Origin: Diadophis punctatus similis
Taxonomy: Eukaryota > Chordata > Lepidosauria > Squamata > Dipsadidae
Direction of reading: 5' to 3'
NCBI GenBank assembly: GCA_023053685.1
Contig: JALIGW010000001.1
Location: forward strand, 74,502,240-74,566,239
DNA: 64,000 nucleotides
Shown: positions 1-64,000 of the stretch, one piece after another
Layout: every line of letters begins with the position of its first letter
Position numbering within the stretch: position 1 is the first letter of the stretch
The notes under the pieces: generated by a model
Database searches by the model: none
What the model was told of the DNA's origin: nothing
The model's input: the letters and a program-made list of their open reading frames with translations, nothing else
Made by a program: the position numbers and the translations under genes

Positions 1-100
1 ATGTTCCCAGGATATGTGGTATCTAGAATTCAACTCTGCCTTTTCTCCACTTTCAATTTCAGCACAAATTGGTTTTTTTTCCCCTCCCTATGCATTGGAA

Positions 101-976
101 TTTATTTATTCTTTATTTATTTAAATGGATTTCTATGCCGCCCAACTCCCGGAGGACTCTGGGCGGCTCACAACATATCAGAATCCACAGTATAAAAAGT
201 ACAGTAATTAAAAACTACAAACTACAAAAATTAAAAAGAGTGTCTTACATTCATAATCAAGGGGGGAGACCCATATCTAGCCTAGTTGGTCTCACTTTCA
301 CCCCACCTGCCGGAAGAGCCAGGTTTTTATTGCTTTACGGAACGCCAGCAGGGTGGGGATGGTCCTGATCTCTGGAGGGAGTTGGTTCCAAAGGGAGGGA
401 GCTCCCATAGAGAAGGCTCTCCCCCTCGGCCCCGCCAACCGACATTGCTTGGTCGATGGGACCTGGAGGAGACCAACTCTGTGGGCCCTGACCGGTCGTA
501 GGGAGGTATGCGGCAGGATGCGGTCCCGAAGATAACCTGGCCCTGAGCCATGTAGGGCTTTAAAGGTTAAAACCAACACCTTAAATTTGATCCGGAGACT
601 AATGGGCAGCCAATGCAGCTGGCGGAGGATCGGTGTTATGTGGGTGTATCTGGGTACACCCATCACAGCTCACACAGCTGCATTTTGCTCCAACTGCAGT
701 CGCCGGACACTCTTCAAGGGTAGCCCCATTGCAGTAATCCAGCCGTGAGGTGATAAGAGCGTGAGTGACTGTGAGAAGTGCCTCTTTCTCCAAGTAGGGT
801 CACAATTGGTGCACAAGACGTACCTGTGCAAAGGTCCCCCTAGCCACAGCTGAAAGATGTTGCTCCAATTTTAGTTGTGGGTCTAGGAGGACACCCAAAT
901 TGCGGACCCGTTCTGAGGGAGCTAATTTCTCCCCCCCAAGAACCAAGGAGGGACAATTGGTCAAGTCCTTAGGAGG
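101..976 (-). mobile_element. 3' fragment of an L2/CR1-like LINE
   Basis: This is the 3' part of the same LINE family as the long copy at 22760..26320, in the same orientation. Reading the minus strand, broken frames match the C-terminal end of the reverse-transcriptase ORF, with words such as CPSLVLGGEKL, NLGVLLDPQLKLEQHLSAV and LWNQLPPEIRTIPTLLAFRK. The ATTTATTT-rich stretch at 101..125 is the 3' tail. The coding region is split over three frames between 298 and about 976, with a rearranged patch near 660..740. It is a 5'-truncated, dead copy. Similarity stops near 976. Confidence 0.85.
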
Positions 977-2541
977 CAGTAATTCATTCTTTCCCTCTGT
1001 TTCTGTGGTGGAGAAAATGAAGATGAGTTCTCTCCGTTCATGTATGTCTTTCTTCTTGGACCATTGAAAAAGAATCATGGCTCTTGTGGCCTTGGAGATA
1101 ATTTGGACAAGATAATTTTAAAAAACCCATGGGAGTGTGAATGTGGTATCTATCATCATCTCTTTAAAGAAGCCACATCATTTCCTTTGCAGCCGCCTTT
1201 TGCAGTTGCCATGAAATTTTGGGATCCATCATAAACGTCGCAAGATCTTTTGGGACACATTATCAAACCAAAAGCAATCCACAGTCATAAAGGCTGTTGA
1301 CTATTTTTCTTTTAGACTTAAGACTCATTGCCGCAAAGCTTTGGGAATAATCTTAATCAGACATCAAATCTATTATAAGAAATATATAATTCATGGCTTA
1401 AAATGCTACCATGCTGTCTTGCTACAAAAAAAAAGTGATGGTTGTCACGGATTACTCATGTTAGAGAGTACTGGTTCCTCCAAGAATCAAAACAAAGAAA
1501 GATAGATGCCGTCAGCCGTACACAATTCAGATGAGTTGGACTTTGATGCCCATAATCTTTAGCCAAGCTAAGTTGGCATCAGGTGAGGAAAAGCTGAAAC
1601 AAGAGTTACAAGGCCAGATCACAGGTATCTGATTCCTATTCACATTTGCATTGAGACAACCAACATAGACTCCTCTCTACCTCAGAATGTTTAACAAATG
1701 GCTCAATAAAATGAAATCAATATGTAAATTTCAAGGGGGGGAATTACAGCGGAGGGGAGGCTAGTCACAGTTCTCAATCAAACACAGCAGGTGTTCTCAG
1801 ACTTCATTAACTCCATGGTGATGTTATATTCTCTTGCATGTAGGTGATGCTTATCTATGCAAATTTCTCTTTATTGCTCACAATTAATCACATTCCATCT
1901 TGTTTATCTTTCATAGGTATGATTAAATTTTGATATATTGTATACTGTATAGCAATAGTTATATTAGCATATGGCTGTCTCAATCTGTCGCTACAAAAGT
2001 GACAGAATTGTTATTTTAGACAAATAAGAACGCTTTTTAAAATAACAAAAAGTTCAGAAAAATAAATATGGGAGTATTGTACATGACCTCACATCAAAAT
2101 GATTGTTATTGTGCAAGAGGTGGTTGAGATGCCAACAGTTTGTGGAGGTGGGGTGGGGTGAGAATCTGAACAGTGACTCCTATTTACAATTAACTTTAGT
2201 CTAGCTAGTTGGATGTGAAACTCTAATTATGGATTTTCAGGTCACGCAAGGATAAGAAGTTGGGAAAAATTGAATGATCCTCCTCAAAATAAAAATAACT
2301 GCATTTTGCTAAAGGGGTGAAATTTATTCTTCCCTAAAACACAGGTTATAACAGGGTGTATTCATGATTATTATATTTTCTGCTGTAGATAAACAGCCCA
2401 TCTCTTCATTTCTATTCTCTATTTTAGGCTTCAGAGAAGTTTTAGATGGCAAGAGGTTCTATAGAGCAGTACAGTTAGGAATATAATATGTGTATATCAC
2501 TCCATTTTCTCCATACAATATAATGTCTCAGATGTGTAGTA
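977..2541. other. intergenic, no recognisable feature
   Basis: AT-rich unique-looking DNA. I see no long reading frame with family resemblance, no RNA gene and no clear repeat termini. Confidence 0.5.
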
Positions 2542-2765
2542 CAGGGGTGGGTTGCTCACTTACCTTGCTGCCGGAGCCATGTGCGCGCATCTCCACGTTT
2601 CGGGGGGGGGGCGCTCGCTACGCGCGCGTGCTCCCTTGCGCGATTTTGCTTCTGCGCATGCGTGGAAGCAAAATTGCACCAAAATCCCGCAAGGGGACGT
2701 GCATGCGCAGAAGCAAAATTGCCCGAAAATCACTGAAAATCACCGAAAAAAAGCTGTTCCCTGAA
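2542..2765. mobile_element. truncated hAT-type MITE (CAGGGGTGGGTT family)
   Basis: It starts with the CAGGGGTGGGTT terminus and the following CTTACCT...GCTGCCGG subterminal block, which also occur at 34313 and 48377. It contains a pair of facing GCGCATGCG-type cores near 2653 and 2701. The right terminus (AACCCACCCCTG type) is missing, so the copy is truncated. Confidence 0.65.
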
Positions 2766-3116
2766 CACCCAATTTTATAGACATAAGGTCAGCAGACCAT
2801 GATAAAAATCTAAAGCAATTTTGCTTTTCTTTTGTTTTCCAAATTAGAACACACCTGGCCACTCTAAAGACTGGAGAAGTGGCCCTGGGAGGGGGTACAC
2901 AAAAGCCATCCCACATTTCACAGATTTTGTACAAGTGTTGGGACAAGAACTCAGCAAAGCAAGTATTATCTATTAATTGGGGGGGGAGCAATCTTGCATG
3001 AAGTTGATTCTCCCATTTTGCAGAATGATTGGTTTACTGCATTCAAAGCAAATTTAAGGGACCTCTATAGCAGGGCCCTGCAGCAGTTTAGAAAAAGCCA
3101 AAGGACCTATAATAAT
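2766..3116. other. intergenic, nothing recognised
   Basis: No supported gene or repeat is seen here. Confidence 0.4.
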
Positions 3117-3335
3117 TCCAGGTTCTGACAGGTTCTGGAGACTGGTAGCAGAAATTTTGAGTAGTTCGGAGAACCGGCAAATACCACCTCTGGCTGGCCC
3201 CAGAGTGGGGAGGGAATGGGGATTTTGCAGTATTCTTCCCCTGCCATGTCCACCAAGCCACGCCCACCAAGCCACACCACACCCACCAAGCCACACCCAC
3301 AGAACCAGTAGTAAAAAATTTGGATTTCACCACTG
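3117..3335. mobile_element. hAT-type MITE (GTGAAATCC family), left end truncated
   Basis: The body (GGTTCTGACAGGTTCTGGAG, CTGGCTGGCCCCAG, repeated CCACCAAGCCAC words) and the GGATTTCACCACTG right terminus match the full copies at 29720 and 51959. The left CAGGGGTGAAATCC end is lost. Confidence 0.75.
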
Positions 3336-3827
3336 AATTAGACTCATATATGGCTCACTGGAGAACTTTTTGGACTCCTGTTGGTAGGTTTATCTTTATA
3401 AATTTGGTAGGATCTTCTGGATCCTACCAAACATTACTCCATTGTTTCCCTCCCCCCAACAAGAGTTTTCAATTTTGTTCCTGTGGCTTGTCTACAAATA
3501 TTCTAATCAATGCCCCCTTCTCATCTTATCCCACATTCCAGCCTTCATAATAGCATCATTATTAGATGTCTTGGGCGAAATACCTGGGTGTAAAAATGTT
3601 AATATGCTACCTTTTCAGCAGTGTAGCCTGCAAGGGGCTTTTCAGAGTAAAAGAGGAATAGTGTCACTGCAGCCAGGAAGATTCTCTTCATAGCCACCAC
3701 CACCAGCAACTGCAAGGGAAATCAATCAAATTAGCAAGATGAAAGTAGTGTTTTGCTGCTGCAATCCCTCTCCTCTTTGCATGTCCAAAAGGGCAGAGCT
3801 TGCAGTTGGCAGCACTGTATAATACAA
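3336..3827. other. intergenic, nothing recognised
   Basis: No gene or repeat can be supported in this stretch. Confidence 0.4.
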
Positions 3828-4236
3828 GTAGTCTCCAATTGAGACGACAACTGAGCCCAACATTTCTGGTGCTAAGCAAGACAGATGTTAAGTGAGTTTT
3901 GCCCCATATTATGACCTTTTTTGTCACAGTTGTTAAGTGAATCACTGCAGTTGTTAAGTTAGCAACACAGTTGCTTAAGTGAATCTTACTTCCGATTGAC
4001 TTCTCTTGTCACAATCTCGCAAAAGGTGATCTCATAACGCTAGGACACTGCAACCATCATAAATACATACAACCGTCATAAATACAGTTGCCAAGCCTCT
4101 AAATGTTGACCCCGTGACCATGGGGATGCTTCAATGGTCATAAGTGTGACAAATGGTCATCAGTCACTTTCTTTGAGTGCCGTTTAATTTCAAAGGGTCA
4201 CTAAATGAATGGTTGTAAGTCGAGTGCCTGCACTGC
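3828..4236. mobile_element. MITE of the 'CTTAACAACTG / GTAAGTCAAGGA' family
   Basis: It shares with 29255..29628 and the interrupted copy around 48267..49575 the words GTTAAGTGAATC, TCACTGCAGTTGTTAA, GTGACCATGGGGATGCT and AAATGAATGG.TGTAAGTC. The ends are inverted (AGTCTCCAATTGAGAC on the left, GTAAGTCGAGTGCCTG on the right). It is a degenerate DNA transposon with no coding capacity. Confidence 0.65.
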
Positions 4237-4379
4237 TTTTGTCAGTTTGCTCAGTTTAACCATCCAGAGGTTTTTGCAAGTGATCAGACACAAATATGTA
4301 AAATGGACCAATTATAGATGTTGGAAGGTGCATGGGAAGTGTTAGAAATTAAAAACGTGATTTACATTTCGTAGGGAAT

Positions 4380-5110
4380 GGAGAATGAGAAGTCTGGGAT
4401 CTGTGGTAGCTCAGGGAACAGAAAACTGATCATGTTTTGCCCCAGCTTCGGGTCCAACCAGAAATACGCACACACAAACTGTTTTAAACATAAACTGTTT
4501 ACCACTAATAAGTCCTTAGCAGCAGTGTCCTTTTAAAAGTTCTTTAAATCATAAAATAAGTCTTTTTTGGAGCCCCAGCTGTTAATTACTGCTTAAAAGC
4601 TGGCCAGAGTCCAAGCACAAAACACAGCAAACAATCCCACAAGATTAGTCCATCTGATATTGTTCACTTTGAACTTACGAAGGTTGGCAGAAAGCCTGGA
4701 GCTCAATTAGCAGAGGAGAAATGCTGGTTGAAATTCAAAAGCCAAACAAGAGAGGTTTCAAGAACGTGGCAATACCTGGGTCGAACGAAAGTTGTCTCCA
4801 GCGCTGAAGCATGGCGTGGCTAAGGCTTAAATAGTCTAAGGGCATGGCCAATTAGCCTGCAGCTCTACTCACGAGGAGGCCTCCTCCTACGTAACCACTC
4901 TTGCCTGCTAGCAGTCCTGCATGCCCTAGCATCAAGAAGAGGCACCTCCTCTTTTCCTGAGTCACTCATTTGCACCTCAGAAGGTGCAGAAGGCCCTGGT
5001 TGACTTTCAGCCTCTGGCACCGAGTCCTCCTCGCTGTCGGACTCGGATGCCAGGTGTACGGGCTGATGGTACCGTGCCACAATCGCCTCTCGGTCCTCGG
5101 GATCCGTGAC
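4380..5110 (-). mobile_element. unclassified repeat-like segment with a short acidic reading frame
   Basis: On the minus strand a 71-codon frame ends at 4865. It is rich in Ser, Glu and Asp (words such as ASESDSEEDSVPEAE) and then turns Arg-rich (WLRRRRPP). Downstream of it, still on the minus strand, lies a possible TATA-like TATTTAAGCC (about 4823..4832). This resembles the 3' end of a retroelement ORF followed by an LTR, but I could not recognise a family or define termini. It could equally be unique DNA. Confidence 0.3.
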
Positions 5111-5338
5111 CAGCTACGCGGGACGCGGGCAAGCCACAACAGATTAGATCCAATTGTTCAGCTGGTGATGTACACTGATGGGTTCATAATGTTGTTTGCA
5201 TTTCAAGATCAGCAAAATAAAGCTGATCACGAGTTGATTTCAACTTAATTTAGGCAAGATTGGAAACTAAAAAGCATGGAATGGAAGTGTCCTTAGTGTT
5301 CCTTTCATATTAATACAGTAACTTCCTTTGCAGAAATA

Positions 5339-5859
5339 CAGTAGAACCTCTAGTCACGACCATAATTCGCAACCCGATTTGGTCGTGACCCGAACCTAAT
5401 TTTGGAAATTTGGCACTTACAAAAAAAAAATGGCGCTGAAGGGGAAATTGACTGCAGGGGAAAAAAAGTGAATTTTTTGGTCGGAACCCGATTTGGTCGT
5501 GGTCAGAAGTGTTCGTGACCAGAGGTTCTACTGCGGGGGTAGGTTCCACTTACCTTTGCCACCAGTTCGCATTGCGATGTTTCGCGCGCACGATTTCACT
5601 TCCGCGCATGCTCAGAAGCAGGAATCAGCCCGAAACACAGCTGAGGAGCTCATCAGCTGTGCTTCGGATGAATAAATAAAGGTCGGTATTCACCCGCAGG
5701 CGGGCGGGCGGGCTCTTCTTTTTCAAGCCGTGTAAGGGGAAAAATCCAAAAAAAGATGGCGGCGCACACGGAACAGCACCAACAGTGACATCACCAGCAG
5801 GTCACTACCGGTTCGGGCAATCCGGTCCGAACTGGGAGGAACCCACCCCTGTTCTACTG
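5339..5859. mobile_element. pogo/mariner-like MITE with TA target site, split by a hAT insertion
   Basis: The termini are CAGTAGAACCTCTAGTCACG (left) and its near-perfect inverse ending GGTTCTACTG (right). Each is flanked by TA (5337..5338 and 5860..5861), as expected for the Tc1/mariner superfamily. The terminus resembles MER2/Tigger-type ends from memory. The last eight bases are duplicated around the hAT element at 5534..5851, so the mariner-like element is the older of the two. Confidence 0.75.
5534..5851. mobile_element. hAT-type MITE inserted in the mariner-like element
   Basis: The left end is CGGGGGTAGGTTCCACTTACC-like and the right end is GGAGGAACCCACCCCTG. The 8-bp TSD TTCTACTG is perfect (5526..5533 and 5852..5859). 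A GCGCATGC core lies near 5603. There is no transposase. Confidence 0.85.
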
Positions 5860-6037
5860 TATGGGGAATTCAATTATGGAATTGGAGAAAATTTTAAACA
5901 TCTCTTTTCTAGTGCCATTTCATTGATTTGCAGCATCACCATATACAACTCCTAATTGTCAATCAAACACCAATCCCAATATAAGAGAGTCTGACTTCAG
6001 CCTTCCTATATGACGTTTTATTTGAAACCCCCCCCCC

Positions 6038-6347
6038 CAGGGGTGAAATCCTCCCGGCTCGCTCTTACCTGTTGGTCGCCGCACAGCCGAACAACCTGGT
6101 GGCATTTGTGGCGCGGGGCTTCCCCCACCCGCTTCCCTCGCCCACCTGGACACCGGCATTTGCGTTCTTTTGCCCTCTGTGCATGCGCAAAGCGTTCTGC
6201 TTGCGCAGAGGGCAAAAGAACGCAAATGCCGGCGTCCAGGCGGGCGGGGGAAATGGGCGGGGGAAGCCCCGCGCCGCGAACACCACCAGGTTGTTTGGCT
6301 GTGCGGCGACCAACAGGTAAGAGCGAACCGGGAGGATTTCACCCCTG
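6038..6347. mobile_element. fold-back hAT-type MITE with long hairpin
   Basis: The ends are inverted (CAGGGGTGAAATCCTCCCGG left, complementary right end closing ATTTCACCCCTG) and sit between runs of C that could hide an 8-bp duplication. Almost the whole element is a palindrome. The core at 6145..6240 pairs CCTGGAC...GGCATTTGCGTTC with its inverse. The same core is found inside the MGAT2-carrying element at 31123..31199. Confidence 0.85.
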
Positions 6348-7499
6348 CCCCCCCCCCCCGCCAAGTTGTATATAAGCCCCAAGTACAAACTCTACTGCCT
6401 TTAAAGTTCTGGAAAGTGTGGCTTGAAAGTTGCTTTCAAAGATACAGGTGTGTTGCTTTGACATATTGTTGAGTGGAATGCTTTTCCCTTGATGATTTTA
6501 ATCACATCATGCAATCAGCCATTCATGCTTTTGTAAAACACTTGATTTATAAGACATTTTAATTTATTACTCTGTACTCAAGAGCCAACTGTTTGCTCTC
6601 CTCCCCTGAACAAAATACCTGCATTGCCTTAAAGGTACAGTTACCCAAGGCAAATGTTGCCAAAATTCTAATTATCCTAAACAGTGACTTACCTCAAAGT
6701 AATTTCCAACCTTTTCTTTGCCATATAATATTTCATTAACCTTTAAGCAACTGATATTTTTTCTTCTTCTTTTGCAAAACTTTTGGTTACTTTAAGCTTC
6801 TCCACTTGTTTTAGCTGGATTGAAATTTGAAAAAGTTTTTGCCCCTCAGTTTCATACTCGTCAATGAAGATGTGAAGTTATTTTTCACCCTCTCTTTGAT
6901 TTTACACTGTTCCAAATCAAATAAATCCAGATTGAATTTTCAGTGTGCAATATAACACTCTGCGGGCTTCTTTTCCAGATGTTCTCTCTGTCTGAGCATG
7001 ACATGTTTGAAGAGTGGGGTTTCCAGAGGCTGGAAACCTCTGGAAACCCCACTTGGCTGCCTATTCATTTTCTATTACAAGCTGTATCTTTATGTGTAAT
7101 TCAGTCATGCCTTGTTTAAACACCTGGAAGTGCTGAGTTACGAAGAACGCATATACTCTTTTCTGAAGAAAAATAAACTGTATTAAGAAAAAGAGTCAGT
7201 CTGGAAATAGAGCGTGGGATTCTCTTAATTCCCAGTGTGCTGCTTGGCCCTCTTATTGTATCCTACCTGGATTGTCCTTCTGTAGGCTCTGCCAGCAACC
7301 CTTCATCTGAATGCATGATCTGGCTTCATCCCAAAGCAAGGCAGAAACCTCTTGGAAGTCAGGATGAAACTGAGCCCGAGTCTGGAAATGCTTCCCAAAA
7401 CAAATACTCTTCTGAATTTTGTGGTTATGTAACAACAAACCAAACAGCACTCTACACTGGAGATTGGGGAGGGGGGACACTGAACAAGCCAATCCAAAA
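6348..7499. other. intergenic, nothing recognised
   Basis: Mostly unique AT-rich DNA. A short inverted pair of CTGGAAACC words lies near 7020..7050. No gene is supported. Confidence 0.4.
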
Positions 7500-7990
7500 A
7501 ATAGAATAGAATAATAACAGAGTTGGAAGGGACCTTGGAGGTCTTCTAGTCCAACCCCCTGCTTAGGCAGGAAACCCTACACTACTTCAGACAAATGGTT
7601 ATCCAACATCTTCTTAAAAACTTCCAGTGTTGCAGCAGTCACAACTTCTGGAGGCAAGCTGTTTCAAGGATTAATTGTTCTAACTGTCAGGAAATTTCTC
7701 CTTAGTTCTAAATTGCTTCTCTCCTTGATTAGTTTCCACCCATTGCTTCTTGTTCTACCCTCGGGTGCTTTGGAGAATAGTTTGACTCCCTCTTCTTTGT
7801 GGCAGCCCCTGAGATATTGGAACACTGCTATCATGTCTCCCTTAGTCCTTCTTTTCATTAAACTAGACATACCCAGTTCCTGCAACCGTTCTTCATATGT
7901 TTTAGCCTCCAGTCCCCTAATCATCTTTGCTGCTCTTCTCTGCACTCTTTCTAGAGTCTCAACATCTTTTTTACATCATGGCGACCAAAA
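7500..7990 (-). mobile_element. CR1 LINE 3' end
   Basis: On the minus strand a frame at 7664..7945 encodes the conserved CR1 reverse-transcriptase C-terminus (RRAAKMIRGLE, YEERLQELG, GDMIAVFQYLRG). It is followed by the CR1 3' UTR, whose complement reads AGAGTTGGAAGGGACCTTGG, and by an AATAG-type tail at about 7500..7512. It is 5'-truncated and not functional. Confidence 0.9.
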
Positions 7991-9134
7991 CTGAAGAGAT
8001 TGGAATGGGTTCCCACTTTTCTTTTTATCAATCTTATTGACTCTTGGAATGATTGTTGCTCCCAGAAAGTTGTCTTTAATGCTGCTAATAGGGGTAAATA
8101 CAACATTTTGGACCGATAAAAAAAAAAAATTTCCTTAAAAAAAATTGTTCAAAGAACAGCAAAATCGCCTGAAAAGAAACATTAGTAAACAGAAATCAGA
8201 AATTGCCTTCGCTAATCTAGTGCTGACAGAGGCAACAGATCTACAGTCACAAAGATTCCTCTGCCATTATTGAATGGGATCAGGTTGGGGATCTGAACAT
8301 GCAGACAGCCATAGCATCCTGTAGTCCAAACTGGCTTCCAATAAGAAGCGTCCAACCAAGCAGCAGAGATTACCGGAAGTGGAGATGATAATGAGTATAC
8401 GGAAAAACAATACAAGTTCACAGTTATTGCAATACAAGTAACATTTTGTCAGTAGCATCATCTACTCCTTTGTTGATTCCTGCAGTATGCAATACATATA
8501 AAGATACCAAAATGGTCAGTGAAGACAGATTTACAACCATACTTAGTAAAATACTTACTCTTCATATAGCACTTCCTGAGCCTACAAAACTTTACCAAAA
8601 GTTCTCTCAACAATCTTGAAAAATCCTAAATAATTGGCTGGCATGATTATGCTCATTCTTACATTATAATTTGGGCTGGGGGGATATAATGCCTTGACAA
8701 AACCGATACAATGAGTGTATAACTGAAGTGAGTTTACAATTAGAAATGTCTTAATGTATACTTCAGTCCATTTTTCCAACAAGGTACAAAAAGTGGAAGT
8801 TTAAGTTTAGAAATGTAAGAATCTTTTATAATATCAAAAGGTTCTTAATTTAATATACTTCTATAACTTAAAATGAAACTTTTTCAGTTCTAGCATTTTT
8901 AAACTTTATCATCTTGACATATCATCTTGATTTTTTGACTTTTACAGATTAAGCAGTTGATTCACTCACTCACTCACTCATTCACTCACCCATTCACTCT
9001 TTCAAATATTTCATACCTTTTTCTTCATTCTAAATGGACTCAAAAAAAAGTATTTTGTGAGTTAGGTGGCTAAACAAAATGGGTGGACAGACAGACACAT
9101 ATTCCAATTCCAATTGGGAGTTAGAATTATAGGG
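7991..9134. other. intergenic with a short TCAC-rich simple repeat
   Basis: Apart from imperfect (CACT)n around 8959..9000, I see nothing I can name. Confidence 0.4.
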
Positions 9135-9226
9135 CAGTGTTTCTCAAACTTGGCAATTTGGCTGGCTGGGGAATTCTGGGAGTTAAAGTCCACACATCTT
9201 AAAATTGCCAAGGCTGAGAAACATTG
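9135..9226. mobile_element. palindromic MITE (CAGTGTTTCTCAA family), copy 1
   Basis: The ends are CAGTGTTTCTCAAACTTGGC and GAGAAACATTG. The flanking 8-mers are TTATAGGG (9127..9134) and CTATAGGG (9227..9234), a 7/8 TSD. The internal palindrome is shorter than in the 135-bp copy at 53059. Confidence 0.8.
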
Positions 9227-9234
9227 CTATAGGG

Positions 9235-9370
9235 CAGTGTTTCCCAACCTTGGCAACTTGAAGATGTCTGGACTTCAACTCCCAGAATTCCCCAGCCAGC
9301 ATTCACTGGCTGGGGAATTCTGGGAGTTGAAGTCCAGACATCTTCAAGTTACCAAGGTTGGGAAACACTG
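9235..9370. mobile_element. palindromic MITE (CAGTGTTTC family), copy 2, adjacent
   Basis: A 136-bp near-perfect palindrome running from CAGTGTTTCCCAACCTTGGC to GGTTGGGAAACACTG. The perfect 8-bp TSD CTATAGGG lies at 9227..9234 and 9371..9378. The left duplication is also the right duplication of copy 1. Confidence 0.9.
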
Positions 9371-9783
9371 CTATAGGGCATTAACAGACCACTCCATTAA
9401 AGCGCCTGCAGAATAATAGATGACATAAAATGCGTTGCTCTGGCTGCTGAGTCCCATTTTGCCTCAGTAACAAGACAGGAAACGATACTGCTCTTCCAGT
9501 TTTAATTCAAAACAAGTAAACTAATAGGAAGATTCTCCGTTTCAGTTCTTCTGAACAAGTATCACTGCCAGCAAAGGGGTGGGGGGTGGGGAAACTCCCA
9601 TTGTCTTTCCTAATACGAATGTGGTAAGGCTGAAGAAGTGCTTAGAATGGTGTGCTGTGCCATCTATCAAGTTGCCCGAATAACTTGATGTGATGCTCCA
9701 TACTTGAGATGTGTCAATTGGATTGTTGATGAATAAGAGCCTAGCACACCTCTGGAGAAAAAAAAATTGCTAAACCCCTAGTC

Positions 9784-9917
9784 TATGGGCGTCAAACTCG
9801 CGGCATCTCGTTGCTGTCATGTGATGTTTCGCAATGGTTTTCCCATTTGTGGAGCTGGGGTGGGCATGGCCTGCAGGTGATGCATCCGGCCCATGGGTCG
9901 CCAGTTTGACACCCCTG
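9784..9917. mobile_element. hAT-type MITE (GTCAAACTCG family), short copy
   Basis: The ends are TATGGGCGTCAAACTCG and CAGTTTGACACCCCTG. The flanking 8-mers are CCCTAGTC and CTCTAGTC (7/8). It is an internally deleted relative of 27234..27547. Confidence 0.75.
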
Positions 9918-10145
9918 CTCTAGTCAAAGGTAGCCCAACCATCTGATTATAGGTGAGAGGATGGGAGCGGAGTAAAGCAGGAGGGATCTCTGTTGATGCT
10001 TCTACTCACTTCATCTGGTAGAGATGTAGCATCAGAAGCATTAAGAGAACTCCCTTTTGCTTCATCCTCTGACCCTCCTCTTTGTTCTAATCTTTCAATA
10101 TGGTTATTCCTTGACATGGATCTAGTTTTCTTCTGAAGTATCCTG
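9918..10145. other. intergenic, nothing recognised
   Basis: No supported feature. Confidence 0.4.
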
Positions 10146-10386
10146 AAGGAGCTGAGGTGGCGCAGTGGTTAAAAGCAGCACTGCAAGTTCAGCTGACTGC
10201 TAGTTCAGCAGTTCAGCTGTTCAAATCTCACCGGCTCAAGGTTGACTCAGCCTTCCATCCTTCCGAGGTCGGTAAAATGAGGACCCAGATTGTTGGGGGC
10301 AATATGCTGACTCTGTAAACTGCTTAGAGAGGGCTGTAAAGCACTATGAAGCGGTATATAAGTCTAAGTGCTATTGCTATTGCTAC
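10146..10386 (+). mobile_element. tRNA-derived squamate SINE
   Basis: The RNA polymerase III A box (TGGCGCAGTGG, about 10157) and B box (GTTCAAATC, about 10218) are both present. They are followed by the body GGTAAAATGAGGACCCAGATTG and the 3' end TATAAGTCTAAGTGCTATTGC with CTATTG repeats. It resembles Sauria-type SINEs. Similar copies lie at 12689, 16828 and 36294. Confidence 0.85.
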
Positions 10387-12688
10387 ACCACTGAAACACT
10401 TTTAGGTTTCAGACTGGGAGCCATAACATGCTTGCATTTCAGATACACCATCTCCATTTTCATCTGGCATTGCCACTGGGATTTCTGGGAAGTCTCAGGA
10501 TTTTACAGAATCTCAGTGATGCCCATATTTCAGGATTGTTCATCATTTATTATTAAAAAAAAAAACTAGCTTCAACCTTCCAGCCAAGCTTTGCAAATTA
10601 TAATTTATATACAGAATACTTCATTCCATCACACATCCTTTCTTTTACCCAATTGAAATTAAATATTTGAGATTGTAAAGTGTGGGATAACTTATTTTTC
10701 TTCTGCATTACTGAATTTTATGTAACATCCCTTTTTTTTAAACTTCGATGTGTACGAATTAAATGCTGGCTTAACGTTGCAGCCTGCAAGGAATGGCTTA
10801 CAGATAATTGGTGCTGGCTTTTCTCTAAGTTGGTAAAACATTTGTCATATTTAATTCTATAAGGCTCATCTGCATTGGGTAGACAGTGCTGCCTGCTCTT
10901 CATCTTCAGCCATCTTCCCTGGTTTATCTTCCTCTACTTCATGATCTTGGGCCACTTCCAACAAACAAGCCTTTAGCAATATAAATACTGCCCAATCCAA
11001 TTTGGATTTGCTATGTCAAATTGACCTTTATTAAACCATAAATCTTCAACAGCCAGAGCTGACTAGAATCCGTCTTAGTTGCCAGCCATTACCTCCATCC
11101 CAGTTGTCCTTCCCAGAGTTCTTCTGATGATTTAAGACTCTGCCTCTAATGCCAGTCCAGCATCTGAACCCCTTCCATCTCTCTCCTATGGGAATAATTC
11201 CTATGAGACATTAAAGTATCTTGTAATCCCACCTTCTCCTTATTGGCAAAACTAATACAAAGTGTGTGTCTGAGTTTCTACATGGAGATATGAACAACCA
11301 TCAGGCAGCCATGGATGAATGCAGGATGTCACAACTCTGTCGCTGATTGATGAGATCTATTTAATGTAATTTTGAAATAAAATATGCCCGTATTGTAGTG
11401 GCTGAATACAGCCCTGCTTTACCTTCACCTCATTAGAGATTTCCAATAGAATGGGTTATCTTGCTTAAGCCTTTTCCTACATGCACCCCTATTGACACTT
11501 TGTGGCCTTCTTGTCCAGCTAACTGGAAAAAAGAGAGTTGATATACCTATAGCCTAGGTATGAAGTATGAAGAAAGAAGCAGCACCAAAACCATAATCAA
11601 TAGAGAGCAAGTCAGTTAACTCCAGGGCTGAAAGAGAACTGTATTGATGGAAATTCATGACCGAGGATAACCAGTGCCATTCATGTCACGATGTGAATAT
11701 TGTCAGTTGTGAGTCTATGCAGGGTGATACACCCCTATCCTAAATACTATGGTACTTCCCAATACAAGCAGGACACGTGATATGATGTTCTGCACATGTC
11801 TACATTCCTATCCACCATTAATCACTTCTGTTATACCTTCCGACCTGGAAGGACGTGTTATGTAGCAAAGATGTAGTTTATTCAGGATTTATTGTTTTAT
11901 ATTGTTTTGTACTGAAATAAATATTTTCTATTAGACATTTTAACCTCGGTTTTATTTATAAGTATTTGAATTCCAAGCAAAAGATCCAATGTCGCCTCTA
12001 CGGGGGAATTCTTCCCTTAACAATTCAGAACTTTAAAAGTGATAATTAGCTGTTTGAATTGTACCTAGAAAAAAAGCGGAAGGCAATGCATCCAAAGCTA
12101 CATAAGTCCTGAATGTTGGACCAGTTATAATTTCTGGGGGGTTTTCAAGCCCCATGTACAGCAAGTTGAAGAGATTACTAAGCATGAGTAACTGTGAGCA
12201 AGACCCCTGGTCCAGAAAAGGTGCAATTGGCCCACAAAATTAGCACGCGCAAAGACACCCTCTCCCCCCACCTACTGCTTCCACCTGTTCTGTGGGCAGG
12301 AACCAAGAATTCAAGAGGACTCCAAAATTGGCACCAACTCTGTCAGGGAAGTGCTACCCTTTCAAGAATTTTAAGTTGACAATTCACTGGACTCCAGAAG
12401 AGCACCAAACCCCCAAACCATTCTTTCTTGCCAGTATTGAATTGTAGGTGATTCCTTCCCATACCAGGCATGGTAACAAGCTGAACATCAGCTGTCACCC
12501 ACCAGCTACAGGCTGCAACAAAGTTCCAGAATCATATAATTATGAATCACATAATTAATTACAAATATCTTATGTGTGATGATGAGAATAATCATAAGGA
12601 ATGCCACCAAAGCTGGAGTTGGGAAATGCTGGAGCAGATGACCAAGGAATCCAACTGTGACCTCATGGCCAGCAAGACCTGGAAGTAG
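10387..12688. other. intergenic, nothing recognised
   Basis: Long AT-rich stretch with no family-like reading frame and no clear repeat boundaries. Confidence 0.45.
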
Positions 12689-12927
12689 GAGCCGGGGTGG
12701 CGCAGTGGTTAAAAGCAGCACTGCAACCTACTTCAGCTGACTGCTAGTTCAGCAGTTCAGCTGTTCAAATCTCACCGGCTGTTCAAATCTCACTCAGCCT
12801 TCCATCCTTCTGAGGTGGGTAAAATGAGGACCCAGATTGTTGGGGGCAATATGATGAACTCTGTAAACCACTTAGAGAGGGCTGTAAAGCAGGTATATAA
12901 GGTATACAAGTCTAAGTGCTAAGTGCT
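12689..12927 (+). mobile_element. tRNA-derived squamate SINE with internal duplication
   Basis: Same family as 10146..10386. The B-box region is duplicated (GTTCAAATCTCACCGGCT followed at once by GTTCAAATCTCACTCAGCC, about 12763..12800), and the 3' tail is AAGTGCTAAGTGCTAAG. A short possible target duplication AAGTAG flanks it. Confidence 0.85.
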
Positions 12928-13692
12928 AAGTAGTCAATGGACATAATTATGATTGGTCCACATGTAATAAAGCAGGGGTCAACATGGCACCTTGGCAAAG
13001 CTGGAATGCAGACAGTGGAATGCCATGTTCTCCTTCAACCAATAGTGACATAAGGAAAATGAAATAACCACGAGGCCTTGAGCATTGACTGGACAGGAGC
13101 AGTTATTGTGTTATACAGGAGTTCTCAGAAACAATAAGATGACTTCACAGCAATTACTTAAATGACTCAAGAGCCACTACCACAAATCTGAGCTGTAAGG
13201 TATTTCTATGAAACAAATTTATTCGGCTGTAATCACACACTTTTCATGGCAAAGTTATTTTCATTGAAAAAGAGAAGCATTCATATGTAATTGTCACTGG
13301 ATTTCTACAGCGGAGCTGCCTAAACTGGCCCTCAGCATGAGTCATCCTTTTTTCTCAGCTGACATTTTATAGTTGCTATTTTCTTCATGAAATTCATGAA
13401 TTTTGACACTTTTTGTGCTAGTGAATCAGAGGCAGTCTTACATAAATATTTTACATAAGAACCGCATGGCCAACTATTATGATGCTTCTCTTAGTACCTC
13501 TGTTAATAGCACTTGTTGATTTATTTGCATAAATTGCAAGTTATTTTTCCTCTATTTAAAGGCCATTCATAGTTTGTTCTTGCACATGTTCCAATATAGA
13601 CCACTCAAGTGAGAGTTCCATTTCCCTTGTGCACTGGAAACAATTTTTTTTTTAATTGTCAGAATAATGAAGATTTAAATGTTGACCAGCTG
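12928..13692. other. intergenic, nothing recognised
   Basis: No supported gene or repeat. Confidence 0.4.
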
Positions 13693-14020
13693 ATGTAAGT
13701 CTGTAAACTGAAATGCTGATGCAATGAGAATGAGTCAGCAGGGTTACTGCCACTTTAAGAAGCTGTCTATATAAAGGGAGGCCATGAGAGGGCATATCTC
13801 TCTCTCCTAGTATATCTTTCCCCTATGGTGTTCTATCTGCATTGTAGTTCTCCATGTAGTGGTGAAGATTGATTGCTTGTCTGGTATGTGCCTACCACAT
13901 ATATGTATGTATATAGAAGTCTTGTATATAAACCACTGTTTGTAAGACAAACCTCTGTGTACTGTTTTTTGCTCCTGGATTGTCTCAAAATAATAGTCAC
14001 GCTGTGCACACTCTGACACA
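13693..14020 (+). mobile_element. possible solo LTR
   Basis: The segment starts TGTAAGTCTG and ends CTGACACA (TG...CA). It contains an AP-1-like TGAGTCAGCA (13732..13741), a strong TATA box in TATATAAAGGG (about 13768..13778) and a downstream TATAAACCACTGTTTG. The promoter layout is LTR-like. I found no convincing target duplication and no second copy in the window, so an isolated promoter-like sequence is the alternative. Confidence 0.35.
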
Positions 14021-14882
14021 TCTATTGCCTCCAGAGTTTAGGTCACTACCATATACATATACACATACATATACATATACTGGTACATGTATGCGTATAA
14101 TTGTGAGCATGATAAAGGCAACAGTGAGTTGGCTTGCAAGAATATAACATCTATGTTTTGTACTTATTTTTATTAGATATCATTTGAGTAAATTTTACAA
14201 ATTATATACCATATGAATTCTTAAGAATTCTTAAGTTGGTGATAATTAAAAGTTGCATTTGAAGGAACAGAACCAGAGAAGAATTGTACTACGGTATTAG
14301 ATGACATTGTCAGAGGATAGCCAAGTATAATAACCTATCCAAACACACAAAGCTAATATCTTAATTAAAATATGTATTAGCATGTACAAACTAAGATGGA
14401 CATTAATGAATAAGAATGAATGAGAGAGCACAGAAAAAAGATGAGAGCTATTTGAATACTGAAGAACGAATTAGAATGGTAACTTTATTAGTAGCTGCTT
14501 AGAAAATGATTTAGGTATTCATATCCATGCTTGGCAAAAGAATGGACCAAACAATTGGAATGGATAAAACCATGATTGGTTTGAGTGGTTTATTTTGTTT
14601 TTTTGATGGTTTATTTTTATTTTTTTGCTGTTCAGCCAGCCACTGACAAAAGTATGACTATGCAAGAGAAAATGTATTGTATTGTATTTGTTCTTTGAGA
14701 GGAAGGGTATGATTGTATTATGGAGTGTTTTGCATAAATATGATTTGAAGGATGATTGCTCAATGTGATAAGAACAGTATATGATGAAACTAAAGAGGTA
14801 TGAAAATGAATGGAATATGTTATGTTCAACACTGGGTTGGGAATAAGACTAGGATGTGTGACGTCTCCTTAGTTGTATAATG
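14021..14882. other. intergenic with a short ATACATA simple repeat
   Basis: Imperfect (CATATA)n at 14047..14085. Nothing else is recognised. Confidence 0.4.
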
Positions 14883-15176
14883 CAGAGTTCCCCAGGGTTC
14901 CTGGCTTTGCGGACCGGCGGGTGGTGGTGGTGGTGAGAGAGAATGGTTCTATGTGAGTGGCCGGCAAGTGTATGCACATCCACGCAGCTCTATTTGCGCA
15001 AGTGGTGTGCATGTGCGCCTGCCACTCACGCAAATGGAGCGCACACATGCACAGGCTTGCCCGCTGCTCATGAAGTGAGGATGCACATGCGTTCGCTCGC
15101 TGGCTGTTTCCATGACCCAGTTGCAATCCCCTCAAGGCCAACTAGTGGACCATGGCCCACAGGCTGGGAACCCCTG
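14883..15176. mobile_element. hAT-type MITE (GGTTCCCAG family)
   Basis: The ends are CAGAGTTCCCCAGG and GCTGGGAACCCCTG. The 8-bp TSD GTATAATG is perfect (14875..14882 and 15177..15184). The interior is GC-rich and non-coding. Confidence 0.9.
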
Positions 15177-15564
15177 GTATAATGTGTTTATGGGTTAAAT
15201 ATATAAGAGATACTTGCAATGGTAGGAAAATGAATGTAAGTATATTTTTCATGCTAGTGATGTAGTACTGTTAGTTGACAGGCTGAATGATTTACAGCCA
15301 ACATTAGGCTATATAATAGATAGATATAATGATTATGAAATTTAAAGACCAAGGTACTTACATTTGACAGGAAAAGTGGAATGAATATTTGCAAATACTT
15401 CCTAACTACAGTACATTATCACCTTTAAGATCATGTGAATTCAACTTTTCAGTGAAATTTTATTCACTGAATATAAGAATTTATTTATTTATTTATTTGT
15501 CAAGCACATATTAGATAACATATATAGGTATAAACATGATTTGAATACATGAAATGAATACGAA
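15177..15564. other. intergenic, nothing recognised
   Basis: AT-rich, with a short (TTTA)n at 15481..15500. Confidence 0.4.
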
Positions 15565-16253
15565 TAAAAGGGAACATTAAACTGCCCAAGGAGTTGCTGA
15601 TACAGTTCTACAGAGGAATTATTGAGTCTGTCATCTGCATCTTTATAACTGTCTGGTTTGGTTCTGCAACCCAACAAGACAGACACAGACTTCAGAGGAT
15701 AATCAAAACTGCAGAAAAAACAATTACTGCCAACCTGCCTTTCATTGAGGACCTGTATACTGCACGAGTCAAAAAGACGGCCATGAAAATATTTACTGAG
15801 CCCTCACATCCTGGACATAAATTGTTTCAACTCCTACCCTCAAAACGATGCTATAGAACACTGCACACCAAGACAACTAGACACAAGAACAGTTTTTTCC
15901 TGAATGCCATCACTCTGCTAAACAAATAATTCCCTCACCACTGTCAAACTATTCACTAAGGCAGCATTACTATAATCTTTTCATCGTTCCTATCACCCAT
16001 CTCCTCCCACTGACTGTATGACTGTAACTTGTTGCTTGTATCCTTACAATTTATATTAATATTGTTTCCTGATTGCTTCTTTGTACCCTATGACAATCAT
16101 TAAGTGTTGTACCTCATGATTCTTGACAAATGTATCTTTTCTTTTATGTACACTGAGAGCATATGCATCAAAGACAAATTCCTTGTGTGTCCAATCACAC
16201 TTGGGCAATAAAGAATTCTGTTCTGTTCTGTTCCATTCTATTCTATTCTCTAG
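15565..16253 (+). mobile_element. 3' end of a non-LTR retrotransposon (Rex1/CR1-L3-like)
   Basis: A frame at 15594..15929 encodes a typical LINE reverse-transcriptase C-terminus (TVWFGSATQQDRHRLQRII, then DPSHPGH-like EPSHPGHKLFQLLPS, then NSFFLNAITLLN) and ends in a stop. The 3' UTR ends CACTTGGGCAATAAAGAATTC, and the tail is a TTCTG/TTCTA pentanucleotide run (16215..16250). AATAG-type tails of this kind are described for snake CR1-L3 LINEs. 5'-truncated. Confidence 0.8.
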
Positions 16254-16827
16254 AGATGGGCCCTTCAAGGCATGGTCCATCTTTTAAATCAGAATTAGCT
16301 ATGCACTATTAACTGTCAACAGTTCCTTTGTTCTGCTAATGGGTGTTTGCTATTGCAGCCCTTGTGCTCATTAACCTTTGTCAGTGACTCAGCTTGTAGC
16401 TCCTTCCGCTAACTCATGCAGTTTTAAGATCTGGAGGGAGCTGCTGTCCATGTTAAGAATATGAATCCCCCTTACTGAAGGATAAAATTCCTCCCCTTAC
16501 CGATTAACTCTTGCTTCCCCTGTCATGTTCAGGGGAACATCAGTTGAATTCATCAGGATAAAGTTCAACTTGCATTTCCAGTATTAATGTGTTTTGTAAG
16601 ATATCTGTTTCTGAGAACCCCAATAGTGAGAAATTGAGGGAGTTATTCCTTTGATGAATGCATACTTGCAGAGTATAGACAGATATAGATCTTTCCCACA
16701 AGATAAGCTTGCAATTTTTAAAAAAATTAGTAAAAACTAGCAGCTCATTTTGACGATAAAAGAAGTAGTGATCAAATATGGCGCTAAATGCATTTACTCC
16801 GCTTTGCATGCTCTTCTGTGGCTAACC
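16254..16827. other. intergenic, nothing recognised
   Basis: No supported feature. Confidence 0.4.
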
Positions 16828-17056
16828 GAAATAGCAATAGTAATAGCACTTAGACTTATATACCGCTTCATAGTGCTTTACAGCCCTCTCTAAGCGGTTT
16901 ACAGAGTTCAGCATATTGCCCCCAACAATCTGGGTCCTCATTTTACCCACCTCGGAAGGATGGAAGGCTGAGTCAACCTTGAGCCGGTGAGATTTGAACA
17001 GCTGAACTGCTGAACTGCAGTGCTGCATTTTAACCACTGCGCCACCTCGGCTCTTA
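16828..17056 (-). mobile_element. tRNA-derived squamate SINE
   Basis: Reverse orientation of the 10146 family. The head with its A-box complement (CCACTGCGCCACCTCGGCTC) is at about 17034..17053, and the AATAGCAATAGTAATAGC tail complement is at 16829..16846. Confidence 0.85.
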
Positions 17057-17765
17057 CCGGCAACAAATCATTTTGTTGCCTGAAGCAAAGAACAAGATGG
17101 CCGTTTCCCCCATTCTATAGGCTGTCATTTTATGTACAATGCAGCACCCAACTGCACCATGTGGAAGAGTAATGAATTGTGCCTGTGCCATACAAGCTGA
17201 AGCGTATGGTCTCAGGTGTCTGGCTGCCAGCATGCTCAGTCTACCACCTTTATTGTGATTCATTGAAAGAAAGAGATCAGGCGAAGTTAGATGGTCCTAG
17301 TTCACTGATCACCTGCTTCATTGGATAGGGACAAATGGAGTCTGCTTAGTATTTTCCTTCTGGAGTGGTTGTTCTGCTCTGGACTGTAACCAAATTATTG
17401 ATCTATCCAGTTTTACTCCAAGCATCCTAATGTTCTCTGAACAAACTTAAATACATCCTCATGCGATGTGACAGTCTGTTTTAAAGTGAAAGTTAGAAAT
17501 ATAAGCATTAATTCATGTTTGTTTGTCAGTTCATTGTCAGTTCAGAAAAATTTACTACAGTTTTGTCAAAGATGTCTGTGGAGATTCTCAGTTATCCAGG
17601 TCATGGTTGTCCAGGTCATGGTTGTCCCAAAGGTGCTTTTTTTCAAAAGCAATTGGACTTTGTTTTTCCTCAAAGACATTTCGTTTCTCATCCAAGAAGC
17701 TTCTTCAGTTCAGTTTTGTCAAAGATGTTCCCATCTGGATATAATGGATTACAACTCCTGTTACC
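17057..17765. other. intergenic; contains one copy of a dispersed repeat
   Basis: The part at about 17590..17735 (CCCAAAGGTGCTTTTT, CATCCAAGAAGCTTCTTCAG) recurs at about 21655..21800 (CATCCAAGAAGCTTCTTCAG, CACCTTTGGGACAACC). I recognise it as a dispersed squamate repeat but cannot name the class. The rest is unremarkable. Confidence 0.5.
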
Positions 17766-17870
17766 TATAACAGATAACAGATTAACAGAGTTGGAAGGGA
17801 CCTTGCAGGTCATCTAGTCCAACCCCCTGCCTGCCCAAGCAGGAGACTCTTACATCTGCCTCTACCTGAT
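17766..17870 (-). mobile_element. CR1 3' tail fragment
   Basis: AACAGAGTTGGAAGGGACCT followed by CATCTAGTCCAACCCCCTGC is the complement of the CR1 3' terminus, as at 7500 and 40492. Only about 100 bp remain. Confidence 0.8.
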
Positions 17871-18586
17871 GATGATTGGATTCTTGCTAATTTGTTTGGT
17901 CAAGAGGGCACCAGAGTTATCCCATAGTTTGCATAACACTTGCATGATGCAGCTTTCAAGCTGTGCTTACATATTATAAATGTTTCTTTGTCATTTTTTT
18001 TGTTGAACCTGAAACATTATTTTTATTTCTGGTGAAGTATTCCACTATGATTCCCTAATAGGGAGTGGTTGAATAGACACATTCTTTTCTTACTTGCTTC
18101 TCAAAACTTTTTTTTTTTAAAGACTTTCTTTGTAACTGGTTAGGTGAGCAGGCACACATTTTGCAAGGGGTTTTTCCTGGAGATCTGTCCATTGGCATGG
18201 ACAGAGTGTAGAAAGATGCAGCTGAAAATATTGATTATACAGATTGATCATCTTCAAATTGCCTTTTAAACTATTACAAAAAGGACTAAACAGCACAAGA
18301 TCTCCATAAGGAAAGAAACCAACAACTCTGTCATTGAAAACATTTTGTTTCCAACATATTGTCTCACTCAATCTCAAAATGCAGGCATCAGTGAGGTATT
18401 TAAATTTTGTCTATCACCCCATTTTATGCCTTTTTGAGGTATGCTTAGCGGAGGGTGTGGATAAGGCATAAAATGCCACATGTTGAAACACATAAAGTGT
18501 GGGGTGGTTCTGTTTTGGAATTCAGCCCCAGGAAATCCCCTTACAGTTATCAGAAAAGATAGGATAGAGAAACATGGATAAAATAT

Positions 18587-18751
18587 AGAGGAGGAGGAGG
18601 AGGAGGAGGAGGAGGAGGAGGAGGAGGAGGAGGAGGAGAAAAGAAGAGGAGGAAAAGAAGAAGAAGAAGAAGAAGAAGAAGAAGAAGAAGAAGAAGAAGA
18701 AGAAGAAGAAGAAGAAGAAGAAGAAGAAGAAGAAGAAGAAGAAGAAGAAGA
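18587..18751. repeat. (GGA)n to (GAA)n microsatellite
   Basis: A long purine tract on the plus strand that changes from GGA to GAA units around 18640..18660. Confidence 0.98.
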
Positions 18752-20029
18752 GATCTTTCTATTATCTAAATCTCAACTTTTATTTCTCTGCTGATGTTTG
18801 TGCATCTTTTTTCCCCTCATAGTTTTGCTGACATGAAGTAGAGAGGGTGCAGTCAAATGGAAAATAACATCAGAAGTTGAAAATGCATTGAACTGATTTT
18901 CATTCAAGAACATGACAAAGACAAAACATGTAAAATCTCTCCTCTCCATGCAGGATTCTCAATACAGCTTGCCACTCTCTTCCCAGAACATCTGCCCAAA
19001 TCTATTGTCTCTTGTAGCTTTACTCTTAAACTCATGAGAATCCTTACTTTGTTCGTTCTTCTTCCAATCTATAATACAGGATTGATTACATATTGTTGAA
19101 TATATAATTTCTGTTTAATTTCAAGAGTACCGGCTCTTGGAAACATAGCAGAATTCTACATCTACGATTTTTTCTTTACATTTGATGCTTATTCCCCAAA
19201 GAAGAATGATAGATGGCCTCTGTTTTGTTCTACACTTTGGACAATAGTTACTAACCACACTTGTTTTTGTGAGAGTTAATAAATTCATGATTTATGAAAT
19301 ACGTAACTCGCAATTGGCCTTCTTTTATTGTTTACAATAGGGAAAGCAATTGGAAGCCCAGTGTTTATTGATATCATTGTGTAAGGAGGAAGGGAGCTTA
19401 AATCTTCCTTTCTCTTGTTAAGGCCATCTTTATGAAAGACCTGCTTTATGAAATCCCCACTGACACTGAGGGGGTTTAGAAAGAAAGAAAAACCCTTCTA
19501 ATGATGTCAATACATTTCTTTTTTTTAAAAAAAACAAGCTTCCCTCTCTTCATGATGTGATTTCAGTCAGGATTGACTCCCTCATGCTTAATCAACAACA
19601 ACAAAAAGAGCAGTTGCCCTTTTTATATTCGTTTTGTGTTATTTAGAGGAAAACAAGAAGGGGTGGCGAATCTATCTTACTTGTGTTCATCCTTTTTTTT
19701 AATTGAAAAAGTTTTATTAGTACAGAGTACAAACATTTTTTTAAATTTTCTCCCACCCCACCCCCTTCCCTCCCCCCTCCCCCCCCAGACTTCCCAGAGA
19801 GAATACAGGGCATAATATCAATACAATAAATTTGATGAAAAAAGAAAAAAAAAACCACAAAAATCCCTCAACTACATTGTACATTAATAGATTACATCCT
19901 TAAACTTCTATATTTTATATCATCTGAATATAAAATATTAAGTAAAAAAATTAAAGAAAAAATAGAAATAAAGATACGAAGGAGAGAAAAAAAATACAGA
20001 AAAGGCAAAATTAATAATAAAGAAAAAGG
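18752..20029. other. intergenic, low-complexity patches
   Basis: Includes a C-rich tract (19747..19788) and A-rich stretches. No gene is supported. Confidence 0.4.

Positions 20030-20106
<77 letters not shown>
20030..20106. repeat. (TA)n microsatellite
   Basis: About 38 uninterrupted TA dinucleotides. Confidence 0.98.
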
Positions 20107-20110
<4 letters not shown>

Positions 20111-22759
20111 GAACAATTTCTTCCTCCTCCTTTCAATCATTTTTTTTAGGGTAGATGACTTGTGTTCATTCTTATGCACAGATATTTACTGAGCTTTAAT
20201 AGATTGTTCACATTTTCTTTAATTGTACACTGAAATGTTACATCTTTTATCTTGAGGATTCAAATAACTTCTGGATAAAGAACCTATCTCGAATGGACTT
20301 ACCGTCTCAAAGGTGTATTACCTGCCTTTTTCAGCCCTGCAATTTTAAAACCTTTCACTAGAAATTAGGACGGAAGTAAATGCTACCATTGCATTATCTC
20401 CCTTTCCTGGTTCAGTAATGAAATATGCACGATCAAAAAAGGAGTCAAATCTCTTTGTTTACTATAGTCTGCAGACAAGCAAACCAAGCCTACATAAAAA
20501 CCATTCTTATTTACTTATGTGTGTCCAATATGTGTGTCCAAAGAAGCAGTCATGTGCACATGACTTGCTGTGACTATTCTTCAAATATATTTAATCATCT
20601 GGAGGGAACATAATAGTAAATTCAGATCTCTGGAAAAAATGTAGGGTAGTGATATTTGATGTGTGTGTGTGTGAGAGAGAGATATCGCAGTCACACGGAT
20701 ATTGTGTTCTGTAATCTGATGAAACTGAAAGAAGTTGACTCCACAGGACACAGAAACTAAATGATGGGCACTTCCACAATGCCAAAGCTTCTATCTTCAG
20801 TCCCTCAAAAACAGCTTCAAGACAATCAATCCCTGATTGCCTTTATTATCTCCAATTCATTCCAGTAAGGAGTGCAACATCATGCCTCAGTCATGTAGCA
20901 ATAAAAATCCTTTTGCCTGCCCCCTCCATTCTGCATTAGCAATATTTAATAGCACAGGACTGCAGAAGGCCATTAAATGAGGTCACCAGAAGGAAGGAGT
21001 GTGGCTGAAAAGGGGTTTTTTTGTTTTTGTTTTTTTGGTGGGAGATGAGGCTAAGGGTCAGGATGAAAGAAAGAAGCCTCCCAAAGGCAAACTGTCCACA
21101 TTCCTACTATTAAAACTATCCCAGCTTCCCAAATTAGGCTGAAATCATACCACTAACATTAGGCTATTTTGAGGCTATTTGTTCCCCATTGTTTTGAATT
21201 TCAGCAGCATGAGCTCAGAGTGCTAAGAGATTGCAAATGGGATGATGGATTTATGGAGTTACCACTTCTGCACTAAAAGAAAGTAAAATAATTATACCCA
21301 ACCCTTTGCATGACATCCATATTTCACATTAAGTTTATTGCAAAATAAATAAATAAAATAAAAATTTAAAAACCCATTGGTTCCTATCTGAAAAGCCAGA
21401 CAGTGGGGCAAGAGTTCTCAAATTGGAGAAATGGCTTGCCCACAAGCTGCACAGAGTTTCACCTGAGCTGGAAAAACATCTGCTCAGCTACCAAAGAAAG
21501 ATGACCTCACTGGGATCACAGAGGCACAGGACTGATTCTGGAGTGATTCAAATTCCCCATCTGGAAGTGCCATACAGTTTGTTATATGTGGATATATAAT
21601 CCTTTGATTATATCCTTTCAGTCATTTGAAATGATTGTCACTATCCACTGTAATCCCAAAGGTGCTTTTTCAAAAGGCAACTGGACTTGGCTTTTCTTTG
21701 AAGACATTTTGCTTCTCATCCAAGAAGCTTCTTCAGTTCTTCAAGGAAAAACAAAGAAAGTCTAGTTGCATTTTGAAAAATCACCTTTGGGACAACCGTG
21801 ACTTGGATGACTGAGAATCTATATAGATATCCATTGTAGCTATGTTATAAAATATAGACCCCAGCTCCAGCTCCATGGCTGTTAGCTATTACATCTCCTA
21901 GTTCAGGTATACATACCATTTTCCTTTGTTTTTTAAATGAGGATTATTACCGCAGTAATGTGATTGCCAATATATCATACCATTTAGAGCTGGATTTTGT
22001 ACATAGTTCATCATTTATTATATGAGTTTGACTAATCAGGATTTTAAGTAAAGATATTGTCTTCTCCCATATGCCAACCACCAGAATCCAGAGATAGGAA
22101 ACAGAATTTGTTAAAAGTAGTTTAAGTAATTTTGAATCTAGGAATTAACTATGGAAGAGAAAGTTTAGAAAAGTGCTTTCCTTGAGTTAACTTAATGTCC
22201 AGTCTTCCCCAATTTGTACCTTCCAGATATATTGCAACATCACCTCCCAGAATTCCTGTGCATCAGGTTGAGGAAGGTAGATAAACATTGTTTATTACAT
22301 GAAAAATATCACTTGGCTACCCATGGTAGGTGTCGTTATATTTTTGTTCTGTATGGATAAATAATTAGTCATCCAAAGAATAATATATTTGAAAGCATTG
22401 TTCTTGGGCTAAAATAACACATTTTATTCAATCCAGCCTTTCATGTCAGAAGAATACATAGTGTTTAAATGCTCCTAATTCACATGTTAGATCACAGCTT
22501 CCCCTATTCATAAACACTATGTCGCTTAATTATGGCTCCAAAGTTATTCTTCAGTTTTTAATGTCCAAGGAATAATGGAAGAATTTGGGGACAAAGAAGT
22601 TCAGCCAACACTAACTCTGATTCAATATTTTCCATGACAGCTCTCCATGGTTTCGTCCCAGATGCATTGTCATTCAGAGATGTTTCACTGTTCTGCTTTC
22701 AATTTCTTCTAAATAAATCCAGGAATAAAACCTTGGGAGATAGATTTGTTCATATTTTT
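20107..22759. other. intergenic; one dispersed-repeat copy
   Basis: The stretch about 21655..21800 is the second copy of the repeat described for 17590..17735. Here the two ends form an inverted pair (CCCAAAGGTGCTTTTTCAAAA and its partial inverse near 21776..21796). The remainder is unremarkable. Confidence 0.45.
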
Positions 22760-22955
22760 TTATTATTTTATTTATTTATTTATTTATTTTATTTAAACGC
22801 TCTTATAGGCCGCCCAATCCCGTGGGACTCAGGGCGGCGTACAACATGAATAAGAGGCGTACATTTAAAAACAGTCGTCATTAATTTAAGTTAAAAATAT
22901 AATTAAAAAGAAGACATTATAAACACAACATTCAGGGGGAATCTGGTTGTCCTAT

Positions 22956-24227
22956 TCACCCCATCTGCCGGAAGAGCCATGTTTTTAAGGCTTTACGGAA
23001 GGCCAGTAGGGTGGGGATGGTCCGGATCTCTGGTGGCAGTTGGTTCCAGAGGGACGGGGCTCCCACAGAGAAGGCCCTCCCCCGCGGTCCCGCCAACCGA
23101 CATTGTTTGGCCGACGGGACCCGGAGGAGGCCCTCTCTGTGGGACCTAACCGGTCTTAGGGAGGTATGTGGTAGGATGCGGTCCCGCAGGTAGCCTGGCC
23201 CTGAGCCATGTAGGGCTTTAAAGGTAGCGACCAACACCTTAAATTGCACCCGGAGGCTGACTGGTAGCCAATGCAGCTGGCGAAGGATAGGTGTTACGTG
23301 GGTGTATCTCGGTACACCCACTACTGCACGCGCAGCTGCATTCTGTACCAGCTGGAGTCTCCGGATGCTCTTTGAGGGTAGCCCCATGTAGAGCGCGTTA
23401 CAGTAGTCTAGCCGTGAGGTGACAAGGGCATGAGTGACTGTGAGCAAGGCCTCCCTCTCCAAGTAAGGTCGCAATTGGTGCACAAGACGGATTTGTGCAA
23501 AGGTCCCCCTAGCCACAGCTGAAAGATGTTGCTCCAATTTTAGCTGTGGATCTAGGAGGACACCCAAATTGCGAACCTGTTCTGAGGGAGTCAATTTTTC
23601 TCCCCCGAGAACCAAGGAGGGACAGTCGACATAGTCCTTGGGAGGCAATATCCAGAGCCACTCAGTCTTGTCTGGGTTGAGCCTGAGTCTGTTCACTCCC
23701 ATCCAGACCCTCACATCGTCCAGGCAGCGGCACATCACATCAACTGCTTCACTGAACTGACACGGGGTGGAGATGTATAACTGGGTATCGTCAGCATACT
23801 GTTGATACCTCACCCCATGTCGTTGGATGATCTCACCCAGCGGTTTCATGTAAATGTTAAACAGGATGGGCGAGAGGACCGAGCCCTGTGGCACCCCGCA
23901 AACCAGGAGCCTAGGGGCCGACCTCTGTCCTCCTGTCAACACCGACTGCGTCCTGTCAGAGAGATAGGAGGAGAACCACTGTAAAACAGTGCCTCCCACT
24001 CCCATCTCCCCAAGACGACGCAGAAGGATACCATGGTCAATGGTATCGAAAGCCGCTGAGAGGTCAAGTAGCACCAGGATGGAGGAATGACCCCCATCCC
24101 GGGCTCGCCAGAGATCATCCATCAGCGCGACCAAAGCAGTCTCCGTACTGTAGCCGCGCCTGAAACCCGATTGAAAGGGATCCAGATAATCAGTATCCTC
24201 CAATAGCCGCAGGAGTTGGAGCGACAC
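22956..24227 (-). pseudogene. LINE ORF part 3: reverse transcriptase core and C-terminus
   Basis: 423 codons without interruption. RT motifs are in order: QSGFRRGYSTETAL (19-32), LDLSAAFDTIDH (54-65, first catalytic Asp), GVPQGSVLSP (111-120), and YADDTQLY (144-151, the catalytic YADD). These are followed by the thumb/C-terminal words NLGVLLDPQL, RLDYCNALY and LWNQLPPEIR. The catalytic residues are intact, so the copy is damaged only by the upstream frameshift and stop and is probably young. L2 versus CR1 placement is from memory. Confidence 0.9.
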
Positions 24228-25387
24228 TTCTCAACAACCTTACCCAAGAAGGGTAAGTTGGAGACTGGACGGAAGTTCTTTAAATCCGCTGGGTCCAGGG
24301 AAGGCTTCTTGAGGAGGGGCCTCACCACCGCAGCTTTTAAAGGCTGTGGGATGGATCCCTCTCTCAAAGAAGCGATCACAACCGCCTGGAGCCAGCCGCG
24401 TGTCACCTCCCTGCTGGCAGAAACCAGCCAGGAGGGGCACGGGTCCAATAAACAGGTGGAGGCGCTCATCGCTCCTATGGCCTTGTCCACATCCTCAGGA
24501 GTGACAGGTTCAAACTCGTCCCATATAACAGGACTAAGACTCACCCCTGTCATCTCGGCTTGCCCTGTCCAAATGGAGTCCAGGTCTGTCCGAATCTGAA
24601 CGACTTTATCCGCCAGAAACTGGGAAAATTCCTCAGCTCTGCCCTGCAAGGGATCTTCAGCCCCCTCCTTGGCTAGGAGGGAGCGAGTCACCCTAAACAG
24701 AGCGGCTGGGCGGGAGTCGGCGGACGCAATAAGAGCGGAAAAATACGCGCATTTTGCCGCCCTTATCGCCACTAAGTAAGACTTAATGTAAGTTCTTAAA
24801 AGTGTCCGGTCAGACTCAGCTTTACTGGCTCTCCATCGTCGCTCTAGGCGTCTCTTTAGGCTCTTCATCTCCCGGAGCTCCTCAGTAAACCAAGGGGCCC
24901 TCCGGGATCCGCTGCCACGGAGAGGCCGCAAAGGCGCAATCCGGTCTAAGGCCCCCATTGCCGCCTGGTTCCAAGCAGCAACTAGAGCCTCAGATGAATC
25001 GTGTACCAGGGAGTCAGGTATTTCCCCAAGTTCCCTCTGAAATCCTTCAGATTCCATTAGGCGCCTGGGGCGGAACCACTTAGTCGGTCCCGCCTCCTTG
25101 CGGTGGAGGAGTGGTGCCATGAAATCCAACCTCAGAAGGAAATGATCTGACCACGACAAGGGTGTTGTGACTAAACCCCTCAGCCTCAGATCATCTCTCC
25201 ACTGCCCCGAGAGAAACACAAGGTCAAGCGTGTGACCTCCCTCATGAGTCGGACCCTGAACTACTTGGGTCAGGTTCATGGTTGTCATGGAAGCCATGAA
25301 CTCCTGGACTGCCTCCTGGACTGCCTCCTGGATTTGCCATCGCCTTTCACCGGGCGATGGCAAATTAAAGTCCCCCAGCACCATCAA
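24122..25387 (-). pseudogene. LINE ORF part 2: end of endonuclease, linker, start of reverse transcriptase
   Basis: In the same frame as part 1. It shows the endonuclease motifs GDFN (residues 5-8) and SDH (80-82), then a charged linker with a WFTEELREMK helix typical of this LINE clade, then the first RT block (LKNFRPVSNLPFLGKVVEK, about residues 370-390). After that lysine the frame becomes nonsense relative to the family and stops at 24122. The correct continuation is in another frame from 24227, consistent with loss of one base near 24224..24230. Confidence 0.85.
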
Positions 25388-25450
25388 CCTGGGGAACTCA
25401 ATCGCCAGCCCTGCTACCGCCTCGAGCAGAACAGGCAGGGCCTTTGTAAC

Positions 25451-26140
25451 TTAGCTAGGAGGCAGGTACGCTAACAAAAGGCCCACCTGGACCCCTAAGT
25501 CCAACTTCAGAAGGAGCGTCTCATACCCAACAATCTCCGGGGCAGGGCTCCTTCGAGGATTAAGGTTCTGGCGAGCTATAATCGCCACTCCTCCACCCCT
25601 TCCCTGGGGTCGCGGCTGATGCTGTACTAAGAACCCGTCCGGGCACATCTCGGAGAGGGGAACCCCCCCCTCCTGGCCTAGCCAGGTCTCAGTGATACAT
25701 GCCAGGTCCGCCCCCTCTTCCAGGATTAAATCCCGTACAAGGGGGGCCTTGTTGGTAATTGATCTGGCATTCAACAGTAGCAGCTTGAGCCCAGGGCCCT
25801 GACATCCCTGGTTACCAGGACCTCGGGTTGAGCAAGATGGAACCAAACCTGAGGGGCCAGAACAAGGAATCGCTTGGAGACAGCGAGTTCTCGTTCCCCG
25901 AGAGCGGCCTACCCCTCTGCTCCCGCCATACCTACCTCTCCCTGTTATGACCATAATACTCCCGCTCCCCCTTGTACCAGAGATCCCCTCCCCGCCCCCA
26001 CTGGTCTCCCTCTCTTCCGGCAAACCATCCATACCACTCACTCTAAAACGGGGATCAGGCTCCAGAACCCCTCCACTTCTGTTTTCACACTCAGTAAAGG
26101 GGGCCGGGGCCCAAGCACCCGCATTCCTCATTCCTACCAA
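25451..26140 (-). pseudogene. LINE ORF part 1: N-terminal region and start of endonuclease
   Basis: 229 codons. Residues 1-110 are Gly/Arg/Ser-rich without a recognised domain. Residues 118-229 are the first half of an apurinic-type endonuclease, with NARS (124-127), ITETWL (149-154, the catalytic Glu) and GGGVAIIARQN. The frame ends in TAA at 25451..25453 directly after the LLAYLPPS strand. The next block (24122..25387) continues in the same frame, so this is a nonsense mutation and not a natural end. The true initiation codon is uncertain. In an active element the product would nick target DNA for reverse transcription. Confidence 0.85.
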
Positions 26141-26693
26141 TCAATCAGTCTACACATATACTCCAAGAATCATACACTCATGCACCCACACAACATATCG
26201 GAGGTAGATTTACAAGTTTAAGACAAAGAGGAGACACCATCAAATGAGGGTGTAATATAAAACGGATCCCTGCCGTTACCCCGGTCTCGTAACTGTTCTG
26301 TCCTTTATCGCACAGCACCTTTTAACCATCTAACTCAAAGGGCAAGCTTCTGCTTTCTGGAACCCTGATTGATAACACTTTCAAATTTGGTGGTCAGCTG
26401 TCAGAATTTAGCATTACTAATTTATGAACAGAAAAAAAAGAAGCAAATAGGCGTGCTGAACCCTTGATAGGCTTAATGCACCTGTTTTACTTGAAATTCC
26501 ACCACCCCCAAGTATAAGCTGTAGGTTTGCCCTTTCTGATGATATGACAGCATCACCACCAATGTGTGTCATGATTTCCTATTAATAAAATCCCCATCAA
26601 GCTATTAATATTACCATTACCATAAATGGTAAACATTACCATTACCTCTTGCTTTAGTCATTACAGTAACTCTTGCCTGAGTCCAGAGGTGGG

Positions 26694-26984
26694 TTCCTCC
26701 CGGTTCTATAGAACTGGTAGTAACTTGGCGGCCTGGGTCGCTGGAACTGGCAGCGACCCAGGCCTGCCACGCCCCCGAGCCGGTTCTTTCGGCGGTGCCG
26801 TAGGCAGCACCATCTTGTTTTTGCTTCTACGCATGCGTAGCTTTTTAAAATAGTACTGCGCATGTGTAGAGGGTCATTTCCAGGAAGTGACGCAAGTGTG
26901 TGAGCGAAGCTAGCGCGCACGCACAAAACGTGCACTTCCATCATGATGCGAACCGGTGGGGAAGGTAAGTAGAACCCACCCCTG
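26694..26984. mobile_element. hAT-type MITE (CAGAGGTGGGTTCCTCCCGG)
   Basis: The ends are CAGAGGTGGGTTC and AGAACCCACCCCTG. The TSD is CCTGAGTC / CCTTAGTC (7/8). The interior carries CTACGCATGCGTAG and CTGCGCATGTG cores near 26828 and 26857. Confidence 0.85.
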
Positions 26985-27233
26985 CCTTAGTCACTTCCCA
27001 GTTGGATTTCTGCAAGGCACTCTACATGGATCTGTCCTTGAAGAATATTTGGAAGTTGCGGCAGCAGAAGTTTCTCAATATGAACTGAATTGGCTTCCAG
27101 TTGGCTTCTAGGTGCAATTCAAGGTACTGGTTATTACCTACAAAAACTGTAAATAGCACAGGATCAGGTTATTTACAGTAATAACCAATTTTTTTCTGCT
27201 TATCAAAACTTACTGAGTTGGCATGCTCTAAAT

Positions 27234-27547
27234 CAGGGGTGTCAAACTCGATTTCATTGAGGGCCGCATCAGGGTTGTGTTTCACCTCAGGGTGGGCATG
27301 GCCAGTTCAATGTCACTCGTGTCTGGGGTGCCTGTGGAGGCCTGAACACTCTGCCAGCGAAAACAGGCTCCCGGGCTCTGTTTTCGCCTGCGACGGCCTC
27401 CTGCAACCCTCCCCAAGAGAAAACGGAACTCAGGAGGGCCTCAAGCTCCATTTTCACTGGCAGAGGTACCGCAGGCCGGTCCTTTGCTGTTTCCAGGGCA
27501 CCCTGAGGGCCGGATCCGGCCCGCGTGCCTTGAGTTTGACACCCCTG
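27234..27547. mobile_element. hAT-type MITE (CAGGGGTGTCAAACTCG family)
   Basis: The ends are CAGGGGTGTCAAACTCGA and GAGTTTGACACCCCTG. The 8-bp TSD CTCTAAAT is perfect (27226..27233 and 27548..27555). It has a GC-rich interior with GGGCCGGATCCGGCCCG-like palindromes. Confidence 0.92.
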
Positions 27548-28174
27548 CTCTAAATCTTTTCTATTAGGCAATATCATCTTGTGGGACCCAGGAATGATGT
27601 CTTCTCTATCACAATCCTTACCTTGTGGAAGAAGAAACCTCTGGAGTTCCAGATGGTCTCACCCTGTTAGCCGCCTAGAAGGCAATAGAGGGCTGGTTGA
27701 TCCCTCGGGTATTTGAGCCAGAATGTTAACTGAGCCCAATTGGGTTGGTTGGTTTAGTTCTTGACTTTTATTGACTGGAAAAAGGAATGACTTTTAGTCG
27801 TCAGGCATGTCTCATACTGATTGTCTCTGGAAATTTATTTTTTATTGATTATGTTGCTTGGACCTTTTTTTTTTTTTTTTTGCTTTAAATCCTCTATTCA
27901 CCACCCGGAGTCCCTGCTGTGAGATGAACAGTTATATAAATAGTCTAGATTCCAATTGTTACATTTTAGCATCAGATATGCTAAATGGGATCCACTTTTA
28001 TCCACCATCCATTCATTTTTGCTTCATATTTACAGCTCCTGAATACCAGCTACAGCAATTGTCCCTGTAAGCAGAGAATTGACCACAGAAAGCTTGGTGC
28101 TATCCTTTAAAGAATACCTTTCTATCCAAATGAGAAATTGAGAAAGCAGAAGAATTGGAAAGTGGGCTAAGTAA
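27548..28174. other. intergenic, nothing recognised
   Basis: Contains a T17 run near 27868. No gene is supported. Confidence 0.4.
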
Positions 28175-28801
28175 TGTAGGAAGTTAGCAACTACCCCCCC
28201 TCCTAGAGGAATAACATATTTTAGGAAATATTAAAAAGGCAGAATATTATATAGAATATCCCTGGCTGAGAAATGGAGAAACATGCTTTTAGGCAGAAAA
28301 AGACTCATACTTAGTAGCCCTCACCTTTGTCAATGGACTATCAAAACCTGAGCCCAGCTCACTCATCCCCCACACCTTTGTCAATGGGCAGTCTATACTA
28401 CACAACAAAGATAGGATTAACCCTCTGCCCATCTCACCACATGGCACCTGGGAAGATTGCATCAGCCAGCAATCAAACTAGCCTGGGACTCAGGACAGCC
28501 TGCAGAGTTGCCCCTGCATGGCCCCATGGGAGTCTGACAGCCGATCAGAGTGCATTTCTTGCACAGGGGCAGGAGGCCCCAGGGCGGGGCCCAACAGAGG
28601 GTATAAAGTAGGGCACTCTCAGCACCTCAGTTTTTTTCTCTTCTTCAACATCTTCGAGGCATGTGATTCCCCTTTTGCCCAGGACCTCAGACCATGTGGT
28701 CCTGCTGTCCTCCATTAAACCATCTTTCCAAGCAGTCACCATGCTCCCAGTGTCTTTTTTCCCCACTTGGAACCGAGCCCAGAAGGATATTCCTTACAAC
28801 A
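28175..28801 (+). mobile_element. solo LTR of an endogenous-retrovirus-like element
   Basis: 627 bp from TGTAGGAAGTTAGC to CTTACAACA, flanked by a perfect 4-bp duplication GTAA (28171..28174, 28802..28805). It contains a TATA box (TATAAAG at 28602..28608) and an ATTAAA poly(A) signal (28714..28719), as in a U3-R-U5 layout. There are no internal retroviral genes, so it is a recombined solo LTR. A related LTR lies at 48827..49381. Confidence 0.85.
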
Positions 28802-29254
28802 GTAATAAGAGTGAGAAAGGGGGAGGTATTCCACGCATATTGGCTTGACTAAATTACATAAGTACCCACAATATTTTGCAATATGCACATATCTCCAAAC
28901 TGAAATTTTAATTTCCTGCTGTTTCTGATGCAACTGTTTTTTTAAAAAACTACCCTTAACAAATTTTTTAAAAAATCAGTTTAACATGCATTCAGCCTCT
29001 GCAGCAATTACTATAAATAGTATGTTTTTAGATGATTCAAAAATATACATTCAAACCACTAGTGGCACTGGACACGTGCAAAACTTTGAAAACAGGATTT
29101 GCAGTGAGACCTGAGGGCTCATTCACACAGACCCAAAGATGCGCTTTCCTTCCATGCTTGAGTCAAGAGGAAACTATGCCGGTTCCAGAACTGTTCCCCT
29201 TGCAATGTTTCTTTAAGTTCCTCAGAACAAGCTTGTTATGCCCTCACTATACAT
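28802..29254. other. intergenic, nothing recognised
   Basis: No supported gene or repeat. Confidence 0.4.
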
Positions 29255-29628
29255 AGTCCTCAACTTAAGACCACAAATGTCCCCAAAATTTCTATTGCTA
29301 AGCAAGACATTGTTAAGTGAGCTTTTTGCCCCATTTTACAACCTTTCTTGCCATAGCTGTTAAATGGATCACTGCAGTTGTTAAATAAATAACACGGTTG
29401 TTAAGTGAATCTTTCTTTCCTATTGACTTTGTCAGGAGATCAAAGGTGATCACTTGACCCTGGGACACTGCAATGAACCAGTTGCCAAGCAATTGAATTT
29501 TGATCATGTGACCATGGGGATGCTGCAACAGTTGTAACTGTGAAAAATGATCATAAGTCATTTTTTTCAGTGCCGTTGTAACTTCAAACTGTCACTAAAT
29601 GAATGGATGTAAGTCAAGGACCACCTGT
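29255..29628. mobile_element. MITE of the 'GTAAGTCAAGGACCACCTG' family
   Basis: The left end is AGTCCTCAACTTAAGACCAC and the right end is GTAAGTCAAGGACCACCTGT, roughly inverted. The body shares GTTAAGTGAATC and TGACCATGGGGATGCTGCAA with 3828..4236 and the copy around 48267. Non-coding. Confidence 0.75.
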
Positions 29629-29719
29629 ACTAGTCTCATTCCTGAACTATGGATTTCTGTCAGTCCCTCCAAGATAGACTAGGAAAGTTATACATGCTAA
29701 TATTATTTACATTATAAAG

Positions 29720-30445
29720 CAGTGGTGAAATCCAATTTTTTTACTACCGGTTCTGTGAGCATGGCTTGGTGGGCATGGTGTGGCTTGGTGGGCGTAGCTT
29801 GGTGGGTGTGGCAGAGGAAGGATACTGCAAAATCTCCATTCCCACCTAACTCTGGGGCCAGCCAGAGGTGGTATTTGCTGGTTCTCTGAACTACTCAAAA
29901 TTTCCGCTACCGGTTCTCCAGAACCTGTCAGAACCTGCTAGATTTCACCCAGGGGTGAGTTCTAACTTACCTCACTTCTCACTTCCACCCGCGCCGCGTG
30001 GCTGTGCCTCGTGGGTGCACATGCGCATGCGCAGTGGCAAAAAATCCAATCCCCCCCAAAGCCGAAAACAAGATGGCGACCGCATGCAGAGTGCCTGAAA
30101 CTCGGCTTCTGTGCATGTGCAGAAGAAAAAAATCCCGGGGAAAAATTTGGGGAAAAAAATCGACCCCCCCCCTCCAAAAGCTGTAAACAAGATGGCAACC
30201 TCATGCACAGTGCCGGAAACTCGGCTTCTGCGCATGCACAGAAGAAAAAAATCCCGGGGGGGAAATCCCCCCACAAAAAAATATTTTAAAAAAATTCAAA
30301 AAATTTCAAAAAAAAATGGCGGCGCCCACGGACTAGCACCGACCAAACCGGTTCCGTGACATCATTGTGACATCACCAGCAGGTCGCTACCAGTTCGGCC
30401 GAACAGGTTCGAACTGGGAGGAACCCACCTTTGATTTCACCCCTG
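29720..30445. mobile_element. hAT-type MITE (CAGTGGTGAAATCC family) interrupted by another hAT MITE
   Basis: The outer ends are CAGTGGTGAAATCC and ATTTCACCCCTG. The 8-bp TSD TTATAAAG is perfect (29712..29719 and 30446..30453). The inner element at 29950..30433 was inserted 12 bases from its right end. Confidence 0.92.
29950..30433. mobile_element. hAT-type MITE (CAGGGGTGAGTTC) nested in the preceding MITE
   Basis: The ends are CAGGGGTGAGTTCTAACTTA and GGGAGGAACCCACCTTTG. The 8-bp TSD ATTTCACC is perfect (29942..29949 and 30434..30441) and is formed from the host MITE's own terminus. It carries an internal tandem repeat of about 113 bp (AAACAAGATGGC units near 30068 and 30185) and GCGCATGCGC cores near 30022 and 30230. 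Confidence 0.92.
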
Positions 30446-31048
30446 TTATAAAGATACTATAATAGAATCTTGAATGTGTTTCCCCTTCCCTTCCTCTCTT
30501 TATATCTGTGAGAACTAGGGAGATCTTGTCTTAAGATGCTTACTTGGGTTACACTTCTGCCCTAGACAGAACTAAATAAATTTCTATTATCTGACTTTTG
30601 TCTTGGTTTTGGCTCTTCCTCTTGTTCCTCAAGGTTATTCCTTCTCCCTTTATAGTTTCTGACAGGGCAGCCATTGACCCAGGAATGGATGGTAGTGACT
30701 TTCCGCCACTTCCTATTTTGGCAAAAAGAAAAAGATATTAGATGAAGTAGTGAAGGATTCCCTCAATAGATGGCATATTTGAGGGATCTGCACAGGGGAT
30801 GGAGATGGAACAGCAGTTTTACTATTACATTCATTTGTTCACCATTATCTTTACCTGAAATGCAGTCTTTATTCCCCACTTGCCTCCGTTTGCTGTCATC
30901 ATTGGAACTAATCCTTCCCCTAGCTCTTCTCTGCCTACTACCTGGGCCTCACTCAGTGGCTTGAACCACCATATAGCACATGACAAGTGGCAATTGCTAA
31001 ATAGGTGGCAGTGCGGCTCCCTTGTGGATTCCTGAGTTTGCCCTATTG
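30446..31048. other. intergenic, nothing recognised
   Basis: Unique-looking DNA. The chimeric reading frame described at 30831..31796 runs into it from the right. Confidence 0.4.
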
Positions 31049-31796
31049 CAAGGTGACCAGATTTTTTTTTTAAGCGGGACACCATTGACGGGGGGTGGGT
31101 TTCTAGGGGAGCCGCCATTTGAGTTTTGCCCTCTGCGCATGCGCAGAACGCTGTGCGCATGCGCAGAGGGCAAAAGAACGCAAATGTCGCCGTCCAGGTG
31201 GGTGGGGGGGAGGCGGGAGGCCTTTCCTCGCCTCCCGCCTCCCCTTCAGGAGCCGGCAGTGCCTTGGGCTGGCTGGCTGGCAAGCGAGCGACCGGGCTGG
31301 CGTCTCTGTCTTGCCTCTCCTGCTCCCCCTCCGCCAGAGCGCGTCGCAGCAAGTCCAACAGGATCCGGAGGTGCTCGGCGCGCTCATGCACCTGCACCAC
31401 CAGCGCCACCGCCACCTCTCCGGGGCCGGGGCCGCCCCCGCCGGGCCGCCAGCGCGCCTCGTTGGGAACCGGCTGGTCGAAGTTGAGTCGGTAGACCAGA
31501 GACCGGTAATGCAGGGTGCGATTCAGTCCCGGCGCCGCCTCTTCCCTCGATATCGAAGAAGAATTGGAGTGCCGCCCATTATTAACTGGAAGGCTGCTGC
31601 TGGTAACAGCCGGTGGCAACAGTCGATCTCCCGGGAGCAGCGGCGGAGACGCGGCTTCTTCCCATTTGCTGCTGCTGCTGCTGCTGACGGCGCCGCCGCC
31701 CTCGCTTGTGCCTCCCCAAAGCACTAAGGCACAGGCGGCGGCGGCCAAGACCAGCAGCAGCGCCACCACTTTGCGCTTGTAGATGCGGAGTCTCAT
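30831..31796 (-). other. chimeric open reading frame starting in the captured MGAT2 segment
   Basis: From the MGAT2 start codon the frame stays open for 321 codons. About 153 are MGAT2-like. The next ~95 are encoded by the element's own left arm (including the hairpin, read as CPLRMRTAFCACAEG), and the rest come from flanking unique DNA beyond the terminal repeat. If transcribed it would give a Golgi-type signal anchor joined to unrelated sequence. There is no evidence of expression. The openness could be chance plus high GC content. Confidence 0.3.
31337..31796 (-). pseudogene. MGAT2: truncated MGAT2 copy (N-terminal ~153 codons)
   Basis: MGAT2 is alpha-1,6-mannosyl-glycoprotein 2-beta-N-acetylglucosaminyltransferase, a Golgi type II membrane enzyme that starts the second antenna of complex N-glycans. 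This segment begins MRLRIYKRKV, followed by a hydrophobic anchor (about residues 11-28). Next comes a Ser-rich stem with an N-R-T glycosylation site (92-94), then the conserved blocks HYRSLVYRLNFDQ (96-108) and VVQVHERAEHLRILLD (133-148). Similarity stops near residue 153 of about 447, so the catalytic domain is absent. No stop or frameshift interrupts the 153 codons. The vertebrate gene is essentially intronless, so exon structure cannot say whether capture was from DNA or RNA. The presence of GC-rich upstream DNA argues for DNA capture. The start at 31796 was chosen by the family N-terminus; an in-frame ATG at 31841 adds 15 unconserved residues. Confidence 0.82.
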
Positions 31797-32257
31797 GGTC
31801 CGGGAGGTTTCCGGTTCTCCTGTGCCTTCCTCGTTCCTCACTTGCGGTGGTTTCGAGCCGGGCTTGGCGCGGCCCCCTGGCCCTTGGAGCGCATCAGCGG
31901 AACAACCGAGTGCTCCAGGGTTCTAGGATGCCCGATTGCTGGGGCCGCCGCCACCGCGCCCGCATCCTCTCCCTCATTTTCTTGGCCGGAGATGAAAGAG
32001 GCAGTGCGGCCGAATGAGCGAGCGAGGGAAGGAAGGAGGGAATCGTACGGCTCCGCCCCGGATGCACCAGCCGGCCACGCTACCTCCGTTGGGGCTGCAG
32101 CAACCCCAGGACCTCCCTCTCCAGGCGGCTTCCGGATCCGGACTACTCGCTTCGTTCTCTGGAGAGGCTGCATGCGCGCTTGTGTGTGTGTGTGTGTGTT
32201 CGTGAGCGCTCCAGCAGCCCAGCGCTGACGGAGGGGGAGCAGGAGAGCCAAGACTCA
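31797..32257 (-). promoter_or_regulatory. captured GC-rich 5' flank of MGAT2, possible transplanted promoter
   Basis: This stretch lies directly upstream of the MGAT2-like start codon on the minus strand and is CpG-dense, as housekeeping promoters are. It includes a short (TG)n at about 32180..32198. I infer that it is the 5' UTR/promoter of the source gene because it is continuous with the coding segment and bounded on the far side by the MITE at 32258. No core promoter element was identified with certainty. Confidence 0.4.
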
Positions 32258-32391
32258 TAAGGTGACCAGACGTCCCGCTGTTTCGGCATTCTTTCCAAAA
32301 AAGCGTGACTTTTTGGAAACAATGCGGGACGCGGAACACATGCGTGAAAAGCGTGTCTGTCCCGCCAAAAGCGGGACGTCTGGTCACCTTA
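32258..32391. mobile_element. hairpin MITE forming the right end of the Pack element
   Basis: 134 bp with a perfect 21-bp inverted repeat starting TAAGGTGACCAGACG at 32258 and closing at 32391. The 8-mer on its inner side is AAGACTCA, and the one on its outer side is CCCTATTG. So it lacks its own TSD pair, and its outer end is the outer end of the larger element. Confidence 0.85.
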
Positions 32392-32399
32392 CCCTATTG

Positions 32400-33159
32400 G
32401 CAAGAAGCTTACCAAAGGGAATACTGATCTTGTGGAAGGTTTTCCATGTGATCACGATTTTCTTGATTCCCCAAACCACAAAGCGTAAGGCGAATAGTTA
32501 ATATTTGCTCTTTCCCGCAACCAAAGCAGACATGGTCTTGGAAACATGGAGTCCTGCAGTTGAAGCCTGCAAGTATCGATTCTCTGGCGGATCCTCCTCC
32601 ATACCACATAGAATGGGAATGGCAGTTTTATTTCCTGCTGGATACTTTTGATCCATTTTCAGCCTGCCTCAGCAGCAGGCTGGCCTTGAAATGGAGGCTT
32701 TGTTCAGAGGGCATGTCTTGAGCAAATGGTAAGTGAGCCATCTCACAGTCAAAGCAGTAGGTTGTATGGATAAGCTCTAAGCCCAAGGGAAGCACTGGAA
32801 GGAGTTCAGTTATAAGAAAATTTGCCTTGTCACAGATATTTATTACCCATCTCTAGAAGTAAAACAAGATTTATAATTATAACTTGCTCTTTAATTTAGC
32901 TGACAAAATATAGAGAGCAGATTAGTTGAAAGCCAGTTTCCTTGCTGAGATTTATCTACACAGAGGTTCCATGTGGGAGGCACTGTGGAGATGGTATTTC
33001 TTCTAAATGCAATTACTGCTCAGTAATAGCATTTCTTCAGATTCAAAACCAAGAAAATGCTTAGGAGCATACTGGGGTGCAAATGTAGCACTTTCCTGCA
33101 GCTCTTTAAGCCAGACACGCATTTTCCTGGAATTGCATAGTAATCAGGTTAAACATCTA
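32400..33159. other. intergenic, nothing recognised
   Basis: No supported gene or repeat. Confidence 0.4.
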
Positions 33160-33224
33160 TATCTATATCTATCATCTCTATCTCTATCTCTATCTCTATC
33201 TCTATCTCTATCTCTATCTCTATC

Positions 33225-33306
<82 letters not shown>
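33160..33306. repeat. (CTAT)/(CTCTAT) compound microsatellite
   Basis: CTATAT, then CTCTAT hexanucleotides, then pure CTAT tetranucleotides up to 33306. Confidence 0.98.
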
Positions 33307-33756
33307 CTACTCACAAAAGAGCTCACAAGCAGGGTTTTTTTTAATGACCAACTCTTTCTAAATTTAGTTGCATGAGTAGTTTACCTTCACCTTTCACTCA
33401 ACTGGATACTGACATACTCACACAGGTAAATATAGTACCAAAATTTTGAAGTAAACTTGTATATGGAAGTTGCATGAAAGCCTTAATCACATGAAAAACT
33501 CAATAAAAAACAGAGGAAAAACAGGTAGTTCAGGAGGATTGGATGGAGCAGATTACATGTAACGGGATCTTGACCAACTTAATATCGACGGTGTGTAATT
33601 CTGCCTAATATTCACTCTACCCATACCCATGCAAACAACCAACTACATTTTTCCAGTTTCTCCTCCTAGTTCCCAACTGAGCTGCAATCAACTTTTTCCT
33701 ATGCAACAATTACTCTGTAAGAAGGTAACATTTTAACAGTGAAACACAGTCTATAC
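33307..33756. other. intergenic, nothing recognised
   Basis: No supported feature. Confidence 0.4.
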
Positions 33757-34191
33757 CCGTGGTGGCGAACCTATGGCATGCGTGCCACAGGTGGCATGCG
33801 GAGTCATAGCAGAGGGCACGCGAGCGTTGCTCACTGGCAAACCGGAAGTGCGGAAAAATGCACTTCCGGTTTGCCGGTGAGCTGTTTTTTGCACTCCGGA
33901 GGGTTCAGGGAAGCTCCCTGAAGCCCCGGAATGCAAAAAACTACAAAACGGACAAACAGGAAGTGCATTTTTCCGAACTTCCGGTTTGCCCGTTTCGTCG
34001 TTTTTTACTGTCCCAGGCTCCGGTAAGGCCTTTGCGCGAGGGTGGGGGTGTGTGCGCATGCGCAAGGGGCAGCATGGGGGGTGTTGTGCGCATGCGTAGG
34101 GGGGAGGGAATGGGTGTGGATACGTGAGCGCGCGCTAGCGCGCGTACCCCCCCTTTTTGGCACGCAAACCTAAAAAGGTTCGCCATCACTG
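33757..34191. mobile_element. hAT-type MITE (GATGGCGAACC family)
   Basis: The left end is CCGTGGTGGCGAACCTATGG and the right end is AAAGGTTCGCCATCACTG. The 8-bp TSD GTCTATAC is perfect (33749..33756 and 34192..34199). Two GTGCGCATGCG cores lie near 34052 and 34087. Related to 46711..47239. Confidence 0.92.
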
Positions 34192-34312
34192 GTCTATACC
34201 CTATACTAAAGCAGTGGTTCTCAACCTTCCTAATGCCACGGCCCTTTAATACAGCTCCTCATGTTGTGGTGACCCCCAACCATAAAATAATAAAATTATT
34301 AGGAAACTCAGG

Positions 34313-34440
34313 GGTGGGTTCTAACTTACCTCGCTGCCGGTTTGCTTCCTCCTGTGCTGCGTGGCTTCTGCGCATGCTCAGAAGTTCCCACGGTACAGAA
34401 ATTTTTTTTTGCAGACAGATAGGGGAACGGTGTCTCGGTT
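34313..34440. mobile_element. left part of a hAT-type MITE inside SPIN
   Basis: CAGGGGTGGGTTCTAACTTA with the CTCGCTGCCGGTTTGCTTCC block is the left end of the family at 48377. A TGCGCATGCTCAGAAG core follows. The right end is missing. Confidence 0.7.
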
Positions 34441-34459
34441 TCTAAGACCATCGGAAATA

Positions 34460-35455
34460 GCATATTTTTCAGAGTATAAGACACACCTTTTTACCCCCAA
34501 AAAGAGGGTGAAAACTTGGGTGCGTCTTATACACTGAATGTAGCCCCAGCCACCCCCAACCTTTGGCCTCTGTCTTCCAGCAATTTACCTGTTTGCAGCA
34601 AAGAGGGAAGAGCCTGTAAAGCCAAGCAAATCATTAGCAGCTTCCCGACCTACAGCTGATTTGCCACGTGCTAAAATGAAAGTGAAACTAGCATGCAAAG
34701 AGGCAAATAGCTGGGAGAGACACGCAGATTTTTATTTTCTGCTGAACTGGATGGAAGGGGGTAAGTGAATAACTATAAATGTCTGTAGAATGTTCAAATT
34801 ATTAGACTTATTTTTTTAAAGACTGCTTTATTATTGTTCTAGAGCCAGGGGTCCCCAACCTTGGCAATTTTAAGACTTGTGGACTTCAACTCCCAGAATT
34901 CCACAGCCAGCTTTGCTGGCTATAGAATTCTGGGAGTTGAAGTCCACAAGTCTTAAAGTTGCCAAGGTTGGACACCCCTGTAAATCTAGACAACTTAACA
35001 AAATAAAGAAGCTTTTTAAAATAAATGCTTGCTCTGAAGAGGCCCAGTGCTATTGTATCTTTTTTAAATAATAGAGAATAATGTATACTTCCAGAAATTT
35101 TAATTAATTTTAACAGCTCTGTACAAGTATAGTCTGAAATGTAACAGTGTCCTGTTTAGTATTAGAGTTAAATCCTGACTTACCTTGGAGTAGATCTATT
35201 TAAATAATTGGGAAGAGTTAGTGTGACTACATTTAAGAAAACTTTCTGGCACAATGTACATTTCTCCAATTCTTTGCTATTTCTATGGGTCACCCACACA
35301 TGCACAGAAATACACAGCAAACAGTGTATATCATCTGTGCTATTTGCTATTTGGCAAATTGCTTGGAGGCAGAGGCCTTTTTTCCTTGTTTCCCTCCCCC
35401 AATACTAAGGTGCGTCTTATACTCCTGTGCGTCATATACTCCAAAAAATACGGTA
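34460..35455. mobile_element. inverted-repeat DNA element ('AGTATAAGACGCACC' termini) inside SPIN
   Basis: The left end is CATATTTTTCAGAGTATAAG with AC.CACCTTTTT and GGTGCGTCTTATACAC. The right end has GGTGCGTCTTATACTCC and ACTCCAAAAAATACGGTATG. These termini are partly inverted. The ~0.9-kb interior has no recognised ORF and contains a younger palindromic MITE at 34846..34980. I know this terminus as a common reptile repeat but not its superfamily. Confidence 0.6.
34846..34980. mobile_element. palindromic MITE (CAGGGGTCCCCAACCTTGG)
   Basis: 135-bp near-perfect palindrome, with ACTTGTGGACTTCAACTCCC on one arm and its inverse on the other. It ends GACACCCCTG. The TSD is not clear. Confidence 0.85.
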
Positions 35456-35654
35456 TGTGTTTTCTGATGGTCTTAGGCGACCCCTGTGAAAGGGTCATTC
35501 GACCCCCAAAGGGGTCACGACCCACAGGTGACAACCGCTGTACTAAAGTAATGAGATCACTGTCCCACTAGTAACATATGGAGAACCTCCAGAGAACCTC
35601 TTTAACATTCGATGTTCTATTATGTGAAATGGCTCAGAGATCTGCTGGCATACA

Positions 35655-35760
35655 AGGTAGTTCTTGACTTACAACCATAACAGAGTCTGACATTTTGATC
35701 ATAAGTCATTCTGGTCCTCATCTTATCCCTAGTAGCAAACAATGTTGTCAAAATCCTCTT
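35655..35760. mobile_element. fragment of the 'GACTTACAACCAT' MITE family
   Basis: GTAGTTCTTGACTTACAACCAT followed by ATTTTGATCATAAGTCATTC resembles one arm of the 29255 family. Confidence 0.5.
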
Positions 35761-35929
35761 CAGTAAGAGATGTTCTGTAATACACAAGTGCTATCTGAGT
35801 GCTAACTCCAGTTAATTGTATTATATATCTATCTAACCACAGACAGGTTAGCTAGGAGAACAAATCATGAAATGCATTCATTCCTTATAACAAGAATGGG
35901 CAAACTTTAGGGAGTATTTAGCCCTCTGC

Positions 35930-35930
<1 letters not shown>

Positions 35931-35994
<64 letters not shown>

Positions 35995-36175
35995 GGATGG
36001 ATGGATGGATGGATGGATGGATGGATGGATGGATGGATGGATGGATGGATGGGTGGGTGGGTGGGTGGGTGGGTGGGTGGGTGGGTGGAGGGAGGGAGGG
36101 GGGAGGAAGGGAGGGGGGAGAGAGAGGGAGAGGGAGGGAGAGAGAGGGAGAGAGAGGGGGGGAGAGAGAGAAAGA
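35931..36175. repeat. graded tetranucleotide microsatellite (GATA)n-(GATG)n-(GGGT)n-(GGGA/GAGA)n
   Basis: GATA units to about 35993, GATG units to about 36051, GGGT units to about 36087, then a GGGA/GAGA-rich purine tract to 36175. GATA arrays are the Bkm-type repeat first described in snakes. Confidence 0.97.
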
Positions 36176-36293
36176 ATGAGAATAAATATTTTGGCACACT
36201 TCTTGCAACAGAAGATATAAGGATGTCATGTATATCATGATGAAAATCATGTAATTTGTATTAGTCACATCATGAAGTCATGTGTATGATATA

Positions 36294-36542
36294 GCAACAG
36301 CAATGGCAATAGCACTTAAACTTATATACCACTTCACAGTGCTTTACAGCCCTCGCTAAGTGGTTTACCGAGTCAACCTATTGCCTCCAACAATCTGGGT
36401 CCTCATTTTATTGACCTCGGAAGGATGAAAGGCTGAGTCAACCTTGAGCCTGGTGAGATTTGAACTGCCGAACTGCTGGCAGCCGGCAGTCAGCAGAAGT
36501 AGCCTGCAGTACTGCATTCTAACCACTGCGCCACCACGACTC
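36294..36542 (-). mobile_element. tRNA-derived squamate SINE with target duplication
   Basis: Reverse orientation. The head complement AACCACTGCGCCACCACGAC is near 36521 and the tail is AGCAACAGCAATGGCAATAGC. A 9-bp duplication TATGATATA flanks it (36285..36293 and 36543..36551). Confidence 0.88.
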
Positions 36543-36551
36543 TATGATATA

Positions 36552-38853
36552 TCATCTACACAATTTATATTAAAAAATTAATTAATCCCATGATATCGTG
36601 ACATATGATTTCACTTTGACTCCCCCTGCCCCAGTGCCTCACATAAAAGTTTTAGGAAAGAGAACAGCAAACACACATACACACCTATTGCTTCCATTGC
36701 CCAACGGGTTTCTTTCTCCTTAAATCTGAAGGTAAAATTTTAAAGCTGTCTGTGCGCATGTATGGATAAAAGAAACCCATGCAGACCAAGTGAAGCATAT
36801 AAAACAATGCAATTAAAAAGTTTGATCCCATCCTACATCTATATTTGTATCTGTATCTATAGTTCTATATTCATTTTTCAATGTTTCTTTCCTAACCCTA
36901 AACTTTTTCAATGGTGTGACACCTCATTCAGTGGTTAGCTGCCAAATTTCCATATCATATAAAGATGGGGCTCTAAGAATAGCCTGTAGTTTCTCATGCC
37001 AATCAATACTCTGTGCAAAAACTGGAGGTTCCAAGCAACTAATTGTGTAGTTCTGTCCAGGCTGCAACCCAAACCAGATAAATATACCATTTGGGGAAAT
37101 ACTGTAAGCAACCTTAGAAGAGCTCAGATTGGATTTGGGAGAATAAAACATCCAATCTAAGAAATTATTTCACTCCCCCCCCCCCATTAACAGAAGTCAC
37201 CAACTCCAAATACATTAAGAGATTGAATGATAGGCATCTTTTGACTCATTAGAATAATTAATTGATTACTGGCTGAACTTGCTCTGTTCTGGAAGTGAAA
37301 ATATTATAGTTTGCCAAAACAGTTTTCAAATCTTTATTGGACCAAACCAGGACTGAAGAGGATCAACTTTACCTACAGTTGAACATAAACTGCAAGTTTC
37401 ATAAACCACAACTGATTTCCAGAATACAGTCATGTACCCACCCAGTTGATAAATGCCTTTCTCACACACAGAGAGAAAGCTGGTGTGCTCCACTTCAATG
37501 GATGTGCTTCAGTGAAGATTAGACAGCCATCTGGCTGGGATGTTTTAATTTGGATTTCCGCATTGAGTGGGTGGTTGCACTCACTGGCCTAAATGGCCCC
37601 TTTCAACTCTATGATGCTATGGTTTACACAGCCTATGGCACCTAAATATTTTTGGCCATCCCCTCTCCAGCTGCTGTTTATATAATTTAAAATAAATAAG
37701 TGATTTTAAAACTGGATATGATGAAGATAGCTTCAAGAGACTAGCAATTGAAAAGAAAATGGAAAGAATTTAACAGAAATAGAACACATTCAATTTTCTG
37801 AATTGCCTCAGCCATTTCCCCTTTTGTTCTGACTCTTAGCTCTTGATTTCCCAAAAGGTTGTACACCAACAATGCAAAAACTCGATTCGATATTGCTGGA
37901 CCTACTACTAAACATCACTCTCAGCCTTGACAATTTTATGATGTGTGGCTATTTTCACCCAAAGCTGTCTGGGGAATGCTGGGAGTTGAAGTCCATACAT
38001 TTTAAAAACGCTAATGTTGAGAAACACTGCTCTAGGAACTCTTCTATAGCATGTAGTTCCCAAATCTGGCCAGGTCTCCACAAACTCTTTGCTATCTGAG
38101 GTTTGGCTTCCTATTGCAGTTTCTACTCCAAATCATGCAGGCTTTAATCCCAGCTGAGACATACAGAAATGGCAACCTCTTTTCCAGTTCTTGACAGGCT
38201 GTTGGCAGTGGCCCACTTTATATTGTTGCTTCTTTTCAAAAATTTATTTACATGGCAAATAAATACCGAATAGCTGGCCAACTTGACTGTAACTATTATA
38301 TAATGCAAGGATGGTTCTGGATTTAGGATGTGCCAGCACAATAAAGTTCAACCAATTGTGAGAAATGACAGTTGAAGTTATTGAACAAAATATGTAATAC
38401 GGAAATGTCCTTAGGCTATATTGCAAGCAGGAAAGTTTTTTCTTTTAAGTCATGTTAAAAGCTTATGCTAAATGCAAAGAGAGTAACTGAAAAATAGGAT
38501 TAAAGCTAAAATGGTTTGAAACTCTTTATGACAAGTCGTTACATGTCTTGATGTTATTTTAAAAAAAGATGAAGAAAGATCCGAGCTATTTCCTCTTCTC
38601 CTCAAAATGATCATGGCCCTTACTTACTTGGTAACACAGGAAGGAATGACTTTGTCTATACTGTATATTTTGTGGTTCCTTTTTCCAAATCAGCAACTCC
38701 ACAACATGAACAATTCTATTCTTTTTTCACAGTTCACAATATGAACCACAATTAAGGTATAAAAAATAGTATTTAATTTGTATGTAGCTGAGTTATGTTA
38801 TCCTGAGTGTTTAAGGAAGGTCATATATTTTTAAAAGAATTATGTGTACAGCA
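36552..38853. other. intergenic; one MITE arm
   Basis: A single arm of the palindromic MITE family lies at about 37970..38035 (GCTGGGAGTTGAAGTCCATA, GTTGAGAAACACTGCTCTAG). Nothing else is recognised. Confidence 0.45.
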
Positions 38854-39157
38854 CAGTGGTGGGTTCCTACCGGTGCTGTGTGGAGCACAGCTCCGGTAGG
38901 AGCCTGGCGATGACATCATTTTTAGGCGCTTATCCGCATCCTGAGCTGTCGGGAAAAAGCTCTCCCACCCGCCCTTGTTTCAATACGGACCTTTATTCTT
39001 CCTCCGAAGCACAGCTGAGAAGCTCCTCAGCTGTGTTTCTGCTTGTAATGTCATCCTAAGCATGCGCGGAAGTGAAATCGCCCGATGGAACACGAGTTCA
39101 CTTCTGTGCATGCTCGCGATGCGCACCGGTAGCGAAAATAACTGGAACCCTCCGCTG
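38854..39157. mobile_element. hAT-type MITE (CAGTGGTGGGTTCCTACCGG)
   Basis: The ends are CAGTGGTGGGTTCCTACCGG and CTGGAACCCTCCGCTG. The TSD is GTACAGCA / GTACAGTA (7/8; 38846..38853, 39158..39165). An AGCATGCGCGGAAG core lies near 39059. Confidence 0.85.
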
Positions 39158-40491
39158 GTACAGTACCTTTAGTGGCTCTGATAAGATGTGGAATACAATA
39201 TTAGCTAATGTAGCTATCTTACAGCCTGCTTTAATCGAATGAGTCAGTATTTATCCACCTCTTATGAATGCTAAATTGTGGTTGTCATGAAAGGCTGAAT
39301 TATTCTTCTATTTAGGCCTACCTTATTGTCATCAACAAATAATATTTCTTTGGGTTTCAAGGCAGAATTCTTGTACTTAGAGATTTACAAGGATTTTTTT
39401 AAATCAAAGATTTCTATTTTGTGTATATATATTTTAAAAAGGTGGGATAAAAATCTTTTTTAAATTCCACTTTATGAAAGGAAAAACAGAAGGTAAGGAA
39501 AGATGACTCTATACTTAGAGCCACTGAAAACAGTAACAGAGAAAGTGAGTATCTATGAGAGAAAGAAACTTCTTGTTATCTGGAAATAACTCTTTTGTAA
39601 TTAGTGAGACCCAGAAAATAAATGTGTTTAGGTTTAAGGCTACAGCCTATTTTATTTTTGTTTCTTCTTGAATCTGAAATTTAGCCTTTTAAACTCTTAT
39701 GGCATTCCAGCTCTATTACTTTCCTAGCTTCTCTATCCTGACTTTCTGTTATGTTAGCTGATTCATACAGTCCTTTGAAGGCTTCTTTCTTTTTCTTTAT
39801 TGCATTGCATTGGCCTTTTTGGCTTACTCTAACAATTGTCATCATTAATGTTAATGCCAGTGTTTGTATATCAAAACGAAGGTCATTTTTCCCTGACAGG
39901 ATTAAATACATTGATATTTTAGAAAATCTTGGAAAAATCTATATCTCAAAATTACTTTCATGTCCACTGTACATTTCAGTAGATGAGATATGACTGCACA
40001 CCTTAATTATTCAAGCATGGTGACAGCATTGATTGTTGTAGAAAGCAGGCAAAGAGATTGTTGGCATAAAAAGTATGACCTACAGAAAATGGAAATTGTC
40101 TTTAGATGTAAAGGGCACCATTAATTTCAGTTCTGCAGGCAAAAAATAGCATAATAAATCAATGCCTAAAAAGGAAAAAAAAAGTGAACTACTGGTGGTA
40201 AGAGCCAATCAGGTTTAAGGTATTATCTAAGTTTTCTGCAGTCCATCCCATTTTCCCCATGTATGATTCTTAATCATTTGCACATATACTGTATGTATTA
40301 CAAATGAATCAACTGATCAGTAAATCAATTGATTGAAAATGCAGTGTAAATTTAATATAAATCAGTGATTCCCATAAAGTTTGTGGTATGTTTTCAGCAT
40401 CATTTAGATTTTTGGTGGTAAGGACTTTTACCAGGGACTGCCAGCAGCTGATCACGTGCAAAATGTGATCACCGTGTCTGTAATTTAACAG
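39158..40491. other. intergenic, nothing recognised
   Basis: No supported gene or repeat. Confidence 0.4.
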
Positions 40492-40868
40492 ATTTAACAA
40501 ATTAACAGAGTTGGAAGGGACCTTGTAAATCATCTAGTCCAACCCCCCGCCCAAGCAGGAGACCCTACATCATTTCTGATAGATGGCTGTCCAGTCTTTT
40601 CTTGAAAGCTTCCAGTGATGAAGCTCCCACAACTTCTGAGGGTAAGCTGTTCCATTGGTTGATTGCTCTGTCAGAACATTTCTCCTTTTTTCCAGGTTGA
40701 ACATCTCCTTGTTCAGTTTCCATCCATTATTCCTTGTCTGGCCTTCAGGTTCTTTGGAAAATAGGTTGACCCCTTCCTCTCTGTGGCAGCCCCTCAAATA
40801 TTGGAACACTGCTATCATGTCTCCCCTGGTCCTTCTCTTCACTAGACTAGCCATGCCCAGTTGACCCA
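40492..40868 (-). mobile_element. CR1 LINE 3' end
   Basis: The minus-strand frame 40570..40854 reads VKRRTRGDMIAVFQYLRGCH, then LFSKEPEGQTRNNGWKL, the CR1 RT C-terminus. It is followed by the 3' end, whose complement starts AACAGAGTTGGAAGGGACCT. 5'-truncated. Confidence 0.9.
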
Positions 40869-40912
40869 GAGCTGACTAGAATTTGCACACAGCTTGCCTT
40901 AAGTTAGATTAT

Positions 40913-44617
<3,705 letters not shown>

Positions 44618-44702
44618 GGGAACACTATGATTAATGGAGATCCCAGGGAACTCTATGGTTAATGGAGATCCCAAGGAACTCTATGGTTAATGGAGGAGTT
44701 CC
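44618..44702. repeat. three tandem copies of a 28-bp unit
   Basis: Units start GGGAACACTATG, GGGAACTCTATGG and AGGAACTCTATGG and end GGAGATCCCA (the last one diverged). They lie at 44618..44645, 44646..44673 and 44674..44702. Confidence 0.9.
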
Positions 44703-45011
44703 AGGAAATGAAATAATAGAAGAGATGCCTAGAATACCAATGATAGAAAATGAAGTAAGTAGTAAATAGTAGTGTGGTAGTAAGGGTGGCAAAGCAACCT
44801 TACTTCTCTGACCTTATTGCACCTGCAGAGTGCCATCCAGTGGATTTATTTAAGATGACCCAGACTCTTGAGCAATGATGGATGAGAAGATGATTATGTT
44901 TGCCAAGCACTTAAGGACAAAATCACTTGTATTTGCTTGAAGCTAGAAACATTTTAAAGTTAAGATGTTTTGATAAATCTCATGGGTTATTCAATGTGTA
45001 CATTCTAGAAA

Positions 45012-45144
45012 AAATGAAAGAGAGAGAAAGGGAGGGAGGGAAAGAAGGGAGGGAAAGAAAGAAAGAAAGGAAGGAAGGAAGGAAGGAAGGAAGGAAGGAA
45101 GGAAGGAAGGAAGGAAGGAAGGAAGGAAGGAAGGAAGGAAGGAA
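45012..45144. repeat. (GGAA)n microsatellite
   Basis: Imperfect GGGA/GAAA units to about 45068, then pure GGAA units to 45144. Confidence 0.98.
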
Positions 45145-46273
45145 AAACAAACAAAACAGAAGCGGCTAGTCTGGGTATCACCAAGAGAGTTGTGCTAGAA
45201 TGCCACGTTCTTAATGGTTTGCTTACCTTTATATTTACTGGAATTCAAGATTTATGTGAGCGTTCAGTTTGTCAAAAAAATTTATCCCTTAACATTTATC
45301 CCATAATATGTCAGTTATTTCAATGCTGCTTATATGGAACTGACCTAGACTTACTTCAGCTACAGTTGGGAAAACAAATTAGTAATACAGTACATGTATA
45401 CTGGAAGGAGGTCAACCCCTTCTGGCACAGTCCCTGAGAAAGTTTTGTCTTTGGCATGCACAACCTAAAACTATGTGATAGAATGCAGTCCTTTCTTCAA
45501 GCTTTCAGTTCCAGAATAAAAGGCTTCAGAGTTTGGGCTCTCCAGAGGCTGATGTTGGCAAAAACCTCTCATTATAGAGACTTTAAACTTGCCTCTTGTA
45601 AACCTCAATAATTTGTCTTTTAAAAAATGATAATAATAATGGCATGCTGTTTTATTCATTACCATCTGAGGGGGGGAAAACCTGCTTTATCTGGTACAGC
45701 TTAATCAAAGAGCTTACAAAATCAAGACATCTGCCAAGTGATATTCTTAGCTACTTGTTTTCCTCTTCGTTTGCAACATACTTCCTGATAAATTCTTGGC
45801 TTGTCCCCATGTTCTGTAGGGCATTATTTGTAGGGCCAATTGAACTAATGTGTTTAATGTTATAAATAGAGCCAGAACCACATCACATCAGGGTCACAGA
45901 TTCCAGGGCTTCCTGTTTATTTGTAAGGGCTTGTAGAAGTTATTCCCAGACTCTCACTAGAAAAAAGAAAATGTAGCCACTTTTCAGATATCAACAAATC
46001 TAAAATGGGAACAGTCTGCTGTTTTATATCCCAAAGTTACAAATATTATTTAAAATAATGAGTTCTGCTTTAATTGCTAACTACAGACTCGTAACAATGT
46101 GGTCATTGGACTTATTTCTCATAGAAATTTCCTCGCAGATTTCAAACAAAGCTTGAACTGACACCAACTGGAAATGCCAAAAATAGATTCCAGAGTTCTT
46201 GAACATGGTTCCTCTGCATATATTGTAACTACAATTCCCAGAATTCTCTGGTAGCATTGGGAACCACTTAGAC
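45145..46273. other. intergenic, nothing recognised
   Basis: A short ACAATTCCCAGAATTCTCTG patch near 46232 may be a MITE remnant. No gene is supported. Confidence 0.4.
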
Positions 46274-46466
46274 CAGGATCCCCAACCCCCTCCCCCAGTC
46301 CATGGACTGGCACTGGTCCATGGCATGCCAGAAACCGGGCCACACAAACAAGCGAAGCCCCATCTACGGGATGCAGACAGCACATGAAACCAAGCCCCCT
46401 CTGGTTCTGGAAAAAACCTCTTTCCACGGAACTGGTCCCTGGTGCCCAAGAGATTGGGGCCCACTG
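46274..46466. mobile_element. hAT-type MITE (CAGG.TCCCCAACCCC family)
   Basis: The ends are CAGGATCCCCAACCCCC and GATTGGGGCCCACTG. The 8-bp TSD ACTTAGAC is perfect (46266..46273 and 46467..46474). The interior has GTCCATGGACTGGCACTGGT. Similar ends are known in mammalian hAT elements. Confidence 0.92.
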
Positions 46467-46710
46467 ACTTAGACATCACAACGGAAGTGTAGAAAATTGG
46501 GGAGGCTGGGACATCCAATCATAAAGAAGCTACTACAATAAGAGATGATTGGGATACAAAACTCCCCAAATTATTTGTGGAAGTCTCAGGGACAGAAATG
46601 AGAATGGTACACCTGCACACTGCTCCCATTCTGCTAAATAAGGTTTGCGTACCTGAATTTACATTTTATACTGAAATAATGTATGCTTTTCAGTTCAGTT
46701 CAAACTAGGT

Positions 46711-47239
46711 CAGTGATGGCGAACCTTTTTTGGTTCGCGTGCCAAAATGAGGGGAGCGCAGGGGAGTCACGTGTGCATGTGCCCACACCCATAATTCCAT
46801 GTGGGCCCCCCACACATGCGCACGTGACCCCCCGCTCCTGGCACACACGTTTTTTGCTCTTCCAAGGCTTCAGAGTCTTTCTAGGAGCCTGGGGAGGGCG
46901 AAAATGGCTTCCCGACCCCCCAGAGGTCAGAAATGGCCCATTTCAAATTGGGAAATGGGCCATTTCTGGCCTCCAGAGGGCCTCCGGGGGGGGGGAAGGC
47001 CATTTTCGTCCTACCCAGGCTCCCCAGAAAGGCTCTGGAGCTTGGGGAGAGCAAAAAATGGGATTTCCCTACCCCCTCCGGAGGCTGGAAACAGCCTGTT
47101 TCCCGACTCCCAGTGGGCCCAAAAGGCCTAAAAATCAGCCGGCCGGTGCACGCATGCGCACCGGACCTGAGCTCGCGTGCCCACCAATATGGCTCCGTGT
47201 GCCACTTTTGGCACGCGTGCCATAGGTTCACCATCACGG
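46711..47239. mobile_element. hAT-type MITE (CAGTGATGGCGAACC family)
   Basis: The left end is CAGTGATGGCGAACCTTTTT and the right end is GTGCCATAGGTTCACCATCA. The flanks AACTAGGT and GACTATGT are a weak (6/8) TSD. The interior has a long inverted pair around GAAATGGCCCATTT (46930..46966). Related to 33757..34191. Confidence 0.82.
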
Positions 47240-48266
47240 GACTATGTGAATGAGAACCAGAAGAAAAAACATGGACATTTCATCACATAATTATTGGAAC
47301 CTTAAAGGACAGCCTTTATTAGTATAATTTTCTGAATTACTTTGCATCTTTTTTTTTACTTCCAAAGCAATATATAACATTTCAAATATTCTACCAAGAA
47401 AAATCGTTAATTTGCCTAATTTTTTTTTAAAAAACTGTTGACCGAAGGGTCAGCAAGTAAATATGGAAGGTAAATATTAGGGGATTAAATAAAATGTTAC
47501 TGTACCCTGCTGGCCCTTGAAAAAACTTAGAAAGACCTGGATGTGCTCCAGGGCCTCGCGTATGGTGATGTGTCTGGCTATATAAACTGATTTTAATAAA
47601 TTTAAAAATTCCTAGAATTTGGTCTAACAGCTAACATACAGACACTTTATGTTTCAGTAGTGTAAATTCAGAAAGTGATAATAATAACTAGACCAATTTG
47701 AGCAAATGTTGTTAATAATCAAAATATATTCTTTCAGAAATAGGAGTATTTGCTAAAGTTAAACTATTTTACGGTGTAAGGATTGGCTTCTTTTCACTCA
47801 CCTGGGCGAAGTAAATATAAGGACCAGATAAAATTGGAAGGAAACCCTTTTTAGCTTGGGAATTTATACTTTTTCCTGCCCTAGAAGCAGTGAGGGCATA
47901 AACACCAAATATGCTGTCACCTGAATGATGGGAATATAGTTCCCATCATTCAGATTGAAGTTTTGGGGGAAGGCTAAGGGGCTGTCTCCCCCCTCCCCCA
48001 TGGGCTTTATATTTTGCCTCCTAGCCTCCCAAATTAACCCCGTTTTGGAGTGTTTTCTTATTTCTGGAGGGATGATACAGTTGCAAGATTTAAGGCCACC
48101 ATTTTGCCTCTTGAAATCTGCTCCCTTAATAAAAGGTCTGACATTTTCAGTCCCAACAATCCAGGGAGGTCTGGGGATTACAGGGCTGTGCATGGCCAGT
48201 AAGCTGCGAGCTGCTTACTTTTGCAGTAAATTATATTGGAAAAAAAGATGGCAAGGCATTTTAGGG
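47240..48266. other. intergenic, nothing recognised
   Basis: A short inverted repeat (AATGATGGGAATATAGTTCC / CCCATCATT) lies at about 47924..47950. Nothing else is supported. Confidence 0.4.
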
Positions 48267-48376
48267 TACTCCTCAATTTACAACCATTCTATGAGTGACC
48301 GTTCAAAGTTACAACAGCACTGAAAAAAGTGACTTATGAGCGGTTCTCACTCTTACCACCATTGCAGCATCCCCAT

Positions 48377-48725
48377 CAGGGGTGGGTTCTAACTTACCTC
48401 GCTGCCGGTTTGCTTCCTCCCACACCGCGTGGCCGCGCCTTGTGGGCGCGCATGTGCTTTGCGCACGCATGCACAGTGCCAAAAAATCTGGGGGGGAGCC
48501 AAAAACAAGATGGCGACCGCATGCACAGTGCCAGAAACTTGGCTTCAGCAAATGCTCAGAAGAAAAAAAAATCAATAAAATAAAATAAAATAAATTTTAA
48601 AAAAAAGATGGCAGCACCCACAGACCGGCACCTACTGAACCGGTTCCTTGACGTCATCGTGACATCACCAGCGGGTCGCTACTGGTTCGGGCGAACCAGT
48701 CCAAACCGGGAGGAACCCACCTCTG
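48377..48725. mobile_element. full hAT-type MITE (CAGGGGTGGGTTCTAAC family)
   Basis: The ends are CAGGGGTGGGTTCTAACTTA and GGGAGGAACCCACCTCTG. The TSD is ATCCCCAT / ATTCCCAT (7/8; 48369..48376, 48726..48733). It contains GCGCACGCATGCACAG near 48461. The best reference copy of this family in the window. Confidence 0.88.
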
Positions 48726-48826
48726 ATTCCCATGGTCAGTCACTTGATCAGAATTCAGGCGCTTGGTAACTGGCTTGTGTTTATGACAGTTGCACTGTCC
48801 TGGGGTCATGTGATCACCATTTGTAT

Positions 48827-49381
48827 TGTAGAAAGTTAGCACCCATCCCTCTCCTAGAAGAATGAAATATTTTGAAAAAGGCAGGATAAAATATTTCCCT
48901 CAAGAGAGAAATAAAAATCTTAAGGGAGACAGAAACTCAGAGCCCCAGCTCCCTGCCCCCAAGGAGATACTGAGCTGGGGCAGCTTTGGTAATCCATTAC
49001 TCCCTGCAGCAAAGTCTGAACAAAGGCAGATTAGCCCTCACCCAAGAGCGAAAACAGGGCAAAGCCATTAATTATTGCATCACCCTCAGAAACTTCAACC
49101 AAACTTAGCTCAACCTATAGAGCCAGCTATGACCCCTACATAACCCCTACAACAGCCAATATAATACATGATCTTGCACAGGAACAGGAAGCTCAAGTGC
49201 AAAGCCCAAGAGAAGGTATAAAAACCCCTCGCTCTCAACTCCATGTGGTCAGCTGTCCAGAATCACACGTGCTTGGTGGTTCTGCTTCATCAATAAATAG
49301 ACCCTCTTTCCAATCAGCCTCCATTTTGTCTCCAGTGCCTTTCTCCTGGCTTGGAACTGGATCTGGATATTTCTTCCAACA
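48827..49381 (+). mobile_element. solo LTR related to 28175..28801
   Basis: 555 bp from TGTAGAAAGTTAGC to CTTCCAACA, flanked by GTAT and GTAA (3/4). It has a TATA box (TATAAAAA, 49217..49224) and a poly(A) signal AATAAA (49292..49297). It shares its first ~80 bases, the TATA context and its last ~60 bases in outline with the LTR at 28175, but the middle is diverged. No internal genes. Confidence 0.8.
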
Positions 49382-49575
49382 GTAACCTTCCCAGCCATCT
49401 TCCAATAAGCAAAGTCAATGGGGGAAGCTAGATATGCTTAACGACTGCATGGCTCACTTAACAACTGCAGTGATTCATTTAACAACTGTGTCACAAAAGG
49501 TCATAGAATAGAGTGTGACTCATTTAACAACTGCCTTATGAGTGGAAATTTGGGGCTCAATTGTGATCATAAGTA

Positions 49576-50553
49576 TTTCTAGTAACATTAAATTCAACAA
49601 TTCTTTAAACCCATCAGCAGCGGAGATCAGGGTAGGGACGATGCAGGACACCCTGGCAAATTAGAAAATTTAAAAAGCAAGGTTTGTTTTGACAATCTCT
49701 GATGCATATTTGGCAGAGATTCAAAAAAACGTTTTGTTTCGTTGTTAGATTTATACCATGCCTTTCATATGGGAAACTCAAGACAAGATTCAGAGTTTCC
49801 TCAACCTGTTTGGTTTTTTCCCTCACAACAACCATCCTTGAGAGTTGAGTTGAGCTGAGAGGGAGTGACTGACCCAAAGTCACCCACTGCACTATTATGG
49901 CTGGCTGGGGAGTTCTGGGAGTTGAAGTCCACACATCTTAAGGTTCCCAAAGTTGAGAAACCCTGCACTTAGCCATTGACTTCCTAACTTTCTTGCAGCA
50001 GCCGAATTACAGAATTTACTCCTCCTGGAGGCTCTGTTATTTCCTCACTGATGGTCAAAGCAGGCAAAATTATCATGAAGAAATGTGGGACTGGCTCAGC
50101 GGATCTATATTTGTAACCATTTGTGTTATTGCCAGGTGGCTGAGAGATGCATCTCTGCATCTCCCTAACACTCCTTGAAGAAGTCTTGCTAACTGTCCTT
50201 TAAGGACAAGGCCTTCTTGATGCAGCCCTCATTCTATTCCTGGCCCACAATTGTGGCTGCCCAACCTTGCAGTTATGTTAAAATGGCATTTTCTGTTTTC
50301 TCCCAAACAGGATTTGCTGTGTGCGTGATTTGCAGTGTTTCGGCAGCAACCCCAGTGACGATAAACTGGGATTTGCCCAGATCTTCTTAGCTGCTTTAGT
50401 TACTGGAGGCACTCTCCCCCAGCCTCCCCTGGCTTGGGCAGGAAAAGAGATTAGGCACTGGCAGAATATTCTACAAATTGTTTTCCTTCACTTGTGTCCC
50501 ACTGAAACTGTCAGGACAACACCACTCGCCAGCCTCATTACTGAGGCAGAATT
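49576..50553. other. intergenic; one MITE arm
   Basis: About 49895..49970 is a single arm of the palindromic MITE (TGGGAGTTGAAGTCCACACA, AAAGTTGAGAAACCCTGCAC). Nothing else is recognised. Confidence 0.45.
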
Positions 50554-50688
50554 ATTGGGTCTCCAACCTTGGCCACTTTAAGACTTGTGGACTTCAACTC
50601 ACAGAGTTCCTCAGCCAGCAAAGCTGGCTGAGGAACTCTGGGAGTTGAAGTCCACAAGTCTTAAAGTGGCCAAGGTTGGAGACCCCTG
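50554..50688. mobile_element. palindromic MITE
   Basis: 135-bp palindrome, with CTCCAACCTTGGCCACTTTA on one arm and its inverse ending GGAGACCCCTG on the other. The left terminus is decayed. Confidence 0.85.
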
Positions 50689-51958
50689 GATAGAAGACAC
50701 AGCAAATTATGCTGGCATACTTTGGTGCCACTTCACTGGAGGAAAGTCCGTTCATTTTCTACTGGATCATTACCTGCTCCCTGCTCTGCAGTCTCCTGAC
50801 TTTCCCTCCTGTGCTTAAATCTCAGAAGGAAGCCTCCTGAAGAAACGTTTTTTTTTTCCAGTCAGGAAGCTGAGGAAGACTGTCGAGGATGAAGAACTAT
50901 GTAATAGGAAACCATGCCACCTTCAGTGACCCCAGATGGGTCAGTTATCCTGAGAAAGAGATTATAAAATTAGAAGCCTTGTGCAACCAATGGATCAATA
51001 CTTGGTTGATCTGAATTTTAAAAATGGACCCTGAACTTGCAGGAAACACACACACACACACACACACAGTATCCCTGTCAAATGAAATTTGCTTGTATTG
51101 CTTTTTGCTATGAAGCCTTTTAAACTTCCCAGCCTAGGCTACGCTTCCTGGTGGTCTTCTCTCCATGTACTAATTAGGTATGACCTTGTTCGTATTTTCA
51201 AAATCAGGCAGGACCAACTAAGTGCTGCTATGTAGCTTTGGATTTACTATTTTCTGCAGTGAATTATGTCACTGCTACAATTCGATCGTCCTCAGATTTT
51301 TTAAAAAAATGGGATTCAGAGTTTGCAGTTTAGTAGAATTGGATCAAGATCAGCACTGATGTTTTCATAAATCACTTTGCAAACTTGTTTCCACAGTCTC
51401 CTTCCTTAATCTGTTATATCCTTTCAATTTGAAAAAAGGCTATTTTAACTTTAGGCTTCTCTACACGTTCTTCTGGAGAATGCACAGCTAGAACAGTTGT
51501 TTTCTTCTTCAAAGAGGTATAAGACTGATTTGGATCAATCCCATAATACTTGGGATAGGAAATTATTTAATCCAAACCTTCAAGATAGTATGTACTGTAG
51601 CTCATCCTATATACTATTCACGTTCACAAAGAATGTGAATTAGAACTATTGCCCCATCTTATTCTCCAAGGATGGACAACATATACCTCCTATCAATCTT
51701 AGTTCTTGGCCTGTTTTCATACAGCTTTCCACCTAGTTTCCAAAGCTATTTGCAAGTGATGAATCTCAGCCTGTGGCAAGAGCAATCCGTCTCAGTATCA
51801 GTAGGTAGCTACCAGAGAAGGATGAAAAAAAGAGAGAAAAATAAAAAACCAAAAGGGATGTGCCAGAAAGATATTCAATGGGCATATCTTCAATTGGTTC
51901 TGGTCCATTTCAGCTTTGTACACAATAAGCATGAATGCGCTCCAGCATGACTTCTGTG
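50689..51958. other. intergenic, nothing recognised
   Basis: Contains (CA)10 at 51048..51067 only. Confidence 0.4.
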
Positions 51959-52179
51959 TAGGGGTGAAATCCAGCAGGTTCTGACAGGTTCTGGAGAACC
52001 GGTAGCGGAAATTTTGAGTAGTTTGGAGAACCGGTAAATACCACCTCTGGCTGGCCCCAGTGTGGGGAGGGAATGGGGATTTTGCAGTATACTTCCCCTG
52101 CCACGCCCACCAAGCCACACCATGCCCACCAAGCCACGCCCACAGAACCGGTAGTAAAAAAAATTGGATTTCACCACTT
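51959..52179. mobile_element. hAT-type MITE (GTGAAATCC family), full copy
   Basis: The ends are TAGGGGTGAAATCCAGC and GGATTTCACCACTT. The 8-bp TSD CTTCTGTG is perfect (51951..51958 and 52180..52187). Same body as 3117..3335. Confidence 0.92.
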
Positions 52180-53058
52180 CTTCTGTGTCTATGCAATCCT
52201 GAATAGAAAAAGATGGCCATATCCCTAGAATCTTTTTGAAACCATTTAAGTTTCAGTTACAGAAACTCCAGGATTGGGGTTCTATGATTGATTGGTTGGT
52301 TCCTTACTCTTATTCGAATATATTTCTGGTTTTTTTTTAATATAAACAATCCATCAAATGTATTTCCTTCTTCTTTTGAACTCAGGACAAATTACTACCC
52401 CTTTATTTATTTATTTATTAAAAAGTCCCACTGAATTAGGATTGACTTATGATAGAGCGTGTTCCGCTATGATACTCATTTCTTGACCTTCACAAAAGCT
52501 TATGCCATAATAAATCTCTTAGCTTTTAAGGTGCCACAGGCCTCTCTGTCTTTGATGTAAGACAGCAGGTATGAATTTTCTACTTTTCCAGTAATCTTTA
52601 TGACTGGATTGTGATTCTAAAAAAAGAATCTGGGTTGAGTATTAAACCCCCTCCCCCCAAAAAAACAGTAACCGTTCCATCTTGATCACTTCCTTTGGAT
52701 CTAAACATTTAATTAATTTAAGTTTATTACTTATCCTCTTATTCTGGTCCATTCCTCCAGAACACCATTTATGCTCCATAATCAAATCAATATTATTCTA
52801 TTCAAAGCATAACCTGAAATCCTTTATTTTGTCTTTTTCAGTAGTTATGAAAGTACTTTCTTTCAGAGGTATTACAGCCAATCACCATTAGGTGTCCCCT
52901 AGCTATAACTATTCCAAAATATAATAATATTACCATGTAACAATAAAAACCATGAATGGGTTAAATTCCCAGATTTTAATTCAGTTTTTTTTAATAAAAT
53001 GAGAACAAATTTCAAAAACCGTAAAAGAGTTCCAGTTTCACTCCTGGATTGTCTAAAG
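52180..53058. other. intergenic, nothing recognised
   Basis: No supported gene or repeat. Confidence 0.4.
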
Positions 53059-53193
53059 CAGTGTTTCTCAACCTTGGCAGTTTGAAGATGTGTGGACTTC
53101 AACTCCCAGAATTCCACAGCCAGCAACGCTGGCTGGGGAATTCTGGGAGTTGAAGTCCACACATCTTCAAACTGCCAAGGTTGAGAAACACTG
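53059..53193. mobile_element. palindromic MITE, 135 bp, perfect TSD
   Basis: CAGTGTTTCTCAACCTTGGC to GGTTGAGAAACACTG, near-perfect palindrome. The 8-bp TSD GTCTAAAG lies at 53051..53058 and 53194..53201. This is the best reference copy of the family. Confidence 0.95.
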
Positions 53194-56100
53194 GTCTAAA
53201 GGGATATATTCTGAGAGCCAGTACAGCTACAGGAATCATTAAAAACAAAAACAGTAAAGCTGGATAAAGGGGAACATGTAATTTTTTTTCTCTTCCGTTT
53301 ATTTCTTTAAAAATATTATTATTAGCAAGCAGTTCACACCGGTTATATTTTTCTGTTTAAATAAGCTGGTTCTTGGCTCTCTCTTGATGTAGGCAATATA
53401 TGCAATTTTCCTTCCCTTCCTGGAGGCTAAGCAAGAGGGTAAAGAACTACGTGACTAAAACATCCAAACTTCCTCTTTCATAAGCCATCACATGATGGAA
53501 GCAATTACAATTCCAGCCTTGTCTCTGTGAATTGCAGACACATTGCCTCACCCTAGAAACCCGTCCCGCCTTCCCTCCCTCCCTCTCTCTTTTTTAGTGT
53601 AGGCAAGTAGTTGTTGCAGCCAGCTTGGAAAGGATCCAGCTTCTTTTTTGGAGAAAGCGGTGGATGGAAGGCAAAAACAAAGATCTGTTTACTGAAAGTA
53701 TACAGCTTTCGGTGGGGGTGTTGGAAGTTCCGTGAGAGCTGCTGACAAAGAATTCGATAGAACAGAACATAAAAGGCATGGCGGCTGTGGATTAGAAAAC
53801 AACACACGTTAACTCTTGCCAACTCGGACAAAACTGAAGGGCAGAAAGGGGCGGTGGTAGATGTTTCTTCCCCCCCCCCCAAAAAAAAATAAAAACCACC
53901 TAGGAACATGCAGCTGGGAAATGCGAATTTTCTGGGGCTGGAAGGAAGAATCAAAACAGACCGATCTTAATTTTTTTTAAATAAAAATCTCGATTGTCTT
54001 TAAGAATCAGCAAGTTTCAGTTTGGACACATACAAATCAAGACTTTCCATTTAATGTTTGCAGAGGGGGGGAAAGCAAATGGCGGGCAGAGGATGATTGG
54101 CTTTGTGCTGCGTGGGAGAGTTGACTGGGTGAAGGAAGGGCACTGTTTATGTCTGATGCGGCTTCACCGCGGAGGCATGAGAAGGCAGGAAGCGATTAAG
54201 CTGCATTGCACCGAAAGGACAATAGGATTTTCCTGAATGTATCAACAATTGCAGTCCTCCATTTTAAACCAGGATGGGATGTTTGAGAAAGGGGTGGTGA
54301 CTTGCTGGATCTGTGAGAAACGGTGGGAGGGGGCACTGCACCATTTTGGGAGGGGGCGCACAAGCGTAACAAGCAGGGCATTTGACAGCGGAAATCCCCA
54401 CGCGGGAGGATCGTGGAAGGAATACTGAACGTCTTAATGTGAGATTAAAGAGGCATGTAATTTGAGGACAAGTTTATTTATTGTGATCCGGCAAGATCAA
54501 TAAAGTCGAAGGTGGATTTTAAACAAAAACCAAACCTTTCCGCTTCATTAAGGGGAAAATGTTCAAACGAATCAACCGCATTTCGAATAGCAACAAGCTA
54601 GACAATGTCAGCACCATATTTCCCTCCCCTGCATTCTCTTTGCCAATCCAGTTGGAGATAATAATCTACACTCTGCTCTTCCAACTCGCAACCAGTTCAT
54701 TCCAGTTCAAAGGGAAGAGGTTGTAAAAAAAAAATCGGCTCGAGCGTGTTTGCATTAAAAAAAGAAAAATAATGGTGATCGGAAACTTGACTGCTCCCAG
54801 AAATTTAGTTTGTACCCAAAGAAGGAACGTGAAAAGTCCCTGAGGGAGATGGGCGGTTTTAAAATTTGATAAATAAAAAAGCGTCAGCAAGGACTAGAGT
54901 AACGCCGGATCGTGTTATAGGAAACCACACACGCAAGCAAATTACCCTACAGCACCCGGATTTACATTCGTTCTCCTATAACCCCAACAGGTCTGAATGA
55001 ATGATAGCACTGTATGCCTCCAAAAGGAGCCGCACAGATTAATGATGAGAGCGAGCAAGGGAGTACACATCGTAGCTTTTACACCCGTCAGCTACCACAT
55101 TGGGCGAGCTTTGCACCTGGGAGGAAGGGAGCGTGGGGCGCCCAGAAATAGAAGCCGAGGGGGCGGAGCTTGGGGCCGTGACGGCGCAGCAATAAGAAGT
55201 CTCCGCCTCTGGAATGTGCAATTCGCTTAACAAGCCTTCCAAGTGCCAATAGCAGAGAGTCACGTCTTGGACTGCGGCTGCGCACGGAGAGTGCAGCCAA
55301 AGCCCTTGAACAAAATGCAGACGTCAGAGCGCTCTCTGCCCTCCCTCCCCCCGTTTCCCTTTGTAACCTACATAACTCAGCAGCTGCGGCAGCACTGTGG
55401 GAATGGTGACCTAGACGCCAGAATTTTAGGAAAACGCTGCCATTTTGTTTACCCGGTACGATCCCATAGGCACGCAGCGTGACACACACACACACACACA
55501 TATATATATACAGTAGGATTACGCTTTTCCTTCACTGACAATGGGCTCTCCCTATTTTGTACCGAGAGGAAACTGCGCGGCTTTTTTGAGAAGGCGTGGG
55601 GTGGGAAAGGAGCGCTGTGAATTTGGGTGGGTGGGTGTGCTGAATATGCCCAGCTCTGCGCTGGTGCCTGAGGAAAGGAAATACGGCTGTCCCAATATTG
55701 GGCTTGAAAGGCCTTTAAAATACATTGCAAAAGTAACACATTTATAAAGAAGCGTGACAGCGGTTAGTGTAACGAGCAAGCTTACGCACAATAGATTTAC
55801 GTTTTGGTAATTTCTTTGGTGGCAATACAGAGCTATCAACTTGATAATTTCACGCATTTATTCAGGACTCCCCGGCCTGTCATTATTGAATACTGCTGTA
55901 CGCCTTAAGGTTTTTTTTTTTAATGCGGCAGTCTGTGTTGCTGTACTGTACTTTTAGCATGCAATTTCAGGTTTCAGGAAGAAAATCTTACATGAATATT
56001 ACATTACATGTAGTTTTTGGCAAACCAAGTAGGCTTCTAAGCGAGGACCGTATTTAGGATCCTCGCCTTTGGTTACTTGACCATGTAATATAATTTCCCA

Positions 56101-56749
56101 TTCCACTAACATTCACATATCTTGACCACAACTCCCATCATTCCCCGCCAATATACCCAACGAATTCTAGTCAGAAATAAAGTCTACTTTTAGAATACAA
56201 TCCTACGCCTGCTTTCTTCTAGGCAGCCTATTACATTCAGAGATTTATTCCTGAAGAAAACGTGCCTGGGAGTATTAACTGGTAACAAATTAGTAAAAAC
56301 CACTAGGAATTGCTAATAATAGCAATTCCTACTGGCAATCGTGCGGGTAGCAGCGCTCTTAAAGGCTCGATAATCATCCAAAATCCTTTCCTGACCTATA
56401 ATTACGTGGTTTTTTTTAAATAGATGCGCGGGGAGCGGGGTTGGAAATTTCAAGGACGGTTAATGACTTCAACTTAAGAGGCAGTTTTAAGTGTAAAGGA
56501 TTTGCTGAAGGTCAGTGCGCCCGTAGCCAATATCGAAAATTGAAACGATTCCTCGGGTAACCTACATTTTAAAACGCGGCCATTGCCGAATCCGAAATCC
56601 AACATTAGAACACATGCACAAGGTGCGGTGACCTTCTGCAACGGGCGAAGCTATGTGTACAGAATGACTATTAATTATTTTTTATTGCAAAACTACACTC
56701 CCCGCGCATTACTAGTAAAGCATTCTTGCCCGGAAGGAGGAGAAGGGAA
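53194..56749. other. transposon-poor region upstream of IRF2BP2
   Basis: No mobile-element termini were found over 3.5 kb. A short (CA)n-(TA)n lies at 55483..55510. Local GC content and CpG frequency rise around 55030..55470 (ACGTCAGAGCG, GGCGCAGC), which may be a distal promoter or enhancer. I see no conserved reading frame. Confidence 0.45.
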
Positions 56750-58480
56750 AGGCACCCCAGTCCTTCTATTTGCATCCATTCACACACGAAAGAGCTGCCG
56801 TTCCCTCCCTCGCTCACTCCCTCCCGCTCTCCGCGTGCTGACTACAGAGAGCTGGTTATTCTTGCAGCTCTTGTTGTCTTGGCAGGAGTTCAATGAGCAG
56901 CAGGCGGAGGAAGGGGAGAGCCTAACACGCAGGCGCTCCTGGGCACTGTCGAAGAATCGAGTCACTGGAGCAGAGCGCCCAAGCGGCGGCGACTGCTTCT
57001 GGAGTCCCCGCCCAGTGTGAGTGTCTGGGCGGCCGGCAGCCGGCGGGCAGTGCTGGAGTAGCAAGAGCGCGGTGCGGGCAGAGCGAGCGGCGTGTCGTAC
57101 TGGGGGGTCGGAGGGAGCTGCGCTCGGGCGATGCATATCGCCACGTCCCCGGAGTCCCGGAAATAGGAGAGCCTGGCAGAAAGCAGAGGCGCTTCCTTCG
57201 CCTCGGAGCCGCGCTCGTTCGCCCAAGGAGCTGGCATTCAGGGCAAAAGGCTGCAGCGGTTGCAACACGCCGAGCCTCCCCGGTGGCAAGCCGACCAGCG
57301 GTGGGGAAGAGGAGGTAGGGGACGAGGCGCGGGGCGCTCGCTGCCCCTGGACTCGGCCATGTCGTCCGCGGCGGTGGCGGTGGCCGCTGCCTCCCGCAGG
57401 CAGTCCTGTTACTTGTGCGATCTACCTCGCATGCCCTGGGCCATGATCTGGGATTTCACCGAGCCCGTCTGCAGGGGCTGCGTCAACTACGAAGGGGCCG
57501 ACCGTGTGGAGTTCGTCATCGACACGGCTCGGCAGCTCAAGCGGGCGCACAGTTTCCAGGAAGGCCGGGCTCCGCCACCTCCGCACGCCAAGCAACAGCC
57601 TCCGCCGCTCAGCGCCAAAGACCTGCACTCGGCGGCTGTGGCCACGGCCGAGGCGGCATCTCGCGCCCCGCAGCCCCACGAGCGCTACTCTCTGGCTGCG
57701 GCGCTGGCGTCTTCTGAGCGGCCGCCTCCCCGCCTGGGACCCGAGTACGGCGGGAGCAGGCAAGTCAATGGCATCCTCGTTCCCAACGGTTTCTCCAAGC
57801 CCGAGGAGCCGCCCGAACTGAACCGTCAGAGTCCTAACCCGCGCCGGACGCACGCCGTGGCCCCCACTTTGGTACCGCTCATGAACGGAGCCTCCCTGCC
57901 CGCCTCCATCAGCATCAGCAGCCGGGCGGCGGCGGCTGCAGCAGCCTCCTTGGCGGCTATCTCCGGAGCGCCGCCAACCCCGCTGCAGGTCTCGGTCTCC
58001 CAAGCTCAGCAGAGCCAGCAGCAGCCCGGGGAAGGGGGCGGGCACAAGCGGCCCGGCTCGGTGTCTTCCTCTTCGTCTGGGGGCGGCGGTGGCGGCGGCG
58101 GTGCCAGCGACCAGGAGGGCAAGGAAAAGGGGCAGCCACAAGCGGCGCGGGGTTCGGCGGACCCTCTGGACCCACTCGGCGTGGAGAGCAAAAACCGGGG
58201 GGCAGCGGCGGGCTCGGAGCAAGAGTGGCTGGGCAAGCCCAAGACCGTGCGTGACACCCTGCTGGCCTTGCAGCACAGCGGCCACGCGGCGCCCTTCGAA
58301 AGCAAGTTCAAGAAAGAGCCCGGAATGGCGGGAGGGAGACTCTTGGGCTACGACAACAACGGGGCCGCGGCCAAATCAGGTGAGAAAGGCGGGCGTTTGG
58401 CGCGGGCAGTTGGGGTTCTTGTGGAGGGAGAACCGCTTCGCCCTTCCTCCCTGAAAAACCGGGTCAGGGGAGCATTTTCA
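56750..58480 (+). promoter_or_regulatory. IRF2BP2: CpG-dense promoter and first-exon region of IRF2BP2
   Basis: CpG frequency is high from about 56750 through the first exon into the intron, unlike the rest of the window. The 5' UTR must end at 57358. There is no TATA box near the start codon, in keeping with a CpG-island promoter. The transcription start cannot be placed from sequence alone. Confidence 0.75.
57359..58379 (+). CDS. IRF2BP2: IRF2BP2 coding exon 1 (residues 1-340 plus one base)
   Basis: IRF2BP2 is a nuclear transcriptional corepressor that binds IRF2 and also NFAT1 and TEAD/VGLL4 complexes. This exon starts [15 protein letters not shown]. It contains the family-defining N-terminal zinc finger, with C17-x2-C20 and C38-x2-C41 in [18 protein letters not shown] and [16 protein letters not shown] low-complexity middle follows: Pro-rich (71-83), the conserved block [20 protein letters not shown] (137-156), poly-Ala (190-200), Gln-rich (216-222), and Ser5-Gly8 (236-248). 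It ends with the conserved [15 protein letters not shown] (295-309) and SKFKKEP (315-321). The ATG has a favourable GCC context. The in-frame ATG at 57260 would add 33 unconserved residues. The donor is CAG|GTGAGA at 58379/58380, in phase 1. IRF2BPL is excluded by the TEPVC finger and the [11 protein letters not shown] start. Confidence 0.95.
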
Positions 58481-59086
58481 GCCTCCTGCCCGGTGCCTGG
58501 CTGTGGCAGCGTGCTCCGGGCGCGGAAGCAACATCTGGCGGGGAGGTTTCCCCTCCCTACCCCTGGCCACTTTCTCTTGCGAGGGGAGCATTGGGCAGGC
58601 GGGGCTGGGAAACATTTTGCCTTCCTCCTCCTGCACCAGGCTAGAAGTCAGAGCGTGCAAATTAGCAAACATGCGGAAGTTAGCCAGAGACTTGATGTGT
58701 ATGGATAAATGTAGGGCTCTGCTCTGTGTGAGTGGATTATGACGCATTGGGTGCACAATGACTGAATGTGTTTCCAGCCAGTGGAAAATTACAAGCATGC
58801 ACTTGTTTCTTTGGCTCATGGCCACTAATGTGGGAGGAGGGAGGCACAATGTAGTTGCATTTGACTGCAGTGTGTACCATAATAGTATGAGTGGTGGCCC
58901 AGCACGTTGGTCTACCTTGCAGAAGCTGATTCACAAACCCAGATAAGGTGAACTCCTGTTGGTTTTGATATCATTTGTATCTAGTGAGTAATTTGGCTGA
59001 GGTCCAGCTGCTTCCACTGACTAGACCGTGATATAGGACACACCACTCTCTGCAACATGATCTCATCTCCCAATGCTTCTTTCTAG
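58380..59086 (+). other. IRF2BP2: IRF2BP2 intron, 707 bp
   Basis: It starts GTGAGAAAGG and ends CTTCTTTCTAG, both consensus. It joins a phase-1 codon (G|GG). The reading frame of exon 1 happens to stay open into the intron to a stop at 58706..58708, so intron retention would give a 449-residue protein without the C-terminal RING-type domain. Confidence 0.93.
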
Positions 59087-59793
59087 GGGCTCGGGCTGCG
59101 AGGAAGAGAAAGGCTTCTCCAGAGCCCGAAGGTGAAGCTGGACCTCCAAAAATCAATGGCGAGGCACAGTCATGGTTACCCACCTCATCAGAAGGGATGA
59201 AAATGCCAATGGCAGCTGCATCTTTCATGTCCCCACCGCCACCAACTGCTTCGCCTCATTCAAATCGGACCACACCACCAGAGGCAGTTCAGAATGGTCA
59301 GTCCCCTATGGCTGCACTCATTTTGGTTGCAGACAACGCCGGGGGCAACCATGCTTCCAAAGATGCCAACCAGGTTCACTCCACCACCAGGAGGAATAGC
59401 AGTAGCCCCCCTTCTCCATCCCCTATGAACCAAAGAAGGCTGGCCAGGGAAGTGCCGAGCCAAGGGGCAAATCCTGGAGGGATGGAACCAGTGCACCCTG
59501 TCAGCCTCCCAGACTCTTCTCTGGCAGCGAGTGTCCCCCTCTGCTGCACCCTGTGTCACGAGCGATTGGAAGACACCCACTTTGTGCAGTGTCCCTCCGT
59601 TCCGTCTCATAAGTTTTGCTTCCCTTGCTCTAGACAGAGCATCAAACAGCAAGGAGCTAATGGCGAAGTATATTGTCCCAGTGGGGAGAAGTGCCCCCTA
59701 GTGGGATCCAATGTCCCTTGGGCCTTCATGCAAGGGGAGATTGCAACCATTCTTGCAGGAGATGTCAAAGTGAAAAAAGAGAGAGACTCATGA
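59087..59793 (+). CDS. IRF2BP2: IRF2BP2 coding exon 2 (residues 341-575, stop)
   Basis: Continues from exon 1 as [20 protein letters not shown], which includes the basic nuclear-localisation cluster ARKRK. The mid-section [19 protein letters not shown] and [13 protein letters not shown] is highly conserved in the family. The C-terminal C3HC4-like RING-type domain spans about residues 493-543, with [29 protein letters not shown] and [12 protein letters not shown]. It ends [12 protein letters not shown]. Combined length is 575 residues against about 587 in human. No frameshift or missing metal ligand is seen, so the gene should be functional. The RING-type region is the part that contacts IRF2 and other partners in mammals. 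Confidence 0.95.
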
Positions 59794-62720
59794 CTTTTCC
59801 AATTTTTCATTGCAACATCAACTTTAACATAAAACGGCTTGAACTGTATATACCTATAAATACTATAAATATCTATATATATATTATATATATATATATA
59901 TCCAAGACAAGGGAAATGTAGACTTCATAAAACATGGCTGTATAATTTTGATTTCTTTTTTGAATACATTGTGTTTCTATATTTTTTGAAGACAAAAGGT
60001 ATGTACTTATAAATGCTCTTTTTTGTTGTTGTTATAGCAACTATTTGTTGTGCTTCCTTGGTGACAGTTACTGTTCAGTGTAGGCTGTGACTTGCGCTGC
60101 TTTTTTTAGAGAGCACTTGGCAAACCAGAAATGCTTCTAGCTGTAAATTGTATGCACTTGGTTTCTTCTCCCCCTTCCCCCCCTTTTTTAAATGCCAAAT
60201 ACATCTTTCAACATTGTAAAGATTGCCTTATTGTCTGTGGTTCCTTTTTTTTTGCCCTTATTCATAATTGAAGGCATTTTAGGTTTTAGAGAAATTATGG
60301 CATTAAAGAGATCATAGGATTCAAGCAAGGTTACTATTCAGTCCAATCCAAAGACCTGAAGCAATAGGGGTTTGTGTGTTAACATCATTCCTTCACTGCT
60401 GCTGCAAAAACTGGCTAGGTTCTTACAGCAATTTTTGCTTGTAGAAGGAAGTTGTTTGCAGACTATTCAGCTTAGAGTGAGGTGCTATTGTGAGGCTGAG
60501 GAGGGTTTTTTTTTTTGTTGCTGTTAAAGGCAAAAATAACTAGTTCTAATAGTTGGTAGTAAGATTGCAAAACCGATTTTGTCATGAATTGCTTAAGGTC
60601 CCTGCAGTTCTTTTGTGATAAATTTAATTATTGACTAGCCGTGCATTAGAACAGAATAGCACTGCCATGTTTTTAACACATTCACAACTTTTCAGCATCA
60701 ACGAATTGAATGTTGCTATGCCCTTCATACTGGTATGGAAAAACAGAGGTAGGTTTTAAGGATTTTTACAGTAGTGCAGAAGAATTTTCTTCTTAACACT
60801 TAAATGTTTAGAACTGTTGCTATTGTTATTGTTGCTGATGTCACCTAATTGAGTAGAGCAAAAGCAGAGTGGTAATGACAGCAGCAGAGATGGTTTTGCT
60901 TGGCATGTCTGCATTGTCAGCAGAGATTAACGGGGATTTCTGCCTGAAATTTCCTAATCCATACGGAGGCAAAACAACCAAATCGTATTTAAAGGGAACA
61001 ACCTAGGATTTAAATCTTTAATTTTTATGCAGGCATCCCATGCCTTCTGGACTACCTTCAACCATTATTTTGCATAGCTAGTATTTTGATCATGCTTCTT
61101 TTTGCGTCAGAAGACAGACATTTTAGATAAACATCAGCTGCTAGAAATAGTCAAGACTCGCTGTAGTGTTGCTGTGCTGTTCACAAATGTGTTAGCAACA
61201 TTGCTGTACAACCACTTGCATTCATTATTGGTGACCACTTCAGCATATGGTCATAAATGATTATTTCAAAGAGCAGTTTGCCCCTCGTGTAACGTAACAA
61301 TATATTCTCTTTAGCTACATTTAATCATTTTATACTATTGGGTCAGACTGTTTTTAGATGTTCATCTTCAGTCTTCTATTTAATGCTGAATAGATTTTGA
61401 TAAGAGTCCTTTTTTAGTGGTCAACACATTTGAAAACCTAACCTGCACATGGGCAATTCTTATTTTTTTAAAAAAACATTTTAATAAGCACACCCACTAG
61501 CGTTGTGTTCCATATTACAGGTCAGTGTAATATTAAATAACAAGTTTTGCATGATAAACCAATATTTGAAATTATAGAAATACATATAGATCAGACTGGT
61601 GTCTTATGTAAACACTTTAGAAAGTTTGAGATGGGAAACGCACATATGTAAGGATTCTTTGGAACCACTATAATTGTGGAAATAAGAATTTAGGCACTTT
61701 ATTAAAAATTGGATTTTGAATTAATAGAGGATAAGTTCTTAAGAATCTTTTTGACATAATACCTCATGTATTAAAGTAATTTGTATGAACAGTTTGCATT
61801 TTACGTTAAAAAAAAAATACCCCTACTAAAATTTTCATTGTGACATCTTGGCATGTAGTTCAGATTTTACTTCTTAATCTGAGGTGGGATGATAGTTCAG
61901 ATTTCATTTTCTTAATCCGAGGTGGGATGACAGTAACTTCTTTCTTCAAAATGCTATTCAAGCATGACAGATTATTGAGAGGCGTTTTATTAGAATCCTT
62001 AGTTACAGTCTTCATATTGTAGCTCAGTAATATCACTGTATGTTCTTTAAAGTAGTTCAATGAGTGGGATGTTTAAAGCTTGCCATGAACACAGCTGGAA
62101 CATATTTCAAGACTATCTGTTCAGCCAGTTTCTTCCAAACCTCTGTTAAGGTAACCAGTTCTCATATATTTTATAAATTCATACTACAGAAATGACATAA
62201 ACTGTGATATGATTTTTTTTAAACGCATTTCTGTGACTTCAATTGGCCTAATGTAATTTTGTTTGCTTTTTAAAATCTGTTTCTGACATCAGCAGATAAG
62301 CATATATCCACATATATACATATACATTGATGCACACAATATGCTTCCCTGGCTACAAATTTTTTTCCAGTGCTTTAGCTGCAACAATACTACAGTTACT
62401 ATCCAATAAACAAAACAAAACTTGATTCCATTGCAGCTAATGTGAACTTAATTGCTTATTTCAATGGAGTCAGATGTTGCACCCTTACATTTTTTTCCCA
62501 GTAGTTTTTAATGGTGATTCTTTGTATAGCAATAAAGCAAAATGTTGTTTAATGGAGAGTGTGATTGTCACAATCTCACCTTCGTTATACTTTTAAGTTA
62601 CCATTATTAAAATACCACCTGCACTATGCTTTCATTGTTTATAGTTGCTGAACTAACACATTACTATTTTTTTCCTATTTTTTTAATCTTTTGCATTAAA
62701 TAAAGTGAAATCAGGCATTT
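59794..62720 (+). other. IRF2BP2: IRF2BP2 3' UTR
   Basis: AT-rich, non-coding, with a (TA)n-like patch at 59869..59900 and no recognisable transposon. An internal AATAAA at 62531..62536 may be used as an alternative. The likely end is about 15-20 bases after the signal at 62699. Transposon freedom over ~2.9 kb fits selection on a long regulatory 3' UTR. Confidence 0.7.
62699..62704 (+). terminator. IRF2BP2: poly(A) signal of IRF2BP2
   Basis: AATAAA in TGCATTAAATAAAGTG, followed by a GT/T-rich stretch (TTTGTGAATGTAGTCC, then T-rich) at about 62728..62748, as expected of a cleavage site. Further AATAAA motifs at 63513 and 63794 could serve longer transcripts. Confidence 0.65.
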
Positions 62721-64000
62721 AAACACTTTGTGAATGTAGTCCTTTTTTATCATCTTTTTATTTAAATAATAATCCTGCAGCTACTGACATAACCTAGTAG
62801 CCAAAGCAACTTTTTTTTAGATTACTTTCTTTAATTAGAAGGTAATAGGGAAGAATAGAACAAAACGTCATCAGAAAATGGTGGTGGTGGTTTTTTCCTT
62901 AATAAGGAGAACTATTCCCTTTTATCTTAAGGTGCACAGAATCCAGGGAAGTAAAAGGGAAACATACAACTTCTGGATACTAAGTTATGGTATATTTGAG
63001 CTAAATAACCTATGGAATCATATTTAGGAAAAGGTTTATTTGTGGAGTTCTCCCGATGGCTTTTTATGGCAACAGGATCCTGAGAAATTTCTTCTGTACT
63101 CCAGCCAGAACTTCTCATTTTACTTCCAGGGAGAATAGATAGAGTGTTCCGCTGACATGAGAGGGAGCCATTGAGGAGGGATCTGATGTTGCAGTTTTGT
63201 GGAAGCATTTTTTGAGTTGAAGACAGAACACTTAATATGAACTGTAAAAATGCTGCCCTTATTATATTTAGGTGGAAGAAAGATTCCTTGGACATAATCT
63301 TACGTAAATATATTTAGAATTGATAGAAACACTTCTAAAAATGTTCTCTTCACTGCAGTGCAGGGAAAAACAGTAGAAAACATTATGCACCAATACAGCT
63401 TAGATGTCCTCAGTCAAAATACAGAGAAGTTGCTGTAGTTGAAATTCTAATGATGTATGCACAGTAAGTCTGCCCTGATCAGACTCCGTGCTGGAGAAGA
63501 ATCAGAGATTATAATAAATTTATATAAATTTTACAAGCATTGCAGTTTCAAAGATAGAATGCAATGACTTGCATGGGGTTTTACAAGTTCAATGCAAAGA
63601 TTTTAAGAGCTCTGCTGTTGCAATTTGCTTAGTACTGAAAATTGTACTATTAAAGCAGTAAAAAGGATTACAATTAATAAGTATACTCTTATATTTAACC
63701 AATGAGTTCAGTAGACCCACCACAGTCCTTTATTTTTTTAAAAAATCAAGATTAGTTGAATGCTGAACTGAGCTATAAAGGACTACACTATCCAATAAAT
63801 GCCACTAAAATTTGACCCTTTAATTTTGCTGAAAGCTTCCAGCTTATGAAACATATATTTATACACATTTTTATTTGGGGAGATAGGGTAGAAATCCAAT
63901 TGTAAAAGTAATGTATATAACCAGATAGTGCATTTAATTATATTACACTAATTTCTGCAAACTTTTTTTTTACGTTTTTACAAACACAAAAACTTTAAAA
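62721..64000. other. downstream flank of IRF2BP2
   Basis: AT-rich. No gene or repeat was recognised. It may be part of a longer 3' UTR if the distal poly(A) signals are used. Confidence 0.45.

Follow-up and report, generated by a model that had tools for sequence, protein, structure and literature searches.

A candidate hAT-like Pack-TIR with three termini and the 5' end of MGAT2

The 64-kb window, by which we mean the whole stretch of DNA that was analysed, contains a transposon of 1343 bp (31049-32391) with the 5' end of the glycosylation gene MGAT2 inside it. Its target-site duplication (TSD), its inverted ends (TIRs) and protein homology together support its classification as a non-autonomous hAT-like Pack-TIR. 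There are three termini in this transposon, and the duplication is common to the outermost pair only. A complete MITE at the right end, a 33-nt inverted repeat and hairpins in the left arm come in addition to the features listed in the first-pass annotation. With a probability of roughly 55%, we think that the MGAT2 piece moved here as one unit, in a transposition in which the transposase paired the outermost ends and bypassed the inner end of a MITE that forms the right end of the element.

Termini of the element and the right-hand MITE

The transposon is flanked on both sides by a perfect 8-bp duplication, CCCTATTG, identical at 8/8 positions when the left (31041-31048) and right (32392-32399) flanks were compared; for one predefined pair of flanks, the chance of such a match is 4^-8 by simple arithmetic. 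The outermost ends, CAAGGTGACCAGA on the left and, read on the other strand, TAAGGTGACCAGA on the right, differ in their first base and are then identical at 12/12 positions. This 12-nt terminus, AAGGTGACCAGA, has three exact copies: two on the plus strand, at 31050 and 32259, and one in reverse complement at 32379-32390. No further exact copy was present in the window, where allowing up to two mismatches gave eight matches, compared to 6.24 expected. On the left, the terminus is accompanied by a T-run and a subterminal GCGGGAC motif (31049-31110, plus strand). The outline from 31049 to 32391, the matching termini and the perfect 8-bp duplication, all of which the first-pass annotation had proposed, were confirmed by this comparison.

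TIRs of the hAT superfamily are 5 to 27 bp long, and the target-site consensus given for Buster-type members is nnnTAnnn (PMC3517528). The hAT features present here are the 8-bp TSD and short TIRs, which measure 12 nt at the outer ends and 25 nt (at 96%) in the right-hand MITE. Judged by the form of its TSD and TIRs, the element is hAT-like, and the earlier proposal of a non-autonomous hAT element carrying the start of MGAT2 is backed by these two features and by protein homology. The TSD can be read as CCC-TA-TTG, its TA falling in the middle as in the Buster-type consensus (nnnTAnnn), an agreement at a single site that has a 1 in 16 probability of arising by chance and that hints weakly at a Buster-type placement.

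Repeat and fold analysis revealed that the right end of the element is also the right end of a complete hAT-like MITE of 134 nt (32258-32391), bounded by the 25-nt inverted ends. These 134 nt fold at z -9.1, and none of 200 shuffles folded equally well. The inner flank of the MITE, AAGACTCA (32250-32257), agrees with the outer flank CCCTATTG at only one of eight positions. Hence this is not an independent MITE insertion: the MITE closes, on the right, a longer unit that starts at 31049. The same disagreement between its two 8-bp flanks (1/8) led us to reject a later nesting of the MITE into the right end of the element. As the mark of end bypass we took, on our own reading, an intact terminus that is skipped within the unit combined with a TSD at the outermost ends only, and we found an exact inner terminus at 32258, agreement of the inner flank at 1/8 and agreement of the outer flanks at 8/8. 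The element is thus not the plain two-ended one of the first-pass annotation: its outer ends match at 12/12, and on the right, the end is a complete MITE with an inner terminus of its own. To the right of the transposon lies a long CTAT/CTATCT microsatellite (33158-33306).

The MGAT2 piece and its upstream DNA

Translation from an ATG at 31796 on the minus strand yields MGAT2 residues 1-153 without a stop or frameshift, and by translation and protein homology the captured coding start, that is, the ATG and 153 homologous codons, occupies 31338-31796. The earlier count of about 153 MGAT2 codons inside the element was thus correct. The best protein relative, P0002 (a Pseudonaja textilis cluster of 25 sequences), matched at 84% over 93% of the 165-residue query (E 1.5e-69), Candoia MGAT2 matched at 79% over 93% of the query, and six other squamate proteins (P0004-P0009) matched at 47-65% over 86-93%. 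The parental gene can therefore be identified at the protein level as MGAT2, as is asked of a Pack-TIR. The solved enzyme 5VCM, which we take to be human MGAT2, aligned with residues 46-153 (E 1e-10). The Pfam MGAT2 model stayed below its cut-off (16 vs 27 bits), and only the first 50 of its 349 positions were matched; with most of the enzyme absent, the copy is presumably not a working MGAT2.

The end of the coding piece can be placed exactly. Where the alignment of seven native squamate proteins has LRRA-PG(V/A)E(K/R)V, the captured copy has LRRA-LAEGE, and this replacement of the native LRRA-PG puts the coding breakpoint at 31337/31338. In a tree of eight proteins, the captured copy grouped with two snakes (support 99/98; the order inside the trio is not settled), indicating that the host is likely a snake. 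Among the 64 columns that are invariant in the seven native squamate proteins, the captured copy changes two (R111P and S149L), and leaving out each native protein in turn gave one to seven changes over 65-71 invariant columns. By this measure, the captured codons are indistinguishable from a recent neutral copy.

Upstream of the ATG, the element holds 425 nt of GC-rich DNA (31797-32221, minus strand), in agreement with the first-pass annotation, with 65% GC and a CpG observed/expected ratio of 0.84, compared to 39-45% GC and ratios of 0.18-0.46 in the two flanks of about 1 kb. Its position and contiguity with the coding piece would make it the 5' UTR and promoter of MGAT2, and the CpG content that it has kept suggests a young or unmethylated copy.

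An intact frame of 153 codons and a high CpG content are also what the start of a functional gene would have, as expected if the transposon ends were coincidental and the sequence represented a processed copy, a segmental duplication or the native MGAT2 locus after a deletion. We consider such an origin highly improbable. The TSD and TIRs are perfect, and with 425 nt ahead of its start codon, the piece includes more upstream DNA than a processed copy usually brings. When the window was searched by tblastn with two snake MGAT2 proteins, only the captured piece was recovered and the rest of MGAT2 was absent from the 64 kb (next match E 0.24); since no other MGAT2 is present and the one recognised host gene is IRF2BP2-like, this is not the native MGAT2 locus, and a native locus with a deletion was rejected within the window.

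The Pfam scan of the window comprised 16 stretches, namely the MGAT2 frame and 15 others from the list of 67 open frames, and ten of the scanned open frames matched no family. The IRF2BP-family gene (57356-59793, plus strand) was matched in two parts, a zinc finger N-terminus and a C3HC4 C-terminus, and we take this gene at about 57.4-59.8 kb to be an IRF2BP2-like paralogue. A LINE on the minus strand (22956-26140) has long open frames, in which RVT_1 recognised a reverse transcriptase (E 1.4e-31) and an endonuclease scored weakly, short of the cut-off; its frame appears to be broken near 24.1-24.2 kb.

Junctions of the captured piece and the route of capture

The captured piece is bracketed by a 33-nt inverted repeat that begins where homology to MGAT2 ends, at codon 153. 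The left arm of the repeat (31308-31340, minus strand) is MGAT2-like at this codon (31338-31340) only, and its right arm (32222-32254, plus strand) is complementary to the left one at 30 of 33 positions (91%); when the two adjacent stretches of 120 nt underwent 100 dinucleotide shuffles, the best result was 21/33. The 881 nt between the arms lie within the 100-5000 bp of host DNA expected of a Pack-TIR. The left arm of the element itself contains a double hairpin (31111-31250) with perfect stems of 22 bp (31124-31175) and 15 bp (31207-31244), and the DNA fold of 31105-31250 reaches -59.4 kcal/mol (z -9.5; 0/200 shuffles equally good). The animal Pack-TIR survey asks that the two flanks come from one and the same element (PMC8277862). 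Here, the two arms that flank the captured DNA are identical at 12/12 positions at their termini and differ further in, the right arm being the complete MITE. The left arm lacks a recognisable inner terminus: among the sites starting in 31062-32249, none comes closer to the 12-nt terminus than four mismatches. Four sites reach this level, and one of them, at 31319 in the left arm of the 33-nt repeat, is in right-end orientation. For this reason, a simple composite of two complete elements around the gene piece is not supported.

Elsewhere in the window, a 310-bp near-palindromic foldback element (6038-6347; 89% self-complementary, ends CAGGGGTGAAATCC) is embedded in a run of C. The core of the first left-arm hairpin recurs in this element, whose ends differ, and the common core suggests that different foldback families exchange cores. 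An end at 30434, ATTTCACCCCTG, adjoined by GCGCATGCGCAG-type repeats at 30000-30250, resembles that of the 6038-6347 element, and the region around it (30300-30450) is possibly another MITE of this group.

Tan et al. distinguish three routes of gene capture (PMC8277862). One is end bypass, another is gap filling, which may or may not involve transposition, and in the third, fork stalling with template switching precedes transposition. As a small complete transposon forms its right end, our element likely arose when the transposase skipped a normal end and took neighbouring DNA with it, and as the left end is an arm that lacks a recognisable inner terminus and is joined inside the MGAT2 coding sequence, template switching probably came first. 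We propose that the MITE sat upstream of the MGAT2 copy that was captured, that MGAT2 DNA would have been joined to the left arm via template switching at this hairpin-rich arm, and that a hAT transposase from elsewhere would have excised the whole unit between its outermost ends and reinserted it. The 33-nt inverted repeat may be the scar of the template switch or else a remnant of foldback arms. An intact inner terminus that was skipped, together with a duplication at the outermost ends only, fits the trace expected of end bypass, and the left-arm hairpins fit the fork-stalling and template-switching step as outlined by Tan et al. (PMC8277862).

Gap filling in place, in which a composite element consisting of the left arm and the MITE, already flanked by the CCCTATTG duplication, broke in the middle of its hairpins and was repaired with MGAT2 filler DNA without transposition, is a serious rival, because the animal survey favours this route for single-copy cases and because the same outer duplication is expected from it. 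Gap filling without transposition is the route given by Tan et al. for most single-copy animal Pack-TIRs (PMC8277862), the inverted repeat here brackets the would-be filler, and the left arm is able to form strong hairpins. Such a history needs a pre-existing composite element, however, and MGAT2 itself is missing from the 64-kb window. In the survey, the distance to the parent was less than 15 kb for 160 of 281 unique Pack-TIRs (PMC8277862), although the route also allows a distant filler. The survey pipeline may, in addition, miss end-bypass cases, since their parental copies are linked to transposable elements (PMC8277862). We regard gap filling as the less likely course of events, at well below even odds. 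Insertion as one unit, as proposed in the first-pass annotation, remains the likeliest reading, with the qualification that gap filling in a resident element would leave the same outer duplication.

It is also conceivable, but rather improbable, that a chimera was made elsewhere by fork stalling and template switching and was at once transposed here (FoSTeST), in which case the MITE would be an earlier nested or fused element. FoSTeST has been proposed for multicopy cases in frog, alligator and fly, and multicopy cases are described as lying far from the parent and tending to take GC-rich DNA (PMC8277862); the DNA captured here has 65-66% GC, and MGAT2 is not nearby. A nested MITE should nevertheless have matching 8-bp flanks, which this one does not, and two protein-level searches disclosed no truncated or chimeric MGAT2 of the same build. 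With a 248-aa query, four matches were obtained among the best-sharing 7996 candidates, and all four continue into the native catalytic part; with a 162-aa query, 0 of 1667 candidates matched. Among 29 related proteins, the native motif DDYNWDW was present in all 29, and the left-arm frame was matched at best at E 4.2. The database consists solely of predicted proteins clustered at 90%, so that it could conceal close copies as well as unannotated ones. Searches of viral contigs returned no match to the 20-nt MITE end and no MGAT2 relative, apart from one pattern match that was not confirmed.

Significance and comparison with known Pack elements

It is not settled how cut-and-paste transposons capture host genes; the animal survey favours gap filling and may miss captures by end bypass (PMC8277862). 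In the element described here, a skipped inner end, an exact coding breakpoint and a junction at a repeat render the capture route testable at the native MGAT2 gene and at the empty target site. The element is hAT-like, has a likely snake host and bears the start codon of a gene along with CpG-rich upstream DNA, and such carried upstream DNA might offer a route for moving promoters. The MGAT2 frame stays open for 321 codons in all, via the left arm into the flank, but the GC-rich element is also crossed by seven further frames, each 123-206 codons from stop to stop, and we discount the 321-codon frame because long open frames are common in this DNA. A bolder version of end bypass in a vertebrate, in which the transposase took a live CpG-island promoter, a start codon and a Golgi-targeting N-terminus from an MGAT2 adjoining the MITE and so gave rise to a mobile promoter unit whose 321-codon frame could make a chimeric membrane protein, strikes us as a long shot.

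In the literature searched, which consisted mostly of non-subscription papers and was not queried for MGAT2 by name, we found no snake case and no capture of MGAT2. The statement in the first-pass annotation that few clear cases of Pack-type elements exist in vertebrates is out of date, as 370 animal Pack-TIRs, 208 of them hAT, have been reported from 55 of 100 species, with cases in frog, alligator, zebrafish and primates (Tan et al. 2021, PMC8277862). Animal Pack-TIRs are thus an established kind of element, and what is unusual about the MGAT2 element is its three-ended build.

As described in the survey, animal hAT Pack-TIRs such as Pack-hAT-N8_XT from frog, which contains 291 bp of the CAPSL 5' UTR, are alike in having non-autonomous ends and a TSD around a 5' host gene fragment (PMC8277862). 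Compared to Pack-hAT-N8_XT, the MGAT2 element additionally has a complete second MITE as a flank, a 33-nt inverted repeat, and a start codon with coding sequence. Ssk-FB4 from Drosophila likewise holds upstream and coding DNA together between inverted transposon ends, but is reported to be multicopy, to contain nearly the whole gene between TIRs of about 700 bp and to have protein evidence, whereas the MGAT2 element has 153 codons and 12-nt outer ends (PMC8277862). Plant Pack-TYPE elements are also non-autonomous DNA transposons with captured coding DNA, their hosts being plants (PMC8903248). In its proposed mechanism, the MGAT2 element resembles the P element undergoing end bypass (transduction), which also carries DNA beyond its own end by using another terminus; in the P element, bypass accompanied artificial activation of the transposase (PMC8277862), whereas here it is inferred from an inner terminus skipped in a genome sequence.
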